DNA from: Stenotrophomonas oahuensis
GTDB taxonomy: Bacteria > Pseudomonadota > Gammaproteobacteria > Xanthomonadales > Xanthomonadaceae
Direction: 5' to 3'
DNA: 64,000 nucleotides
Assembly (NCBI RefSeq): GCF_031834595.1
Contig: NZ_CP115541.1
Location: forward strand, 1,833,001-1,897,000
The notes under the pieces are model-generated. The model searched no databases, was not told where the DNA came from, and saw nothing but the letters and a program-made list of their open reading frames with translations. Both the position numbers and the translations under genes were made by a program. The number at the start of each line of letters is the position of its first letter. Position 1 is the first letter of the stretch. Positions 1-64,000 of the stretch are shown here, in pieces.

Positions 1-2
1 TG

Positions 3-986
3 TGGCTGGGGATGGCGTCGACCTATCCGGACGCCCTGCAGAGCCTCATCGCCGAGCGGCTGAAGCGGAATGCCGAGGACGTTGTCACCTTGCGAATGGA
101 ACAGGAGCTCAGCACGGGTAACGCGCACGCGGCCACCTGTGCGCGCCAGCAGCAGGCGGCGGCGGAAAAGCCGGAGTCTTCGGCGCTGGCCTATCTGGCG
201 GTGCGCTGCACGGCCGACGGCCCGGCGCAGGATGAGGCGTTCCTCGCAGGGCACCGTCGCTGGCCGGACCAGCCCTGGTTCGCACTGGCGGCGGGCCACA
301 CGCTGGCCGCGCGCAATGATTGGACCGGTGCCAACGAGATGCTGACGAAGGCGGCCGCCGCACCGCAACTTGCCGAGGTAGCGTCCGTGGAGCTGGCCCG
401 GGTCAAGCGCATGCTGGGCAGCAGCGCGCAGGAGCTGGCGTCGCTGGCGGAGCAGTCGTCGTTCGTGGCGCGCATGCTGGCGTTCGAAAGCGAGGAAGTG
501 GTCGGCTCTCCGTTTGAAGCCTACCTGCAGCTCGACCGCGGAGAGTACGAGCGCGCGTTGGGCCTGGCGCAGGTGGATGCTGACCTGTTGACGCGCCTTG
601 TCCCTCTGGTTGCGGCTTCCGACGGTGCCCCCGGCGAATGGGCCCAGAAGGCACTGGCGATGCCGGTGGCGGACGACGTGGACTCCGATTCGGCATGGAC
701 CCTGTGGGCCCTGGCGCTGCGCCACGGCCGCAACGAAGCGGCGTGGCGCGAGAAGGTGCTGGCCACCGATGCCAGCGAGGCCGCGCGCGTGGTCGCGTTC
801 GCTGACGCAGTGCGCGCGAATGCATCCGTGCAACAGGCCGAGGCGGCGCTGGGCAACGTGAGCTCCACCAACCGTGGCTACGCCTATACCGTCGCCGCCG
901 TGCTGCGCGGTAAGGACTGCCCGCAAGCGTGGCGCGAAGGTGCCAAACGTCTGCTTTTCGGCTACGAACGCCCCCACCTCACGTAG
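3..986 (+). CDS. Hypothetical protein, 5' end outside window
   Basis: The reading frame is already open at the window edge, so the ATG at 12 may be internal and the true start may lie upstream. The visible 324+ residues are alanine-rich and predicted helical. Around residues 88-115 (ALAAGHTLAARNDW followed by an A-x-x-x-L-x-x-A run) the spacing resembles one TPR repeat, but no family can be named with confidence. No signal peptide or membrane segment is visible in the part present. The stop codon TAG is the last three bases of the GTAG that opens a SMAG palindrome at 983. Confidence 0.6.
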   Translation, partial: WLGMASTYPDALQSLIAERLKRNAEDVVTLRMEQELSTGNAHAATCARQQQAAAEKPESSALAYLAVRCTADGPAQDEAFLAGHRRWPDQPWFALAAGHTLAARNDWTGANEMLTKAAAAPQLAEVASVELARVKRMLGSSAQELASLAEQSSFVARMLAFESEEVVGSPFEAYLQLDRGEYERALGLAQVDADLLTRLVPLVAASDGAPGEWAQKALAMPVADDVDSDSAWTLWALALRHGRNEAAWREKVLATDASEAARVVAFADAVRANASVQQAEAALGNVSSTNRGYAYTVAAVLRGKDCPQAWREGAKRLLFGYERPHLT

Positions 987-1005
987 AGCCATGCCCTGCG
1001 TGGCT
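983..1005 (+). repeat. SMAG-type REP element (GTAG head)
   Basis: GTAG followed by AGCCATGCCCTGCGTGGCT, an imperfect hairpin with arms AGCCA/TGGCT. It is the first of many related elements in the window. Its TAG closes the preceding gene. Confidence 0.75.
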
Positions 1006-1018
1006 GGACCATCCCCAG

Positions 1019-1510
1019 ATGCACCTGAAAGCACTCCTCAACCGGTTGGGAATCGGCCGCCGCCAAAGCACGGCGGCCGAACCCATGTTCATGAACATGC
1101 CCGACGACGAGCTCGCCGCCGTTGCACGTACCGCACAGAAAAGCCTTGCCCACTTCCGTGCGCTGCTCGCGGCTACCAAAGAGCCTGATGCCTCGCCGCT
1201 GGTCAAAACCTACATTCCGGATCCGAATGGCAAAGGAATGTGGCTGTGGCTGAGCGTCGAGGGTGAAACCGGGTCTGGCTTCGACGCGCGTGTGTTCGAG
1301 GCCCCAGCCCATTTTCCTGGGGTCACCGCCGGTTCCCTGCGCTTCATTCCCGATGAAGAAGTAGGGGACTGGGCAGTCATCATTGATGGTGTGCTGCATG
1401 GGGGATATTCGCTCCGCCTGCAGCGAAGCCGGCTGCCGGAATCGGAGCGAGCTGCCTACGACGCTTACATCGGGGCGCAGCGCTACGCGCCTCTGCCTGA
1501 CCTGATGTAA
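1019..1510 (+). CDS. DUF2314 (YegJ-like) protein
   Basis: 163 residues from the ATG at 1019, chosen because an earlier in-frame ATG at 929 lies inside the preceding gene. Residues ~72-135 carry the DUF2314 pattern: a GMWLWLSVE strand, a turn with FEAPAHFPGV, then a strand with EVGDWAVIIDGVLHGGYSLR, which matches the conserved 'DW..i.dG...GGYt.R' end of YegJ. The role of this family is unknown. No signal peptide is visible. It follows the previous gene by 32 bp with a SMAG palindrome in between, so co-transcription is possible but not certain. Confidence 0.75.
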   Translation: MHLKALLNRLGIGRRQSTAAEPMFMNMPDDELAAVARTAQKSLAHFRALLAATKEPDASPLVKTYIPDPNGKGMWLWLSVEGETGSGFDARVFEAPAHFPGVTAGSLRFIPDEEVGDWAVIIDGVLHGGYSLRLQRSRLPESERAAYDAYIGAQRYAPLPDLM

Positions 1511-1561
1511 TCATTGCCGGCGCATTCGACGCGTAACACGTACGCTATCGCCATATGGCAC

Positions 1562-1655
1562 GTAGAGCCACGCCCTGCGTGGCTGCATCCCACGCAGGGC
1601 GCGGAACCTACTGGAAAGGAATCAAAATCCATTGACGCGCATGGCGCGTCACTAC
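1562..1655. repeat. Two SMAG-type palindromes in the 3' gap
   Basis: GTAGAGCCACGCCCTGCG at 1562 pairs with CGCAGGGCG at about 1592-1600. A second palindrome of another subfamily, TTGACGCGCATGGCGCGTCA ending in CTAC, lies at 1632-1655. The same second type recurs at 8744-8766. These fill the gap between two convergent genes and may end transcription. Confidence 0.7.
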
Positions 1656-1682
1656 TCACCACTGTCTCGACGCTCCATTTCC

Positions 1683-1946
1683 CTACGTCGCTTTCATTGC
1701 CTGACATTCCAGCGTTTGATGCTGGTAGTTCTTCCCCAGTCTATTAAGTTCGCTTTGCGCCTTCTTGAGCGCATCAGCCTCACTCGTGGCAGTGACAAAG
1801 TAGACCGGTCCAGCACCAAATTGCACATACTTGCCGACGTTATCCTTGGCTTGACACACATACGATGCCTGCGGGCCGTCCTCAGATGCTGCCGCCAGAC
1901 TTGCCGGCAGCGTCAGAGCCAGCAAAAGAAAGTGTTTGATGTACAT
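1683..1946 (-). CDS. Small secreted protein of unknown function
   Basis: 87 residues. The start at 1946 is chosen over an upstream in-frame ATG at 1997 because GGAGG lies 7 bases before it and because the protein then opens with a clear signal peptide (MYIKHFLLLALTLPASLAAA, cleavage after A-A-A likely). The mature part, about 65 residues, has two cysteines (YVCQAK and LECQAM) that could form one disulfide, and an A-LKKAQ-ELN helix between them. It is probably periplasmic. I do not recognise the family; xanthomonads have many single-domain secreted proteins of this sort. Confidence 0.65.
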   Translation of the reverse strand: MYIKHFLLLALTLPASLAAASEDGPQASYVCQAKDNVGKYVQFGAGPVYFVTATSEADALKKAQSELNRLGKNYQHQTLECQAMKAT

Positions 1947-2016
1947 CGGAATGCCTCCGGAACCATCCAGACATTCCCCCGCCCAAGCATCATCCAATGT
2001 CAGTTGTTACCGACGC

Positions 2017-2081
2017 GTAGAGCCACGCCTGCGTGGCTGCAGTTCGTTCGGAGGCCTTCAGCCGGGCAAGCCCGGCTTTAC
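2017..2081. repeat. SMAG doublet, left flank of ars locus
   Basis: GTAGAGCCACG..CTGCGTGGCT, then TGCAGTTCGTTCGG, then AGCCGGGCAAGCCCGGCTTTAC: two head-to-head palindromes. The element at 4717-4782 is the same over its whole length apart from one single-base indel and two substitutions. The two copies sit in the same orientation on either side of the arsenic genes. Confidence 0.8.
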
Positions 2082-2088
2082 GCCTGGA

Positions 2089-2811
2089 TCAAGCCACGCC
2101 CGCTGCGCGCGCCAACTCCGCTGCAAGCGCATCTCCTTTGCGCTCGCTGTAGCGGTCAACAAGGTAGTCCGAACGGCCGCGGGTCAGCAGGGTGAACTTC
2201 ACCAGTTCCTCCATCACATCCACCACGCGGTCGTAGTAGGGCGAAGGCTTCATCCGGCCGTCCTCATCGAATTCCTGCCATGCCTTGGCCACCGAGGACT
2301 GGTTGGGGATGGTCAGCATGCGCATCCAGCGTCCCAGGACGCGCAGCGTGTTGACCGTGTTGAATGACTGTGAGCCACCACACACCTGCATCACCGCCAG
2401 CGGTCGGCCCTGGGTGGGACGCACGCTGCCGTCTTCCAGCGGCAACCAGTCGATCTGGTTCTTGAACACGCCAGTAACCGTGCCGTGCCGTTCCGGGCTC
2501 ACCCACACCTGCCCCTCCGACCACTGTGACCATTCCCGCAGCCGCTGCACTTCGGGGTGGCTCTTGTCCACGCTGTCCAGCATCGGCAGCCCGTGTGGGT
2601 CGAACACCCGGGTCTCGCAGCCCAGGTGACGCAGCAGCCGTTCGGCCTCCAGCGCGAGCTTGCGGCTGAACGATTGCGGCCGCAGCGATCCGTAGAGCAG
2701 GAGGATGCGAGGCGGGTGGCTGGGCTCGGCGGCCAGACGGACAGGGTCGGGCTGGGGAAGAAGGCCGCCTTCCAGATTTGGGAGCAGGCCACTTGTGGTA
2801 GAAATATTCAT
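2089..2811 (-). CDS. arsH: ArsH, NADPH-dependent FMN reductase of arsenic resistance
   Basis: 240 residues, the usual length of ArsH. The flavodoxin-like fold shows the FMN phosphate loop [19 protein letters not shown] (residues ~38-56) and the ArsH-type segments [20 protein letters not shown] and [16 protein letters not shown]. ArsH proteins reduce flavin or quinones with NADPH and oxidise trivalent methylarsenicals to the less toxic pentavalent form in the cytoplasm. It is transcribed divergently from arsR, with only 17 bp between the start codons and no Shine-Dalgarno, so its mRNA may be leaderless. ArsR binding there would control both directions. Confidence 0.93.
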
Positions 2812-2831
2812 TCGACTATTCTAGAAATATG
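2798..2831. promoter_or_regulatory. Putative ArsR operator between arsH and arsR
   Basis: The 17-bp gap plus both start codons contain the palindrome TTCTAGAA (2819-2826) and a direct repeat TAGAAATAT at 2800-2808 and 2822-2830. The run ATTCATTCGACTATTC between them resembles ArsR boxes of other proteobacteria. A repressor bound here would cover both start codons. Confidence 0.55.
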
Positions 2832-3158
2832 GAAACAAAGAATGCAATCGCCGCTCTCACCGCCCTCGGCCACGGCACCCGTCTGGCCGCCTTCCGCCTG
2901 CTGGTCGAAGCCGGTCCCGCCGGACGCATGGCCGGGGACATTGGCGCGGCGCTGGAAGTGCCGCCAGCCACGCTCAGCTTCCACCTGAAGGAGCTGTTGC
3001 AGGCCGGCCTGGTGGAGAGCGAGAGCCAGGGCCGCAATGTCTGCTACCGCGCCAACTTCAGCGCGATGACCGGGCTGATCGACTACCTCACCCATAACTG
3101 CTGTGCCGGTTCTCCTGTGCCGGACTGCAGCCCCCGTTCCCCTGATTGCGCCTGCTGA
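2829..3158 (+). CDS. arsR: ArsR-family arsenite-responsive repressor
   Basis: 109 residues with a winged helix-turn-helix: GHGTRLAAFRLL (residues 14-25), then recognition helix PPATLSFHLKELLQAGLV (45-62). The classic ELCVCDL arsenite site of plasmid R773 ArsR is absent. Instead the C-terminal tail holds C91-C92, C100, C107 and C109, like the carboxy-terminal As(III) site of Acidithiobacillus-type ArsR. It should leave DNA when arsenite binds. It heads arsR-arsC-acr3 with a 15-bp gap to arsC. No ribosome-binding site precedes the ATG. Confidence 0.92.
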   Translation: METKNAIAALTALGHGTRLAAFRLLVEAGPAGRMAGDIGAALEVPPATLSFHLKELLQAGLVESESQGRNVCYRANFSAMTGLIDYLTHNCCAGSPVPDCSPRSPDCAC

Positions 3159-3173
3159 CCGGAGAATTCTGTC

Positions 3174-3680
3174 GTGACCGCCCAACGCGTTCTGTTCCTG
3201 TGCACGGGCAACTCTGCCCGCAGTGTTCTTGCCGAAGCTACGCTGCGGGCGTTGGCCGGGCACCGTTTTGAGGTGCTCAGCGCTGGCAGCCAGCCCACCG
3301 GGCAGGTCAATCCATTTGCCATTGCCCAGCTTCGGTCCGAGGGCATCGCCACAGCGGGCCTGCGAAGCAAGTCCTGGGATGAGTTCGCCGATGCCGCGCC
3401 CATGGATCTGGTCATCACGGTCTGCGACGCCGCCGCGTCTGAGGCCTGCCCGCTGGTCTTCGGCGACTTCATCCGCACCCATTGGGGCCTGTCCGATCCG
3501 GCAGCCGTGGACGGCAGCAACGAAGCCAAGGCACAGGCGTTCGCCGACGCCCACGCCATTGTCAAAGCACGACTGCTGGCCCTGCTGGCGCTACCGGCTG
3601 CGCTCTGGAGTGACCGCGACGCGCTGAAGCAGGCGCTGGACCGGATCGGTTTCGTGCAGCCGGATGACGCCGCCGCATGA
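3174..3680 (+). CDS. arsC: Arsenate reductase, LMW-phosphatase type
   Basis: 168 residues, starting at GTG with GGAG nine bases upstream. The phosphate loop C10-TGNSAR-S is the CX5R motif of low-molecular-weight phosphatase-fold arsenate reductases. C84 and C92 (VCDAAASEACP) followed by RTHWGLSDPA match the redox-relay region of thioredoxin-coupled ArsC of the pI258 type, although S replaces the C at position 15 of that enzyme's loop. It reduces As(V) to As(III) for export. The stop overlaps the acr3 start (ATGA), so translation is coupled. Confidence 0.93.
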   Translation: MTAQRVLFLCTGNSARSVLAEATLRALAGHRFEVLSAGSQPTGQVNPFAIAQLRSEGIATAGLRSKSWDEFADAAPMDLVITVCDAAASEACPLVFGDFIRTHWGLSDPAAVDGSNEAKAQAFADAHAIVKARLLALLALPAALWSDRDALKQALDRIGFVQPDDAAA

Positions 3681-4720
3681 GCAGTGCGGCACCGATGGGG
3701 CTGTTCGAGCGTTACCTGACCCTCTGGGTCGCGCTGTGCATTGTGGTGGGTACGCTGCTGGGCCACTTCCTGCCGGGCACGTTCGCCACATTGGCGGCAG
3801 CTGAGGTCGCCCAGGTCAACCTTCCGGTCGCGGTGCTGATCTGGCTGATGATCATCCCGATGCTGCTGAAAGTGGACTTGGGGGCCATGCGGCAGGTCGG
3901 CCAGCATTGGAAGGGCATTGGCGTCACGTTGTTCATCAACTGGGCGGTCAAGCCGTTCTCGATGGCGCTGCTGGGTTGGTTGTTCCTGCGCCACGTGTTC
4001 GTGAGCTGGCTGCCGGGGGAGCAGATCGATAGTTACATCGCTGGGCTGATTCTGCTCGCGGCCGCGCCGTGTACGGCCATGGTCTTCGTGTGGAGCAACC
4101 TGTGCCGGGGCGATGCCAACTTCACCCTGAGTCAGGTGGCGCTGAACGACGCGATCATGGTGGTGGCCTACGCGCCGGTGGTGGCGCTGCTGCTGGGGCT
4201 GTCCGCCATCACCGTGCCGTGGAACACCCTGATCCTGTCAGTGGGTCTATACATCCTGGTGCCGGTCGCCGCGGCCGCGCTGCTGCGGCGATGGCTGCTG
4301 CAGCGTTCCGGTGCCGCGGGTCTTCAGTCCGCGCTTCAGAAGGTTGCTCCATTGTCCCTGTCCGCGCTGTTGCTGACGCTGGTGCTGCTGTTCGGCTTCC
4401 AGGGAAGGCAGATCGTGCAGCAGCCCCTGATCATTGCGGTCATCGCTGTGCCGATCCTGATCCAGGTGTACTTCAATTCGGGCCTGGCTTACCTGCTTAA
4501 TCGTCGCCTCGGGGTCGCGCATTGTGTGGCCGGGCCGTCCGCACTGATCGGTGCCAGCAACTTCTTTGAACTGGCCGTTGCCACCGCCGTGGGGTTGTTC
4601 GGCGTGCATTCCGGCGCCGCGCTGGCCACGGTAGTGGGCGTGCTGATTGAAGTGCCGGTCATGCTGTCGGTGGTGCATATCGTCAACCGATCACGCCGCT
4701 GGTACGAAAGGCATCCGTAG
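3677..4720 (+). CDS. acr3: Acr3-family arsenite efflux permease
   Basis: 347 residues, about ten membrane segments, starting in the ATGA overlap with arsC. Family marks include FERYLTLWVALCIVVG (TM1), PVAVLIWLMIIPMLLKVD (TM2), the AAPCTAMVFVWSNL segment with the conserved cysteine of TM4, and IGASNFFELAVA near TM9. Acr3 exports As(III) by the proton-motive force. Together with ArsC it detoxifies arsenate; ArsH extends this to organoarsenicals. The stop codon is the TAG of the SMAG doublet at 4717. Confidence 0.94.
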   Translation: MSSAAPMGLFERYLTLWVALCIVVGTLLGHFLPGTFATLAAAEVAQVNLPVAVLIWLMIIPMLLKVDLGAMRQVGQHWKGIGVTLFINWAVKPFSMALLGWLFLRHVFVSWLPGEQIDSYIAGLILLAAAPCTAMVFVWSNLCRGDANFTLSQVALNDAIMVVAYAPVVALLLGLSAITVPWNTLILSVGLYILVPVAAAALLRRWLLQRSGAAGLQSALQKVAPLSLSALLLTLVLLFGFQGRQIVQQPLIIAVIAVPILIQVYFNSGLAYLLNRRLGVAHCVAGPSALIGASNFFELAVATAVGLFGVHSGAALATVVGVLIEVPVMLSVVHIVNRSRRWYERHP

Positions 4721-4782
4721 AGCCACGCCCTGCGTGGCTGCAGTTCGTTCGGGGGCCTTCAGCCGGGCAAGCCCGGCTCTAC
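4717..4782. repeat. SMAG doublet, right flank of ars locus
   Basis: Near-identical partner of the element at 2017-2081, same orientation. GTAG at 4717-4720 contains the acr3 stop codon. Confidence 0.8.
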
Positions 4783-4870
4783 GTTCGGCAAAGCCGCATC
4801 ACGTAGGGCAATGCAGCATCCCATGGGGAAATGCCGCATCGGTCAGAGCAACCCAACCATCCCACGTTTT

Positions 4871-4885
4871 GCACTACATTGGTGC
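4871..4885 (+). promoter_or_regulatory. NtrC-binding site at the ntrB start
   Basis: GCACTACATTGGTGC fits the NtrC consensus GCAC-N5-TGGTGC exactly and is extended to TTGCAC/GGTGCAA. It ends one base before the ntrB ATG at 4887, a position suited to autorepression of ntrBC. Confidence 0.75.
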
Positions 4886-4886
4886 A

Positions 4887-5937
4887 ATGACGTCCGCGCT
4901 CCCTCCTCCCGACCTCGACACGCTGGGCACACCCGTTGCCTGGGCCGATGCCGAGGGCCGGGTCGCAGGCTGCAATCCGGCCTTTGCCCGCTGGCTGGGG
5001 GTAAGCGTTCGCCGCCTGATCGGCCAGCCGCTGGCGTCACTGGAAGTGCAGGGCGAGGCGCTGGCCCATTTTCTGGCTCGGGGCGAGCAGGACACCCTGC
5101 GTCTGCACCGGCTGGCGCTGGCGTTACCGGGCGATGCACCGCGCTTCGCCGAGGGCTGGCTGAGCCGGCGCGATGAGAGCGGTTGGCTGCTTGAAGCTCA
5201 CCCGGTCGACGAATTTCCTGGCCTGGACCCGACCCAGGCACTGCCCAGCGCACTCAGCGCGGCGCTCAAGGGTCTGGCCCACGAGCTGCGTAATCCGCTG
5301 GCTGGCTTGAAAGGGGCAGCCCAGCTGCTGGCCCGCCGCAGCGCCCAGCGCGACGCCGACGAGCGCGAGCTGATCGCGCTGATCGGCTCGGAGATCGAAC
5401 GCCTAAACGGGCTGCTGGAACAGCTGCTGTCGCCGGCCCCGGCCGCGCCGCATGCGCCATTGAACATCCACGCCTCGCTGGAGCGGGTGCTGCGCCTGGC
5501 CGAAACCGAGGGTGGCTGGGCGGTGCGCCTGCAGCGTGACTACGACCCCAGCATTCCCGAGTTCGACGGCGACGCCGACCGCCTCACCCAAGCGGTGTGG
5601 AACCTGGTCCGCAATGCCATCCAGGCCGGCGCGGGCACGGTCACCCTGCGCACCCGGGTCGAACATGGGGTGCGTATCAACGACGCACTGCACCCGCTTG
5701 CGCTGCGCCTGGAAATCGTGGACGACGGTCGGGGTGTGCCCGAAGACCTGGCCGAGCACCTGTTCCTGCCGCTGGTCAGCGGCCGCGCCGAAGGCACTGG
5801 CCTGGGCCTGGCACTGGCCCAGCAGGTGGCGCGCGAACACCGGGGCACACTGACCTACCGCTCGCGTCCGGGCCATACCGTATTCACCGTGCTGCTGCCG
5901 ATGGGGCAGGGCACGCTCGCCATGGAGGAGCCCGCCC

Positions 5938-5948
<11 letters not shown>
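4887..5948 (+). CDS. ntrB: NtrB nitrogen-regulation histidine kinase
   Basis: 353 residues from the ATG at 4887 (upstream in-frame starts would run through a repeat and acr3). PAS domain at ~10-110 (VAWADAEGRVAGCNPAF), H-box GLAHELRNPLAGLKGAAQ near residue 130, N-box WNLVRNAIQAG, G1 DDGRGVPEDL and G2 GTGLGLALAQQ. No membrane segment: it is cytosolic. In known systems NtrB phosphorylates or dephosphorylates NtrC under control of PII and so reports glutamine status. It overlaps ntrC by 11 bp. An NtrC box sits directly on its start, implying autoregulation. Confidence 0.93.
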
Positions 5949-7386
<1,438 letters not shown>

Positions 7387-7479
7387 ATGCCCTGTTCACG
7401 GGAATAACACGTATGTGGTGGCCGCTTTCATGATCCATGGACAGCGCCGCCGTTAGGTTGGAAATACAAGGAGTCTTCC

Positions 7480-8049
7480 ATGCGCAGTACCCGAATCCTG
7501 ATTGGCAGCGCCGCGCTGGTGGCACTCAGTGCGTGCAGCACCACGCCGCCACCACCTCCGCCGGCTCCGCCACTGCCCACGGTGAGCACAGCGAAGATGG
7601 CCGAGGCCAATCTGTCGCCGGCGTCGGCCAGCATCGTTAGCGGACGGTTGGCCGTGGTGCCCGACCCGCGCGGTGGCGTGCACATCACCGGCGTCATCGG
7701 TGGTCTGCAACCGCTGCAGACCGCGGCGTTCCACGTGCATGAGCGTGGCGACTGCAGCGCGGTGGATGCCAGCAGCGCCGGCGCGCATTTCAACCCGACC
7801 AACCAGCCGCACGGCCGCACCAGCGGCGGCACGCATCACCTGGGCGACATGGACAATCTGCGCGCCGATGCACAGGGAAGGGTCAATGTCGACGTGCGCC
7901 TGCCGGCGGTGACGCTGGGTGGTGGCGCGCCCAATGACATTGCGGGGCGTGCCCTGATCGTGCATGCCAGCGCCGATGACTACCGTAGCCAGCCTGCCGG
8001 CAATGCCGGTGCCCGCGTTTCCTGCGGCATCATCCGGGTCACGCGCTGA
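7480..8049 (+). CDS. sodC: Cu/Zn superoxide dismutase, lipoprotein (copy 1)
   Basis: 189 residues, AAGGAG 8 bases before the ATG. The lipobox LSAC puts the mature N-terminus at C19, followed by a proline-rich tether. Copper and zinc ligands are visible in FHVHERGDC (paired histidines), GAHFNPTNQPHG, HHLGDMDNL and the closing VHASADDYRSQPAGNAGARVSCG, whose cysteine forms the family disulfide. It would dismutate superoxide in the periplasm from the membrane. A second sodC follows 51 bp downstream; similarity is limited to the ligand motifs, so the pair is not a recent duplication. Confidence 0.93.
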   Translation: MRSTRILIGSAALVALSACSTTPPPPPPAPPLPTVSTAKMAEANLSPASASIVSGRLAVVPDPRGGVHITGVIGGLQPLQTAAFHVHERGDCSAVDASSAGAHFNPTNQPHGRTSGGTHHLGDMDNLRADAQGRVNVDVRLPAVTLGGGAPNDIAGRALIVHASADDYRSQPAGNAGARVSCGIIRVTR

Positions 8050-8100
8050 GGCGCGTTCCCTTTTGCCGCTTCACCCCGTTGTATCTGCAAGGAGATCCAC

Positions 8101-8733
8101 ATGCGTCTGATCCACACCGCGTTGTTCGCCGCCATTGCCACCCTTGGCCTGACCGCCTGCAACAAGCCGGCCGAACCGGAAGCAACCCCGGCCGCTGACA
8201 CCGCACCGGCGGCCGATGCCGCTGCCGCCGCCAACGATGCGCCGCCGGCGATGATGAGCAGCGATGCGCATGCCAATCACACCGCCATGGCCGAGCTTGC
8301 GCCGACCCAGGGCAACGACGCCAAGGGCAGCATCACCTTCAGCGTGGTGGACGGCAAAGTGCACGCCAAGGGCGAAGTCACCGGCCTGAAGCCGAACAGC
8401 GAACATGGCTTCCATATCCATGAAACCGGCGACTGCAGTGCACCCGATGGTGCGAGCGCCGGTGGTCACTTCAATCCGGGCAAGGAAGACCACGGCAGCG
8501 TGGCGGCCAGCCCGCATCACGGCGGTGACATGCCGAACATCAAGGCCGATGCAGAGGGCAAGGCGGTGGTGGATGCGGATGTGTCGACCAACGTAAACAT
8601 TGGTGAGGGCAATGAATTTGACATCATTGGTCGTGGGCTGATCGTCCATGCTGACCCGGATGACTACAAGACTCAGCCGACCGGGAATGCCGGTGCCCGT
8701 CTGGCGTGTGCTGTGATCAAGGCTGCGCCGTAA
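8101..8733 (+). CDS. sodC: Cu/Zn superoxide dismutase, lipoprotein (copy 2)
   Basis: 210 residues, AAGGAG before the ATG. Lipobox LTAC gives C20 as mature N-terminus. An alanine-rich linker of about 50 residues with a histidine cluster (DAHANHTAMAE) precedes the fold. Ligand motifs are HGFHIHETGDCS, GGHFNPGKEDHG, HHGGDMPNI and VHADPDDYKTQPTGNAGARLACA. Residues IIGRGLIVHADP match the catalytic loop. It lies 51 bp behind copy 1 with its own ribosome-binding site; a strong hairpin follows at 8774, so both may share one transcript. Confidence 0.93.
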   Translation: MRLIHTALFAAIATLGLTACNKPAEPEATPAADTAPAADAAAAANDAPPAMMSSDAHANHTAMAELAPTQGNDAKGSITFSVVDGKVHAKGEVTGLKPNSEHGFHIHETGDCSAPDGASAGGHFNPGKEDHGSVAASPHHGGDMPNIKADAEGKAVVDADVSTNVNIGEGNEFDIIGRGLIVHADPDDYKTQPTGNAGARLACAVIKAAP

Positions 8734-8743
8734 GACCGCGCTT

Positions 8744-8766
8744 TGACGCGCATGGCGCGTCACTAC
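8744..8766. repeat. SMAG-type palindrome
   Basis: TTGACGCGCATGGCGCGTCA ending in CTAC; inverse orientation. Same subfamily as 1632-1655. Confidence 0.65.
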
Positions 8767-8773
8767 GCAATGC

Positions 8774-8799
8774 ACAACGCCGGCTCTCGCCGGCGTTGT
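8774..8799 (+). terminator. Terminator hairpin after sodC pair
   Basis: ACAACGCCGGC-TCTC-GCCGGCGTTGT followed by TC. Strong GC stem with a short T-poor tail, placed between convergent genes. Confidence 0.6.
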
Positions 8800-8813
8800 T
8801 CATTGAATCCCCC

Positions 8814-8837
8814 GTAGGGACACGCCATGCGTGTCCG
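8814..8837 (+). repeat. SMAG-type palindrome
   Basis: GTAG followed by GGACACGCCATGCGTGTCC; a near-identical unit occurs at 45080-45103. Confidence 0.7.
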
Positions 8838-8845
8838 GCGCGATC

Positions 8846-9733
8846 TCAGCGCGCCAGCAGCTCGCGCGGCTCCTGCCCCGGTTCGCAATGCACGAACAAC
8901 ACCGGCAGGCCGTGCGCTTCCAGCACGGCGGCCATCTGCCGCTGGCGCATCAGGTATTGGTCGTAGATGCCCTGCAGGCGCTCGCAGTCACCGGTGCCGT
9001 GGTTGTAGAAGTTGCACCAGCCGGCGGGATCGAACAGCGCCATACGCACTTCGCCGTCAGCGTATCGAAGCAGCGGTTCCGGTGCGGCATCCAGCCATTC
9101 CTCGGCCTGCGGGGCCAGCACGGCGGTTTCGATCAGCGGCCACAGCGCGGCCAGGCCCTGGTTGTCGTACTGCATCGACATCATCGCGGCCAGGTCGTTC
9201 ACGGTGAAGTACCGCGCGTGCTCGATCTGTGCGCCAAACGCGTTCTGTGCCAGCAGGGCGGTGTCGGCCCCGGCCATGCCCGAGGCCAGCAGCACGTCTT
9301 CCAGCGCTTCGGCGACGGCCTGGGTCTGGGCCACTTCGCTGCCGGTCAACACGAACGGCACCACCCGCAGGCCACCGCCGGTCAGGGTGGCGTCGGCCTG
9401 CAGCGGCAGCGGTACCTCGCCGTCGGCATTGGTGCCGAACGCCAGCAGGCGCGGGCCTTCGTTGCGGCCGGGAGCGCGCATCTGCAGTTCTTCCAGGCGG
9501 CGGTGAATGGGCCAGCCCGGGCGCAGCACTTCGGCCGGGTCGAAATGGGCTCCGAAGAACACCAGGTCCAGCCCGCTCACGCCGGGGACCAGCTTGGCCA
9601 GGTCGCGGCCGATGCGTTCGGCCAGTTCGCCGGCCTGGGCGGACGACAGCGCCGCGTGGCGCGGGGCGTCGCCGCCGGCCAGTTCCAGTGCCAGTACGCC
9701 TAAGGCATTCATGCCGGGGTCGGGTTTGCTCAT
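8846..9733 (-). CDS. Conserved hypothetical protein
   Basis: 295 residues, no signal peptide or membrane segment. It starts MSKPDPGMNALGVLALEL and ends with LLAR. The sequence is acidic and looks like a folded cytosolic enzyme or regulator, with segments such as GLDLVFFGAHFDPAEVLRPGWPIH and LFDPAGWCNFYNHGTGDCE, but I do not recognise a domain. It is divergent from fadI with about 90 bp between starts. Good coding statistics and length support a real gene. The long plus-strand frame that covers it (9229 onward) is its shadow and only becomes real at fadI. Confidence 0.7.
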   Translation of the reverse strand: MSKPDPGMNALGVLALELAGGDAPRHAALSSAQAGELAERIGRDLAKLVPGVSGLDLVFFGAHFDPAEVLRPGWPIHRRLEELQMRAPGRNEGPRLLAFGTNADGEVPLPLQADATLTGGGLRVVPFVLTGSEVAQTQAVAEALEDVLLASGMAGADTALLAQNAFGAQIEHARYFTVNDLAAMMSMQYDNQGLAALWPLIETAVLAPQAEEWLDAAPEPLLRYADGEVRMALFDPAGWCNFYNHGTGDCERLQGIYDQYLMRQRQMAAVLEAHGLPVLFVHCEPGQEPRELLAR

Positions 9734-9825
9734 GGTTTCACAGTTGGCCCATCACAGGGCGGCAGCTACACTTGGCTCCATTATGCCTGCTCCTTCGTGC
9801 AGGCCATGTTGCAGACACCCCTTCC

Positions 9826-11121
9826 ATGTCAGGTATGTCCATGCCCAACGCTCGTCCCGTCGCCATCCTCGGTGGTGTCCGCATTCCGTTCTGCCGCCAG
9901 AACACCGCCTATTCGGATGTCGGCAACCTTGGCATGTCGGTGCGCACGCTGGGCGCGCTGGTGGAACGCTTCGGTCTGCACGGGCAGCAACTGGGCGAAG
10001 TGGCGATGGGTGCGGTGATCAAGCACTCCAGCGACTGGAACCTGGGCCGCGAAGCCACGCTGTCGTCGGGCCTCTCGCCGCTCACCCCGGGCATCACCCT
10101 GCAGCGTGCCTGTGGCACCTCGCTGGACACCATCATTACTGTCGCCAACAAGATCGCGCTGGGCCAGATTGAATCGGGCATCGGCGGCGGTTCGGACACC
10201 ACGTCCGACGTGCCGATCGTGTACGGCAAGAAGCTGCGTGCGCGTCTTCTGGCCGCCAACCGCGCCAAGAGCACCGGCGACAAGATCAAGGCGCTGACCT
10301 CGGGCTTCAAGTTCAGCGAACTCAAGCCGGAGTTCCCGGGCGTGGCTGAGCCGCGCACCGGCAAGAGCATGGGCGACCACTGCGAAGACATGGCCAAGGA
10401 ATGGAACATCGCCCGCGATTCGCAGGACGAGTGGGCCGTGTCCTCGCACAAGAAGCTGGCCGCCGCCTATGAGCGCGGCTTCTTCAACGACCTGATCGCG
10501 CCGTTCCGTGGTGTTGAGCGCGACAACATCCTGCGCCCGGATACCTCGCTGGAAAAGCTGGCCACGTTGAAGCCGGCGTTCGACAAGGTGTCCGGTCGTG
10601 GCACGCTCACCGCTGCCAACTCCACCCCGCTCACCGACGGTGCGGCGGCGGTGCTGCTGGCCAGCGAGGAATGGGCGCGTGCACATGGCCACGAGCCGCT
10701 GGCCTACCTGCGTGATTCGCAGGTGTCGGCGGTGGATTTCGTGCACGGCGAAGGCCTGCTGATGGCTCCGACCATCGCGGTGCCGGAAATGCTCAAGCGC
10801 AACGGTCTCACCTTGCAGGATTTCGACATCTACGAGATCCATGAAGCCTTCGCGGCGCAGGTGCTGTGCACGCTGCGTGCGTGGGAAAGCGAAGATTATT
10901 GCCGCAACCGCCTGGGCCTGGATGCGCCGCTGGGCCGCATCGATCCGGAGAAGATCAACCCGCTGGGCTCGTCGCTGGCCACCGGCCATCCGTTCGCCGC
11001 CACCGGCGCACGCGTCATTGCGACGGCCGCCAAGCAGCTGGCCGAACGCGGTGGTGGCCGCGCGCTGGTGTCGATCTGCACCGCCGGCGGCATGGGCGTG
11101 GTGGCGATCGTCGAACGTTGA
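9826..11121 (+). CDS. fadI: Acetyl-CoA C-acyltransferase, FadI type
   Basis: About 431 residues. Starts at 9826, 9835 and 9841 are all in frame; none has a clear Shine-Dalgarno, so the first is taken provisionally. Thiolase marks: nucleophile in TLQRACGTSLDTI, ANSTPLTDGAAAVLLA, the catalytic histidines in YEIHEAFAAQVL and LATGHPFAATGAR, and second cysteine in SICTAGGMGVVAI. The SSLATGHPFAATG motif and length favour the FadI branch over FadA. It performs the last, thiolytic step of fatty-acid beta-oxidation. No fadJ partner is adjacent. A bidirectional terminator separates it from hemY. Confidence 0.88.
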   Translation: MSGMSMPNARPVAILGGVRIPFCRQNTAYSDVGNLGMSVRTLGALVERFGLHGQQLGEVAMGAVIKHSSDWNLGREATLSSGLSPLTPGITLQRACGTSLDTIITVANKIALGQIESGIGGGSDTTSDVPIVYGKKLRARLLAANRAKSTGDKIKALTSGFKFSELKPEFPGVAEPRTGKSMGDHCEDMAKEWNIARDSQDEWAVSSHKKLAAAYERGFFNDLIAPFRGVERDNILRPDTSLEKLATLKPAFDKVSGRGTLTAANSTPLTDGAAAVLLASEEWARAHGHEPLAYLRDSQVSAVDFVHGEGLLMAPTIAVPEMLKRNGLTLQDFDIYEIHEAFAAQVLCTLRAWESEDYCRNRLGLDAPLGRIDPEKINPLGSSLATGHPFAATGARVIATAAKQLAERGGGRALVSICTAGGMGVVAIVER

Positions 11122-11140
11122 TTGATCGCGTCGACGAAGC

Positions 11141-11167
11141 AAAAGGCCGCCAAATGGCGGCCTTTTT
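11141..11167. terminator. Bidirectional terminator between fadI and hemY
   Basis: AAAAGGCCGCC-AAAT-GGCGGCCTTTTT: A-tract, 7-bp GC stem, T-tract. Works on either strand between convergent genes. Confidence 0.85.
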
Positions 11168-11185
11168 GTTGGTGGGCGCTACCGG

Positions 11186-12508
11186 TCAGGGCTCGCGCCG
11201 GTTCCCAAACGCATCATGCTCGGCCGGGTGATCCAACACCGGTGCCGGCTCACTCATCAATGACTGCTCTTCCACAGTCGCCCGCTCCGGCACCACCGCG
11301 GCCACCGGCGCACCTGCGGCCTCAGCCCTAGCCAGCGCCACGCTGTCCTCACCACGCTGCTGCCTCAGTGCATTCCCAAAGCACTGCGCAGCCAACGTCG
11401 GCTCACCGCGCGCTACGAATACTTCGCCCAGCGCTTCCCACGCCTCCGGACCCGCACCGGCAGCAATGGCACGGTGCAGATAGTCCTCGGCCTGCACATG
11501 CTCGCCCTGGCGCGCAGCAATCCGCCCCAGTGCCAGCAGCAATGCCGGGCTACCCGGCTGCTGGCCCAGCCAGCGCTGCAGATTGGCTTGGCGGGTCGCC
11601 AGCTTGTCCACCGGCATCTGCCCGTACAGGGTCACCAGCGATTCGTTCCAGCGCGAGTCCAGCGCCTGTTCCAGGTTCAACAGCGCCGGTTCTTCCCAGT
11701 CCAGCGCCACCGCGCGAAGCGCATACGCGCTCACCACATCCGGGTCGCTGCGCAATGCCTTCGGCGTGGCTTCCCACTGCGCAGCCAGCGCATTGACGTC
11801 AGTGGCTTCCAGCAGCGACTGCGCGGCCAGACGGCTTTCCAGTTCGGCCATGTCTTCGTCGGGCAGGATCTTCTGCTTGCGCAGCGCACCCAGCTGTCCA
11901 TACGCCTCGTGCGCGCGGCCTGCACGCGCCAGCGCCTCGGTGCGCAGCCACAGGCCACGCGGCGGCAGCGGCTGCACGCCGGGTACGTCCAGCGCGTTGA
12001 TCGCGTCTACCGGCCGCTCCAGCTGCAGCAGACGCTCGGCCTGCATCAGCGCATATCCGGTGGCATCGGTGGTGGAAAGACGCTGCAGATACTGGTCGAC
12101 ACTGGCGGCGTCATTACGCGCTTCGGCGCTGCGCACCGCTGTGGTCAGCGCCACCGAGCTTACTTCGCTGTCTTCAGCGGCGCTCACCAGCGACTTCTCC
12201 GCACGCTGCCAGTGGCCGTACTCGTGCGCCTGCAGACCTTCGATCAGCTTCACCCGGCCCTGCTTGCGACGGTAGCGGCCCCAGGCGCGGAACGGCGACG
12301 AGGCCAGGCTCCACAACAGCCACAGCACCAGCAACGCCACCAGCACCATCAGCGCTACCTGCGGCACGCTGCTGCGGTAGTCCACGCCGCCGTGGCGGTA
12401 GATCACCTCGCCATACTGACGCAGTGATTCGGTGCCCAGCCATTGCGCGGCCACCACGCCCAGCACCACGGCCAGCAGCAGGACCACCACGGATTGAATC
12501 GGCTTCAT
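11186..12508 (-). CDS. hemY: HemY-like TPR membrane protein of heme operon
   Basis: 440 residues. Two membrane segments near the N-terminus (residues ~7-24 and ~50-70) precede the conserved SPFRAWGRYRRKQG linker and a long cytoplasmic or periplasmic TPR region, e.g. ALLLALGRIAARQGEHVQAEDYLHRAIAAG and AWEALGEVFVARGEPTLAAQCFGNAL. This is the proteobacterial HemY of hemCDXY operons, unrelated to the Bacillus protoporphyrinogen oxidase of the same name; its exact role in heme synthesis is not settled. It starts 3 bp after the hemX stop, so it is in the same operon. Confidence 0.88.
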   Translation of the reverse strand: MKPIQSVVVLLLAVVLGVVAAQWLGTESLRQYGEVIYRHGGVDYRSSVPQVALMVLVALLVLWLLWSLASSPFRAWGRYRRKQGRVKLIEGLQAHEYGHWQRAEKSLVSAAEDSEVSSVALTTAVRSAEARNDAASVDQYLQRLSTTDATGYALMQAERLLQLERPVDAINALDVPGVQPLPPRGLWLRTEALARAGRAHEAYGQLGALRKQKILPDEDMAELESRLAAQSLLEATDVNALAAQWEATPKALRSDPDVVSAYALRAVALDWEEPALLNLEQALDSRWNESLVTLYGQMPVDKLATRQANLQRWLGQQPGSPALLLALGRIAARQGEHVQAEDYLHRAIAAGAGPEAWEALGEVFVARGEPTLAAQCFGNALRQQRGEDSVALARAEAAGAPVAAVVPERATVEEQSLMSEPAPVLDHPAEHDAFGNRREP

Positions 12509-12511
12509 TGT

Positions 12512-13489
12512 TTAACTCCCGTCGCGCAAGGTGCGCAGTTGCTGCAGGGTGCTGCCCAGTTCGGGCAGGGCGGGGCGCAGCACGCTGGTGCGCAGTTGCC
12601 TCAGTTCAGCACGTCGCTCGCGCAGAGCGGGTGAATCCGGCCACAGGCGCGGCATCCACAGGCCCACGCGGTCCAGCGCCTGTTCAAACGCCGCCTGGTC
12701 GCCACGCTCCACTGCCGCCCGTGCCAGGGTCAGTTCCAGCTGCAGCGAATCCCAGGCCGCCACGCGTTCAGCACTGCTCAGCGGACCTTGCGAAGCGGTC
12801 GGGGTGATGGTGACGAACGGAGCCAGCAGGCTGTGCCACCATGGCGTGGCGGTCGACGCGGCAGGGGCTTCCACGCGCTCGGGCAGCGCGGTCAGCGCCT
12901 GCGCGAAGGTGCCCAGGCGTTGTTGCACGGCGGTGCGCGTGCCGGACCCCAGCGTGTCCAGCGCATTGCGCTCCTGCATCAATGCCTGGCGCAGGTTGAG
13001 GTAGTCGTTGCCCTGCACGTCTTCCAGTGCGGTGGCCGCCAGCGCATACAGGCGCTTGGCTCCGTCCACGTCGTCGGCATACGCCAGCCGCTGCCCGGCT
13101 TGGCTGAGCAGCAGTTCGGTTTCTTCCAGCTGCAACGCCTGCGCGCTGTGGCGGGTGCTGTCGGCGAGCTTGGCCAGGTTCTCTTCCAGCAACGCGCTGC
13201 GCTGGCTCAGGCCAAGCATTTCGTCGCGCAGCACGCGGTTGGTGGCGGCGGCATCCTGCACCCGCTGCGAGGTGGAGCGCTGGTCGCGGCGCAGCGCCTC
13301 CAGGCTGTCACTCAGGCCCTGTACCAGGAGCGCAGCGTCGGCCTCGCGCTGGGCGGTGCGGGCCTGCTGGGCCTGCCATTGGCTCCAGCCCCACCAGCCG
13401 GCCGCGCCCGCGCCCACCGCCACGACAGCCAGAGGCAGGATCCAACGCAGGGCAGGGCGGTGTGGCGGGGGTGATTCAAGCTCATTCAT
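12512..13489 (-). CDS. hemX: HemX, uroporphyrinogen-operon membrane protein
   Basis: 325 residues: cytosolic tail, one membrane segment (residues ~15-33, LPLAVVAVGAGAAGWWGW), then a coiled-coil-rich region starting QAQQARTAQREADAALLVQ. This is the HemX family, often annotated as uroporphyrin-III methyltransferase although the catalytic SUMT domain is absent here. In E. coli-like operons it lies between hemD and hemY, as here. Probably a membrane scaffold or regulator for tetrapyrrole synthesis. Confidence 0.85.
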   Translation of the reverse strand: MNELESPPPHRPALRWILPLAVVAVGAGAAGWWGWSQWQAQQARTAQREADAALLVQGLSDSLEALRRDQRSTSQRVQDAAATNRVLRDEMLGLSQRSALLEENLAKLADSTRHSAQALQLEETELLLSQAGQRLAYADDVDGAKRLYALAATALEDVQGNDYLNLRQALMQERNALDTLGSGTRTAVQQRLGTFAQALTALPERVEAPAASTATPWWHSLLAPFVTITPTASQGPLSSAERVAAWDSLQLELTLARAAVERGDQAAFEQALDRVGLWMPRLWPDSPALRERRAELRQLRTSVLRPALPELGSTLQQLRTLRDGS

Positions 13490-13597
13490 GTACGCATCCT
13501 TGTCGTTCGCGCCGGTGTCTTCACGAGCTGGCGAGCGATCAGGCGCACAGCATCGCCCGTCCCCCGCGCGGCCCGCAAGGCCACCGTTCTTCCCTGT

Positions 13598-14374
13598 TCA
13601 GTCAGGTGCGCGGGCGGTGACGACCGCGTGCGCTGCCTGCGCCAACTGTAGCGGTTGTGGGCCCTGCGCCAGATGGATACGGGCAAAGCCGTCGCTTTCG
13701 GCCAGCGTGGCCAGACGCTCGCTGGCGGCGACCACGGTGCTGGCGCGCAGACGGGCCAGCAGGTCGGGCGGCAGCTGCGTCACCGCCCAGGCCAGGGCCT
13801 CGGCGCTGCTCAGGGCCAGGACCCAGGGGTCGGGCTGCCGGCGCAGCCGCTGCAGGGTGCGCGGGGCCGGGGTCAACGGCGTGCGTGTGTACACATCCAC
13901 CCGCCGCAGCTGCGCACCGCGCGCTTCCAGGGTGGGTGCAATCAGTCCGCGTCCGCCCGGGGCGGTGACCAAGGTCACCGAGCGCCCCTGCAGCTGCGCC
14001 AGTTCCGGCAGCCCCAGCAGCCCCTCGCTGTCCATACGCTCCGGTGCCGCCACCTCGCGGGCTCCGTGGCTGTGCAGGGCAGCGGCGGTGCCGGCCCCCA
14101 CCGCCAGCCACTGGCCCGGATGCGGGTCTGCCAGGGGGGCCAGTCGCGCGGCGGCATGGGCGGCGGCCGGGCTGGTGAACACCACCCGGTCAGCCTGCAG
14201 GCCCTGCGCCAGCGCGCTGCGGGTGATGGCGTCAGTGCGCGCCAGCAGAGCCCAGGGCGACAGCGCCAGCAGTTGGCCGCCCAGCGCCTGCGCGGCCCGT
14301 CGCATCGCCGCATGCTGCCCACGCGGGCGTAACGACACCAAGGTCCATTCCGGCACATGTGCGTGGCTGTTCAT
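13598..14374 (-). CDS. hemD: Uroporphyrinogen-III synthase
   Basis: 258 residues with the start taken at 14374 (alternative ATG at 14383). Weak sequence conservation is normal for HemD; visible marks are VVFTSPAAAHAAARL, LAVGAGTAAAL, VTLVTAPGGRGLIAPTLEARGAQ and VDVYTRT followed by ALSSAEALAWA, which match the bilobed HemD fold. It cyclises hydroxymethylbilane to uroporphyrinogen III. It is first in a hemD-hemX-hemY minus-strand set; hemC, the usual partner, is not within the window. Confidence 0.88.
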   Translation of the reverse strand: MNSHAHVPEWTLVSLRPRGQHAAMRRAAQALGGQLLALSPWALLARTDAITRSALAQGLQADRVVFTSPAAAHAAARLAPLADPHPGQWLAVGAGTAAALHSHGAREVAAPERMDSEGLLGLPELAQLQGRSVTLVTAPGGRGLIAPTLEARGAQLRRVDVYTRTPLTPAPRTLQRLRRQPDPWVLALSSAEALAWAVTQLPPDLLARLRASTVVAASERLATLAESDGFARIHLAQGPQPLQLAQAAHAVVTARAPD

Positions 14375-14417
14375 TCCGGGCATTATGCGAGTCCTTCGCT
14401 GCAACGTCGCCGTACCG

Positions 14418-14888
14418 ATGTCCGAACCGCTCTCCCTGCCCGACCATCTGGGCGCGCTCCAGCAGGTGCTGGACCGCATGCCGCCCGTGGCGGCCATGCA
14501 GATCCGCGTGGCTGGCTACCAGGACCAGCAGCTGGCGCTGACCGCACCGCTGGCTGCCAACGTCAACGACAAGGGCAATGCCTTCGGCGGCAGCCTGGCC
14601 TCGGCGCTTACCCTGGCTGGCTGGGCCTTGGTCACCCTGCGCCTGCGACTGGCCGGTTTCGACGCCGACGTTTATGTGGCCGACAGCCACGTACGCTACC
14701 TCGCACCGGTCTATGGCGACCTGTCGGCCCAGGCCCAGGCGGTCGACGAGGCCGACTGGGACACGTTTCTGGCCACCTTTGCCCAGCGCGGCAAGGCCCG
14801 CATCGAGGTGCTGGCCCGCCAGCCCGGCGACGCCGGCAAGCCCGCCGCTGAACTGAGCGGCCGCTACGTGGCGTTCGCAAGAAGGTAG
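14418..14888 (+). CDS. YiiD C-terminal-type hotdog thioesterase
   Basis: 156 residues, start at 14418; an in-frame ATG at 14385 is possible. The hotdog-fold signature NDKGNAFGGSLASALTLAGWALV (shown in part) and VADSHVRYLAPVYGDL resemble the putative thioesterase domain found at the C-terminus of E. coli YiiD/FabY. Substrate unknown. It is divergent from hemD with about 40 bp between starts and is followed 30 bp later by a secreted protein gene. Confidence 0.75.
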   Translation: MSEPLSLPDHLGALQQVLDRMPPVAAMQIRVAGYQDQQLALTAPLAANVNDKGNAFGGSLASALTLAGWALVTLRLRLAGFDADVYVADSHVRYLAPVYGDLSAQAQAVDEADWDTFLATFAQRGKARIEVLARQPGDAGKPAAELSGRYVAFARR

Positions 14889-14918
14889 GATGGGCACCTT
14901 GCCTATTGGGGAATTCGC

Positions 14919-15356
14919 ATGCGTCGTACCTTCCAGATCCTGTTGCTGGCCTTGCTCGCGCTGACCAGCGCGTCTGTCTTCGCGGCCGACGGCCAGAAAA
15001 TCACCAAGAAGATGCGCAAACAGCTGGAAGAAACCCAGGTCAAGTACGACTCCACCCTGCGCTGGGGCAATCTGGATGACCTGATCCCCTATCTGGACCC
15101 GGAGTACGCCGAAGAGCATCCGATCACCGACCTGGAGCGCAGCCGCTTCGAACAGGTGAAGATTGCCGGCTACCGCGGCAGCGACAACATGCCCATGCCG
15201 GGTGGCCGCGTCGGCCGTAGCGCCGAGGTCCGGGTGATCAACAACAACACCCAGGCCGAACGCGTGGTCCGGGTGAACGAGATCTGGCGCTGGGACGCTG
15301 AAGCCAAGCGCTGGCTGCAGGCCAACGGTCTGCCCGACCTCTGGCAGAGCCGCTGA
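14919..15356 (+). CDS. Conserved secreted protein
   Basis: 145 residues with a signal peptide (MRRTFQILLLALLALTSASVFA, cleavage at A-A-D). The mature part opens with a lysine-rich helix (KITKKMRKQLEETQVKYDS) then RWGNLDDLIPYLDPEY and ends in VVRVNEIWRWDAEAKRW. It resembles small NTF2-like or unknown periplasmic proteins of xanthomonads; I cannot assign a function. A ribosome-binding site GGGGAATTC lies close to the ATG. Confidence 0.72.
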   Translation: MRRTFQILLLALLALTSASVFAADGQKITKKMRKQLEETQVKYDSTLRWGNLDDLIPYLDPEYAEEHPITDLERSRFEQVKIAGYRGSDNMPMPGGRVGRSAEVRVINNNTQAERVVRVNEIWRWDAEAKRWLQANGLPDLWQSR

Positions 15357-15436
15357 CACCCCCTCAAACCCCCGCTGGCCGCCGCTTCGCCCGCATGTGC
15401 GACAATCGGCCCCCGCTTAATTGACCCGTGATCTGA

Positions 15437-15874
15437 GTGAATTACGAAGAGTTGCTGGCCTTTGCCGGCCGAAACCCGATGCTGTCGGCGGCCTTTGTCG
15501 GCCTGACCGTGGCCATCATCGTCACCGAAATCCGCCGTATGACCCGTGGCTACCGCGGGCTGAAGCCGGCTGAGCTGACCCAGCTGATCAATGCCGGTGG
15601 CACCGTGGTGGTCGACCTGTCGTCCTCGTCGGACTTCGAAAAGGGCCACATTGCCGGCAGCCGCAACGTGCAGCCGAGCCAGTTCGGACCGGAACACAAG
15701 CTGGTGGCCAACGCCAAGCAGAGCCCGGTGGTGCTGGTGTGCCGCAGCGGCACGGCGTCGGAAACGGCGGCCAAGGCCCTGAAGAAAGCCGGTTTCGAAA
15801 ACGTGAGCGTGCTCGAGGGCGGCATTCCGTCCTGGCAGCAGGCCGAGCTGCCGCTGGTCAAGGGCCGCAACTGA
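15437..15874 (+). CDS. Membrane-anchored rhodanese-domain protein
   Basis: 145 residues, GTG start. One membrane segment (residues ~14-30, SAAFVGLTVAIIVTEI) anchors a single rhodanese domain. The active loop is VLVCRSGTASETA with the catalytic cysteine at about residue 98; GHIAGSRNVQ and LEGGIPSW are the other family marks. It should transfer sulfane sulfur. The gene lies upstream of secB, as in many gammaproteobacteria where rhodanese (YibN) and secB-gpsA are neighbours. Confidence 0.88.
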   Translation: MNYEELLAFAGRNPMLSAAFVGLTVAIIVTEIRRMTRGYRGLKPAELTQLINAGGTVVVDLSSSSDFEKGHIAGSRNVQPSQFGPEHKLVANAKQSPVVLVCRSGTASETAAKALKKAGFENVSVLEGGIPSWQQAELPLVKGRN

Positions 15875-15990
15875 TTTCCCCCGATTCGCATCGCGCACCT
15901 TGTGCGCGGTGCCACACGCCCGCATAGCAGGGCATGTAACAATCGGTTTCTACTGTATTCATTACTGCATTCATTCTGGAGCATCAGGAA

Positions 15991-16506
15991 ATGTCCGAAG
16001 AGAACACCAACGGCGCCATCGCGCCGGCCGACGCCGCCACCGGTCCCGCCTTCACCGTTGAGAAGATCTACGTCAAGGACGTTTCCTTCGAATCGCCGAA
16101 TGCCCCGGGCGTCTTCAATGAAGCCGTGCAGCCGGAACTGCAGCTCAACCTGAACCAGCGCGTGCAGCGCCTGGGCGAAACCGCCTTCGAAGTGGTCCTG
16201 GCCGTCACCCTGACCTGCAAGGCCGGCGACAAGACCGCCTACGTGGCTGAAGTGCAGCAGGCTGGCGTGTTCGGTCTGATCGGTCTGGAGCCGCAGGCCA
16301 TCGACGTGCTGCTCGGCACCCAGTGCCCGAACATCCTGTTCCCGTACGTGCGTTCGCTGGTGAGCGAGCTGATCCAGGCCGGCGGCTTCCCGCCGTTCTT
16401 CCTGCAGCCGATCAACTTCGAAGGCCTGTACGCCGAAACCCTGCGTCAGCGTCAGGAAGAGGGCGGCACCTCGCTGGCCGATTCCGAGCCGGCCGGTAAC
16501 GCCTGA
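15991..16506 (+). CDS. secB: SecB protein-export chaperone
   Basis: 171 residues, AGGAA before the ATG. Marks: [65 protein letters not shown] segment and [17 protein letters not shown]. SecB holds preproteins unfolded and hands them to SecA. The N-terminal extension and acidic C-tail are normal. gpsA follows 11 bp later, the common secB-gpsA pair. Confidence 0.96.
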
Positions 16507-16517
16507 TCGGCGTTTCG

Positions 16518-17543
16518 ATGACTCAGAACGCAGACAAAGTCGCCGTTCTTGGTGCTGGCTCCTGGGGCACCGCCCTGGCGAGCCTGCTGGCTCGCCACGG
16601 CTGCAACACCGTGCTGTGGGGCCGCGATGCGGCCATGGTCGAGGCCATCGACCAGCGCCACGAGAACACCCGTTATCTGCCGGGCATTCCGCTGCCGGAA
16701 TCGCTGCGCGCCACCACCGACCTCGCGTCGGCGGTCAAGGACGCCACCTGGATCCTGGTCGTGGTGCCTTCGCACGCTTTCGGTGAAACCGTGCGCGCGC
16801 TGGCTCCGCTGCGCCCTGCCGGTGCCGGCGTGGCCTGGGCCACCAAGGGCTTCGAGCCCGGTTCCGGTCGCTTCCTGCACGAAGTCGCGCGCGAAGTGCT
16901 GGGCCCGGACGTGCCGCTGGCCGTGGTTACCGGTCCGTCGTTTGCCAAGGAAGTCACCCAGGGCCTGCCCACCGCGATCACCGTGCACGGTGACGACGTG
17001 GAGTTCGCCCAACAGGTGGCTGAAGCCATGCACGGCCCCGCCTTCCGCGCCTACACCGGTGACGACATGGTCGGTGCCGAGCTGGGCGGCGCGATGAAGA
17101 ACGTGCTGGCCGTAGCCACTGGCGTCGCTGATGGCATGCAACTGGGCTTGAATGCCCGTGCCGGCCTGATCACGCGTGGTTTGAACGAAATGCTGCGGCT
17201 GGCCGCTGCCATTGGTGCCAAGCCGGAAACCCTGATGGGTCTGGCTGGCTTGGGCGACCTGGTGCTCACCTGCACCGGCGACCTCTCGCGTAACCGCCGC
17301 CTGGGCCTGGCCCTGGGCCGTGGCCAGACGCTGCAGGACGCCATCCGCGAAATCGGGCAGGTGGTGGAATCGGTGCAGACGGCAGATGAAGTCATGCGCC
17401 AGGCCCGCCGCCACGGCATCGACCTGCCGATCTCCGACGGGGTGCGCGCCGTGCTGCACGGTGAGCAGACCCCGGCCGAAGGATTGCAGGCATTGCTGGC
17501 CCGCGAACAGAAGCCGGAATATCCGGACACGCTGTTCAAATGA
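16518..17543 (+). CDS. gpsA: Glycerol-3-phosphate dehydrogenase [NAD(P)+]
   Basis: 341 residues. NAD-binding [17 protein letters not shown] at residues 11-27, [17 protein letters not shown], the catalytic lysine region [18 protein letters not shown] and [19 protein letters not shown]. It makes sn-glycerol-3-phosphate for phospholipids in the cytosol. It is joined to secB and followed by a terminator. Confidence 0.96.
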
Positions 17544-17552
17544 TCCAGACAG

Positions 17553-17578
17553 AACCCCGGTGCAAACCGGGGTTTTTG
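17553..17578 (+). terminator. Terminator after gpsA
   Basis: AACCCCGG-TGCAAA-CCGGGGTT followed by TTTG. Confidence 0.85.
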
Positions 17579-17748
17579 TTTGCGGTCGAGATGCCCCAAC
17601 CCAATCTGCAACTTCTTGCAGAGTGTGTGCTCACATCGTGCGCAGCCGCGGCCATTCCATCCGTAACCACGGCGTCAGCCGCGCATTCGCATCGGCCAGT
17701 TCGTATCCAGCGCCGCCGCCATTATCGAGCAGGCCTGCGGCATCCCGG

Positions 17749-18639
17749 TTAGCCTGAACTCCGCGCGCCCACGCGACACAACCACGCGGCTACGGCCGCC
17801 ACCGCCATCGACGGCGTTCGCTGCGCCTGCATTGTGACGTGGTAGGTGAAACCCGGCAGTGTCGGCCCGAATGGCCGGCGTAGCTGTCCGGCAGCGAGTT
17901 CCTCGGCCACCAACGCCACGCTCAACAGCGCAATGCCCTGGCCGGCCACCGCCGCCTGGATGGCGTGGCCCTCGTCGGAAAAGCGAAGTTGCGGTCTTGA
18001 GGCGTCCCACGGGACGCCAGCTTTGGCGAACCATTTCAGCCAGGTCGGATTGTCTGCCGAGACACGCTGCCAATCGAAATGGATCAGCGGCACTTTGGCC
18101 AGGTCGCCATAGGTCTCCACTGCCAACATCGGGTTTACTACTGGCGCATACACGTCGGCGAACAGAGCTTCACTGTCCGCACCCGGGTAGTTCCCTTTGC
18201 CGTAGCGGATGGCGATATCGAAGGACGGATCAGCCAGATCGACCAAAGCATCGGACGCATGCAACTGCAGGTCGATGTTCGCGTGCTCGGAACGGAACGC
18301 CGCCATGCGTGGCACCAGCCACTTCGCGGTAAAGGCATTGGTGGCGGAGATGGTGACCTTTGCCCGCGTCTGCGGCCGCATCAGGCGCGTCAGTTCCGCT
18401 TCGAACGCATCAAAGCCCTTCTGCAGTACGGGGTACAACTGCGTCCCTGCATCGGTGAGTTGCACTTGGCGCACTTGCCGGGCGAACAGTTTCACCTCCA
18501 TGAAGTCCTCCAGCGCCCGCACACTGTGGCTAACCGCAGTGGGCGTGATCGACAGTTCAGCAGCGGCCAGCTTGAAGCTGCCGTGGCGAGCAGCGGCTTC
18601 GAAAGCGCGCAGAGTGGACAACGGAGGAAGACGTCGCAT
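17749..18639 (-). CDS. LysR regulator, GcvA-like
   Basis: 296 residues from the ATG at 18639, preceded by GGAGG-like bases; longer in-frame starts lie in the intergenic region. N-terminal helix-turn-helix MRRLPPLSTLRAFEAAARHG and LAAAELSITPTAVSHSVRALED is typical of the GcvA/AmpR branch. The rest is the effector-binding domain. It is divergent from a ridA-type gene and an old-yellow-enzyme gene, which it probably controls. The 141-bp divergent gap should contain the operator; I did not find a convincing T-N11-A dyad. Confidence 0.88.
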   Translation of the reverse strand: MRRLPPLSTLRAFEAAARHGSFKLAAAELSITPTAVSHSVRALEDFMEVKLFARQVRQVQLTDAGTQLYPVLQKGFDAFEAELTRLMRPQTRAKVTISATNAFTAKWLVPRMAAFRSEHANIDLQLHASDALVDLADPSFDIAIRYGKGNYPGADSEALFADVYAPVVNPMLAVETYGDLAKVPLIHFDWQRVSADNPTWLKWFAKAGVPWDASRPQLRFSDEGHAIQAAVAGQGIALLSVALVAEELAAGQLRRPFGPTLPGFTYHVTMQAQRTPSMAVAAVAAWLCRVGARSSG

Positions 18640-18780
18640 GGGGCGCTCCAATAGATGAAACAAGATCATCCATAGCCTGAGAAATGATCGTTTGTACCTT
18701 GTCTCCGGGGCGAACACCATGAGGCACCTGAAGTCATTCATGACTTTGGCTCATCTAATTGTCGCCCAGAGAACACAGCC

Positions 18781-19176
18781 ATGCGCGAACGCATCTCCAC
18801 CCAGCCCGACCCTTACGCCCCGTACCTGCTCTCCCAGGGAATCCGCTTCGGCGACCTGGTCTTCATTTCCGGCCAAGCCGCCGGCGGCGAAGACGGCCGT
18901 ATCGTGCCCGGCGACTTCCTCACCCAGGGTCGGCAGGCCTTTGCCAACCTGCGCCGCGCGCTGGAAGCCGGGGGCTCCAGCCTTCACGACGTCATCAAGG
19001 TCACCATCTTCGTAACCAATATGGGCCACTTTCAGGACGTGGTGCAGCTTCGCCGCGAATTCTTCACCGCTCCCTATCCGGCCGACACCATTGCCGAGAT
19101 CAAGGCGTTGTATGACCCCGCTGCAATGATCGAGATTGAAGCCATTGCCGCCGTCTGCGCACCGAAGGTGGCGTGA
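18781..19176 (+). CDS. RidA/YjgF-family protein
   Basis: 131 residues. Family marks: GDLVFISGQAAGGEDG, GRQAFANLRRALEAGGSSLHDVIKVTIFV (shown in part) and the C-terminal AMIEIEAIAAV. RidA proteins deaminate reactive enamine or imine intermediates; this one is of a diverged subfamily, so the canonical activity is not assured. The stop overlaps the start region of the next gene, a flavin oxidoreductase, so they form an operon opposite a LysR regulator. Confidence 0.85.
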   Translation: MRERISTQPDPYAPYLLSQGIRFGDLVFISGQAAGGEDGRIVPGDFLTQGRQAFANLRRALEAGGSSLHDVIKVTIFVTNMGHFQDVVQLRREFFTAPYPADTIAEIKALYDPAAMIEIEAIAAVCAPKVA

Positions 19177-19178
19177 CC

Positions 19179-20246
19179 ATGACCAATGTGCTTGTACAGC
19201 CGACCGCGCTCGGCCGCCTGTCGCTGCCCAACCGACTCGCAGTGGCCCCGATGACCCGCGTCAGTGCCAGTGTCGATGGCCTCGCCAGCGCCCGCATGCA
19301 GGACTACTACGCGGGCTTCGCCGAAGGCGGGTTCGGACTGGTCATCACTGAGGGGCTCTATACCGACCAGGCCTTCGCCCAGGGTTATGCGTACCAGCCT
19401 GGCATGGCCAGCGGAGCGCAGCGCGACGCATGGAAGCCGTTGGTGGCGACGGTGCAGCAGCGCGGTGCGCGCTTCGTCGCCCAGCTCATGCATGCCGGCG
19501 CGCTGTCGCAGGCGAACATCTACCGCACCGGCACGCGCGGTGCCTCCGTAGTGCAGCCCAAGGGGCAGCAGATGACGTTCTATCGTGGTAGTGGACCCTA
19601 TGCGTTGCCTGCAGCGATGACCCAGGCTGAGATCGATGAAGCGGTGGCCGGGTTCGCCCAAGCGGCCGCGCATGCGGCCGCCGCCGGCTTTGACGGCGTG
19701 GAGATCCATGCCGCCAATGGCTATCTGCTGGATCAGTTCATCACCGAAGCCACCAACCAGCGCAGCGACCGCTACGGCGGTGAAGTTGAACAACGATTGC
19801 AGCTGCTGCGCGAAGTGGTGGCGGCCGTACGCGCGGAAGTGGGAGCTGACTTCCCGGTCGGCGTGCGCATCTCACAAGGCAAGGTCAACGACTTCCACTA
19901 CAAGTGGCGTGGTGAAGCCGAGGCCACCGCACTGTTTCGCGAATTGGCAGCACTGCCGTTGGACTTCGTCCACGTGACCGAGTTCGAAGCATGGCAGCCC
20001 GCGTTTGAAGGCAGCCCCTCCCTGGCGCACCTGGCGCGACAGCATAGCGGCCTGCCGGTGATCGCCAACGGCTCGCTGCACGACCCTGCGCAGGCCACCA
20101 CACTGGTTCAACGCGGCCACGCTGACGTCATTTCGCTGGGTCGCGGCGCGCTGACCCACGCCGATTGGCCCAACCGACTTCGCCAAGGGTTGCCTCTGGA
20201 AGCATTCGACCCCGCCATCCTGAGCCCGATCGCCGACCTGAAGTAG
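19179..20246 (+). CDS. Old-yellow-enzyme family NADH:flavin oxidoreductase (1)
   Basis: 355 residues from the ATG at 19179 (a GTG at 19173 is in frame). FMN-barrel marks: LPNRLAVAPMTRVSA, FVAQLMHAGALSQANIY, FDGVEIHAANGYLLDQFITEATNQR (shown in part) with H and N of the catalytic pair, and VISLGRGALTHADWPNRL. It reduces activated C=C bonds or nitro groups with NAD(P)H. With the ridA-type gene it suggests handling of reactive electrophiles. The TAG stop belongs to a SMAG GTAG. Confidence 0.88.
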   Translation: MTNVLVQPTALGRLSLPNRLAVAPMTRVSASVDGLASARMQDYYAGFAEGGFGLVITEGLYTDQAFAQGYAYQPGMASGAQRDAWKPLVATVQQRGARFVAQLMHAGALSQANIYRTGTRGASVVQPKGQQMTFYRGSGPYALPAAMTQAEIDEAVAGFAQAAAHAAAAGFDGVEIHAANGYLLDQFITEATNQRSDRYGGEVEQRLQLLREVVAAVRAEVGADFPVGVRISQGKVNDFHYKWRGEAEATALFRELAALPLDFVHVTEFEAWQPAFEGSPSLAHLARQHSGLPVIANGSLHDPAQATTLVQRGHADVISLGRGALTHADWPNRLRQGLPLEAFDPAILSPIADLK

Positions 20247-20303
20247 AGCCGGGCTTGCCCGGCTGCTTCAAAAAAGAAAGCCCGGCTAGGGAGCCGGGCT
20301 TTC
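20243..20303. terminator. SMAG palindrome plus terminator hairpin
   Basis: GTAGAGCCGGGCTTGCCCGGCT (20243-20264) is followed by an A-rich spacer and GAAAGCCCGGCT-AGGG-AGCCGGGCTTTC (about 20275-20302). Lies between convergent genes; on the minus strand the A-rich stretch becomes a T-tract after the hairpin, so it should stop ax21 read-through. Confidence 0.7.
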
Positions 20304-20365
20304 CATGACGCGTGGGAGAGAGGTCACACGTCACACAACAACGTACTGCATAAATATTTCAACAC

Positions 20366-20938
20366 TTACCACGTGAAGCGTGGCCCAACGAAGTACTCCT
20401 TGTCGCCGCCCTTGGCCAGCTTCACTTCACCGCTCAGGCCCCAGTTCGGGGTGAACTTGGCCTGGGCACCCACGCGGCCATAGAACTCGCCGTCCGGGTT
20501 GATGCCGTGCTTCTTGGTGTAATCCTCGTAGCCGGCCATCGCGTAGCCTTCAAAGTTCGGGGTGAACGCCGTGCGCACGCCCACTTCGGTGCTGTAGCCG
20601 TTGAAGTCCAACCCGTGCTTCGGGTCGAACTTCTGGTACGCCACGCGGGCCACCAGGTCGGTGGTCGGGGCGATGCCGTAGTTGTAGCCGGCACCGATGC
20701 GCCACTGGTCAACGTCGGCGTTGCCGCGCTTGGTTTCCTGCGCGTTGTAGTCACCAAAGATGTGGAAGTTCGGATGCACAGCCACGGAGCCCTTCACGCC
20801 CCAGCCATCCGCATCGCCACCCTTGGCGTCGGTGTTCACGTAACCGCCTTCCACGTAGTTGTACGACAGGCCATCGGCGGCAGAAGCGGCGAACGGCAGC
20901 GCGGCCATCAGGCCCAGGGCAAGCAGAGAGGTCTTCAT
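20366..20938 (-). CDS. ax21: Ax21-family outer-membrane beta-barrel protein
   Basis: 190 residues with signal peptide MKTSLLALGLMAALPFAASA. The mature chain begins ADGLSYNYVEGGYVNTD and consists of alternating beta strands ending in a terminal FVGPRFTW, an outer-membrane closing strand with C-terminal aromatic. This is the Ax21 family of Xanthomonas and Stenotrophomonas, found in the outer membrane and vesicles. Earlier claims that Ax21 is a sulfated elicitor of XA21 or a quorum signal were withdrawn; a porin-like role is the safer reading. AAGGTG precedes the ATG. Confidence 0.88.
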   Translation of the reverse strand: MKTSLLALGLMAALPFAASAADGLSYNYVEGGYVNTDAKGGDADGWGVKGSVAVHPNFHIFGDYNAQETKRGNADVDQWRIGAGYNYGIAPTTDLVARVAYQKFDPKHGLDFNGYSTEVGVRTAFTPNFEGYAMAGYEDYTKKHGINPDGEFYGRVGAQAKFTPNWGLSGEVKLAKGGDKEYFVGPRFTW

Positions 20939-21185
20939 AATCGGGAAACACCTTTTTTATTTTTGGTTTTGCCGACCACACCGCTCGGGGGAGGGGAGAG
21001 AGCGGGTGGTCGACAGGTGTTAATTATCCGTTTGATGACGCAATCGACCCTGAATATTGAACTGACCAGTACATGAATGAAGCGGGGGTTCAGGGAACTC
21101 TTGTCGCTTCTGCCTGGTGATGCTTTCCGTCCCGAGATACCCAAGGCTTGCCCAAGTTCGAAATCTCGTTCAAGAGACTGTGACC

Positions 21186-21598
21186 ATGGCCGAACACGAA
21201 ATACCAATCCTTGCTTCAGGTAAGTGCCCCGCATGTGGTGCGACTGATGCGCTGACTGCATTCAATGGCTCTTTGCCTCTGGCCAGCGGTAGCCTGACCG
21301 TAGACGTTTGACTCAGCAACAGGCAGCACTGCTCGCGGGTGTCGGACCCAATGGCTTCAGTCGATACGAAAAAGGTCATGCACAGCCGGTAGCGGCTGAA
21401 TCGGATCGGGTGCTGCGCGTCGCGCGCGTGGTCAGCGAGGCTGAGCGCGTCTTCGGCGACGCCACAAAGGCGGGCCGCTGGCTCTCCAGTGTCAGCACCA
21501 TTCTCGGTGGCAAGCCACAGGACCTGCTGGCAACCGATGCCGGTGCGCGCGACGTGGAGTACGAGTTGATGCGCATCGATCAAGTGGACTTTGCCTGA
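21186..21598 (+). pseudogene. Decayed MqsA-like antitoxin joined to ParS/MbcA-type domain
   Basis: The first part (ATG 21186) reads ASGKCPACGATD, the start of an MqsA-type zinc domain, and stops at 21309-21311; the second CxxC pair is missing. One base back, the frame from ~21293 gives RRRLTQQQAALLAGVG then FSRYEKGHAQP, the MqsA helix-turn-helix. Directly after, residues RVLRVARVVSEAERVFGDA and LGGKPQDLLATDAGARDVE are the C-terminal domain of Xre-MbcA-ParS antitoxins (DUF2384). So an internal deletion and shift broke an MqsA gene and its HTH is fused in frame to a ParS-like toxin-binding domain. No MqsR or RES toxin gene is next to it. The second half (TTG 21308) could still be made as a 96-residue protein. 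Confidence 0.65.
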
Positions 21599-21609
21599 TG
21601 TGGGTGTTT

Positions 21610-24588
21610 CTACCAGAACCGTTTCAACAACCTTCGCAGGTGTCTGCGCTTACCGCCCTTGAACCCGGCCTTCTCCCATGCGAGTGAGCCGCGGATCTGC
21701 AGAAGGATCTCCGTACCCTGACGGGACGGCGCGGACCGCACCCTCAACGTGCCGCCGACGCGCGCGGCACGCTCGCGCATGCCCGCCACGCCCCAGTGCC
21801 CGGCACCAGCGAGGGCGTCCGGCTGGAAGCCAACGCCATCGTCGCGAATGCGCAGCGCGAACGCGTGCCGCGAGTAACGGATCCGGATTTCAACCGACGT
21901 TGCCTCTGCGTGCTGGAATGCGTTGAGCAGCGCCTCGCGGCCGATCATGTAGGCCTCTTCCCAGACGCGCAGTTGAATCGCTCGGGGTGCGCCTTCCACC
22001 GCCAGGTGCACGGCAGGCATTTCCCGTCCGGCTTCTTCCTGCACGCCCAGCAGCGCCGCCCCAAGGTCGCGTGACTCACCGGAGTGCCGCCGCAGTCCGC
22101 GGACGCGCTCCCGGCCTTCGGAGGCCACACGCTCTGCGGTGTTGATCGCGGACTCCAGTTCGGCCCTGACCGGGTCATCGCCAGCCAGTTTCCGGCTCGA
22201 CGCGTCCAGCCGCAGAATCAGGCCCTGGGTGCTCTGCAGCAGCGTGTCGTGCAGCTCACGGGCAATGCGCTCGCGCTCGCGATGGCGTTCATCCAGCCGG
22301 GAGCGGATGCGGGCTCCCACCTGCCTCAGCCTGAGCAGATACAACAGCCAAAGCACCCCTGCGAACACAATCACGCACAGTGCTCTGAACCACCCGGTTT
22401 CCCAGTAGTTCGGCGCGATGGAGATGACCAGGCTGTCGCCGGTTTCGTTCCAGACGCCATCGTTGTTGCTGGCCATGACGCGGAACACGTAACGGCCATG
22501 GCCCGGGGCGTTGTAGAGCGCGGAACGTTCCGATGTTTCGATCCAGCGGTCGTCGAAACCCTCAAGCCGATAGCGGAACCGCACCCGTTCGGGAATGGAA
22601 AGACTCAGCGCGGTGAAGCCGATGCGCAGGTTGCGCGTGTCGGCGGCCAGTTCAACCTTGCCTTGGTCGAACGGCAGCGCAGTGCCATCTGCTTCCAGAG
22701 AGAGGATCTCTACCGGTGGTGGAATCAGGTTGCGCGCAATCCTGCGGGGGTCGACCGAGACCAATCCGCTGGTGGTGGCGAACCACAACCTGCCGTCGTC
22801 GGAGCGAGCAGCAGTAGGCAAGGGCCGGAACTGCGCGGCGACGCCCGGCAGTCCGTCCAGTGCATTGAACTTCTCATAGCGAGGCCGATCCGTTCCGCCA
22901 AACAGTGCAGGTACATCGGCTGCACGAACATGCAGCACGCCACGGGCTCCATTGAGCCACAGATCCCCTGCCGCATCGGAGACGATGCCACTGATGCCGC
23001 GGAAGTCCTCCAGAACGGCGGGCAGCACGTTGCGCACCCGTCCATCTTCAATCCGCGCCAGACCGCGCTCGCCGCCAATCCACATGGCCTGGCCGTCTTC
23101 GTGCAGCGCCGTCACGTTCCCCACCTGCGGCGCTTCCCCGGTCCACGGTGTCCGAAACCGGTCGCCTTCCATGACCACCACGCCACCGCGTGCAAAACCG
23201 AGCCAGAGCCGGTTGCGGGCGTCGACCTGCATGACCAGCGGCGAGTCGCCCGACGGCAGGCCGGCGCGGTCCTGCACCGGTGTCCAGCGTTCGTGCTGAT
23301 AGCGATGCAGGCCCGGCGTATTCAACGACAGCCAAAGGGCCCCGTCACTGGTGACGGCCATCGCCTGCACGCCGGAACGTGCGGCCACGGGCAGGTCGGT
23401 GATCCTGCGGAACTGCGTGCCTTCCGCTTTCCAGACGCCATCGGGTCCGGCCAGCCATAGGCCGCCGGAGCGGTCACGCTGGATCGCGGTAATCACGGAC
23501 GACAGGGCAAGCGGTTCGCGCGTTGTGGCAGTGACCCGCTGCAGTGGCTGGTTGCGGGTTCCCACCAGCAGGCGGTCACCGTCGGCGGCGATGGCGAAGT
23601 CCTGCGAACCCTCCGGCATCGGAACCTCGGCCAGATTGGCATGGCGGAACCGATCCAGGCCGCGGCTGCTGCCCACCCACAGATTGCCCTCGCGGTCTTC
23701 CAGCAGTGGCTGCAGGTAGTCGGAGCTGAGCCCATCGGAGCGTTGGAAGCGCTCGGGGTGCCGCATCGCATCGCCAGGGGCGAATCGCAGCAGCCCGGCT
23801 CCCAGCGTGCTTGCCCACAGCACGCCATCACGGTCGAACAGCAGGCCCGCCGATGGTGCGTCTTCCCCCGTCCCGGAAAGCGGTCGGATACCGCCGTCCG
23901 CCTCGGCCACCCAGACGGCACCATCCGGAGCCTGCGCGATCTGGCTGACGCGCCCCACCTTGCCCGGCACCGCAACGAAAGCGCTGGAACCCCGCCGTAG
24001 CACCACCATGCCGTTTCCGGTCGCGATCCACAGCGTGCCATCGCGATCGGCGAATACGGTGCGGGCCTGGTGCCCGGGGTAGGCCATTGAAGCGGCCGGC
24101 CGGTTCCAGCGCTGTCCGTCGAAATAGAAAGGGCCGGTAAACGTAGCGGCCCACAGGCGACCGTCGGCGTCCTCGGCCATGCGGTAGACGGTGCTGGTCG
24201 GCAAGCCATGCTGCACCGAGAAATGCCGCAGGTGACCGCCTTCGATCAGGCTGATGCCGCCATAGCGGAATCCCACCCACAACTGTCCGCTGCGGGAGGT
24301 GTACAGCGTGGACACGCTGGTCGCGGGAAATGCACTGGCGTCGGGTGGGATGAAGCGGGTAAAGCGATCGCCGTCGAACCGGTAAAGCCCGATCTCGGTT
24401 CCCAGCCACAGGTAGCCATCGGGCGTCTGCGCCAGCGCGGTGACCTGCCCCGGCGCACCCTCGTTGACCGTCCACGCGGTGTGGTGGAACTGGGCCACCG
24501 AACGCTGCGGATCCAGCGCAACGGCGGACCCGGCCAGCAACAGCAGGCATACGCAGAGAAGGCAAGCCAGGGCGCGCGTGGGGAACAT
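21610..24588 (-). CDS. Propeller-type sensor histidine kinase
   Basis: 992 residues from the ATG at 24588, which is followed by a signal/TM segment (ALACLLCVCLLLLAGSAVA). Residues ~40-690 are repeats of the two-component regulator propeller (pattern DGYLWLGTEIGLYRFDG, GQLWVGFRYGGISLIE and so on), then a Y_Y_Y domain (FRYRLEGFDDRWIE), one membrane helix (~760-780), HisKA_3 H-box RERIARELHDTLLQSTQG and HATPase (LLNAFQHAEATSVEIRI, RDDGVGF). Such kinases normally partner a NarL-type regulator, often for carbohydrate or stress sensing; none is adjacent, so it is an orphan here. Confidence 0.88.
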   Translation of the reverse strand: MFPTRALACLLCVCLLLLAGSAVALDPQRSVAQFHHTAWTVNEGAPGQVTALAQTPDGYLWLGTEIGLYRFDGDRFTRFIPPDASAFPATSVSTLYTSRSGQLWVGFRYGGISLIEGGHLRHFSVQHGLPTSTVYRMAEDADGRLWAATFTGPFYFDGQRWNRPAASMAYPGHQARTVFADRDGTLWIATGNGMVVLRRGSSAFVAVPGKVGRVSQIAQAPDGAVWVAEADGGIRPLSGTGEDAPSAGLLFDRDGVLWASTLGAGLLRFAPGDAMRHPERFQRSDGLSSDYLQPLLEDREGNLWVGSSRGLDRFRHANLAEVPMPEGSQDFAIAADGDRLLVGTRNQPLQRVTATTREPLALSSVITAIQRDRSGGLWLAGPDGVWKAEGTQFRRITDLPVAARSGVQAMAVTSDGALWLSLNTPGLHRYQHERWTPVQDRAGLPSGDSPLVMQVDARNRLWLGFARGGVVVMEGDRFRTPWTGEAPQVGNVTALHEDGQAMWIGGERGLARIEDGRVRNVLPAVLEDFRGISGIVSDAAGDLWLNGARGVLHVRAADVPALFGGTDRPRYEKFNALDGLPGVAAQFRPLPTAARSDDGRLWFATTSGLVSVDPRRIARNLIPPPVEILSLEADGTALPFDQGKVELAADTRNLRIGFTALSLSIPERVRFRYRLEGFDDRWIETSERSALYNAPGHGRYVFRVMASNNDGVWNETGDSLVISIAPNYWETGWFRALCVIVFAGVLWLLYLLRLRQVGARIRSRLDERHRERERIARELHDTLLQSTQGLILRLDASSRKLAGDDPVRAELESAINTAERVASEGRERVRGLRRHSGESRDLGAALLGVQEEAGREMPAVHLAVEGAPRAIQLRVWEEAYMIGREALLNAFQHAEATSVEIRIRYSRHAFALRIRDDGVGFQPDALAGAGHWGVAGMRERAARVGGTLRVRSAPSRQGTEILLQIRGSLAWEKAGFKGGKRRHLRRLLKRFW

Positions 24589-24704
24589 GAAGTGGAAGCC
24601 TGTAGTCTGCACGCCGGTGCGGCATATGCAGGGCGCATCATATGAAACGCACAGGGCAGCGTGAAGCCCGCGCTGGCAACCACGCGCGCGCTGGTAAAGA
24701 AGAC

Positions 24705-24772
24705 GTAGAGCCACGCCCTGCGTGGCTGCGTCGCGACCGGAAGGGTCGAAGCCACGCAGGGCGTGGCTCTAC
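24705..24772. repeat. SMAG doublet
   Basis: GTAGAGCCACGCCCTGCGTG at one end and its full reverse complement ending CTAC at 24772, with about 20 bp between. Lies between a divergent kinase start and a small convergent gene. Confidence 0.75.
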
Positions 24773-24781
24773 GGTGTCGAA

Positions 24782-24997
24782 CTACTCGCTTTCCGCTGCA
24801 GCCAGTGCAGGTGTATCCAGAGTAGGAAGCACCGGCTTGCGCTTGGCAACCACAGGTAAGCCCCCGAGCGGTAACGCCCCGAACTCGCGCCGGATTCCGG
24901 TATTGATGGTTTCCAGGTCACGCGCCATCACGGCGTCGTGGTGGGGGTCGCGCTTCTTCAGCGGTTGAGGCCGGTACCGACTGACGCCGTCTTCCAT
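24782..24997 (-). CDS. Small hypothetical protein, 71 aa
   Basis: Start chosen because GGGAG lies 8 bases before the ATG. The protein is basic and soluble with no signal or membrane segment; it has KKRDPHHDAVMARDLETINT followed by a proline/leucine-rich middle. I do not recognise it. The good ribosome-binding site and the coding-like composition argue for a real gene, but length alone is weak support. Confidence 0.5.
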   Translation of the reverse strand: MEDGVSRYRPQPLKKRDPHHDAVMARDLETINTGIRREFGALPLGGLPVVAKRKPVLPTLDTPALAAAESE

Positions 24998-25159
24998 TGC
25001 CCTGCTCCCTTCATCCGTGGGGCCAGGCCGAACGGCCCGGGGTTGTGGCGGACGTTATCACAGGTTTCGGACCGGTACAGCGCCCGGGATTCCGGCAGCG
25101 CGCCCTCCCGGAATGCGCGATGATGCGTATACGGAACCACCCTGCGAGGGATTGCCACC

Positions 25160-25642
25160 ATGCTTCTCTGGATTCGCTCCGCTCTGGCTTTACTACTCGC
25201 TTCAAACCAGGCGCAGGCCGCGTCCGATGACCCTGGTCTTGTGCTTGTACAGCCTAAGGAGAGGGAATGTTTGGACACGCGGAACCACGGTCGTATCCCA
25301 CTCGTACTCACCAATCGTTCCGCAGGACGCATTGCGTTCCATCTCTCCGCTCCAGGCCAGGAGCGCAACTGGATTCATGCGCGTTCATTCGATATCGACT
25401 TCGGTCCGCTGAACTCCAATGAGAATGTTGGCGTGGTGCTGGATGAGCATTTCCCGTCAGGACGGCAGGTGCGCTTTGACCCGGGTGATCAGATGGACGT
25501 CTTCGTGACTGCCGATATATGGCCAACGCCTGGCTACACCGGAAAGGTCCGCGCCAGATTGAGGGACACAGAAGGCCGCCAGTACGTATCCGAGGAACTT
25601 GACGTTTGCCAAGTGTCCGATGCCGCAGATACAGAGAAGTGA
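25160..25642 (+). CDS. Secreted hypothetical protein
   Basis: 160 residues, GAGGG upstream. Signal peptide MLLWIRSALALLLASNQAQA, cleavage near AQA-A. The mature part looks like an immunoglobulin-like or beta-sandwich domain: VPLVLTNRS-type strands (PLVLTNRSAGRIAFHLS) and a C-terminal ELDVCQV with a cysteine that could pair with C at ECLDT. No known family recognised. It is followed 11 bp later by another exported or membrane protein, so the two are probably one operon. Confidence 0.65.
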   Translation: MLLWIRSALALLLASNQAQAASDDPGLVLVQPKERECLDTRNHGRIPLVLTNRSAGRIAFHLSAPGQERNWIHARSFDIDFGPLNSNENVGVVLDEHFPSGRQVRFDPGDQMDVFVTADIWPTPGYTGKVRARLRDTEGRQYVSEELDVCQVSDAADTEK

Positions 25643-25653
25643 GGAAGTCCATC

Positions 25654-26076
25654 ATGCAGAAATGGAAGGCATCCGCAGTCGGTGTCGTCGCTGTGCTGGC
25701 GATCGTGATCAGTGGGGGATACGGACTTGCGTGGCGTGCGCTGCCGGACTGCGTTGACCCTACTTTTCAGGATGTCCAGCGCCGGGGCGTCACCGGTCTT
25801 GAGTTCGGTGGGCGCAAAGTCGCTCTTGGCAGGGCCGATGTCGTGGCCCGTATCGAGGGACCTTTCCTGGTAGAGACGATGTACTTCGTGCCGTTCGACC
25901 TGCACGGCACAACTCATGTGCAGCGCTACCTCATTCTTCCCTGGGGGCTGCGACAGATTGGAACCAAGGCCTACCATTACGTCGATGCCGGCTGCTCACA
26001 CGAGGCATTCCGCCAATTGGAACTACACCGCCCGGAAAGCGGGCGGTGTAGTGTCCAGTATCATGCCTCAGCGTAA
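25654..26076 (+). CDS. Membrane-anchored hypothetical protein
   Basis: 140 residues from the ATG at 25654. One N-terminal membrane segment (KASAVGVVAVLAIVISGGYG) and a periplasmic domain with two cysteines (PDCVDP and AGCSHE). Family unknown. Paired with the preceding secreted gene. Its last codons contain a perfect hairpin (see 26027) and its end overlaps the end of the convergent flavin oxidoreductase gene by 16 bp. Confidence 0.6.
   Translation: MQKWKASAVGVVAVLAIVISGGYGLAWRALPDCVDPTFQDVQRRGVTGLEFGGRKVALGRADVVARIEGPFLVETMYFVPFDLHGTTHVQRYLILPWGLRQIGTKAYHYVDAGCSHEAFRQLELHRPESGRCSVQYHASA
26025..26053. terminator. Inverted repeat inside the 3' end of a gene
   Basis: CTACACCGCCCG-GAAAG-CGGGCGGTGTAG is a perfect 12-bp stem located inside the last codons of the plus-strand gene and just past the stop of the minus-strand gene. 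It is headed CTAC/GTAG like SMAG elements. It may act as terminator for the minus-strand gene. Confidence 0.55.
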
Positions 26077-27191
26077 GCCGGATAATCGATATACCCCTCC
26101 GCGCCACCGCCATAGAACGACTCGCGCTTCGGCGCGGCCAGCGGCCAACCGTTCTTCAACCGCGCCACCAGATCCGGGTTGCTGATGAAGCTGGCACCAA
26201 ACGCGGCCAGGTCGATCACGCCTGCGTCGATCAGCTGCTCGGCGCGTTCGCGGGTCATGCCACCGGCCAGTATCAGCGCGGTCTTGGGCAGGTGAGGCTT
26301 CAGGCTGTGCAGCAGGCCTTCGAAACCACCCTCGCCGCTGCCGTCCGCCGGCCGGTCGCCCATCTTGTAGCCCGACTGGTCCATCAGGTGCACATACGCC
26401 AGCTCGCGCTTGCCGATCTCACGAACAAGAGCGGTATAGGTGGCGCCAATCTCGGGATACAGCGGCATGTCGAACAGCTGGCCATAGGGCGAAAGGCGAA
26501 TCGCGGTGCGGTCCTTGCCAATGCGCGCCACCACCGCATCAATCACCTCCAGGGTGAAGCGCAGGCGGTTCTCCAGCGTGGCAGCGGAGTAGGCGTCGGT
26601 GCGGTCATTCACCAGCGGGTTGAGAAACTGCTCATGCAGGTAACCGTTGGCACCGTGGATTTCCACGCCGTCAAACCCTGCCTCGATGGCGTTGGCGGCG
26701 GCCTGTGCGAAGGCTTCCACGATGCGCGGAATCTCGGCGGTTTCCAGCTGGCGCGGCGCCGGGGTTTCAATCAACGCCGCTTCGCCCTGCGGGTTATAGC
26801 CGAACGCCTGCGCACCCACTGCCTGCCTGGAGCTGGCGCTGACCGGCTGCTGGTTGTCGAACTGGATGGTGGGATGGGACACGCGGCCCACGTGCCACAG
26901 CTGGGCGAACATGCGGCCGCCGTTGGCGCGCACTGAGTTGGTGGTGAGCCGCCAGCCGGCAATCTGCTCCGGGGTGAAAATGCCCGGGTTGAACAGGTAG
27001 CCCTGGCCCTCGCGCGAGATCGGGGTGCCCTCGCTCACGATCAGGCCGGCGCTGGCACGCTGGCTGTAGTACAGCGCGGTGCGCTCGTCGGCGGCGTCGT
27101 GCGGGGCACGGGCGCGGGTCAGCGGGGCCATCACCACGCGGTTCTTCAGGGGGGTGCCCGCCAGGTCAAAGGGTTCAAACAAACGGCTCAT
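26061..27191 (-). CDS. Old-yellow-enzyme alkene reductase, NemA-like (2)
   Basis: 376 residues. Marks of the NemA/OYE branch: LKNRVVMAPLTRARA, QLWHVGRVSHPT, FDGVEIHGANGYLHEQFLNP with the H-x-x-N substrate pair, RLSPYGQLFDM, and the C-terminal AFGASFISNPDLVARLKNGWPL with YGGGAEGYIDYP. It reduces electrophilic alkenes, N-ethylmaleimide or nitro compounds with NADPH and FMN. A LysR gene is divergent, the usual arrangement for redox- or electrophile-induced OYE genes. Confidence 0.92.
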   Translation of the reverse strand: MSRLFEPFDLAGTPLKNRVVMAPLTRARAPHDAADERTALYYSQRASAGLIVSEGTPISREGQGYLFNPGIFTPEQIAGWRLTTNSVRANGGRMFAQLWHVGRVSHPTIQFDNQQPVSASSRQAVGAQAFGYNPQGEAALIETPAPRQLETAEIPRIVEAFAQAAANAIEAGFDGVEIHGANGYLHEQFLNPLVNDRTDAYSAATLENRLRFTLEVIDAVVARIGKDRTAIRLSPYGQLFDMPLYPEIGATYTALVREIGKRELAYVHLMDQSGYKMGDRPADGSGEGGFEGLLHSLKPHLPKTALILAGGMTRERAEQLIDAGVIDLAAFGASFISNPDLVARLKNGWPLAAPKRESFYGGGAEGYIDYPAYAEA

Positions 27192-27286
27192 AGGTTGTCC
27201 TGCAGTAGGGAAGGGGCGCAGGGGACTGCGCGCTGCCCATCAAGCTAGGGGCTTGCGAAACGGGCTACAATCACGCCGTCCGGCAA

Positions 27287-27315
27287 ATCACTATTGCTGG
27301 AATCGCAATTTGCCA
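27287..27315 (+). promoter_or_regulatory. LysR-type operator between OYE and LysR genes
   Basis: ATTGC-TGGAATC-GCAAT (27293-27309) is an interrupted palindrome of the T-N11-A type, flanked by GCAAAT at 27283 and TTTGC at 27310-27314. It lies in the 142-bp divergent gap, 25 bp before the LysR ATG. Confidence 0.6.
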
Positions 27316-27333
27316 ACCGGTGCCCCGCCGCCC

Positions 27334-28260
27334 ATGCAGCTCAAGGCTCTCCGCTACTTTCTTACCGTTGCCGGCACCGGCAGCTTCCTCGCCGCCGCCC
27401 GGCAATACAGTGTTCCAGCCTCGTCGGTGTCGCGTTTCATCGCCGCGCTGGAGAAGGAACTGGGCAAGCAGCTGCTCTACCGCAGCACCCGCGCGGTGCG
27501 TCTGACCGAGGCTGGCGAGCTGTTCCATCATCAGGTGCGCGATGCGCTGGAGATACTGGACCAGGCGGCCGAGCAGGTTGAGGGCAAGGATGCCGGCATC
27601 AGCGGGCTGATCCGCATCAACGCGCCCGAATCGCTGGGCCGCCGGCATATCGCACCGATCATTGCCGAACTGCAGGAGCTGCACCCGGCGCTGGTCGTCG
27701 AACTCACCCTGACCGACCTCTACATCGACCCGGTGCAGGACGGCGTGGACATCACCATCCGCATTGGCCCGTTGGTGGACTCGGGGTTGATCGGCAAAGT
27801 GATATCGCCGAACCACCACCAGGTGGTGGCAAGTCCGGCCTACCTCGCGGTACATGGCACGCCTGAAACGCCGGAGGAGCTGCTGCAGCACCGCTGTCTG
27901 GTCTACAAGGGGCAGCTGGGCATGCAGCGCTGGTACGTCAATACCGGCGACGGGCAACCACTGAAGGTGCTCAACGTCACCGGCCCGCTACGCAGCAACA
28001 ATGCGGAAGCGTTGTTGGCGGCGGCTGTGGCCGGGCGTGGCATCGTGCTGTTCCCGGACTGGATGTTCGACAACGGAACGTTCGCGCGCGGCGACATGGT
28101 GAAGCTGCTGCCGCAGTGGCAGTTCTCCACCCAGCCGGATCAGGTGTACCTGCAGATGCTGTCGCCCGAGAACAAGATGCGCTCGCGCAAGGTACAGACC
28201 GTGTCGGCGTTCATTCTGGAAGCGATCGGGTCGCCGCCTTACTGGTGCCTGGACACGTGA
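27334..28260 (+). CDS. LysR-family regulator
   Basis: 308 residues from the ATG at 27334. HTH in LKALRYFLTVAGTGSFLAAA and VPASSVSRFIAALEKELGKQ, then the effector domain with LIRINAPESLGRRHIAPII and DITIRIGPLVDSGLIGKVIS. It groups with regulators that sit opposite an alkene reductase and probably activates it in response to electrophiles. Confidence 0.9.
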   Translation: MQLKALRYFLTVAGTGSFLAAARQYSVPASSVSRFIAALEKELGKQLLYRSTRAVRLTEAGELFHHQVRDALEILDQAAEQVEGKDAGISGLIRINAPESLGRRHIAPIIAELQELHPALVVELTLTDLYIDPVQDGVDITIRIGPLVDSGLIGKVISPNHHQVVASPAYLAVHGTPETPEELLQHRCLVYKGQLGMQRWYVNTGDGQPLKVLNVTGPLRSNNAEALLAAAVAGRGIVLFPDWMFDNGTFARGDMVKLLPQWQFSTQPDQVYLQMLSPENKMRSRKVQTVSAFILEAIGSPPYWCLDT

Positions 28261-28269
28261 GCTGTGGGG

Positions 28270-28311
28270 GAAAAAAGCGGTCCCGGCACCATTCATCCCC
28301 GCCGGGACCGC
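28270..28311 (-). terminator. Rho-independent terminator of the candidate sRNA
   Basis: Minus strand GCGGTCCCGGC, 13-nt loop, GCCGGGACCGC, then TTTTTT: 11-bp perfect stem and six Ts. It also ends 10 bp past the convergent LysR gene. Confidence 0.9.
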
Positions 28312-28390
28312 CACAGCACGTCCGTGTTACTGCTCTGGCGGTTGCGGGGGAGCGGCGCTCCTCGTCAAAGCGCCAACACAACCAGCCAGT
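28270..28390 (-). ncRNA. Candidate 121-nt small RNA downstream of the Roc-like operon
   Basis: A complete transcription unit is visible on the minus strand: activator motif (28424-28446), -10-like TATTCT (28397-28402), start expected near 28390, and a strong terminator ending at 28270. Inside are a hairpin GGCGCT-loop-AGCGCC whose loop carries GAGGAG, a small CACG-GA-CGTG hairpin, and the terminator stem with a 13-nt loop containing GGGGATG. Three of four GGA triplets are in loops, as in RsmA/CsrA-binding RNAs, but GGA is expected by chance at this GC content. No plausible protein fits: the 71-codon frame here starts upstream of the -10. Confidence 0.55.
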
Positions 28391-28396
28391 CCGCAC

Positions 28397-28446
28397 AGAA
28401 TAGAAATGCCGTAACCAGGTCGCCATCAGGCAATCCTTAAAGCCGG
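28397..28446 (-). promoter_or_regulatory. Roc-like regulon promoter 1 (sRNA)
   Basis: Minus strand CCGGCTTTAAGGATTGCC then TGATG (28424-28446), 21 nt, then TATTCT. It starts 7 bp after the regulator's stop codon. The same architecture stands before the kinase operon (36428-36477) and the autotransporter (39862-39911). The -35 region is poor, so an activator is probably needed. Confidence 0.65.
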
Positions 28447-28453
28447 GTCGCTG

Positions 28454-29095
28454 CTACCGGAAAAGATCCGACTCGAGGCAGTAGCTGATCAGGTCCTGGT
28501 CGGACTTGGTACCCAGCTTGCGCATGGCGTTGATCTTCTGGGTACTCACGGTCTTGCTGCTGCGACTGAGCTGCTTGGCAATATCATTGACGGTCAGCCC
28601 CTGTGCGAACAGGCGAATTACCTCGAACTCACGCGGGGAAAGCGCACTGGCAGAGGGTGCCTCGCCAACATCGGGCAGAGGCTGTTCAACCGGCAACTCC
28701 GGTGAGCGGTATACGCGCTTGGCCTGAACCGCCTGCACTGCAACGATCAACTCCTTCAGGTCGCCACTCTTGCGCACGACCCCCGCGGCACCGGCACGAT
28801 ACATCTCGACGATGATCGACGGGTTGGAGAGCATGGTCAGCACCAGCACCTGGGTATCCGGAAAGTGCCGGCGCAGGTACGAGATCAGCTTGATGCCGTC
28901 GCCCAATGATTCGTCACCGGGCATGTTGTAGTCGGTGATGATGATCGCCGGGGAAAGCGTGCGTGCCAGCACCACCAGGGATGCCGGGTTCTGGGCCTGG
29001 CCGACAACGGTCAGGCCCGGGTCGCGGTCAATCACATCGCGAATGCCGGCGAGCACAATCGGGTGATCATCGGCAATGACGATCGGGGTCTTCAT
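28454..29095 (-). CDS. NarL/RcsB-type response regulator of the Roc-like cluster
   Basis: 213 residues from MKTPIVIADDHP (start 29095; an in-frame ATG 15 bp upstream is possible). Receiver with DD near residue 10, acceptor aspartate in IIITDYNMPGDES and lysine in VVRKSGD. C-terminal LuxR-type HTH ALSPREFEVIRLFAQGLTVN and LSRSSKTVSTQKINAMRKLG, closest in style to RcsB, EvgA, BvgA and Pseudomonas RocA. It is last in the operon, 27 bp after the HPt-bearing kinase, which should phosphorylate it. It is the best candidate for binding the shared motif in front of its own operon, the autotransporter and the sRNA. Confidence 0.9.
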   Translation of the reverse strand: MKTPIVIADDHPIVLAGIRDVIDRDPGLTVVGQAQNPASLVVLARTLSPAIIITDYNMPGDESLGDGIKLISYLRRHFPDTQVLVLTMLSNPSIIVEMYRAGAAGVVRKSGDLKELIVAVQAVQAKRVYRSPELPVEQPLPDVGEAPSASALSPREFEVIRLFAQGLTVNDIAKQLSRSSKTVSTQKINAMRKLGTKSDQDLISYCLESDLFR

Positions 29096-29122
29096 GGGGA
29101 GGCTCCACACCGGCAGGAAAGG

Positions 29123-32100
29123 TCAGGAAAGCGCAAGCTTGTCATCGGGTGGATGCTGTTCCAACTGGGACAGTGCGCGTTCCAGCTGATGGTGGAAGGT
29201 TGCCGTGGCGAAAACCACCTGGTCAACCGGTGCACCCGCATCGATGGCAACCTCGATGTCGGTCACCTGGTCGACCAGTCGCTGTGCAGACACGGTAACC
29301 AGCGCACCGCCTATGCGGTGCAGCATCTGGCGCATCTGCACGGTGTCCGCCTCCAGCGTTGCCCTCTCCAGCGCGTGCAGATCGTCCCGCATGGTGGTCA
29401 GAAACAGTGAGCGCAGGTGCGCCGGCACCGCCAACGTACATACGGCATTGTCACTGCCGGGTGACGAGTCCAATGCAACGCTGGCGGCCAAAGGGCTCAG
29501 CTGAAGGTAGAGCGCGTGCAGTGAGATTGGCTTGACCAGGCAGCTGTTCATGCCGGCAACGCGGCAGCGCTCGCGCTCCTCCGGTGCCGCGTTGGCCGTC
29601 GCGCCAATGATCGGAACCTGCGCACCCCGGCCGCGCAACGCGCGCGCCAATGCGTAACCATCCATATGGGGCATGTTGACGTCGGTCAGCACCGCATCAA
29701 AGCGACGTTGGTCCCAGTAACCCAGCGCTTCGTCGCCATCGCCGGCGACCACCGCATGGCATCCCAGCTGCTCCAGCTGTTCGCGCAGTATGGTCTGGTT
29801 GATGGGATTGTCCTCGGCGATCAACACATGCAGTCCCAGTGGACGCAGCGCCGGCTCGGGCAGCACCGCGTTCGGCAACTTGCCGTGCCCACTGGCCTGC
29901 AGCAGCGCGTCGACCATGGCATCCAGACGATGCATTCCGACTATCCAGCGTCCCTGGTTGAACTCGGTGCGGTCCCCGCCGTCGGTCACGGCCACCACAT
30001 GCGGCCCGGCCCACTCTGGAACGGGTTCGTCAAGCACGATATCCAGCAGCGGCGTGTGGGTGTCGAAACTCTCAGCATTGTCGACGTTGAACAGCACTGC
30101 ATGGGCCCCGCGTTGACGGAGGCGGCCGCACAGACTTTCGGCCAGCTCGCGGGCGGATGAGCGCACATAAAGCGTCTGCGGCGAGTCAAAACGAGGGTGC
30201 GGGTCCGCAGCGTCCCTGCTGTGCATCAGCGGCAGCGCGAAACTGAAGCTGCTGCCCAGGCCGCTCTCACTCACCACACGCAGCTGGCCGGCCATCAGCC
30301 CCACCAGATGCGCGCTGATGGCAAGGCCCAGGCCGGTGCCGCGCAGCGCGTCCGTACCTGGGTTGGCTTGATAGAAGGCTTCAAACAGGCGCTCGTGGTG
30401 TTCCTGGGCAATGCCGATGCCGGTATCAGCTACCTGCCAGTGCAGTCTGGGCGGTTCGCCTGGTTGCTGGAGTGTGGTCAGCCGGACGACGATACGGCCA
30501 GCATCGGTGAACTTGACCGCATTGCTGAGCAGGTTGTTCAGCACCTGGCGGATGCGCGCGGCGTCGCCGACCACCTTGATGTCGGTGCTGGTCTCAATGC
30601 AGGCATACAACTGCAGGTGCTTTCGGGTAGCGGCTGCCGCGTACGAACGCAGCACATCCTCGGTCAGGGTGGCGGGGTTGAATACCACCGGTTCCAGAGT
30701 CAATTGACCGGCTTCGGCCTTGGAGACGTCCAGAATGTCGCTGATCAACTCCATCAGCGTGGCCGAGGAGCGCTGGATGGTGCTCAGATACTCCTGTTGC
30801 CGTGGTACCAGCGGCGTCAGTCCCAGCAGCTCGAGAGTGCCCAGCACACCGTAGAGCGGTGTGCGGATCTCATGGCTGATGGTGGCCAGGAACTGGCTCT
30901 TAGCCCGGTTGGCCTGGTCGGCGGCCACGCGGGCCTGCTGCAGCACCTGCTCCGCTTCATGCTGCGCGGTGAGGTCCACGAACAGGCACAGCACCACCGG
31001 CTCGCCGCGATAGCGGGCCGGGGTGGCCGTCACCAGCAGGTGGCGACCGCCCGGGGTGGTGAAGGTCTGCCCATCCGGGTGGTCTGTACTCAGGCTGGTC
31101 TGGGCGGCGGCACGCCACTCGCTGTGCCAGCCCGGTGCCTCGTGGCTGTTGCCCAGCCAGGTTCGGGCCGGTGCATTGTCCAGCATCACCTCGCCATCCC
31201 GTCGGCGCAGCAGGCACAGGCCAATCGGTGCGTTGTCCAGCACGGTCCTGCTGAATGCTTCGCTTTCCAACAGGCGCTCGTGGTTGGCGCGCAGGGGTTG
31301 CAGCACCGAGCGTCGGTAGCTGCGCAGCAGCAAGGTGCCGCCCCCTGCCAGCAACAGCGCCAGTACCACGCTGCCGATCAGTGGGCCGCGTGGATGGCTG
31401 AGAATGCGCCCCCAGCGCACGTGATAGACCACCTGCCAGCCGGCGTCGGTTCGCATGCGGTACACCAGCCCGCGCAGCGTGTACTCGCGGCCGGCCTGAC
31501 GGGTGGCGGTCACTGCAGGGCCGTACACCTGCATGCCATCGGGTGCGATGATCGACAGCTGGTCATAGATGGACTCACCCAGTACCTGTCGATGATCGTC
31601 CAGTCGGGAGACGTCCAGCAGGCAGGCAACTGCAGGTGCATTGGCGCTGCCTTCTTCGCCGCCCCACGCCGCCGCGTCCTGGGGGGCACGCGCTATCGAT
31701 ATCAGCCGCGGATTGCCCGGACCCAGTTCGCGGCCGGTCCAGCGCACGTCACCGCGCTGCGCGGATGCGCTGGGAGCCAGCTGCTTGATGTACCCCAATG
31801 TCGCTTGCAGGATGGGCAGCGGCGGGCGGGCCGAGCCGATGTCATCGGCGGTGGAAGGCACCAGAATGCCTGCGGTACCGGCCGTGTTGATCAGCAGGCA
31901 GCGGGGCGAAGGGAAACGTGATTCCGCCCAGAACGCACTGTAGAAGCCGGTAAATCGCCGTCCCAGCAGGGTGGCGCTGTCATGCAGCGCCGGGTCGACG
32001 CCCAACTGGGCGAACGGGAGATAGGTGACGGGCCCTTTGACCGGTGGTCCACCCGGTTGTAGCGGATGGTTGGGGTCCTGCACGCGCCAGCCACGCAGGA

Positions 32101-32299
32101 AACGCTCGTGCTCCTGCAGTGCGCCACCCAGGCGGCGGAAGTGGAACTCAATCTTGTCCTGCTCGCTGTGCAGCAGCTGGGTGGCAGTCGACAGCAGCAG
32201 GCCCGCCTGCAGCGTTGCCAGTGCAATGACGCCGATCAGCAGCGCATGTACACGCAGCGAACGGCGGGCCAGCTGACGGAACGGTGCAGCTTCAGGCAT
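29123..32299 (-). CDS. Hybrid sensor kinase with HPt (sensor 1)
   Basis: 1058 residues; start 32299 chosen for AAGGGG before it (an in-frame start at 32440 overlaps the EAL gene). TM1 ~18-40, extracytoplasmic region ~41-335 without a recognisable solute-binding fold, TM2 ~340-360, PAS-like segment (TVLDNAPIGLCLLRRRDG), His[22 protein letters not shown], HATPase (NLLSNAVKFTDAG, DTGIGI, GTGLGLAIS), a degenerate receiver-like stretch, a true receiver (VLIAEDNPIN, VLTDVNMPHMDG, LVKPIS) and a C-terminal HPt with MLHRIGGAL. This is the BvgS/EvgS/RocS type H-D-H phosphorelay. It is the only HPt in the cluster, so it probably serves sensor 2 as well. Confidence 0.92.
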   Translation of the reverse strand: MPEAAPFRQLARRSLRVHALLIGVIALATLQAGLLLSTATQLLHSEQDKIEFHFRRLGGALQEHERFLRGWRVQDPNHPLQPGGPPVKGPVTYLPFAQLGVDPALHDSATLLGRRFTGFYSAFWAESRFPSPRCLLINTAGTAGILVPSTADDIGSARPPLPILQATLGYIKQLAPSASAQRGDVRWTGRELGPGNPRLISIARAPQDAAAWGGEEGSANAPAVACLLDVSRLDDHRQVLGESIYDQLSIIAPDGMQVYGPAVTATRQAGREYTLRGLVYRMRTDAGWQVVYHVRWGRILSHPRGPLIGSVVLALLLAGGGTLLLRSYRRSVLQPLRANHERLLESEAFSRTVLDNAPIGLCLLRRRDGEVMLDNAPARTWLGNSHEAPGWHSEWRAAAQTSLSTDHPDGQTFTTPGGRHLLVTATPARYRGEPVVLCLFVDLTAQHEAEQVLQQARVAADQANRAKSQFLATISHEIRTPLYGVLGTLELLGLTPLVPRQQEYLSTIQRSSATLMELISDILDVSKAEAGQLTLEPVVFNPATLTEDVLRSYAAAATRKHLQLYACIETSTDIKVVGDAARIRQVLNNLLSNAVKFTDAGRIVVRLTTLQQPGEPPRLHWQVADTGIGIAQEHHERLFEAFYQANPGTDALRGTGLGLAISAHLVGLMAGQLRVVSESGLGSSFSFALPLMHSRDAADPHPRFDSPQTLYVRSSARELAESLCGRLRQRGAHAVLFNVDNAESFDTHTPLLDIVLDEPVPEWAGPHVVAVTDGGDRTEFNQGRWIVGMHRLDAMVDALLQASGHGKLPNAVLPEPALRPLGLHVLIAEDNPINQTILREQLEQLGCHAVVAGDGDEALGYWDQRRFDAVLTDVNMPHMDGYALARALRGRGAQVPIIGATANAAPEERERCRVAGMNSCLVKPISLHALYLQLSPLAASVALDSSPGSDNAVCTLAVPAHLRSLFLTTMRDDLHALERATLEADTVQMRQMLHRIGGALVTVSAQRLVDQVTDIEVAIDAGAPVDQVVFATATFHHQLERALSQLEQHPPDDKLALS

Positions 32300-32378
32300 G
32301 ACGTCCCCTTGAAGGGCGGCGGCAGTACGTTGGGGGAAGGCGTGGCGCGCTCCACTGACATCCTCGGCCATTGCGCCG

Positions 32379-33590
32379 TCAGTGGCAAGGCGGGGTGGGG
32401 TGGACACTGCCCTCGCGGCCCAGCAGCGCGGCAAACGCATCGGCAGGTACCGCCCGTGAAATCAGATAGCCCTGCACCTGGGTGCAGCCGAGCTTGCGCA
32501 GCGTGGCCAGCTCTTCGTCCGTCTCCACACCCTCAGCCACGATGTTCAGCCCCAGCCGGGTACCCAGCGCGATCACCGTGGCCAGTGCGCCGTGCAGTGC
32601 AGGGTCCCGCGCGCAGCCGGTGACGAGTGCGCGGTCGATCTTGACCTCGGTAAACGGGGTGCTCACCAGGTTGTGCACCGAGCTGAGCCCCTGACCAAAA
32701 TCGTCCTGGGCCAGGCCAAAGCCTTTCATGCGCAGGCGGCACGCTCCCGCGTAGTAGTCGCTTACATGCGCGGTGGTGCTGCCCTCCATCAGCTCGAAAC
32801 AGAGGTCGCCCGGACGGCCATGATGGGACAGGGTCAGTTCCAGCAACTCATCGGGAAGGCTGGAGCGCTCGAGCAGGTGCGGTGGCAGATTGATCGAGAC
32901 CGGGATGCGGAAGCCCTGCTCGCGCCAACGCGCCTGAGCCTTCACGCTTTCCACCAGGATGTGTCGAAGCAGCATCGGCTCCAGTCCCTGCTCGGCAATC
33001 AACGGCAGGAATACCCCCGCCGGCAGCGTGCCCCGGGTGGGATGGCACCAGCGTACCAACGCTTCTGCCGCCACCACCTGGCCGGAATCCAGTGACTTCT
33101 TGGGCTGGAACCACGCGGTGATCTCGCCCCCGGCGATGGCATCACGCAGTTGCGCACGACTGGGCGTCAACGGTGCTGCGTCAGCCGGCATCGCAGGGAC
33201 GGTCAACGGCGCAACGCGTAGTTGGGCTACCAGCGCATCCATGTCCGCCTGTGTGACCGGCTTTGGCAGGCTGCCCAGCACGGTCAGGCCCAGCGACTCG
33301 GCCATCAGCCGCGCCGAGGTCAGCATGCGCGGCGGGGCAGAGCTCACAAGTGACAGCTTCGGGTGGTGCTCCTTGGCCGCCAGTGCCTGGATGAACTGGA
33401 TGCCGTCCACACCCGGCATCATCAGGTCGGTAATCACCAGGTCATAGTCAAACAGATCGCACATCGCCACCGCATTGGCTGCATCACCTGATGTATGAGT
33501 GACGACACCCGGCAGCGCGTGCAGCAGGTTGGCCAGATAGCCACGCTGGAACGGCTGGTCCTCCAGTATCAGTACACGCAGCGGGGTCAT
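32379..33590 (-). CDS. REC-EAL c-di-GMP phosphodiesterase, RocR-like
   Basis: 403 residues. N-terminal receiver: VLILEDQPFQRG, acceptor D in VITDLMMPGVDG, K in SLPKPVT. C-terminal EAL domain has all catalytic positions: AEALVRW, N in SINLPPHL, E in FELMEG, DD in QDDFGQG, K in VKIDRAL, E in VAEGVET and Q in QGYLIS. It should hydrolyse c-di-GMP when phosphorylated. Same domain order and size as Pseudomonas RocR. It overlaps the upstream kinase by 4 bp (ATGA) and is followed 79 bp later by sensor 1, so it receives phosphate from the same relay. Confidence 0.92.
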   Translation of the reverse strand: MTPLRVLILEDQPFQRGYLANLLHALPGVVTHTSGDAANAVAMCDLFDYDLVITDLMMPGVDGIQFIQALAAKEHHPKLSLVSSAPPRMLTSARLMAESLGLTVLGSLPKPVTQADMDALVAQLRVAPLTVPAMPADAAPLTPSRAQLRDAIAGGEITAWFQPKKSLDSGQVVAAEALVRWCHPTRGTLPAGVFLPLIAEQGLEPMLLRHILVESVKAQARWREQGFRIPVSINLPPHLLERSSLPDELLELTLSHHGRPGDLCFELMEGSTTAHVSDYYAGACRLRMKGFGLAQDDFGQGLSSVHNLVSTPFTEVKIDRALVTGCARDPALHGALATVIALGTRLGLNIVAEGVETDEELATLRKLGCTQVQGYLISRAVPADAFAALLGREGSVHPTPPCH

Positions 33591-36421
33591 GTCTGTACTC
33601 CTGTGGTCAGTTCCGTGAGGGCGCTGCGCAAGACGCAGAGATTGATCGGCTTCACCAGATAGCTGTCCATGCCGGCGGCCAGGCAGCGTTCGCGGTCCTC
33701 CGGCGTGGCATTGGCGCTGGCCCCGATCACGGGCACGGCAGCACCCTGTAAGCGCAGCTGACGGACCAGTGAAAGCCCATCCAGCTGCGGCATGTTGATG
33801 TCGGTCAGGACCACGTCGAAGCCTTCCGGTGTGAACTGCGCCAGAGCTTCGCGGCCGTCGACTGCGGTTACCACCGTGCAGCCCAGCATCTCCAGCTGTT
33901 CTTTCAGGATGACCCGGTTGATCGGGTTGTCCTCGGCGACCAGTACCCGCAACCCCAGTGCCGAGTCACGCGCTGACGGCAATGGCGACGGCGAGGCCAG
34001 CATGCCCTGCTGCAGCAGGGCCACTGCCTCGGCGATGGCGCTGATGCTGTGGAGCGTAACAATCAGGCTGTTGGGATGCGTCGAGTCCAGCGCAGCCAGC
34101 TCGCCGCCCGTGGCCAGCGCGGTGACGCGAGGTCCTGGCCACGCAAGCGGAACACGGTCATGCGGATCGCTGTCGAGCAGGATCGCGTGGGCGGCATCCA
34201 ACGGCGGCATGTCCTCGTTGTAGCGGTAGGCGGTCGCTCCCCATCGGCGCAGCCACTGGCAGGCACTGTCGGCCAACTCGGTATGGGCCGTGCGGACATA
34301 CACCGGCGGGTGCGAGCGCAACTTCGGCGCATTCGTGTCGTGCTCCTGGCCATCTTCGTCCACACCTGCCGGGATGATGGCGGTGAAGCTGCTGCCCAGT
34401 CCCGGCTCGCTGACCAGGCGCAGCTCACCGTTCATCAGGCGAACCAGATGGTCGCTGATGGAAAGCCCGAGCCCGGTACCGTCGGAGCGCAGCGGATTGG
34501 CAACCTGCATGAACGGCTCGAAAAGGCGCGGCTGTTCGGCTGCCGGGATGCCAATTCCGGTATCGGTTACCTGCCAGCTGATCGTGGCCGAACCGGCCTC
34601 GCGCGCCACCAGGTTGACCCGCAGCACGATGCGGCCGGCATCGGTGAACTTGATTGCATTGCTCAGCAGGTTGCCCAGCACCTGACGGATGCGATCGGCA
34701 TCGCCGCTTACCTGAGCCGGCAGGCGTGGGTCGGTGCAGACCAGAATCTGCAACTGCTTGCGTGCGGCGGCGGCGGCATAGCCCAGCACCACGCTCTCAC
34801 CCAACGCCATGGGCGAGAAGGTCCTTACCGCCAGGGTGAGCTGTCCCGATTCGATCTTGGAAACGTCCAATACATCGCTGATCAACTGCAGCAGCACCGA
34901 GGACGACTGCTGGATGGTCTTCAAGTACTGTGCCTGGCGTGCATCCAGTGGGGTCCTGCCCAGCAGCTCCAACGTGCCCAGCACGCCATAAAGCGGCGTG
35001 CGGATCTCGTGGCTCATGGTTGCCACGAATGCGCTCTTGGCCTGGTTGGCTTCTTCCGCGGCCTGTTTGGCGGCCGACAATGCCTCCTGGATCTGGCGAT
35101 GGCGGCTGACGTCGCTGAACACACACAGCAGTACGTCGTCGCCGTGGTAGCGCGTGGCGGCGTGCAGCACCTGCAGCAGGTGCCCGGCCTGCGTCTTGAA
35201 CTCGATGCTCTGCACGCCACGCGCCGATGCAGTGGATAGAGCCACCGCGCGTCGCCAGTCACCATTCCAGTCGCCGTGAAGGGTGTCCGCCCCCAGCCAG
35301 TCCCTGGCCAGCTGGTTCTCGACCATCACGTTGCCATCGCGCAGCCGCAACACACAGATGCCTACCGGTGCCATCTCGATGACCGTGCTGCCGAAATCGA
35401 AGCTCTCCAGTAACTGACGATGTTGTTGCTGGGCTGGCTGGATCAGTTGCCGGTCCAGCCGGCGGACCAGCACATACAGCGTCGCCATCGCCGCTGCGCA
35501 ACACAGCAGCGACAGCAGAAAGGGAAGCATCAGGTCGCGCAGCACCGTGCGTAATGGAAGGTGGCAGACCAGATGCCAGTTGTCCTGGCCGATGCTCTTC
35601 ACCAGGGCCAGGCCCTGCGGAAACCCGAAGTCCCAGATGAAGGAAAACGCATCATTGTGTTGCGCATGCAGCCAGCCGCCGGGCAGGTCGATATCGTCGC
35701 CGCTGAACAGTGCCGGTCGACCTTGCGGGTCGGCCAGCAGCACGCCGACCATGCCGGTGCCATCGGTTATCTGGGTCAACGCCTGCGGGTCCAGCACCAG
35801 CACCAGCCAACGCAGGGGATGCGGCCCTTCCTCGGCAGCACGGTACAGGTACACGGTGCGCTGCGGGCCGCTGGTGACGAGCCAGTACACCTGCACGTCG
35901 GGGCCGGTGGATGCTGCGTGCGCGCGCAGCAGGGAAGCGGTGAGTTCCGGCGGCGGCGGGGTGGTGAGCGGATGCTCGCCGTGCAGCCAGCGGCGCGGCA
36001 CATACGGGTCGTCGCTGACCAGCACCAGGCGAGCGCCCAGTTCGCTCAACGTGCGCTCGGCGCGTGCTGACAGCAGCAGGCTCAGCTCGCGACCGTCGCG
36101 CCCGGCTCCCAACGGCAGCTGGCGCACGCCGACATCGTCAGCGCTGTGCGCGTCGGTACGCAGCGACGCCGATTCCACTACCGAGTCGGTGAGGTAGTTC
36201 AACAGCGCCTCGCGGCGGTCGAAATAGATCTGGGCCCGATACGCGGTGGCGTTCATGTCCCGGCGGTACTGCGACACGTTGCCGCTCAGTTGCGCCAGCA
36301 GATAGAACCCGGCTGCGCCCAGCAGGCAAAGCAACACGCACACCGACAGCCAGCGCAGCAGCGCAGTGGCAGCAGCGATGGGGGCATCAATGCGCGATCG
36401 TTGGGGCAGAATGCGGTACAT
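33587..36421 (-). CDS. Hybrid sensor kinase lacking HPt (sensor 2)
   Basis: 944 residues, first gene of the operon. TM1 ~20-45, extracytoplasmic ~46-300, TM2 ~302-322, PAS-like segment ([18 protein letters not shown]), His[22 protein letters not shown], HATPase ([29 protein letters not shown]), weak middle receiver-like stretch, true receiver ([28 protein letters not shown]) and then a short tail. Unlike sensor 1 there is no HPt. The catalytic core is clearly paralogous to sensor 1 while the sensor regions differ. The start codon has no Shine-Dalgarno and would be the transcription start of the promoter at 36428, so the mRNA may be leaderless. Confidence 0.92.
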
Positions 36422-36427
36422 GGGCTC

Positions 36428-36477
36428 ATGCTAGGAATCGCCCGCAGCGGCACCCATCAGCCAATCCTTAAAGCCAG
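36428..36477 (-). promoter_or_regulatory. Roc-like regulon promoter 2 (sensor operon)
   Basis: Minus strand CTGGCTTTAAGGATTGGC then TGATG (36455-36477), 21 nt, TAGCAT (36428-36433). Six bases after the -10 comes the ATG of the first kinase. Suggests autoregulation of the operon. Confidence 0.65.
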
Positions 36478-36582
36478 CGGATCGGCCCTTTCGTGCCGTT
36501 ATTGGTTCAGGCGGGTGAAAGCAAAAAGGCGCATGCACCGGCATCCATCCAGGATGCCCGGTGCACGCGCCCCCGGAGACGG

Positions 36583-39500
36583 TTACCAGCGGTAGGAAAT
36601 ACCCATCTGCGCGCCGATGTCGCGGAAGCCCATGCCGCCGCTCTGACGGTTCAGCTCACCCCAGCCACGCCAGCTTCCACCCAGGTTCACCTGCACGCCT
36701 GCCTTGGCTTCGTAGATGTCCTGCGGCAGCTGGCGACGCAGGGCTTCACCGTCCATACGGATGACCGCATCGTTGCCGCCATTCCACCAGTTCAGTGCCA
36801 CATACGGCTGTACCGGGTGCTGGGCGGCGTCTGCCGCGCGGGTGTACAGACGCACCCCGACGCGGGTGGTGGTGGTACCGCTGTTGTCGTGCTCCACTGC
36901 CGTGCTGTTTTGTTCCACCAGTTGATCGGCGTCGTAACGGCTGTGGATCACCTGCACCTGCGGCTCCAGATACACGCTGCGGTGTTCATTGCGGGCCAGC
37001 GGCAGCGTATAGCCTGCTTCGGCCGAGCCGGTCCAGCTGTGCGAACGATAGCGTTCCTCGGCCAGGCCTTCGCCCTGCACACGGTTGCGGAAGCGGCCGT
37101 ACTGCACCCAGCCGTCGACATATGCACCGCCGTCCATCTGTACACTCTGCAACCAGGTGGCATACAGGCCCGCGGTGCTGCCATCGACCACACCGCGGGA
37201 GGTGTAACCAGTCACGCTGGAACGCGTGTCGTTGCTGGCGTGGCCGACACCCAGCATCGCACCGACCTGCAGTTCACCGCCTTCATTGGCGGCAAAGCGG
37301 CGACTCACGCCAACCAGCGCGCTATTGACGTGGCTGTCCACGTGCAGCTGGCGGCTGGCATTATGGCCCTCCGGTTGGTTGCTGCGCACCCGTGCCCAGG
37401 TCACCATCCGGTCATCGCCGTTGGCCTGCGCGGCGGGATCGCCCGCACGGTCGTACAGGCTGTGGCGGAACATGCCCTGCGCGGCGCTCTGATTGGCCAG
37501 ATAGGAGCCCGATTCCGGCCGCTCTACTTCAGGACGGATCGGGTCTACCGGAGCGGTGGGGTCAACCGGGTCAACGGGGAGTACCGGATCGACGGGGTCC
37601 ACCGGGTCCACTGGATCCACCGGGTCGACGGGGTCAACCGGATCCACCGGATCGACAGGATCCACCGGATCGACATACACAGAGCGCAGATACCAGTTGC
37701 CGTCATCCGGGGTGGTGATGCCACCCTTGTACAGGAAGTAATCGTAGGCACCGGCCACCGCACGACCCTGCAGGCTGAACGCCGCGTCGGACTGCCCACC
37801 GACGGTGATCAGACGAATGCCCTCAACGGTGTCCGCACCCGCACCGCCGGCGTTGTTCACGCTGACGCTGGCGGTGCCGCTGCTGTTGCCTTCGATGACC
37901 AGTTGGTCACCCGGCGAGGCGTCATCGCCCAGAGCCCGGTTGAATACCCACTGCCCGCCCTGGCCGACGTAGTCGCCGGCCACCGTGACGGTCTTGAACG
38001 TGCCTGCGGTCGGGGCATCGAAGGTGATGTTGCCGGCATGGGTCAGCGTGCCAACACTGGAGTCGCCACGCACAGCCCACTGGCTGGTGCCGTCTACGCT
38101 CAGCTGTGCCACGGCATTGCCCGTGCTGTTCACCAGCGCGCCATGCAGCAGGCTGCCGTTGTTCAGTGCCACGTTCACTTGTGCGGTCGCGCTGTCCACG
38201 CTGATGTCGCCCAGCAGCGTGCTGCCATTCGTGGCGGAGACGTCCACCTGGCTGGTGGCGATGCTGCTGCCGTCGGTGAATACGGTATCGCTGACCCGCA
38301 CCGCTCGGCCGGTACCGTTGCCGGCAGTCACGGTGCTGTTGTCCAGCGTCACGGCGTGATTGCTGCCCTGCAGCCACAGCGCCGGGCCACTGGCCGACTC
38401 GAAGTTGCTGTTGGTGAAGGAAGCGTTGTTCCAGTAGGGCCCGAACGCGGTCAGGTAGGAACGGTAGGCACCGCTGTTGTCGCCGGTCATGCGGATGTCC
38501 AGCGCATCGGCCTCGGACAGCACCGCCGTGTTCATCTGTACCAGACCGAACGTACTCGTACCCGCACCGCGAATGGTCAGGTTGTCCAGCGCCGCGCTGA
38601 CTGCCGAGCCACCGAGGAACACCGCACCGCCGCCGTTTCCGGCCACGGTCAGGGTGGTGCCGCTGGCATCCATGCGGCTGTAGGTGCCGCCGGTTGAGCC
38701 GGTAACGCGCAGGCCGTATACGGAGTCGCCGTGGGTGGTGATCGCACCGCCCACCACCGTGGCTTCACCCGAATACACCTCCACACCGTGGCCGTTGGTG
38801 TTGGTCCACGTATCCACGGTGCTGTCGGTCAGTTGCAGTCGCGACTCATCGCTGGACAGCCAGAAGCCGGCGAAGCCGTCGCGCACGTCGAAGGAGGCAC
38901 TGCGCGCGCTGACCGAGCCCCAGTTGTTGATGTTGACGCCGTAGCCCCCGACGGTGCTGAACGAGCCGCCGTCGATGTCCGCAGTGGCATAAGTGCTGGA
39001 CGTGGTGTTGCCCATCACCCGCAGGCTGCCGCCCACCGAGTTGGCGGTGACGTTCTGCAGCAGCAGGCTGCTGTTGCTGCCGCTTACGTCGAACCAGCCA
39101 CCGTCCACCTGGGTGTCATACACCTCGGCACGGCTGCCGGTGCCGTCCACTGCGAAGCCAGCCAGCGTGCCACCCGGCGCGAAGTTGATCTGGCTGTCGC
39201 GGACGGTCAGCAGGCCCGCATTGCTGGCGCGCAGGCGACCACTCTTGCCGGCGCTTACCTGAACGCCGTCCAGGTGGATGGCACTGCCTGCACCAGTGGC
39301 GACGAGCGAGCCACCGATGTTGCTCAGGGTGATGTCACCGCCGGCGTAGTTGATCACACCGCCAGCAGCGGCCTGCATGGCGCTGCTGTTGGTGGACGTG
39401 CCGCCAGGGATGATGCTGACGTTGGTGGCGTCGATCACGCTGCCAACGCCATTGGCGTAAAGCGTATTGGCATTGGCCGCGATGACGGCGTCGCGCAGGG

Positions 39501-39813
39501 TGACCTGGCCGCCCGAAGCGGCATACACACCGCCGCCCGTACCCAGCGCCTCGATGTGGCTGCCGTCAATGGTGATGGTGCTGCCGGTGCCACTGGCCGT
39601 AACGGCATTGCTGCTGGTGGAGACACTCACGGTATCGTCGCTACCCAATGTCTTGGTGGTGCCGTCGGTCACGGAAACCGGGGTGACATAGTCAGCGGCA
39701 GCGGCAGGCAGCGTCGCCCACAGCGCACTGGCCAGCAGGGTAGGCATCAAGGGGACGCAGGCCAGGCGATTGCCGGCCGACCCGCTGCGACGGCGGTTGA
39801 GAATAGCGTTCAT
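36583..39813 (-). CDS. Autotransporter adhesin with (VDP)n linker
   Basis: 1076 residues from 39813, where AGGAG precedes the ATG and a long signal peptide begins (basic head, then [19 protein letters not shown]). An in-frame ATG at 39891 lies upstream of the predicted promoter -10 and is rejected. Residues ~40-720 are a beta-helix passenger made of short imperfect repeats rich in G, S, T, N and V. Then comes a VDP-repeat linker of about 45 residues (nt 37540-37677) and a C-terminal autotransporter barrel that starts [12 protein letters not shown] and ends MGISYRW with the terminal aromatic. Probably a surface adhesin or biofilm factor. Its promoter shares the Roc-like motif. Confidence 0.9.
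37540..37677 (-). repeat. VDP codon repeat in autotransporter
   Basis: A run of about a dozen 9-bp units, each coding V-D-P, with slight base drift, then [20 protein letters not shown]. Units are multiples of three, so slippage would change linker length without a frameshift. Confidence 0.9.
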
Positions 39814-39861
39814 TCGAAGGGATCTCCTGTAGCTGCGCGCGGTTACACGCTGAATGACGTC

Positions 39862-39911
39862 AGCGTAGAAAGCGCGCCCGCGCGAGGACATCAGGCGATC
39901 CCTAATACCGG
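39862..39911 (-). promoter_or_regulatory. Roc-like regulon promoter 3 (autotransporter)
   Basis: Minus strand CCGGTATTAGGGATCGCC then TGATG (39889-39911), 21 nt, TACGCT (39862-39867). The expected transcription start is near 39855, giving a ~42-nt leader with AGGAG before the ATG at 39813. Confidence 0.65.
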
Positions 39912-40105
39912 GTGGATCAGTGTGCTGGCAGGGATTGGTTCAGGAAGCCCGTCTGCAGAGAATCGGCGGGGTGTACGCACGAGGTGTCTTGGCGTTCAGC
40001 CGGTTGGGGCTATGGCGCGGTACCACGTGGCTACTTGGGCGTTTCGCGACACGCTGAGTTGACCTTGGAGAGATGTGCGGGAACATTCCACATAAGGAGC
40101 CCGCC

Positions 40106-40294
40106 ATGACGACCCACACCGCCCGCCTGAGTCTTCGCCAGAACCCCGCTGTCAAGGAGTGGTTCGCCCGTGCTGCGGAACCGATTGTGATACTTTCCGA
40201 AGAGGAGTCGCGTCGATTTTTGGATGCGCTCGACGCCCCCTTCCAGCCAAATGCCAAGCTGAAGAAAGCCCTGGCGCGCTTGACCACGGACTGA
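40106..40294 (+). pseudogene. Internally shortened TacA-like (DUF1778) antitoxin
   Basis: 62 residues, AAGGAG before the ATG. It starts MTTHTARLSLRQNPAVKEWF, the ribbon of the TacA ribbon-helix-helix domain, and ends ILSEEESRRFLDALDAPFQP then NAKLKKALARL, the toxin-binding tail of this family. Normal members are about 90 residues; roughly 28 residues of the helices and linker are missing at AAE/PIVIL, in frame. No GNAT toxin (TacT) follows. It can still be translated, so it may be a degraded remnant or a toxin-neutralising stub. Confidence 0.65.
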
Positions 40295-40297
40295 CAC

Positions 40298-40531
40298 ATG
40301 CCATTGGATGACATCGCAGGAAGCCTGTTCGGCGGCCTGTTCCGCTTCGTGATCTACGTCTTCGTGGACATCTTCTTCGAGGCCATCATCAAAGGCACCG
40401 GCCATATCGTGCTGGTGACGTTGCGGCCGAACAAGGAGCCATCCGAAACGGCATGCGCCGCGGTGGGTCTGTTGTTCTGGGCTGCGCTTCTGGTTGCAGG
40501 TGTGCTTATCCTGCGGTCGCTGCTGAAATGA
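40298..40531 (+). CDS. Small membrane protein
   Basis: 77 residues, 3 bp after the shortened antitoxin. Two or three membrane segments: SLFGGLFRFVIYVFVDIFF and GLLFWAALLVAGVLILRSLL, with a short polar loop (RPNKEPSET) between. No family recognised. Its end overlaps the end of the convergent LytTR gene. Confidence 0.6.
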   Translation: MPLDDIAGSLFGGLFRFVIYVFVDIFFEAIIKGTGHIVLVTLRPNKEPSETACAAVGLLFWAALLVAGVLILRSLLK

Positions 40532-41405
40532 CCCCCAGCCCCGCACGCTCCCTCAACTCCTGCCGGTAGCGCCGGCTGCAGGGCAGGGTAGTGCCGTCGC
40601 GCAGGTGCACACGGGCATCGCCGGTATCCAGCGGTTCCAGCGAAGCGATGTGGTCGAGCGCCACCAGATAGCTGCGATGGATGCGCTGGAACCGCTTGGG
40701 GTCGAGCAGGGCCTCGAAACTGGCCAAGGTGCTGCGCAGCGGGTAGTCATGCCCGCGCACGCGAAGGTTCACATAGTTCCCGGCGGCTTGCGCCCATTCG
40801 ATGTCGTCCGCGGCAATCAGGAAATCGCGGCCCAGCTTGCGCACCACGAAGCGACCGGGACGTTCCACGGGCTCCACCGGTGGGCCCTCATCCGGCTCGG
40901 TCAGCAGGCTCGCCTCGCCCTGCCAGCGCCGCAGCAGGAAGCGATAACCCTCGATCAGCAGGATGATCGTGGCCACGCTGCGCACGTCCTTCAGGTACTC
41001 GTAGGCCAACTCGCGCGGCCAGGGGCCGAAGGTGTACTCCATTTCCATCAGCCGGTACGCCAGTATGCGAAGCGTGACCATGCCGGCCACGTGCACCAGG
41101 CAGACGGCGAGGCTCAAGGGCACAAAGGCCAATGCCCAGCGCCGCCAGGTGTCCCAATGCAGGGGGAACCGGCGTGTGTATACCACCAGCACGGGAATCA
41201 GCAGCAGCCACATCAGGGCGCTGCTGGCCTCCCAGACCACGGGCTGCCAGACCTCGGCGGCAGGGTCGGAGCGGCGTAGCTCGATCAGCGTGGTGATGCT
41301 GTTGCCTACCAGGTTCGCACCGATAAGCAGCAGCCAGAATCCGGCTTCACACCAGCGCCGCCAGGGCAGGTAACGTTCGTAGGGCATCAAAACGGGGGAT
41401 GTCAT
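40506..41405 (-). CDS. Membrane-bound LytTR-domain regulator
   Basis: 299 residues from the ATG at 41405. Four membrane segments (roughly residues 18-35, 53-72, 90-110, 130-155) and a C-terminal LytTR DNA-binding domain: DFLIAADDIEWAQAAGNYVN, KRFQRIHRSYLVALDHIASL and LRDGTTLPCSRRYRQELRER. It is not a receiver protein, so it may sense a membrane signal directly. It is divergent from an acyltransferase gene with a 153-bp gap, a pairing that recurs in xanthomonads. Confidence 0.88.
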   Translation of the reverse strand: MTSPVLMPYERYLPWRRWCEAGFWLLLIGANLVGNSITTLIELRRSDPAAEVWQPVVWEASSALMWLLLIPVLVVYTRRFPLHWDTWRRWALAFVPLSLAVCLVHVAGMVTLRILAYRLMEMEYTFGPWPRELAYEYLKDVRSVATIILLIEGYRFLLRRWQGEASLLTEPDEGPPVEPVERPGRFVVRKLGRDFLIAADDIEWAQAAGNYVNLRVRGHDYPLRSTLASFEALLDPKRFQRIHRSYLVALDHIASLEPLDTGDARVHLRDGTTLPCSRRYRQELRERAGLGVISAATAG

Positions 41406-41421
41406 GGTGCCAGTGTAGGTG

Positions 41422-41443
41422 GCACCCGTCGTGACGACCATTT
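41422..41443. promoter_or_regulatory. Possible LytTR operator
   Basis: GTCGT-G-ACGAC lies in the divergent gap close to the LytTR gene start, with GGTTCGTCCC further right. Weak evidence. Confidence 0.3.
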
Positions 41444-41558
41444 CGCTTCGTCACTTTCCGCAGTCGGTTCGTCCCAGAACCCCCGCGGCCTGGCCCTCCG
41501 CGCTGTTTCCCCTCTGCAGCCCGTAGCAGGGTAGGGGCTCTTTCCATCGGAGCTGGGC

Positions 41559-42764
41559 ATGCACCGCCGTTATGATCTGGACTGGGTTCGTGTCTGCGCC
41601 TTCGGCGTGCTGGTGCTTTACCACGTCGGCATGTACTACGTGACCTGGAGCTGGCACGTGAAAAGCCCCTACGCCAGCACCACGCTGGAGCCGCTGATGA
41701 TGCTGAGCTCCCCATGGCGGCTTTCGTTGCTGTTCCTGGTCTCCGGGGTAGCGACAGCGTTCCTGTTTGGTGGCCCGGCCGGGACCGAGCCGGACGCAGG
41801 CAGCAAGCGCCGTGTGCTGGCATCGCGCTCGTGGCGGTTGCTGGTGCCGTTGGCGTTCGGCATTGCCGTGGTGGTGCCGCCGCAGTCCTACTATGAAGTG
41901 GTGGAGCAGCTGCCTGGTGGCTACCACGCCGGCTATCTCGCGTTTCTGGGCAAGTACTTCACCGGTTACGGCGGATTCTGCGATGCCGAGGGTTGCCTGC
42001 TCGTCCCCACCTGGAACCACTTGTGGTTCGTCGCTTACCTGTGGGCCTACACCGCCGTACTGTGGCTGATCTGGGCGCTCGCACCGCGCGCCTTGCAGAA
42101 GTTGGGGCAGTTACTGGAACGACCGCTGTCCGGGCTGGGCGCGCTCATTCTGCCTGCGCTCCTGCTGGGTGCGCTGCGTATCGCCCTGGCCAGCCGCTTC
42201 GAACAGACCCATGCGCTGATTGATGACTGGTACAGCCACGCCCAGTACTTCAGCGTGTTCCTGCTGGGGCTTCTGCTGGCACGCGCTGCGCCCTTCTGGG
42301 ATGCACTCGCGCGGCTGCGCTGGCTGGCGCTTCTGCTCTGGCTGGCCAGCTGGGCAGGGCTGCTGGCTTACTTCCACGCGTACGCCGACGCGGATCCACC
42401 GGAGATGCTGCGCATGGCCATGCGCGCCGTATGGGGGCTGGACCAGTGGTGTGCCATTGTGGCGGTGTTGGGCTTTGCCCGGCACTGGAGCCCTGGCGAC
42501 AGCCGCGCGCTGCGCTATCTGGTGCCGGCCGTGTTTCCAGTCTACATCCTGCATCAGACCATCATTGTGGTCGCTGCGTACAACATGAAGCCGCTGCGGC
42601 TTACGCCGGGTGTGGAAGGGCCACTACTGGTGCTGATGACGTTTGTGCTGGCGTTTGGCTTGTATGAAGTCATCCGCCGGGTGAGGTGGTTGCGGCCGTT
42701 GTTTGGCTTGAAGCTCGGAAGGGCAACCCCGGCACGGTTGCCGGTGACCAGTGGCAATGCCTAG
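41559..42764 (+). CDS. Acyltransferase-3 family membrane protein
   Basis: 401 residues with about ten membrane segments. The opening RRYDLDWVRVCAFGVLVLYH carries the family's D and the active-site H of acyltransferase-3 (OpgC/OafA-type) proteins, and WNHLWFVAYLWAYT and PVYILHQTIIV are further marks. It probably transfers an acyl or succinyl group to an extracytoplasmic sugar. It is divergent from the LytTR gene, its likely regulator. Its stop overlaps an isochorismatase remnant on the other strand. Confidence 0.88.
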   Translation: MHRRYDLDWVRVCAFGVLVLYHVGMYYVTWSWHVKSPYASTTLEPLMMLSSPWRLSLLFLVSGVATAFLFGGPAGTEPDAGSKRRVLASRSWRLLVPLAFGIAVVVPPQSYYEVVEQLPGGYHAGYLAFLGKYFTGYGGFCDAEGCLLVPTWNHLWFVAYLWAYTAVLWLIWALAPRALQKLGQLLERPLSGLGALILPALLLGALRIALASRFEQTHALIDDWYSHAQYFSVFLLGLLLARAAPFWDALARLRWLALLLWLASWAGLLAYFHAYADADPPEMLRMAMRAVWGLDQWCAIVAVLGFARHWSPGDSRALRYLVPAVFPVYILHQTIIVVAAYNMKPLRLTPGVEGPLLVLMTFVLAFGLYEVIRRVRWLRPLFGLKLGRATPARLPVTSGNA

Positions 42765-42922
42765 AACACAACCCCATCAACTGGCACAGCGGCAATCCTT
42801 ACCCCGAAACTGCGGATGTTCGGCAGCGTAGCGTTGTGGTGGGCAATGATCGCCGTGGCTGGCGCATGCGGCTTGTCGTGGGTGGTGTGTGCGTCGGCTG
42901 CCAGCGTGATCTCATACCCCAT
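42761..42922 (-). pseudogene. C-terminal fragment of an isochorismatase-family hydrolase
   Basis: The minus frame from M at 42922 reads MGYEITLAADAHTTHDKPHA, AIIAHHNATLPNIRSFGVRI and AVPVDGVVF, the last ~53 residues of a cysteine-hydrolase of the isochorismatase family. The frame continues upstream to 43033 but without family similarity; the catalytic C, K and D residues and about two thirds of the protein are gone. It lies directly before the hipBA insertion, which may have replaced the rest. Confidence 0.65.
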
Positions 42923-43061
42923 ACCGGGCCACTGGCAGCACACATCCTGTATTTGAAACCTGCGGGTTGCATAGGCAGCCGTCAGTGGAAACCTCAGGGT
43001 TTCATCCGCACCACGAACTACGCCGTGCAGCAAGCGTCAGCGAGGATCGATCCTCGAAAGT

Positions 43062-43166
43062 AAGTCATACATGACGGATTAATGCACTTTAACAGTCATA
43101 TATGACTGATTACGAAATCTCGCATTGCCAGGCGGAAATGGCGCGATGATCCGTCATATATGGTAG
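43062..43166 (+). promoter_or_regulatory. Three HipB-type operators before hipBA
   Basis: GTCAT-AC-ATGAC at 43064-43075, the perfect 16-bp palindrome CAGTCATATATGACTG at 43093-43108, and the degenerate GTCATATATGGT at 43153-43164; a half site ATGAC coincides with the hipB start codon. The first two are 31 bp apart (three helical turns). The region is far more AT-rich than its surroundings. Confidence 0.75.
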
Positions 43167-43190
43167 CTTATAGGTTGTAAACAATCAGGA

Positions 43191-43523
43191 ATGACGGAAA
43201 TGCGCACTTCGCCCAGTGACCTGGTGTCTCCGGCAGTCCGGCGCGCCGCCGCCCATTTGGGCAAACTCATCCGTCAGGCTCGACTGGCACGTTCGATGAC
43301 GCAGTCAGAGCTGGCAGTCAGAGCCAAAACGAGTCCATCAACTGTCATGCGCGTGGAGAAAGGCGGCGTCGAAAGCGGCCTGGGCACCGTGCTGCTGATG
43401 CTCGAACAGCTCGGACTTCTGCACCACATCAGCGAGTTGGCCGACCCGACCACGCAAGCGCTTCTGGAGCACAAGGGCCGCAAGCGTGCACGTTCATCCG
43501 CAGTAGCAGACCTGGATTTCTGA
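43191..43523 (+). CDS. hipB: HipB-type antitoxin and repressor
   Basis: 110 residues (ATG 43191; a second ATG at 43200 is possible). Xre-type HTH: LGKLIRQARLARSMTQSELA and VRAKTSPSTVMRVEKGG. The basic C-terminal tail (HKGRKRARSSAVADLDF) is typical of HipB. It should neutralise HipA and bind the three palindromes upstream. Stop and hipA start are one base apart. Confidence 0.88.
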   Translation: MTEMRTSPSDLVSPAVRRAAAHLGKLIRQARLARSMTQSELAVRAKTSPSTVMRVEKGGVESGLGTVLLMLEQLGLLHHISELADPTTQALLEHKGRKRARSSAVADLDF

Positions 43524-43524
43524 A

Positions 43525-44826
43525 ATGGCTCGTCGTTACGTCTTTATCCACCTACCCGGCCAGACCGAAGCCGTGCCTGCGGGGCAACTGGATCTGGTGA
43601 TGAAGAACGGCCAACTGCAGACCTCTGCGTTCAACTACGGTGATCGCTATCTGCAGCGGGGTGGGGCGGTGGAAGTGGATCCGATCTCGCTGTCCCTCCC
43701 TACGGGGGCAGACAGGCAGAGGTTCCCAGCAAATCAACTGGAAGCATTTGGTGCTGTCCGCGATGCGAGTCCGGACTCGTGGGGCCGCCGCGTCATTGAG
43801 AACCGCCTGCGTCAACAAGGTACGTTGTCTGAGGTTGATTATCTGGATCATGCCGGAAGCGACAGGGTGGGCGCACTGGACATCCGTCGAGAAAGGAACA
43901 GCGCGCCGGCACCGAGTACGCTGCCGCACCAGGTGGATCTACCTTATCTGCTCGATGCGGTCGACAGAATTGAATCCGGTGAGACGATTCCAGCTCAGTT
44001 GGCTCCCTACTTCGATGGTGGACCCACGCTGGGCGGCATGCGGCCAAAGGCGGTGGTTATCCACGACGGCCGACAGTACGTCGCGAAGTTCCCTTCCCGG
44101 TCAGACCGGCGCTTCAGCGTGCCAGCCGTGGAGCACGCCACGTTGCAGTTGGCCAAGCGCGCAGGACTCACCGTGCCGGATCTACGGTTGGTGCCGTTGG
44201 ACGGTGGACGAACCGCTATGATGATTCAACGCTTCGATCGTGTGCCTACAGCAGAGGGAATGCAGCGGCGTCACATGGTTTCAGCGCTCACCATGCTGGG
44301 GCTGCCCGAAATGTCATCAGCAGAGGGCTCCTATGCCGCTCTGGCGGAAGTCATCAGTGCCCGCGGGCCTGTAGAACAGGTCCAGGCTGACAGGACTGAG
44401 CTCTTCAGACGCATGGTCTTCAATATCCTTGTCACCAACAACGACGATCACCTGCGGAATCATGCATTTCTGTACGACTGCACCGATACTCTGGCAGATG
44501 GGACCCGTTTGGGCCGCTGGCGGTTGAGCCCGCTTTATGACGTGGTGCCTGCACCTGTCGCGGGTACGGAACGCTTTCTCGCCATTGGTGTGGGCGTGCA
44601 AGGGCGGCTCGCAAGGCTGGACAACGCACTCTCCAGCGCGGGGCAGTTTGGATTGAGGCGCACCGAGGCAGCACGTCTCATTCTTGAGCTGGTCGCCGCA
44701 GTGAGGCCATGGAAGAGCGTGTTTGAAGAGCATGGCGTGACGGCTGCGGATATCGTTGCAGTGGAAGGAGCATTCCGACGCGCGGCAGACATTGGGCTTC
44801 GAGAAGTAGAGCGAGTTGCTGGCTGA
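43525..44826 (+). CDS. hipA: HipA-type serine/threonine kinase toxin
   Basis: 433 residues, full length for HipA. N-subdomain with FPANQLEAFGAVRDASPDSWG, the ATP/substrate loop GGMRPKAVVIHD (usually GGARPKA), YVAKFPSRSD with the ATP lysine, catalytic loop ILVTNNDDHLRNHAFLYD and metal site LSPLYDVVP. HipA kinases phosphorylate glutamyl-tRNA synthetase or related targets and cause growth arrest. All key residues appear intact, so the toxin is probably active when free of HipB. Its lower GC than the neighbours suggests transfer. Confidence 0.92.
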   Translation: MARRYVFIHLPGQTEAVPAGQLDLVMKNGQLQTSAFNYGDRYLQRGGAVEVDPISLSLPTGADRQRFPANQLEAFGAVRDASPDSWGRRVIENRLRQQGTLSEVDYLDHAGSDRVGALDIRRERNSAPAPSTLPHQVDLPYLLDAVDRIESGETIPAQLAPYFDGGPTLGGMRPKAVVIHDGRQYVAKFPSRSDRRFSVPAVEHATLQLAKRAGLTVPDLRLVPLDGGRTAMMIQRFDRVPTAEGMQRRHMVSALTMLGLPEMSSAEGSYAALAEVISARGPVEQVQADRTELFRRMVFNILVTNNDDHLRNHAFLYDCTDTLADGTRLGRWRLSPLYDVVPAPVAGTERFLAIGVGVQGRLARLDNALSSAGQFGLRRTEAARLILELVAAVRPWKSVFEEHGVTAADIVAVEGAFRRAADIGLREVERVAG

Positions 44827-44878
44827 CTGTGGACCGGTTGAGTTGTCAGGTCTGCGGGCGCCGCTCTTGCAGCAAGCT

Positions 44879-44902
44879 AAAGCCACCTTCGGGTGGCTTT
44901 GT
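44879..44902 (+). terminator. Terminator after hipBA
   Basis: AAAGCCACC-TTCG-GGTGGCTTT followed by GTTG: a stable UUCG tetraloop hairpin. Confidence 0.8.
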
Positions 44903-44970
44903 TGTTTGTGCATGGTTTTGAACGCTGGTGATTTAAGCGCGAGTCCGTCGGGTTCCATGCGCTAAAGCGG

Positions 44971-45103
44971 TGATCGTTGCTATCGGCAGACGTCTTGCGA
45001 CCGTCTCTACCAGAGCATTTCTCCAGCGATCCGGTCGGCGGCCGGGATGCATCGGATGACAAATGCGCGGGCATGCGTTGTAGGGACACGCCATGCGTGT
45101 CCG
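44971..45103. repeat. Decayed REPIN half and SMAG palindrome
   Basis: GATCGTTGCTATCGGCAGACG ending in CTAC at 45010 (shown here in part) resembles the right end of the composite REP doublets at 47486 and 50085. GTAG with GGACACGCCATGCGTGTCC lies at 45080-45103. Confidence 0.55.
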
Positions 45104-45128
45104 CGGTGTCAGATGCGTCGCACCATTT

Positions 45129-45290
45129 TCAGATCGCGAAAAAATTCATGCGCCAGAATCCCGACATCAAGATGTGCGGAATCCGACAACACGCATCGCA
45201 ATCTGCAGCAAACGTCAGAAAATCGCGAGCCATTCGCGTCATTCGCTCCAGTTGTACGGGTGTCGCAAGAGGTCCTAGGAAAATGCTCAT
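45129..45290 (-). CDS. Possible 53-aa protein opposite the structured region
   Basis: The minus frame MSIFLGPLATPVQLERMTRM continues to a stop at 45129 and contains DCDACC. A GCGGGAA stretch precedes its ATG. It would be divergent from the two small genes at 45501 and 45845. It has no recognised family and could be chance; kept because the region otherwise has no gene and because the sequence is not low complexity. Confidence 0.3.
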   Translation of the reverse strand: MSIFLGPLATPVQLERMTRMARDFLTFAADCDACCRIPHILMSGFWRMNFFAI

Positions 45291-45326
45291 TTCATTCCCG
45301 CCGCGCATCCGGCAAGGTGCTGCCCG

Positions 45327-45477
45327 GGTGTAGAAGCCCATGCAATAGCAAATACTTGAAGACGTCCCGAGTCGGGAGGGTGGCTAATACAACACCCTCA
45401 TACGGGGGAAATACGTCGCACCGGCTGCTATTGCCCGGCTTCTAACCTCCCGACCCCCTCGCCATCCCGGCGAGGGG
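45327..45477 (+). ncRNA. Pseudoknot-rich structured region
   Basis: Long-range stems: GGT(G)TAGAAGCC 45327-45338 with GGCTTCTAACC 45437-45447; GCAATAGCA 45342-45350 with TGCTATTGC 45426-45434; GACGT 45361 with ACGTC 45413. Inside is AGGGTG/CACCCT (45377/45393). GTCGGGAGG (45371-45379) can pair with CCTCCCGAC (45446-45454) outside the stems, a pseudoknot that competes with part of the first stem and the inner hairpin. A separate 9-bp hairpin CCCCTCGCC/GGCGAGGGG (45455-45477) follows and the ATG of a small gene is 24 bp later. It could be a cis-regulatory RNA or a single-stranded-DNA replication origin; no known class recognised. Confidence 0.5.
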
Positions 45478-45500
45478 TAAAAACCGATGAGGGAAGAGAA

Positions 45501-45848
45501 ATGCATAAGCATTGGTCAGACACGCACCACGCTGGACCCATCCGTGATGAAGTAGAAGACGCCTACACCGAGCAGGAACAGGCCGCCCACCCGCAGTACG
45601 TCTGCGACGCCTGCAACGACGACAACGAACCGTTCATGACCTTCCGGGGCTACTGGATCTACGACATGAACATGCCTGCGGGTGCAGGGTTGGAAGTGGT
45701 GACGCTGGACGATGGCTTCTGGGTACGACCGGTTCGTCCGTGCGGCCCGGTGGCCCGGCACATGCCCCGCATCATCAAGCGCGTGGTGCAGTACACGGAA
45801 GTGGAGACGAACCGCCAACGCAAGGGCGGCGTAGGGAGTGTGCGATGA
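45501..45848 (+). CDS. Small hypothetical protein of accessory region
   Basis: 115 residues, GGGAAG before the ATG. Acidic N-terminus (DEVEDAYTEQEQ), one CxxC (YVCDACNDD), then an aromatic beta-rich middle (FMTFRGYWIYDMNMPAGAGL) and a basic tail (NRQRKGGVGSVR). Not recognised. It overlaps the next gene by 4 bp (ATGA) and stands directly behind the structured region, so the two are likely expressed together from it. Confidence 0.6.
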   Translation: MHKHWSDTHHAGPIRDEVEDAYTEQEQAAHPQYVCDACNDDNEPFMTFRGYWIYDMNMPAGAGLEVVTLDDGFWVRPVRPCGPVARHMPRIIKRVVQYTEVETNRQRKGGVGSVR

Positions 45849-46042
45849 GGCGGTCCGGCTGCCTGCGCGTGCGCATGAGCCAGGCCATGCGGCGCAGCTT
45901 CAACGTGGCCGCGCGCCGCGCCAATCGCAGCCCGGGCGAACTGGCACGGCTGTTGTTCCAGCGCTACATCGAACTGCAACCCCGACCGCTGGACGTGGAC
46001 TTGACCATCGATAGCAACGTCCCGCCACGCACCCGCGACTAG
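45845..46042 (+). CDS. Small ribbon-helix-helix-like protein
   Basis: 65 residues, translationally coupled to the preceding gene. LRVRMSQAMRRSFNVAARRA then NRSPGELARLLFQRYIEL has the strand-helix-helix pattern of CopG/MobC-like DNA-binding proteins: a basic strand, an R-x-x-F helix and a second helix starting SPGELAR. Likely a DNA-binding regulator of a mobile or formerly mobile unit. The family call rests on pattern only. Confidence 0.5.
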   Translation: MRRSGCLRVRMSQAMRRSFNVAARRANRSPGELARLLFQRYIELQPRPLDVDLTIDSNVPPRTRD

Positions 46043-46067
46043 GCCGGGGCGGACGATGACAACACCG

Positions 46068-46784
46068 TTAGGAAGCGCGTTCGGCTTCCAGCTTGTCCAG
46101 GAAGCCGAACAGCGCCTGATTCATCTGTGACCAGTCCTGTGCGCGCAGCATGTCAGCCTTCTGCACGAAAGGACGGTCACGCAGCGCGGCCAGCTCCTGC
46201 GTGGACGCTGCAATCAGCATCTCCACCACCTCCGGTGTGAACTCCATATGGCACTGGAAGCCATAAGCGCGCGAGCTGTATTCGATGATCTGGCGCGGGC
46301 AGCCTTCGCTGGTCGCGATGATCGTCGCTTCCGATGTCAGCCCAGGCATGTCGCCGTGCCAGTGACCCACGTCCAGCGTGTCGGTGAAGTCGGCGAACTT
46401 GGGGTTGGTGCGGCCTTCCGGCGTCAGCGTGATCGGGAACTTGCCGATCTCCTTCTCCGGGCTGCGTTCGTGCTGCCCACCCAACGCTTCGCCCAGCAGC
46501 TGCGCGCCCAGGCAGACGCCGACGACAAGCTTTCCAACCTCGACGAACGAGCGAATCAACACCATCTCCGCATGGGCATTGAAGTGTGGGCACTCGGCTT
46601 GGGACGTGGCAGGGGACTGCGGGCCACCCATGACAACCAGCATGTCGTGCTGGCTGGCATCCGCCGGCAGTGCGTCGCCACCGTGGAGGTGGGTAAAAGT
46701 GGCGGTATGGCCACGTTCCTTTACCCACCGCAGGTAGGCCCCCGGGGCCTCGAAGGACTCATGGATGACGAAGTGGACCTTCAT
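46068..46784 (-). CDS. Class I glutamine amidotransferase-like protein
   Basis: 238 residues. GATase-1 fold: VVMGGPQSPATSQ, nucleophile elbow VVGVCLGAQLLGEALGG with the catalytic cysteine near residue 92, and FQCHMEFTPEVV with the H and E of the triad. It is a free-standing amidotransferase of the GMP-synthase-like group; the substrate is unknown (such proteins often act in gamma-glutamyl metabolism). Confidence 0.85.
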   Translation of the reverse strand: MKVHFVIHESFEAPGAYLRWVKERGHTATFTHLHGGDALPADASQHDMLVVMGGPQSPATSQAECPHFNAHAEMVLIRSFVEVGKLVVGVCLGAQLLGEALGGQHERSPEKEIGKFPITLTPEGRTNPKFADFTDTLDVGHWHGDMPGLTSEATIIATSEGCPRQIIEYSSRAYGFQCHMEFTPEVVEMLIAASTQELAALRDRPFVQKADMLRAQDWSQMNQALFGFLDKLEAERAS

Positions 46785-46929
46785 GGGCGAATCGCTGGGC
46801 GGAGGTGTTAGGGAATGATGCCATGGGCCGGAATGGCGTGTCGCATATGGCTCGAAACTCCCCCCATGCCAGCGCGGGTAAACCGTGGCCTCGTATAATG
46901 GACTTTATCGACCGGCACACGTGAACTGC

Positions 46930-47388
46930 ATGGCACCCACGACGCTCACCGCAGGCGACATCCTTTCCGTAGGCGGGCCTACGGATCTGCGCGCGCTGGG
47001 GCCGTTCACGACGCTGAAGGCGTCAGTGGACGCCTCGCTGGGGGTAAGGCTCGCAACCCGCAGCTGGGATTCGTTGTTTCAGCTCATTTCCGACATCCAG
47101 GCCGTAGCGCTCACCGAGCCCACCCTTCGAACAGATGTTTCGCAACCGCTTTCCGAGACCGCCAAGACCCGCCTCTCAGATGTGCTCCTGAGCGCATCCG
47201 CGATGGCACAGCCCTCCCATGAGCAGCAGGTGGTGCTTTCCACGCTATTGCCAAGCTCGCAGCAGCTGCACGCGACCCTGCGGTTCAGTTCAAGGCAACC
47301 CGCTCGCAGAATTTCCACCACAGCTCGCGCTTGGAGGGCATCGATATGCGGAAGGCACGCCCAGCGGATTCACTGCAGGTGGTGCTGA
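46930..47388 (+). CDS. Hypothetical ORF, probably decaying
   Basis: ATG at 46930, with TATAAT at 46895 and no clear -35. The first ~110 residues (LTAGDILSVGGPTDLRALG and helical stretches) look coding-like; the last ~35 residues are arginine-rich frame-shadow sequence, because from about 47280 another frame carries the better protein signal (see 47223-47408). A frameshift or deletion near there is likely. Function not recognised. Confidence 0.35.
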   Translation: MAPTTLTAGDILSVGGPTDLRALGPFTTLKASVDASLGVRLATRSWDSLFQLISDIQAVALTEPTLRTDVSQPLSETAKTRLSDVLLSASAMAQPSHEQQVVLSTLLPSSQQLHATLRFSSRQPARRISTTARAWRASICGRHAQRIHCRWC

Positions 47389-47408
47389 ACCGGCATCGCA
47401 AGAAGTAG
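47223..47408 (+). pseudogene. Fragment resembling YhfG/VbhA-type Fic antitoxins
   Basis: An open frame without a start codon ends FKATRSQNFHHSSRLEGIDM and LQVVLNRHRKK. The pattern R-x-x-N-F-x-x-S-x-R-L-E-G is typical of small antitoxins that accompany Fic proteins. No fic gene follows; instead a REP doublet lies 78 bp downstream. Read as a remnant of a toxin-antitoxin pair, with moderate doubt. Confidence 0.4.
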
Positions 47409-47485
47409 CGTGAATCTTCATGACGAGGTCGCCGATCACTACGTCGTAAGGCTTCGGAGTGATTGATCTTGACTAATGCAGCGGT

Positions 47486-47630
47486 AGGGTCGGTCGATAG
47501 ACGACCGCCGATGGAAATGATCGGCACGGTGACGAGTGACCTTTGAACGGAGAGGCGCGTTACCCCAGCCATGGTCATGCGTCCCAGCGTTGATTGTTGT
47601 TATCGGTCGTCGTCTGTCGACCGACGCTAC
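47486..47630. repeat. REPIN-like composite element A
   Basis: GTAGGGTCGGTCGATAGACG at the left end and its near reverse complement (CGTCTGTCGACCGACGCTAC) at the right end, 145 bp in all, with an inner TGACCTTTGAACG..GCGCG shared with the copies at 50085, 57458 and 63898. Confidence 0.8.
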
Positions 47631-47645
47631 CAAAGCGTGCACTCG

Positions 47646-49064
47646 CTATGGCTGCACCGCCTCTGCGGCGAGCTCACCCAACCGCTGCACGGCTTTCTCC
47701 AGTCTCGCATCCCACGCCATGCCGCAGCCCAGCCGCACATGGTCGCGGTAATCGCCTCGGCTGGAGAACAGCGCGCCGGGCGAAATCCCAATGCCTTCGC
47801 CCATCGCAGCAGCAGCCAAGGCATCCGCATCACCGTCATCGGGCAACTGCAGCCACAGCGAAAGCCCACCCTTGGGCGAGCTGCACCGTGTGCCTTCCGG
47901 CCAGTAGCGCGCGATGGCGTGCTGCATGCGGCAGGCGTTGTCGGCCAGCTGCTGGCGCAGGCGGCGAAGATGCCGGTCGAGGTCATGCTGTTCCAGGTAA
48001 TCGACCAGCGCCAACTGCGGCAGCGTGGGGTTGCCTACAGTGGAGTGGTACTTCGCGCGCACCAGCGCATCGGTCCAGCCGGTCCCCAGGATCCAACCCA
48101 GCCGCAGCCCCGGTGCCAGTGTCTTGGAGAACGAACTGCAGGTCAGCACCTGTCCGCGCGTGTCGAAGTGCCGCAGCGGCGGCGGGCGCTCACCGGACCA
48201 GCCGAGGTCGCCGTAGATGTCATCTTCAATCACCACGGTGCCGTGGCGGGAGCAGCTGTCCAGCAGGGCCTGCTTGTCCGCGTCGGCCAACACCGTGCCC
48301 AGCGGGTTGTGGAAGTTGGGGACCAGTACGGCAGCACGTACTGGCGTCTGTTCCAGCAGCACGTCCAGGCGTGCCAGATCCAGCCCGCCGCCCTGGCGAT
48401 GCGGCAGCTCCAGTACCTTCAGGCCGTGCGCGGCCACGGCCTGCAGAATGCCGTGGTAGGTGGGCGTTTCCACGATCACCACGTCGCCCGGCTGGGTCAG
48501 CACCCGCAGCGCGAGACTGATTGCTTCCATGGAGCCGGCGGTGATCACCACTTCGTCAGGTGATACATCGGTCGCCAGCCGCGCATAGCGCTGGGCGATC
48601 AAGCGCCGCAGTGGTGCATGCCCCTGCGGCGGCGCGTAGTCCAATGCCTGTTGCTGGCTGCGGCGCAACGTTCGCGCCATCGACGTGGCCAACGCCTTGG
48701 CCGGAAGCAGTTCGGTGGCCGGCGAAGCGTTATGCAGCGCCAGCAGGTCAGTGCGGGCCAGCAGTTCATGCAACCGCGCCAGCGCGGGATTGTCGACCGG
48801 GCGCGGCACGCGCCGGCGCGGCGCGGTGCTGCGTGGCGGTTCCGGGCTGGCCAGCACGTAGTAACCGGAGCGCGGCCTAGCCTGCACCAATCCCTCGCGC
48901 TCCAGCTGCAGACAGGCCTGCACAGCCGTGGCGGGGCTGACCCCGTGGCCGCTGGCGAGCTGGCGGATCGACGGCAGGCGCTCGCCGGCGCGCAGCACGC
49001 CCTGCGCGATCTGGTCGCGCAGGGTGGCGGCAATGGCGGAATAGAGCAGCATGGGTGTTCCCAT
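47646..49064 (-). CDS. MocR-type GntR regulator with aminotransferase domain
   Basis: 472 residues. N-terminal winged helix: AATLRDQIAQGVLRAGERLP and LASGHGVSPATAVQACLQLE. The C-terminal fold-type I aminotransferase domain has GSMEAISLALRVLTQPGD, VLVPNFHNPLGTV, VIEDDIYGDLGW and the PLP lysine in CSSFSKTLAPGLRLG. MocR proteins use PLP adducts as effector signals. It is divergent from an EamA exporter gene, and a pair of direct repeats lies between them. Confidence 0.92.
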   Translation of the reverse strand: MGTPMLLYSAIAATLRDQIAQGVLRAGERLPSIRQLASGHGVSPATAVQACLQLEREGLVQARPRSGYYVLASPEPPRSTAPRRRVPRPVDNPALARLHELLARTDLLALHNASPATELLPAKALATSMARTLRRSQQQALDYAPPQGHAPLRRLIAQRYARLATDVSPDEVVITAGSMEAISLALRVLTQPGDVVIVETPTYHGILQAVAAHGLKVLELPHRQGGGLDLARLDVLLEQTPVRAAVLVPNFHNPLGTVLADADKQALLDSCSRHGTVVIEDDIYGDLGWSGERPPPLRHFDTRGQVLTCSSFSKTLAPGLRLGWILGTGWTDALVRAKYHSTVGNPTLPQLALVDYLEQHDLDRHLRRLRQQLADNACRMQHAIARYWPEGTRCSSPKGGLSLWLQLPDDGDADALAAAAMGEGIGISPGALFSSRGDYRDHVRLGCGMAWDARLEKAVQRLGELAAEAVQP

Positions 49065-49065
49065 C

Positions 49066-49107
49066 TGTACTGGTCGAAATTGATTCTAGCTGAGTCTGTA
49101 TTGGTCG
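49066..49107 (+). promoter_or_regulatory. MocR-type operator, two direct repeats
   Basis: TGTACTGGTCG (49066) and TGTATTGGTCG (49097), 31 bp apart, in the gap between the MocR and EamA genes. Direct repeats with this spacing are usual for MocR regulators. Confidence 0.65.
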
Positions 49108-49151
49108 CGTGTGGAGGCACAGACTGCCCTTCCCCCTCATCGGAAGCGGCC

Positions 49152-50063
49152 ATGCAGGCGTCCTCTCCCTCCCAGGCCCGGCTGGCTCTCTGGCAGCTGG
49201 TGGTGGCCGAAATCCTGATCGGTTCGGTCGGTGTGTTCGTCCACGAAAGCGGCCAAGACCCGATCACCGCGGTGTTCTACCGCTGCCTGTTCGGTGCAGT
49301 GTTTCTGCTGGCGTGGGGCATTGCGCGCGGGCATCTGCAGGGCGTGTGGCGCGACCGGGTGTTCCTGCGCGGCGCGGTGATCTCCGGCGTGCTGCTGGTG
49401 CTGAACTGGGTGGCGCTGTTTGCCGGCATGGCACGGTCGTCGATCGGCGTGGCGACCATGGTGTATCACTGCTTCCCGTTCGTGATGCTGATTCTGGCCG
49501 CGCTGGTGTTGAAGGAGCGCACGCGTCCCGCCGACTGGGGCTGGACGGTGCTGGCGTTCGTGGGTGTGGCCGCGTCGGCTGATCCCATGCAGGTGCTGGC
49601 CGGGAGCAGCGGCTACCTGCTGGGCATTGGATTGACCCTGCTGGCGGCGCTGCTGTGCGGTGCGTCGCTGCTGATGTCGCGGCAGATCGGGCGCGAGCGG
49701 CCGTTTGCGCTGGTCACCGTGCAGTGCCTGGTGGGTGTGGTGATGCTCGCAGGGTTTGCCGATGCCGGCGCGCTTCACCTCGGCGGCCACTGGGTGTGGT
49801 TGATCGGGCTGGGCATCATCCACAGCGGCATTGTGTATGTGCTGTTTTATTCGTCGTACCGGCATCTGCCGGTGGCCACCATTGCGGTAATTGCATTTGT
49901 GTATCCGCTGGTGGCACTGCTGCTGGATTACTTGGTGTATGGGCATCGATTGAGCCCCATCCAGCTGGCTGGGCTGGGGCTGATCGTGGTCGGTACGCTT
50001 GGAGTCAACCTGAAGTGGTCGCTGCCGGTGGGGCGCAAGTTGAGTCCGGTGTCGGAACAATGA
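49152..50063 (+). CDS. EamA-family (DMT) transporter
   Basis: 303 residues, ten predicted membrane segments in two EamA halves. Marks: RCLFGAVFLLAWGIARG, LNWVALFAGMARSSIGVATM, AALVLKERTRPADWGWTVLA and IAFVYPLVALLLDYLVYGHR. Likely exports an amino acid or related metabolite. Its gene is divergent from the MocR regulator. Confidence 0.88.
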   Translation: MQASSPSQARLALWQLVVAEILIGSVGVFVHESGQDPITAVFYRCLFGAVFLLAWGIARGHLQGVWRDRVFLRGAVISGVLLVLNWVALFAGMARSSIGVATMVYHCFPFVMLILAALVLKERTRPADWGWTVLAFVGVAASADPMQVLAGSSGYLLGIGLTLLAALLCGASLLMSRQIGRERPFALVTVQCLVGVVMLAGFADAGALHLGGHWVWLIGLGIIHSGIVYVLFYSSYRHLPVATIAVIAFVYPLVALLLDYLVYGHRLSPIQLAGLGLIVVGTLGVNLKWSLPVGRKLSPVSEQ

Positions 50064-50084
50064 CCGGAAAAATGACCGGAACGG

Positions 50085-50230
50085 GTAGGGTCGGTCGATA
50101 GACGACCGCACGTACCGCTGATCGGCGCTGGGACGCTTGACCTTCGAACGAAGAAGCGCGTCTCCGTTCGAAGGTCATGCGTTACAGCAGTGATGATTAT
50201 CATCGGCGGTCGTCTGTCGACCGACCCTAC
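50085..50230. repeat. REPIN-like composite element B
   Basis: 146 bp; the best-kept copy. Ends GTAGGGTCGGTCGATAGACG and CGTCTGTCGACCGACCCTAC. The inner part GACCTTCGAACG..CGTTCGAAGGTC is itself a perfect inverted repeat. Its last CTAC holds the stop codon of the minus-strand tlpA-like gene. Confidence 0.85.
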
Positions 50231-50775
50231 CGCCCACGCATCAGCAGTGACCGTATCTTGGCCTCCGTCTGCGCGTACTCGCCTTCGCCCAGGTGCTGAT
50301 ACACGATCCGTCCCTCCTGATCGATCAGGTACAGCGCGGGCCAGAACCGGTTCCCATACGCGTTCCAGGTCGCATAGCCGTTGTCCATCGCCACCGGGTA
50401 GGAGATGCCGAACTGTTTGACCGCGTCCTGCACATTGCCAAGCTGCTTCTCATACCCGTATTCCGGCGTATGCACGCCCACCACCACCAGACCCTGGTCG
50501 CGATAGAGCTCATGCCACTGCTTCACGTGCGGGGCGACCCGCGCGCAGTTGATGCACGAATACGTCCAGAACTCCACCAGCACCACCTTGCCGCGAAGGT
50601 CACTCATCTTCAGGGCGGGCGAGTTGATCCAATGATCGATGCCGGCGAACTCCGGGGCCAGCGGTGAGGGCGAGGCATGAGTGGGCGGCACCGGGTCCTC
50701 AGGTGCCAACGGTGAACACGCGGCAGCAAACACAGATGCTCCCAGCAGGGTGATGATGGCAGGCAGCTTCTTCAT
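50227..50775 (-). CDS. TlpA/DipZ-like thioredoxin lipoprotein
   Basis: 182 residues. Lipobox AAAC at residues 17-20 (signal LPAIITLLGASVFA). The thioredoxin-like domain has the active site FWTYSCINCARVAPHVK, i.e. C-I-N-C, and GVHTPEYGYEKQ, typical of the C-terminal domain of DipZ-like proteins. It is probably a periplasmic redox protein of the inner or outer membrane. It lies 5 bp behind ohr and shares its promoter. Confidence 0.85.
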   Translation of the reverse strand: MKKLPAIITLLGASVFAAACSPLAPEDPVPPTHASPSPLAPEFAGIDHWINSPALKMSDLRGKVVLVEFWTYSCINCARVAPHVKQWHELYRDQGLVVVGVHTPEYGYEKQLGNVQDAVKQFGISYPVAMDNGYATWNAYGNRFWPALYLIDQEGRIVYQHLGEGEYAQTEAKIRSLLMRGR

Positions 50776-50780
50776 GGTAT

Positions 50781-51197
50781 TCACCCCAGTTCGATCTGCG
50801 CGTTGATATTGCCGCGCGTTGCTTTGGAGTACGGGCAGGTCTGATGCGCCTGTTCGATGATGGCCTGTGCTGTTGAAGCATCCAGCCCGGGCAGGTGGAC
50901 CCGCAGCCGCGCCTGCAGCTGGTAGCCCGCGCTGTTTTGCCCCAGATCCACTTCCGCATCCACAGCCGCATCTGCGGGCAGCGCGACCTGCAAAGCACGC
51001 GCGGCGAAGCCCATGGCCCCCAGGAAGCAGGCCGACCATCCTGCAGCGAAGAGCTGCTCGGGGTTGGTGCCGGGACGCGGGCTGCCGGGCGGGGAAAGGA
51101 CGATATCCAGCTGGCCATCGTCGCTACGGGCATGGCCCTCACGGCCGCCGAGGGTGTGGGTCTTGCCGGTGTAAAGGACGGTATCGAGGGCATTCAT
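50781..51197 (-). CDS. ohr: Organic hydroperoxide resistance protein (Ohr)
   Basis: 138 residues. The two redox cysteines are in AAGWSACFLGAMG (residue ~58) and AHQTCPYSKATRGN (~122); both are in the right places for Ohr rather than OsmC. It reduces organic peroxides using lipoylated partners. It is the first gene of the ohr-tlpA pair and is divergent from a two-component pair; no OhrR gene is adjacent. Confidence 0.93.
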   Translation of the reverse strand: MNALDTVLYTGKTHTLGGREGHARSDDGQLDIVLSPPGSPRPGTNPEQLFAAGWSACFLGAMGFAARALQVALPADAAVDAEVDLGQNSAGYQLQARLRVHLPGLDASTAQAIIEQAHQTCPYSKATRGNINAQIELG

Positions 51198-51417
51198 GGG
51201 TGTAGGGCTCCAGGTGGGTTGGACGACATTTCGCGCCCTGCGCGTATCCACGAGGTGTCCCGCAACCCGGCTTTTTGTCTCCGAATGCACCCAGGCAGGC
51301 TTCGTACACACTTTGGTACAAAGACCTGCGCGGGCGGGTCCCGGTGCCGGCCACGAGGGCGCTAACATCAGCGCCACGGGGCATGAGCCCCATCCTGACG
51401 GCGGCCGAGCGTTCTTC

Positions 51418-52161
51418 ATGTCCACCCACACCGATCACATCCTGGTTGTCGATGACGACCGTGACATCCGCCAGATGGTGGGCGACTACCTGCGGCGAAA
51501 TGGCCTGCGGGTCAGCCTCGCAGCCGAGGGGCGCGAGATGAAGGCCACGCTGGACACCAGCGATATCGACCTGGTGGTGCTGGACGTGATGATGCCGGGC
51601 GAGGATGGTCTGTCGCTGTGTCGCAATCTTCGCGCCGGACGGCACCGAGCGACGCCGGTGCTGCTGCTGACCGCGCGCGACGACGAGACCGATCGCATCA
51701 TCGGCCTGGAAATGGGCGCTGACGACTACCTGACCAAGCCGTTTTCCTCGCGCGAGCTGCTGGCCCGCATCAATGCCGTGCTGCGCCGCACGCGCATGCT
51801 GCCGCCCAACCTGCAGGTTTCCGAAGCCAGCCGGCTGATCGGGTTTGGCGACTGGCGGCTGGATACCACTGCGCGGCACCTGCTGGACACCGCCGATACC
51901 GCGTATCCGCTGAGCGGGGCAGAGTTCCGCCTGCTGCGGGTGTTCATCGACCACCCGCAGCAGGTGCTCAGCCGCGACCAACTGCTCAACCTCACCCAAG
52001 GGCGCGACGCAGAGGTGTTCGATCGCTCCATCGACCTGCTGGTCAGCCGCCTGCGCCAGCGGCTGGGCGATGGCGCGCGTGAGCAGACCTACATCAAGAC
52101 GGTACGCAGCGAAGGCTATGTGTTCAGCCAGCCGGTGGTGCTGATCGGCGAGGGCGCATGA
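51418..52161 (+). CDS. OmpR-family response regulator
   Basis: 247 residues from the ATG at 51418. Receiver: VVDDDRDIRQMV, VVLDVMMPGEDGLSL, DYLTKPFSSREL. The winged helix is LSGAEFRLLRVFIDHPQQVL to YIKTVRSEGYVFS. It overlaps its kinase by 4 bp (ATGA). The promoter region is shared with the divergent ohr operon, which it may control. Confidence 0.9.
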   Translation: MSTHTDHILVVDDDRDIRQMVGDYLRRNGLRVSLAAEGREMKATLDTSDIDLVVLDVMMPGEDGLSLCRNLRAGRHRATPVLLLTARDDETDRIIGLEMGADDYLTKPFSSRELLARINAVLRRTRMLPPNLQVSEASRLIGFGDWRLDTTARHLLDTADTAYPLSGAEFRLLRVFIDHPQQVLSRDQLLNLTQGRDAEVFDRSIDLLVSRLRQRLGDGAREQTYIKTVRSEGYVFSQPVVLIGEGA

Positions 52162-53468
52162 GCGCGCCGGCCCGACGCTGGCATCTGCTGCCGCGCACGC
52201 TGTGGATGCGGCTGCTGCTGATTCTGGGCATCGGGCTGCTGTTGGCGCATGCGCTGTCATTCGCGCTGCTGTTCCAGGAGCGCATGGATGCCACGCGCAG
52301 CATGATGCTGCGCAACCTGTACGAGGACGTGCCGGTGAGCGTGGCACTGCTGGAACGCCTGCCCGCGGCCGAACGCGCCGCATGGATTCCCCGTCTGGAA
52401 CGACGCACCTACCGCTATCTGCTGCGCCCAGCGCAGCCGGGAACCGCGTTGGATAGTGCGCGCGCGCGTCAGGTGACTGCCTTGATTCACGATGCGCTTG
52501 GGCGCGAGTACGCGCTGTGGCCCCGCGCGGTGTCACGGGTACCCGAACGTTATGAGGTGGAGCTGAGTCTGCGTGATGGCAGCCCGCTCACCATCGAAGT
52601 CACGCCCTCGTTGATGCCTGTCGCCACCTGGCTGCCGTGGGTGCTGGTAGTGCAGGTGCTGTTGTTGCTGATCTGCGTGGCGGCGGCGGTGCGACTGGCA
52701 ACACGGCCGCTTGCCCGCCTGGCCTCGGCGGCCGGGCAGATGGACCCGGCCGGCCGAGGCGCAGCGCTGCCGGAGCGCGGTCCGACCGAAGTCATGCAGG
52801 CGGCACGGGCGTTGAATGCCCTGCAGACGCGTGTCGCCGCACATGTGTCTGAGCGCACCCAGCTGCTGGCGGCCATCTCGCATGATCTGCAGACGCCCTT
52901 GACCCGCATGCGCCTGCGCGTGGAGGCGATGGAGGAAGGCGATACGCAGGACAAGCTGATGCGCGATATCGACCAGGTCAGCCAACTGGTCTGCGACGGG
53001 CTGAACTATGCGCGCGGAGCCCGCATTGCGTTGGACGCGCCGGTGCGCCTGGATCTGCGTGCGTTCGTTGAAAGCGTGGTGGATGACTATCAGGATGCCG
53101 GACGTGACGTTCGTCTGCAGGCGTCAGAGAGCGCGTTGCGTGACACCCATCCGCTGGTGCTGCGGCGGGTGCTGCAGAATCTGATCGACAACGCGCTTAC
53201 CTATGCCGGTGCGGTGGAGACCCGGCTGCGGGTGGAGGGTGGAGTCGTGCACGTAGATGTGCTTGATCGGGGTCCGGGTATCCCTGAAAACCAGCTTGAA
53301 CAGGTGCTGCAGCCGTTCACCCGGTTGGAACCTTCGCGTAGTCGCGATACAGGCGGAACTGGGCTGGGGCTGGCGATTGCCCAGCAGCTGGCGCAGGCGC
53401 TGGGTGGGCGGCTTCGATTGTCCAATCGCGAAGGCGGCGGCCTGCAGGCCACGCTGACGCTGCACTGA
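52158..53468 (+). CDS. EnvZ-like sensor histidine kinase
   Basis: 436 residues. TM1 ~17-38, periplasmic region ~40-150, TM2 ~162-182, HAMP (RLATRPLARLASAAGQM), H-box LAAISHDLQTPLTRMRLRVE, N-box LQNLIDNALTY, G1 DRGPGIP and G2 GTGLGLAIAQQ. EnvZ/CpxA-like layout. Partner of the regulator just upstream. Confidence 0.9.
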   Translation: MSAPARRWHLLPRTLWMRLLLILGIGLLLAHALSFALLFQERMDATRSMMLRNLYEDVPVSVALLERLPAAERAAWIPRLERRTYRYLLRPAQPGTALDSARARQVTALIHDALGREYALWPRAVSRVPERYEVELSLRDGSPLTIEVTPSLMPVATWLPWVLVVQVLLLLICVAAAVRLATRPLARLASAAGQMDPAGRGAALPERGPTEVMQAARALNALQTRVAAHVSERTQLLAAISHDLQTPLTRMRLRVEAMEEGDTQDKLMRDIDQVSQLVCDGLNYARGARIALDAPVRLDLRAFVESVVDDYQDAGRDVRLQASESALRDTHPLVLRRVLQNLIDNALTYAGAVETRLRVEGGVVHVDVLDRGPGIPENQLEQVLQPFTRLEPSRSRDTGGTGLGLAIAQQLAQALGGRLRLSNREGGGLQATLTLH

Positions 53469-53508
53469 CACTGACACCGCGGTAGTGCGCGACAACCACC
53501 GAAGGTGC

Positions 53509-54150
53509 TCAAATGATCCGCAGCGTAATCGCCTTCAACACCGCCCGCGTGCGATCCCGCGTGCCCAACTTGTCCAGAATGGTGGACACATAGTTCTTTA
53601 CCGTGCCCTCAGCCAGAAACAGGCTACGGGCGATCTCCTTGTTGGAATACCCCCCAGCCAGCAGCCGCAGGATCGCCACTTCCTTCTCGCCGAACGTATC
53701 ACTCGGCGGTGCCTCGTCGTGAAAGCGATAGCGCGCCCGCACCGGATCAGTACTCACCGGCAGCAACAGGGTCTCCCCACCGGCCACCTTCAGAATCGCC
53801 TCGTGCAGATCCTCCGGCGCGGCGTCCTTGAGCATGAACCCCTGCGCACCGGCCTCGCTCGCCTGCAGCAGCAGCTCGCTCTCATCAAAGGTGGTCAGCA
53901 GCAGCAACGGCGTGCTGTCGCCGCGTGCGCGTAACTGCCGTGTCGCGGCAATGCCATCCACGCCCGGCATACGCACATCGCTCAGCACCACATCCACCTT
54001 CTGCTCAACCAGTCCATCCAGCAGGCCCTGCCCGTCATCCGCCTCCAGCACCACCTCGATGCCCAGTCCCTGCAGCAAAGCACGCAATCCAGCGCGTACC
54101 AGGGCCTGGTCGTCGGCCAGCGCCACGCGCAAGGCAGGCACCGTGCTCAT
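53509..54150 (-). CDS. NarL/DesR-type response regulator
   Basis: 213 residues. Receiver: VALADDQALVRAGLRALLQG, VVLSDVRMPGVDG, FMLKDAAPEDL. LuxR-type HTH: FGEKEVAILRLLAGGYSNKE and AEGTVKNYVSTILDKLGTRD. Overlaps its kinase gene upstream by 4 bp. Probable target: the divergent DUF2141/carotenoid-oxygenase pair beyond the kinase. Confidence 0.9.
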   Translation of the reverse strand: MSTVPALRVALADDQALVRAGLRALLQGLGIEVVLEADDGQGLLDGLVEQKVDVVLSDVRMPGVDGIAATRQLRARGDSTPLLLLTTFDESELLLQASEAGAQGFMLKDAAPEDLHEAILKVAGGETLLLPVSTDPVRARYRFHDEAPPSDTFGEKEVAILRLLAGGYSNKEIARSLFLAEGTVKNYVSTILDKLGTRDRTRAVLKAITLRII

Positions 54151-55250
54151 GCCGGCAACCGCGCGGTGAGGTGCATGCCACCGGAGTCGGTGCGTGCCAG
54201 TTCCAGCTGGCCGTGTACGGCAGCCAGGCGCTCGCGCATGCCGGTGATGCCATTGCCCTCGCGGATGCGTTCGGCGCGTTGGCCGTCGTCGCGGATGTCG
54301 ATACGCACGCAGTGTTCTTCATTGTCGATGTTCAACCACACGGTATCCGCATCGCCATGGCGGGCGGCATTGGTCAGGGCCTCCTGCACCAGCCGCAGCA
54401 CGGCGTCGGCGACCAACGGGTTGGCAATGCGCACCTGCTCGCCAATATGCACGCGTAGATCCGGGCGCGGGAACGGGGTGGCCAGTGCCTGCAACGCGGT
54501 GGCCAGGTCCAGCCCGCGCTCGTCGCGCATGCTCTGCACCACTTGGCGGATGTCGCCGAGCAGTTCCGCCGACAGCTGCTCCACCAGCTGCACGCGCTCG
54601 CGCGTTGCCGGCGTGGCATCACTGGCCAGGGCGCGCAGGTTCAGGCGCATGGCAGTGAGCTTGTGCCCGGCCACGTCGTGCAGCTCGCGGGCCAGCCGCA
54701 GGCGCTCGGCGTCGCGCGCGCTGTCGGCGAGCAGGGCGCGCGTGGCCAGCAGGTCGGCGTTGACCCGCGCCAGCGCCTCACGGGCCAGTTCAGAACTGCG
54801 GGCGTAATGCGCGGTAAGCGCCGCGAAGGCCTGGAAGCCGGCGTAGATGGTGGTGACCAGGAAGGGATGATTGGCCCCGCCGGTACGCAAGGCGAGATAA
54901 AGGCACACGTTGACCGCCAGCGCCGACAGCAGCACGGTGCGCGCCGGCCAATGCTCGGCGAGGTGGGCTATCAGCACCACCAGCAGCACCGGCAGGGTTC
55001 CGACCCGCGGCTCCAGCCACACCAGCGCCAGCGCGGTCAGCGCCAGCAGCACATCACTGACCAGCCGCCAGCGCGAGCGGACAGGCAGATGGTCGTAGAT
55101 CACGAACAGCACCATGAACACGCCCAGCGCGGCCCAGCGCAGGGTCTGCTCGCCCTGTGTGGCCACACCCAGCGAAAGCCCGACGGCCACGATGGTCAGC
55201 AGGCCGGCAAGGCTGAGGGGACTGATCAGGTCGCGCAGGAAGGAGGACAT
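54147..55250 (-). CDS. DesK-like sensor histidine kinase
   Basis: 367 residues from the ATG at 55250 with GGAGGA nearby. Five or six membrane helices in the first 150 residues, no sensory loop of note, then HisKA_3 RLRLARELHDVAGHKLTAMR and HATPase (LVQEALTNAARHGDADTVWL, RDDGQ, GNGITGMRERL). This is the DesK layout, where membrane state is sensed by the helices. Its gene starts 150 bp away from a divergent DUF2141 gene. Confidence 0.88.
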   Translation of the reverse strand: MSSFLRDLISPLSLAGLLTIVAVGLSLGVATQGEQTLRWAALGVFMVLFVIYDHLPVRSRWRLVSDVLLALTALALVWLEPRVGTLPVLLVVLIAHLAEHWPARTVLLSALAVNVCLYLALRTGGANHPFLVTTIYAGFQAFAALTAHYARSSELAREALARVNADLLATRALLADSARDAERLRLARELHDVAGHKLTAMRLNLRALASDATPATRERVQLVEQLSAELLGDIRQVVQSMRDERGLDLATALQALATPFPRPDLRVHIGEQVRIANPLVADAVLRLVQEALTNAARHGDADTVWLNIDNEEHCVRIDIRDDGQRAERIREGNGITGMRERLAAVHGQLELARTDSGGMHLTARLPA

Positions 55251-55399
55251 GGCCGCATGCTGCCCGCCCGTCGCCCGGTTCGGCAATGGGGTCCGGGTAG
55301 AAAGTGACTTCTGGCACTGCGGATCGATGACCACTGGGCATGGGTTGGGCCAGCCCTGCCGCGCAGACTGGCTCCACACACCCAACCGGAGTCCGCACC

Positions 55400-55822
55400 A
55401 TGGTCCGCACCCTGTTCAACCTGCTCCCCTACGCCTGCCTGCTGGTGGCGACCTCGGCCTCCGCCGGCGACCTGCAGGTGGATCTGCAGGACGTGTTCAC
55501 CCACACCGGCACCCTGCATGTGGCGGTGGTGGATGGCCCGGCCGGCTGGAACAACCAGGCCAAGCCGGTGCAGGCGCAGTCGCTCAAGGCCGAGGCGGAC
55601 AAGGTGCACCTGGTGTTCAAGAACCTGCCTGCGGGCGACTACGCGGTGCTGGTCACCCACGACCAGAACGACAACGGCAAGCTGGATACCAACATGCTGG
55701 GCATTCCGGTAGAAGGCTATGGCTTCAGCAACAACCCGCAGCTGATGCGCAAACCGACCTTCGAAGAGGCGCGGGTGCACGTACCGGCGGAAGGTTCCAC
55801 CATCTCCGTCATCCTGCGCTGA
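55400..55822 (+). CDS. DUF2141 periplasmic protein
   Basis: 140 residues with signal peptide (LFNLLPYACLLVATSASA). Marks: VDLQDVFTHTGTLHVAVVDG, FKNLPAGDYAVLVTHDQND, NGKLDTNMLGIPVEGYGFSN, all typical of DUF2141. Function unknown; such genes are often beside carotenoid or lipid genes, as here. The next gene begins 10 bp later. Confidence 0.9.
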   Translation: MVRTLFNLLPYACLLVATSASAGDLQVDLQDVFTHTGTLHVAVVDGPAGWNNQAKPVQAQSLKAEADKVHLVFKNLPAGDYAVLVTHDQNDNGKLDTNMLGIPVEGYGFSNNPQLMRKPTFEEARVHVPAEGSTISVILR

Positions 55823-55832
55823 GGCTCGCATC

Positions 55833-57356
55833 ATGGACCGTCGCCGCTTCCTGCAGTCGTTGCTGTCTGTTGCCACCACCGCCGCCATCGGCGGCGTGGC
55901 CCTGCGCGCCGCGCCGGCACTGGCCGGTGATGCCGCCGCCTTCGCCGCTGCCCGTGACCAGCATCCCTGGCTGACCGGCTGGCGCAGTGTGACCAGCGAA
56001 AGCCTGGGTCCGGCGACGGTGGACCTGCAGGGCCGCCTGCCAGCGGGGTTCGCCGGCACGCTGTACCGGAACGGCCCGGCCTGGAAGGAGCGCAACGGCT
56101 TCCGTTACGACCACTGGTTCGACGGCGACGGCATGGTGCACGGCTGGCAGTTCAACGGTAACGGCACGCTCACGCATCGCGGCGAGATGGTGCAGACACC
56201 CAAGTTCACCCGTGAGCAGAAGGCCGGGCGCTTCCTGTACCCGGCGGCGGGCACCGACGTGCCGAACCGCCAGGCGGTGCGCAACAACGACGACGCCAAC
56301 GCGGCCAACACCTCGGTGATGGTGGTCAATGGCCGGTTGTTCGCATTGTGCGAAGCGGGATCGGCGTTCGAGATGGACCCGCAGGAGCTGACCACGATGG
56401 GCGCTACGACGTGGCGGCCAGACCTGGCTTCGATCCCGTTCTCGGCGCACCCGCTGGTGGACCGCGACGGCAGCGTGTGGAACTTCGGCAGCATTTCGCT
56501 GCTGGGTGGCACCGGGCTGCTGGTGTGGCACATCGGCGCGGACGGGCAGCTGCGCTCGGCCAGCGTGGTCGATACGCCCTTCCTGGGTTACATGCACGCC
56601 TTTGCGATGACGGATTCGCACCTGGTGTTCATGCTGATGCCGTTTGATCGCAAGGAAGGTGGTGGCGCGTTCTTCGAACGCATGCAGTTCGCCCCGCAGC
56701 GACCCTGCCGCATCGCAGTGGTACCAAAGAAGGCACCTGACACCGCGCGCTGGTTCGAAGCAGCTTTCACTGCGGCCTATCACTTCGGCGATGCGTATGA
56801 GAAGAACGGCCGGATTGTGATGCGCACGGTGCGGCATGACGACATAGAAGAAGCCCGTTCACCGATGAAGGCGGCGATGGAGGGCGACGCCGCGCATGCC
56901 GCCAATTCCGATGCCAGTCTGCTGGAGCTGCATCTAGACCTGCGGAGCGGTACCGCGCGCTGGGAAGAGACGGGAATCCGCGGTATTGAATTCCCGATGT
57001 TCGACAGCCGCACCGCGGGTGATAAAGGCGCACGCCTGTATACGCCGGTGATCCTGGGCGACCACAGTGCGCCGTACTTCAATGGGGTTGCGGGGTTTGA
57101 TGTGGATCGCGGCCGTCGCCAGGTGTGGCGTTACGGGACCGATATCCTGGCCGAGGAGCATGTGTTCGTGCCGCGCCCGGGCAGCCGCAAGGCCGACGAT
57201 GGCTGGCTGGTGGGTACGCTGCTGGACTCGGCCAATCAGCGCAGCGGTATCGCGGTGCTGGATGCGCGGCGGATTGATGAGGGCCCGCTGGCGCAGGCCT
57301 GGCTGCCGTATGCGGTGCCGTTGGGGTTCCATGGCACGTTTGCTGCCAAGGGATGA
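55833..57356 (+). CDS. Carotenoid oxygenase, Tat-exported
   Basis: 507 residues. Twin-arginine signal MDRRRFLQSLLSVATTAAIG. Iron-ligand histidines are in IPFSAHPLVD, GYMHAFAMTD, AAYHFGDAYE and the C-terminal LGFHGTFAAKG; PAGFAGTLYRNGPA and DHWFDGDGMVHGW are the family N-terminal marks. It cleaves double bonds of carotenoids or related polyenes or stilbenes, in the periplasm if Tat-exported. Operon with DUF2141 and opposite a DesKR-like pair. Confidence 0.92.
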   Translation: MDRRRFLQSLLSVATTAAIGGVALRAAPALAGDAAAFAAARDQHPWLTGWRSVTSESLGPATVDLQGRLPAGFAGTLYRNGPAWKERNGFRYDHWFDGDGMVHGWQFNGNGTLTHRGEMVQTPKFTREQKAGRFLYPAAGTDVPNRQAVRNNDDANAANTSVMVVNGRLFALCEAGSAFEMDPQELTTMGATTWRPDLASIPFSAHPLVDRDGSVWNFGSISLLGGTGLLVWHIGADGQLRSASVVDTPFLGYMHAFAMTDSHLVFMLMPFDRKEGGGAFFERMQFAPQRPCRIAVVPKKAPDTARWFEAAFTAAYHFGDAYEKNGRIVMRTVRHDDIEEARSPMKAAMEGDAAHAANSDASLLELHLDLRSGTARWEETGIRGIEFPMFDSRTAGDKGARLYTPVILGDHSAPYFNGVAGFDVDRGRRQVWRYGTDILAEEHVFVPRPGSRKADDGWLVGTLLDSANQRSGIAVLDARRIDEGPLAQAWLPYAVPLGFHGTFAAKG

Positions 57357-57364
57357 TTGGGGTT

Positions 57365-57448
57365 GCCGGCCAGCGGCCGGCACTACCGGTGCGACCTGCG
57401 CTGATGGTGCGTTGGGAATGCCGGCCAACGGCCGGCACTGCCGATGCG
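57365..57448. repeat. Two REP palindromes of a GCCGGCC type
   Basis: GCCGGCCAGCGGCCGGCACT at 57365 (ending ACTACC) and GCCGGCCAACGGCCGGCACT at about 57419. A related form flanked by GTAG and CTAC is at 61991-62017. This 325-bp gap between convergent genes holds only repeats. Confidence 0.7.
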
Positions 57449-57457
57449 TGGGGAGAG

Positions 57458-57604
57458 GTAGGGTCGGACGATAGTCGACCGCCGATGGCAAGAATCACTG
57501 CTTTAGCGAGTGACCTTTGACGAAGCCGCGCGTTTCTTCGTTGAAGTTCATGCGTTCGTCGCGCCGATCACCTTTATCGGCAGCCGTCTGTCGATCGACT
57601 CTAC
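57458..57604. repeat. REPIN-like composite element C
   Basis: 147 bp; GTAGGGTCGGACGATAGTCG at the left and CGTCTGTCGATCGACTCTAC at the right. The inner TGACCTTTGACGAAG..CTTCGTTGAAGTTCA is a looser copy of element B. Confidence 0.8.
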
Positions 57605-57682
57605 CCCATCCCGCACAGGCACGCGGCAGCGGAACCGGCATGGCGGCACAACACCCGTGCCGCCACCCCTTGGCACCGGCAA

Positions 57683-59716
57683 TCAGAACCGCACCGTCGC
57701 CCCGACAAAGAACGTACGCGCACCACCGTCGTAGTTGTTGCCCTCATCGATGGTCGAGACATCCCCAAGGTTCAGCACACCCGCACGCAGGGTGAGATTC
57801 TCGTTCACGTCAAACCCGGTCACCAGGTCTACCGTGGTGTACGCCTTGGCAAACGTGGCGCCGGTTGCCGACACCAGCTGCTTGCCGATGTGCTGGGCAC
57901 TGAGGTTCAACGACCACGCATCCGTCACCTGCCAGTCCAGCGAGGTGTTGGCAGTCAGCTCCGGCACCACCAGCAGCGTGGCCCCGGTGGTGCGGTTCTT
58001 CGATTCCAGCATGCGGGTCGCATTGGTGGTCCAGCTCAGGCGCTCATGCAGCGGCACGGTAACGCTGGCTTCCACGCCACGGGTGCGAGCCTTCTGGATG
58101 TTCTGCGCCACCGTCCACCAGTAACCGTTGACCAAGCTGGTGGTCTGGCCGGGAATCTGCGCCAGCGGTACCTGCTCGATCTTGTCGTCGAAGTGGGTCA
58201 GGAAGTAGGTGGCCGAGGCAGACCAACCGTTCTTGTCGAAGCCCACGCCCAGCTCGTAGTTGGTGCTGGTTTCCGGTTCCAGATTCGGATTGCCGGCCAT
58301 GTAGCAGCCGCGGGTGCCATCGGCGTTCACCGAGGTACTGCTCCAGCCTTCCACGGTAAGCGCGCGGCAGCCGTTGCCACCGGACTGGGTGGCCGCGCCG
58401 GCGGTGCCTTGCTTGAGGTTCGGCGCGCGGAAACCCTCGGAGATGCCGCCACGGATCGTCCACGCATCGCTCGGGTGCCACACGCCGTAGATGCGCGGGC
58501 TGAGGTTGTCGTCGTAGTTTTCGGTATTGTCCCAGCGCAGGCCCACGGTGAGAATGAAGCGCTCATGCAGGGTGATGTGGTCTTCAGCGAACAGCGCCCA
58601 GGAATCGGCCTCGCTGGTCGGGCTGATGCGGCCGCTGCCGGTCCACGTCACCGGCACGGTGCCGATGGTGTCGCTGTTTTCCAGCTCCTCGCGCTTCCAC
58701 TGACCGCCCACGTTCAGGCTGTGCTCGAAGCCCCAATGGAAACCGCTGGTGAAGGCGGTATCGAACACGGTCTCCTTGGAGTGGTTGCCCACCTCACTGC
58801 CCTTGTCCTCGTAGTCGTTCTGCACCAGCGTGGTCTTGGAGGTTGTGGCGTCGCCGTACTTGCCGTCATGGGTCAGCACGTAGCCGGTCTGCACCAGCTT
58901 GGACAGGCCCCAGCTGTTGACCGCACCGGCACCACTGTTGCGCTGCACGCCGCGTGACGCTTCCACGCCGACCATGTGGTCATCATTGATGCGCCAGTTG
59001 AAGAGCACGTTGGCATTCTCGGCCTTGTTGCCGGGGGTCTGGCGCGCGCCACGGTCGGACTCGCGGTCGGTCACGTTGGCACCCACGCGCAGGCCGAGGT
59101 TTTCGGTCAGCGGGCCGCTGAACAGCGCGCCCATCTGGGTGGTGTTGCCGCGGTCATCGGCATCGGGCTTGCTGTAGTTGAAGGTGACCGAGCCGCCCCA
59201 TTCGGTGGCGATCTTGCGGGTGATGATGTTGATCACGCCGCCCATGGCGTCGCTGCCGTACAGCGAGGACATCGGACCGCGCACCACTTCAATGCGCTCG
59301 ATCATGTCCGGCGACAACCAGTTCAGATCCTGCGGACCCAGGTCGTCGCGATAGTTCACGCCGGCCGAGCTGCCCTGGCGGCGGCCGTCGATCAGGATCA
59401 GGGTGTACTGCTCGGGCAGGCCACGCAGGCGGATCTTCGACTGCGCACCGGACAGCGCGTAGCCACCGGTCACGCCGGGTACCGTGCTGAGTAATTGGCC
59501 GATGCTGCTGACCGGCTTTCGCTCGATCTCTTCGCGGGTGATCACGCTGATGCTGGCCGGGGCATCCTTGATCCACTGCTGTGCACCGGTGGCGGTGACC
59601 ACCACGGTATCCATCTGCTGGGCGCTACCACTTGAAGCGGCATCCGGGGCGGCATGGGCCTGGCTGGAAAGCGCCAGGGTGACAGCAACAGCAAGGGTGA
59701 GGCGGGGTAACGACAT
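57683..59716 (-). CDS. TonB-dependent receptor, FepA/CirA-like
   Basis: 677 residues from the ATG at 59716, preceded by AGGAGG; signal peptide LTLAVAVTLALSSQAHA. TonB box-like DTVVVTATG, plug domain (ISVITREEIERKPVSSIGQL, IRLRGLPEQYTLILIDGRR, IERIEVVRGPMSSLYGSDAMGG in parts) and a 22-strand barrel ending GATVRF. The plug is like receptors for catecholate siderophores and colicin I. A Fur-box-like site lies 85 bp upstream. It is divergent from a second TonB receptor. Confidence 0.92.
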   Translation of the reverse strand: MSLPRLTLAVAVTLALSSQAHAAPDAASSGSAQQMDTVVVTATGAQQWIKDAPASISVITREEIERKPVSSIGQLLSTVPGVTGGYALSGAQSKIRLRGLPEQYTLILIDGRRQGSSAGVNYRDDLGPQDLNWLSPDMIERIEVVRGPMSSLYGSDAMGGVINIITRKIATEWGGSVTFNYSKPDADDRGNTTQMGALFSGPLTENLGLRVGANVTDRESDRGARQTPGNKAENANVLFNWRINDDHMVGVEASRGVQRNSGAGAVNSWGLSKLVQTGYVLTHDGKYGDATTSKTTLVQNDYEDKGSEVGNHSKETVFDTAFTSGFHWGFEHSLNVGGQWKREELENSDTIGTVPVTWTGSGRISPTSEADSWALFAEDHITLHERFILTVGLRWDNTENYDDNLSPRIYGVWHPSDAWTIRGGISEGFRAPNLKQGTAGAATQSGGNGCRALTVEGWSSTSVNADGTRGCYMAGNPNLEPETSTNYELGVGFDKNGWSASATYFLTHFDDKIEQVPLAQIPGQTTSLVNGYWWTVAQNIQKARTRGVEASVTVPLHERLSWTTNATRMLESKNRTTGATLLVVPELTANTSLDWQVTDAWSLNLSAQHIGKQLVSATGATFAKAYTTVDLVTGFDVNENLTLRAGVLNLGDVSTIDEGNNYDGGARTFFVGATVRF

Positions 59717-59796
59717 CGAGCAGTCCTCCTGTGAGGGCAGGGTCCGCTGGCGATGGCTGGGACATCCTTGTGGGGTGGTGAGAAAACTTAACAATC

Positions 59797-59816
59797 GTAT
59801 CACGAATCATTCTCAT
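59797..59816. promoter_or_regulatory. Fur-box-like site
   Basis: CACGAATCATTCTCA (59801-59815) agrees at 12 of 15 positions with the common Fur inverted repeat TGAGAATCATTCTCA. It lies between two divergent TonB receptors. Confidence 0.6.
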
Positions 59817-59932
59817 CTGATACAAATCGACATACCAACCCCCACTGCGCAGTTGCGAAGATTGGAATGTTATAATGTCACTTTGACCGGATAGGCTGTC
59901 CGGTCACCCTCGTGCCAGGTCTGCTCCCACCC

Positions 59933-61981
59933 ATGAAGTCCCACGTTCTTGTGGCCGCCGTCGCGGCCGTGTTGTGCGCGCCTGACGCGCGCGCCCAGTC
60001 CAATGATGCTGCCCTGACGCTGGGCAAGGTGGATGTGCATCAGCACACCGAAGGCCAGCTCACCGCCCATAAGGTGCTGACCTCGGTGGACGTGCTGGGA
60101 GCCGATCAGATCGAAGACAGTAACGTGGCGCACAGCTGGGAACTGCTGGGCAAGATGCCGGGCATCCAGCTCACCGAAACACGGCAGGGTGCCGAGTCGG
60201 GCAAGATCAGTTTCCGCGCGTTCAATGGCGAGGGATATCTCAACGCCATCAAGACCCTGATCGACGGCGTGCCGAGCAACGTCAACAGTGGCAACCAGCG
60301 CTTCATCGACATGCTGTTCCCGCTGGAAATCAGCTACATCGAAGTCGTACGCGGCACCAACGACCCGCGCTACGGCCTGCACAACATCGGTGGCAACGTG
60401 AACTTCGGTACACGCCAAGGCGGCCAGTACACCGACGCGCGGCTGGGCTACGGCAGCTACAACACGCGCGATGCGCAGCTGGCGGTCGGTCGTGAAGCCA
60501 GCGGCTTCGCGCAGAACTACTTCGTTGGCTGGCAGGCCTCCGACGGCTACCGCGACCACGACACCTCGAAGAAGTACAGCATCGGCGGCAAGTGGTTCTA
60601 CGGCAATCTGGACGACGACGGTCTGCGAGTCGGGTTGACTGCACGTGCCTATCATCACGAGGCGGACGAACCCGGGTTCATCACCGCGGACGAACTGCAC
60701 GATGATCGCCGCGGATCGGCATTGCGCAACGCCAACGACCGCGACGACCGCGACATGCGCCAGATTGCGGCGCACGTGGACCTGAAGCTCGCAGGCAACG
60801 TGTTCTTCGGCACCATGCTCTATTACAACCGCTACGAAGACGACCGCTACGTCACCTTCAGTGACCTGCCCACCGGCAACCTGCCACGCCAGCGCCGCTA
60901 CTGGGACGAGAAGCAGGTGGGTCTGCTCAGCACGCTGACCTGGCAGACCAGCGATCAGCTTACGCTGGAGGGTGGGGTGAACTACGAACACCAGAACAAT
61001 GGCTACGTGCGCGAGCGTTACAGCTACAGCATGCCGACCGACTTCAGCGTGGCCCCTGCGCGCGTGCAGAACGACGACCGTCACAGCTTCGACAACTGGG
61101 GCGCGTACGTGCAGGCGATCTACCAGCCGATCGAGGCCTTGAAGATCGTTCCGGCGTACCGTGTCGACCGCTTCGATGGCACCACCCGCCTGCCGGGTGG
61201 CGTGACCGCGCCATTGCAGGACGTCGGTACCATCGAACAGCCGAAGCTGAGCGTGGTGTACGCGTTCACCCCGAACACCAACGTGTATGCCAACTGGGGC
61301 CGTACCTTCCAGGTACTGACCGGTTCCACGCCGCCGGCCTACATGACCCCGGGGCAGGTGGCCATTGCGCCGTCCACCAATACCGGCATGGAGCTGGGCA
61401 TGAAGTTCCGTCCCTTCCCCGGCAGCCAGGCGCGCGTTGCGGTGTGGCAGCAGGATGCAGAGAACGAAACCTCGAACATGCCGGCTACTGGTACCACGGT
61501 GACGTTGGGCAAGACCCGTCGTCGTGGTGTGGATGCGCAGATCAGCGCGCAGTTCGGCGAAAAGTGGACGGCGTGGGCGTCACACGCGTATCAGGAAGCG
61601 AAGATCGTGCGCGATGATCGTGCCGCCGGCATTTCGCTGAAGGGCAACGAAGTCGCGGCGGTACCACGACACATCAGCAACATCGGGCTGGACTTCCAGG
61701 CGACAGAAGCGCTGCAGCTGGGCCTGCAGGGGCGCGCGCAAAGTGATTACTACCTGGAAGAACGTAACGTGGCCGGCAAGTATGGCGACTTCGCGGTGCT
61801 GGATGTGAGTGCCCGTTACCAGTTCAGTCCGCGTTGGAGCGTGGATCTGCAGGTGAAGAACGTGACCGGTCGCGAGTATGTGTACGCGTGGTATGACAGC
61901 TTCTTCCAGACCGCAGCGCAGCCGATGTTCTCGCCATCGGCTGGGCGTACGGTGTATGTCGGGTTCAATATGAAGTTGTGA
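59933..61981 (+). CDS. TonB-dependent receptor (second)
   Basis: 682 residues from the ATG at 59933; signal peptide HVLVAAVAAVLCAPDARA. Plug marks: LLGKMPGIQLTETRQGAESG, ISFRAFNGEGYLNAIKTLID, IEVVRGTNDPRYGLHNIGGN. The barrel ends VYVGFNMKL, with a C-terminal leucine instead of an aromatic residue. Substrate not evident; the plug is unlike the first receptor. A TATAAT -10 lies at about 59870 without a good -35. Iron control by the nearby Fur-box-like site is possible. Confidence 0.88.
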   Translation: MKSHVLVAAVAAVLCAPDARAQSNDAALTLGKVDVHQHTEGQLTAHKVLTSVDVLGADQIEDSNVAHSWELLGKMPGIQLTETRQGAESGKISFRAFNGEGYLNAIKTLIDGVPSNVNSGNQRFIDMLFPLEISYIEVVRGTNDPRYGLHNIGGNVNFGTRQGGQYTDARLGYGSYNTRDAQLAVGREASGFAQNYFVGWQASDGYRDHDTSKKYSIGGKWFYGNLDDDGLRVGLTARAYHHEADEPGFITADELHDDRRGSALRNANDRDDRDMRQIAAHVDLKLAGNVFFGTMLYYNRYEDDRYVTFSDLPTGNLPRQRRYWDEKQVGLLSTLTWQTSDQLTLEGGVNYEHQNNGYVRERYSYSMPTDFSVAPARVQNDDRHSFDNWGAYVQAIYQPIEALKIVPAYRVDRFDGTTRLPGGVTAPLQDVGTIEQPKLSVVYAFTPNTNVYANWGRTFQVLTGSTPPAYMTPGQVAIAPSTNTGMELGMKFRPFPGSQARVAVWQQDAENETSNMPATGTTVTLGKTRRRGVDAQISAQFGEKWTAWASHAYQEAKIVRDDRAAGISLKGNEVAAVPRHISNIGLDFQATEALQLGLQGRAQSDYYLEERNVAGKYGDFAVLDVSARYQFSPRWSVDLQVKNVTGREYVYAWYDSFFQTAAQPMFSPSAGRTVYVGFNMKL

Positions 61982-61990
61982 CGAGCACCG

Positions 61991-62017
61991 GTAGCGCTGG
62001 CCAACGGCCGGCGCTAC
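61991..62017. terminator. SMAG hairpin between convergent genes
   Basis: GTAGCGC-T-GGCCAACGGCC-G-GCGCTAC: a tight stem with no T-tract. May stop transcripts from both sides. Confidence 0.55.
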
Positions 62018-62274
62018 CGAACAGTGCACGTCGGCGGGAATGCATCGCGGTGAACGCCATCGACGGAAACGATGGCGTCCAACCGCACAATCCGGCCGTC
62101 ATCCAGCCGCATCGTCTCCACGCCGTCATGCGCGGTGATATCGACAATGCGGGCGTGCAGCGCGTGCTCGCTGGCATCTGCCTCAATCACCATCGGCACC
62201 GAACGCCGCTGCACCGCAACGGTTTCCAGTACATCGTGAAACTCGCAGTTGATCGGAACATAAGGCCGGGACAT
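62014..62274 (-). CDS. rof: Rof-like Rho-binding antiterminator
   Basis: 86 residues. YVPINCEFHDVLETVAVQRR, HARIVDITAHDGVETMRLDD and IVRLDAIVSVDG follow the Rof/YaeO pattern 'Y.PI.C..hD.LE' and 'E.m.l.dG..iRLD.I'. Rof binds Rho and reduces termination. It lies 22 bp behind a carboxymuconolactone-decarboxylase-family gene in the same direction. Its last bases overlap the SMAG hairpin. Confidence 0.7.
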   Translation of the reverse strand: MSRPYVPINCEFHDVLETVAVQRRSVPMVIEADASEHALHARIVDITAHDGVETMRLDDGRIVRLDAIVSVDGVHRDAFPPTCTVR

Positions 62275-62296
62275 GGCGAACTCCTGAGCAGAACAA

Positions 62297-62833
62297 TCAG
62301 CGCAGCTTCACGCCGGGAAAGTCGACCGGCACCGCAAACGCGACGTTGACGTAGTTGGTGAACAGGTTCAAGGCCACATGGGCGAGGATCTCGACGATCT
62401 CTTCGTCATTGAAGCCGACGCTGCGCAGCCGGGCCACGTCGCCGTCTTCGATCTGGCCACGCCCTTCCACCACACGCAGGGCGAAGTGCAGGGCAGCAGC
62501 GGTCTTCGGGTCGTCGGACTGACCGCCCTGCGCCGCGCTCATTTCCTGGCTGCTGGCACCGGCTTTGCGGCCCAGTGCGGTGTGTGCGGCCAGGCAGTAT
62601 TCGCAGGCATTGCGGTTGGCGATGGCCACGGCGATCTTCTCGCCCAATGCGGCCGGGATGACGCCGCCGCCCAGGGCTCCGAACGAACCCCACATGCTCT
62701 TCAGCGCAGCCGGGGAGTTGGCCACGGCACGGAACATGTTGGGGGTGGCCCCGAACGCGCCGTGGATCTGGCCAAGCAGGGTCTGGGTGTCGCCGGTGGC
62801 GGCAGCGGGGGTAACAAGCGGGATACGGGACAT
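62297..62833 (-). CDS. Carboxymuconolactone-decarboxylase-family (AhpD-like) protein
   Basis: 178 residues. The redox motif CEYCLAAHTALGRKAG (C-x-x-C with nearby H) and the AhpD fold around it identify a peroxidase-related or gamma-carboxymuconolactone decarboxylase-like protein. It is probably an alkylhydroperoxidase rather than a true decarboxylase. Divergent from an AraC regulator with an 83-bp gap. Confidence 0.88.
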   Translation of the reverse strand: MSRIPLVTPAAATGDTQTLLGQIHGAFGATPNMFRAVANSPAALKSMWGSFGALGGGVIPAALGEKIAVAIANRNACEYCLAAHTALGRKAGASSQEMSAAQGGQSDDPKTAAALHFALRVVEGRGQIEDGDVARLRSVGFNDEEIVEILAHVALNLFTNYVNVAFAVPVDFPGVKLR

Positions 62834-62916
62834 GATCTGGATTCCTGTTGAGGACCGGTCCGAAGTGGCCGGTTGAGGGTCATACTAGGCACCCGAGCAG
62901 GACGTTTGGTGTCTAT

Positions 62917-63804
62917 ATGTCGCTGATTGATGTCAATTCGTCCGAGGTGGGTGTGCCGGCGATCGACCGCCTGACGCCCGTGCTGGAGCGCTTCCGGGTC
63001 CAGGCCAGCCTGTTCCACGCCGGTCCCTTATGTGGATTGAGCACCTTCGATGCGCAACCGGGCCGCGGCTTCCTGCACGTGCTGCGCCGGGGCGAGATGG
63101 AACTTCTGCTGCGCCAGGGGGCAAGGACAGAGCGCACGCCGCTGTGCGAACCCACCCTGCTGCTGTTCCCGCGCGCGGTGCACCATGAGTTCATCAATCC
63201 ACCGGTGGACGGTTCGGACTTCACCTGCGCCACCCTGGATTTCGATGGTGGCAACCGCAATCCCATCGTGCAGGCGCTGCCCGATGCGGTAGTGCTGCCG
63301 TTGAAGGAGATCGACGGTCTGGGCGGCGCGCTGGACCTCCTGTTCGCCGAGGCCGACCAGACCCGCTGCGGCTCGCGCCTGCTTGCCAACCGGCTGTTCG
63401 AGGTGGTGTTGATCCAGGTGCTGCGCTGGATCATCGATCATCCCGAGCGTGCGCAGGTAACACCCGGGATGATGCGTGGGCTTTCAGAACCGCGTCTGGC
63501 CAAGGCGTTGATGGCGGTGCATGCTGCCCCGGAAGCCGATTGGACGCTGGAGCGCATGGCGGAACACGCTGGCATGTCGCGCAGCGCCTTTGCGGCTGCG
63601 TTCAAGAGTGCGACCGGCGCTACGCCGGCCGCCTATGCGTTGGACTGGAAGCTCAACGTGGCCACGTCGTTGCTGCGTGCGGGGCGGCCGGTGAAGCAGG
63701 TGGCGCTGGAGCTGGGGTTTGCCGATGCGCCAACATTTTCGAGGGCGTTTCGCCGGCGCAACGGCAGCTCGCCACGTGAGTGGTTGAGCCAGCGACACGC
63801 GTGA
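62917..63804 (+). CDS. AraC-family regulator
   Basis: 295 residues from the ATG at 62917. N-terminal cupin-type AraC domain (GRGFLHVLRRGEMELLLRQG), C-terminal double HTH: WTLERMAEHAGMSRSAFAAA and VKQVALELGFADAPTFSRAF. It resembles regulators of alkylhydroperoxidase/oxidoreductase genes and most likely controls the divergent AhpD-like operon. Confidence 0.9.
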   Translation: MSLIDVNSSEVGVPAIDRLTPVLERFRVQASLFHAGPLCGLSTFDAQPGRGFLHVLRRGEMELLLRQGARTERTPLCEPTLLLFPRAVHHEFINPPVDGSDFTCATLDFDGGNRNPIVQALPDAVVLPLKEIDGLGGALDLLFAEADQTRCGSRLLANRLFEVVLIQVLRWIIDHPERAQVTPGMMRGLSEPRLAKALMAVHAAPEADWTLERMAEHAGMSRSAFAAAFKSATGATPAAYALDWKLNVATSLLRAGRPVKQVALELGFADAPTFSRAFRRRNGSSPREWLSQRHA

Positions 63805-63869
63805 CGTCGGGGTCATGCGTTCGTCGCACCGATCACCGTCATCGGCCGTCGTCTGTCGACCGACGCTAC
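63805..63869. repeat. REPIN-like element D, right part only
   Basis: GGTCATGCGTTCGTCGCACC to CGTCTGTCGACCGACGCTAC matches the right half of elements A-C; the left half is missing, apparently lost at the end of the AraC gene. Confidence 0.6.
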
Positions 63870-63897
63870 CACGGCTGCCTCGTGCGACTCAGGCCGG

Positions 63898-64000
63898 GTA
63901 GGGTCGGCCGACAGGCGACCGCACGTATCGTCCGTCGCTGCTGTAACGCATGGCCCTTGAACGAAGAAGCGCTTCCGCGTCCCACCTCACCGATCCAGAA
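63898..64000. repeat. REPIN-like element E, cut by the window edge
   Basis: GTAGGGTCGGCCGACAGGCG and CCCTTGAACGAAGAAGCG match the left half of elements A-C; the rest lies beyond the window. Confidence 0.65.

Follow-up and report, generated by a model that had tools for sequence, protein, structure and literature searches.

The closest described relative of the locus analysed here is the PvrSR-RcsCB system of Pseudomonas aeruginosa PA14, which, in the excerpts available of its published accounts, comprises the same four protein types: two sensors, an EAL regulator and an RcsB regulator (PMC2696094, PMC3842833). The excerpted text reports that overproduction of the PA14 RcsB induces cupD, pvrR, pvrS, rcsC and rcsB, and that replacing GAA by TTC in the cupD1 box abolishes promoter activity (PMC3842833). 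The sequence analysed here, hereafter the window, is a 64,000-nucleotide stretch of the Stenotrophomonas oahuensis genome; all features described lie on its minus strand (Table 1).

A PvrSR-RcsCB-type locus in Stenotrophomonas

Four genes, adjacent on one strand, encode a kinase, a receiver-EAL protein, a hybrid kinase with an Hpt domain and an RcsB-type regulator, as in PvrSR-RcsCB. An earlier, sequence-only reading had called the locus Roc-like; this is refined to the PvrSR-RcsCB type, the best NCBIfam model of the EAL protein being PvrR (526.7 bits, below the cut-off of 580). The name PvrS-like rests on gene order and domains, the best NCBIfam model for that protein being RcsC, below cut-off. 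The true start of the RcsC-like kinase may lie some 35–50 codons inside its open reading frame. The regulator scores 146.8 bits against the PDB entry for RcsB, 5vxn; its best NCBIfam model, the enterobacterial RcsB equivalog, gives 159.2 bits where the cut-off is 235, and the protein is termed RcsB-like only.

No Cup fimbrial cluster lies beside the operon in the window, and an autotransporter takes its place. A fimbrial gene follows the regulator in all three outside loci tested (L092, L096, L149). In 26 relatives an autotransporter lies downstream of the regulator, and the window autotransporter shares 55–66% identity with it, the best full-length comparison reaching 64%; by this measure the window gene is the one that the relatives carry at that place, found here upstream of the operon. 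The sequence thus marks the locus as a phosphorelay operon of the PvrS-PvrR-RcsC-RcsB type with an autotransporter beside it, and the literature searched by title contained no report of a Stenotrophomonas PvrR with an autotransporter. A known riboswitch was considered for the relatives' autotransporter leader and rejected, the one leader searched (L049) matching no Rfam family.

Table 1. Position, strand and basis of the genes and predicted promoter elements of the locus (window coordinates).
Feature	Position	Strand	Basis or remark
RcsB-type box of autotransporter promoter, adhesin type	39889..39909	-	sequence match
-10 hexamer TACGCT	39862..39867	-	predicted +1 at 39855, 42-nt leader
Autotransporter (pertactin-like, AC_1, beta-barrel), 1076 aa	36583..39813	-	ATG at 39813 after CAGGAG
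RcsB-type box of operon promoter, GGCTTTAAGGATTGGCTGATG	36455..36475	-	operon type; sequence match
-10 hexamer TAGCAT	36428..36433	-	ATG 6 nt further on is the predicted +1
PvrS-like hybrid histidine kinase (HisKA, HATPase, receiver), 944 aa	33587..36421	-	predicted leaderless start at 36421
PvrR-like response regulator with EAL domain, 403 aa	32379..33590	-	Pfam, NCBIfam
RcsC-like hybrid kinase with receiver and Hpt	29123..32440	-	domain and model searches
RcsB-like NarL/LuxR-type response regulator, 213 aa, proposed activator	28454..29095	-	domains, PDB, NCBIfam
Third RcsB-type box, adhesin type	28424..28444	-	core starts 13 nt after regulator stop codon
-10 hexamer TATTCT	28397..28402	-	predicted +1 at 28390
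Short predicted transcript, ~120 nt, sRNA candidate or vestige	28271..28390	-	strong hairpin (28277-28311) and T6

Three promoters of one architecture

The pattern GGYWTTARGGATYGSCTGATG has three minus-strand matches in the window, all without mismatch, at the three boxes of Table 1. No other match appears at up to 3 mismatches, and 100 shuffles gave a mean of 0.00. The three sites of the sequence-only reading are thus borne out, with none expected, but the ends it had given were 2 nt too long. With up to 2 mismatches allowed, the 17-mer core occurs in the 4.68-Mb genome at exactly these three sites and nowhere else; a looser 44-letter pattern, at up to 3 mismatches, adds three places, at 2, 3 and 3 mismatches. 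Each box forms an imperfect palindrome whose centre falls near -42.5. There are two types, with C at core position 11 in the autotransporter and third boxes (adhesin type) and G at this position in the operon box (operon type).

At all three sites a spacer of 21 nt separates the box from the hexamer, and the bases just before TATTCT, TAGCAT and TACGCT are TTTC, TTCC and TTTC, respectively. The earlier description of a spacer of exactly 21 nt, with TTYC before the hexamer, holds in the window but is not general. Of 29 script-fitted Stenotrophomonas loci, 19 have an operon spacer of 22 nt, which counts against the model, and 10 have one of 21 nt; TTYC, for its part, is lost in other genera. The -35 had been described as poor, which agrees with a scan of 27900-28600, covering the third site only of the three, that turned up no sigma-70 promoter with a -35. 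The recurrence of box-N21-TANNNT supports the proposal of a single, activator-type promoter architecture.

In Stenotrophomonas this architecture goes with the operon. Of 31 operon-bearing genomes, 28 contain a match to one of two strict patterns, against none of 60 operon-free ones (Fisher p 2e-20, uncorrected for kinship and with patterns derived from these same loci), and all 46 matching places are at the locus. The other three operon-bearing genomes count as misses because their boxes have extra mismatches (G088) or a variant form (G055, G048). Among 30 fetched genus loci, which, like all the loci compared here, share descent and are not independent, a box precedes the operon at the same place in 28, and a box stands after the regulator and before the autotransporter, always with N21, in 26. 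The wider search that the sequence-only reading had proposed thus gives only three core places in the genome, genus matches only where the operon is present, and the motif before orthologous operons in relatives.

NarL-type regulators can share similar half-sites, and one relative (L047) has another NarL-type gene near the operon. The boxes might then be bound by a different NarL-type protein or by some global factor, with the regulator of the locus acting on other targets. I consider this very improbable, since the strict patterns match in the genus only in operon-bearing genomes and only at the locus, and since the available account of PA14 RcsB genetics points to the locus regulator (PMC3842833). 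The adjacent RcsB-like regulator, already named as the candidate in the earlier reading, is the likely activator of the three promoters, a well-supported assignment that draws on co-occurrence, on the PA14 homologue, and on analogy with an E. coli promoter.

That promoter is rprA, which is RcsB-activated. It reads TCTGATC-N21-TACTAT-N6-annotated +1, the same geometry as at the window boxes. The box was aligned by eye from TCTGAT because the best box score is weak (6.8 bits) and on the opposite strand, which counts against the model. Three other RcsB-linked E. coli promoters gave no clean match, and only rprA is relied on: osmC has a weak box-like stretch (2.3 bits) that fits N21 (TAGTCT), ftsQ, upstream of ftsA, has one of 7.1 bits with N21 but TGGAAT, and no box was recognised upstream of bdm.

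In the mechanism I propose, a dimer of the regulator would bind the imperfect palindromes at the three sites, overlap the missing -35 and bring RNA polymerase to TANNNT, i.e. class II activation as at rprA. It would turn on its own operon, encoding the PvrS-like kinase, the PvrR-like EAL phosphodiesterase, the RcsC-like kinase/Hpt protein and RcsB itself, together with the autotransporter adhesin. The operon mRNA would begin at the AUG of the first kinase, with an N6 spacing kept across genera, and the third site would be a former adhesin promoter, left downstream of the regulator once the adhesin gene came upstream of the operon. The sequences themselves show the positions and spacing, their conservation and co-occurrence, and which gene the adhesin is; regulator binding, activation, the +1 and the relic status of the third site are inferred. 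I hold this model as a whole (regulator-bound boxes, class II activation, leaderless operon and relic third site) to be highly probable. Against it count the boxes of a YadA-type adhesin in two relatives, which have no TANNNT at N20-23, and that of the Achromobacter adhesin (L149), which has none at N20-22.

A predicted leaderless operon message

The operon promoter follows the layout box-N21/22-hexamer-N6-ATG, with the start codon at the predicted +1. A script recovered box-N21/22-TANNNT-N5/6-ATG in 86 of 93 loci, with N6 in 84 of these; the count leaves out L074-L089 and L091, Stenotrophomonas loci that overlap the set L044-L071. Six of the seven misses keep this layout but have a less good hexamer, a box of variant form or N7, and adding near-misses by eye brings the total to 92 of 93, spanning Stenotrophomonas, Pseudomonas, Achromobacter and (by eye) Pseudoxanthomonas. 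One locus has no recognisable box before the operon (L098), and in three CANNNT replaces TANNNT (L128, L148, L151); both observations count against the model.

With exactly 6 nt between the -10 and the start codon of the first kinase, the message of the operon is strongly predicted to begin with this AUG, and hence to be leaderless. In the window there is neither a Shine-Dalgarno motif nor an in-frame start upstream, and in 70 of the 86 fitted loci the -10 itself provides an in-frame TAG or TAA upstream of the ATG. Codon-position differences set in directly after the ATG in 55 distinct Pseudomonas/Achromobacter sequences (0.15/0.14/0.43). This periodicity is weak in Stenotrophomonas (0.30/0.39/0.48), and 8 of 57 non-Stenotrophomonas loci have an in-frame start within 60 nt upstream, both of which count against the model.

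Leaderless genes are uncommon in Pseudomonas, and the regulator could activate an operon whose transcription starts further upstream, with N6-ATG a fixed arrangement only. This appears unlikely: the N6 gap is fixed although the spacer sequences diverge, the annotated +1 of rprA lies at the identical N6, and AGGA, GGAG or GAGG 4–18 nt before the ATG is absent from all 57 non-Stenotrophomonas loci; of the 29 Stenotrophomonas loci 5 have one, as many as carry a TAGGAT hexamer. I therefore retain the prediction of a conserved leaderless, self-activated operon mRNA. Among the titles listed in the literature searched, none reported a leaderless pvrS or linked RcsB and leaderless translation at this operon, and the passages searched of the PA14 start-site study contain neither the word leaderless nor pvrS (PMC3460626).

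The third site, downstream of the regulator

By reading and folding, the third site has its own promoter and an intrinsic terminator. A terminator pattern scan of 27900-28600, which allows loops of 3–8, listed none, as the hairpin loop is longer. Since the relatives' autotransporter promoter occupies the same place, and the gene now lies upstream of the operon, this site most probably represents an adhesin promoter left vacant.

The sequence-only reading had instead placed an sRNA here, which would be a real, species-specific and regulator-activated analogue of E. coli RprA. The box is intact, with N21 and TATTCT, a hairpin and T6 follow ~120 nt downstream with the T-run on the minus strand only, the whole transcript folds at z -2.74, and the PA14 island with the homologous system has 10 sRNAs and 36 antisense RNAs according to the accessible text (PMC3460626). 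However, the ~120-nt transcript has no DNA match in any of 90 other genus genomes, 28271-28390 has no Rfam match, and neither search gave the conserved RNA sequence or structure of an RprA-type sRNA. The 5' part alone folds at only z -1.75, five stretches of local mRNA pair with the transcript no better than shuffles do (41 of 200 as low for the best), and the site agrees with the relatives' adhesin promoter in both place and box type. I regard the sRNA as possible but doubtful, and unproven. As a conserved regulon member it is dropped; the shared regulon suggested earlier stands for the phosphorelay, the c-di-GMP phosphodiesterase and the adhesin.

Implications

It is probable, if less so than the model for this locus, that the PvrS-RcsB operon of at least four genera is a dedicated leaderless message, its AUG fixed at the +1 of an RcsB class II promoter, with an interchangeable adhesin under the same box (autotransporter, fimbriae and probably trimeric YadA-type). 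Positive feedback would consequently pass through leaderless translation. If true, this deeply conserved leaderless mRNA, predicted for a c-di-GMP/adhesion phosphorelay, would be an unusual case of translation initiation built into an autoregulatory circuit, and one switch would preside over adhesin genes of different types. Box-N21-TANNNT may also serve as a predictive rule for finding RcsB-type regulons from sequence outside enterobacteria, and the third site, as a probable relic, should not be catalogued as an sRNA.

Comparison with known systems

Two features proposed here agree with the published excerpts on PA14, where RcsB activates an adhesin operon as well as its own phosphorelay genes (PMC2696094, PMC3842833), and where an RcsB-type box with an essential GAA represents a box type common to both systems (PMC3842833). 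The target differs, being a same-strand autotransporter here and divergent Cup fimbriae in PA14; furthermore, the PA14 boxes are placed by distance to the open reading frame, and the excerpts describe no fixed -10 spacing or leaderless pvrS (PMC2696094, PMC3842833). In the RocS1-RocA1-RocR system of P. aeruginosa, as excerpted, an EAL regulator opposes a NarL-type activator of surface fimbriae, a layout like the present one (PMC2696094, PMC3842833). The EAL protein here, however, is best modelled as PvrR, and the likeness to Roc was drawn from the proteins.

The rprA promoter shares with this locus the activator family, and its box-N21-TANNNT-N6-+1 arrangement recurs at the operon promoter, but its product is an sRNA, whereas the conserved targets here would be a phosphorelay operon and an adhesin. 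Bacterial leaderless mRNAs carry the AUG at the 5' end and have no Shine-Dalgarno sequence, as predicted for this operon; what sets the present case apart is that the prediction concerns a signalling operon under its own control and is conserved in at least four genera.

Gene content of the locus

All genes of the locus lie on the minus strand. An autotransporter gene comes first, and the four-gene operon follows it, encoding a hybrid kinase (PvrS-like), a receiver-EAL protein (PvrR-like), a second hybrid kinase, which carries Hpt (RcsC-like), and an RcsB-like regulator. The best NCBIfam models for the EAL protein and the regulator are PvrR and RcsB, both scoring under the curated cut-off, and the solved structures nearest to the regulator carry the name RcsB. 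The catalytic EAL residues E176, N234, E266, D296, D297 and K317 do not vary across seven aligned sequences, so the phosphodiesterase is likely to be active. For the RcsC-like ORF, homology begins at residues 36–55 in most relatives, and its start (window 32300–32440) is probably placed too far upstream.

Features of the locus, in window coordinates
Feature	Position	Strand	Hexamer 21 nt downstream
Box before autotransporter	39889–39909	minus	TACGCT
Autotransporter	36583–39813	minus	
Box before operon	36455–36475	minus	TAGCAT
PvrS-like kinase	33587–36421	minus	
PvrR-like EAL protein	32379–33590	minus	
RcsC-like kinase	29123–32440	minus	
RcsB-like regulator	28454–29095	minus	
Third box	28424–28444	minus	TATTCT
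Short predicted transcript	28390 to ~28271		

Distribution of the box

The RcsB-type box, GGYWTTARGGATYGSCTGATG, occurs three times in the window without mismatch; no further match was found there at up to three mismatches, and shuffled sequences gave none. This pattern search bears out the three copies, each 21 nt (N21) from a -10-like hexamer, described in the sequence-only reading; its box positions hold, while its intervals were two bases too long. In the 4.68-Mb genome, the 17-mer core is confined to the three locus places at up to two mismatches. The EAL gene is present (E ≤ 1e-50) in 31 of 91 Stenotrophomonas genomes, the window's own included. A strict window-type pattern, allowing spacers of 20–22 nt, was found at 10 places in six genomes, every one N21, and an S. 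maltophilia-type pattern at 36 places in 22. All 46 places are at the locus, and the 28 genomes matching either pattern all belong to the 31 operon carriers, with none among the 60 non-carriers (Fisher p 2e-20, ignoring kinship and with patterns derived from the same loci).

In 30 fetched loci (∼20 kb each), which share descent and are not independent, a box lies directly before the first kinase in 28, and a second, always N21, lies just past the regulator and ahead of an autotransporter in 26. The spacer sequences diverge (21 distinct in 28 operon sites, 23 in 26 adhesin sites), and the distance is kept.

A predicted leaderless operon start

The first-kinase ATG lies exactly 6 nt (N6) downstream of the hexamer, which by the geometry of the E. 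coli rprA promoter places its A at the predicted +1. A script recovered box-N21/22-TANNNT-N5/6-ATG in 86 of 93 loci, likewise related by descent (29/31 Stenotrophomonas, window included, and 57/62 others), with N6 in 84. Because six of the seven misses are variants of this layout, it is common to 92 of the 93: L072 and L090 combine variant boxes with TANNNT and N6, L128 and L148 have N6 with CANNNT, L151 has N7 with CANNNT, and L073 has N7 and a weak box; no box was seen in L098. The layout is present in Stenotrophomonas, Pseudomonas, Achromobacter (L149) and, by eye, Pseudoxanthomonas (L090).

In 70 of the 86 loci the hexamer contributes an in-frame stop (TAG or TAA), making a protein start further upstream impossible. 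Among the 57 non-Stenotrophomonas loci, eight have an in-frame start within 60 nt upstream of the ATG, and none has AGGA, GGAG or GAGG 4–18 nt before it; five of the 29 Stenotrophomonas loci do, equal to the number with a TAGGAT hexamer. In the Pseudomonas/Achromobacter set, codon periodicity begins directly after the start codon (mean differences 0.152, 0.136 and 0.425 at positions 1–3); it is weak in Stenotrophomonas (0.30, 0.39, 0.48). On this layout the operon mRNA is predicted to be leaderless, with AUG at +1. Locus L099 has the box-N21-hexamer-N6-ATG kinase start twice, at positions 651 and 2251, 1.6 kb apart, which suggests a partial duplication.

For the adhesin promoters, by contrast, leaders are predicted, ∼42 nt long in the window and ∼160 nt in S. 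maltophilia-group loci. In the latter (L049–L071) the stretch up to the autotransporter ATG is a conserved structured 5' leader, not present before the window autotransporter. The distance from box to likely ATG is 208–211 nt in 23/23 loci, and the alifold energy is -40.9, where column shuffles average -20.1 (0/100 as low), with three main hairpins and some covariation; the one leader searched had no Rfam match.

Adhesins under the box

The gene type below the adhesin box varies between loci. An autotransporter is found in 26 Stenotrophomonas loci. In L047 (genome G026) a convergent gene for a trimeric adhesin of YadA type (Pfam) takes its place past the regulator, and the L048 (G056) gene is assigned likewise by its same place and first residues. 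In both, an RcsB-type box starts 121 nt before the ATG, with no TANNNT at N20–23. This upstream box is contained in L160 and L161. A fimbrial subunit gene lies past the regulator in all three outside loci tested (L092, L096, L149); the L149 box lacks TANNNT at N20–22. Among the outside loci, upstream sites precede a gene for a PapD-type chaperone (L113, L129) or a fimbrial gene (L117); Pfam gave no match for the two other upstream ORFs tested, one each in L092 and L105. Outside the genus set, a Pseudomonas-type pattern (up to two mismatches) matched in 10 of 12 genomes, at 22 places on the locus contig and six on other contigs. In the Pseudoxanthomonas locus L090, boxes at 6972 and 7475 (minus), upstream of the operon, point the opposite way, one with TANNNT at N21 and the other at N22.

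The third site

The window autotransporter shows 55–66% identity to the one past the regulator in 26 relatives (best relative 64%, full length). The core of the third box starts 13 nt past the regulator stop codon; the relatives' adhesin box starts 19–95 nt past it in 25/26, most commonly 52 nt (in the 26th, L071, the regulator match ends early). Core position 11 is C in 24/26 adhesin boxes and G in 24/28 operon boxes; in the window it is C in the third and autotransporter boxes and G in the operon box. The observed order box-adhesin, box-operon, box would result if the locus had been duplicated in tandem and one copy each of operon and adhesin then lost. The sequence-only reading had assigned this site to a candidate sRNA, and a strong terminator does close the short predicted transcript. 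However, its DNA has no match in the 90 other genus genomes, nor does it match Rfam; its fold is modest (z -2.74 whole, -1.75 minus the terminator), and pairing with five local mRNA stretches is unremarkable. A vestigial adhesin promoter is likelier than an sRNA, which, if real, would be a young one.

Promoter geometry and the probable activator

The box of divergent locus L072, TTAGGA-N4-TCCTAA, puts the symmetry centre between positions 8 and 9 of the core; if the first base of the -10 is taken as -12, the box centre would fall at -42.5. Class II activators occupy a position overlapping -35, and the box would sit in such a place. According to PMC3842833, RcsB overproduction in PA14 induces cupD, pvrR, pvrS, rcsC and rcsB, and the cupD1 promoter ceases to function when GAA in its box is changed. 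Together with the box geometry and the likeness to rprA, these results point to the adjoining RcsB-like regulator, the candidate favoured from the outset, as the putative activator at the boxes. In E. coli, rprA is activated by RcsB. Its promoter reads TCTGATC-N21-TACTAT-N6 up to the annotated first RNA base, in a register that I set myself because the scoring matrix scored this box weakly and on the opposite strand, and so resembles the locus boxes in the N21 spacer, the TANNNT-type hexamer and N6 to +1.
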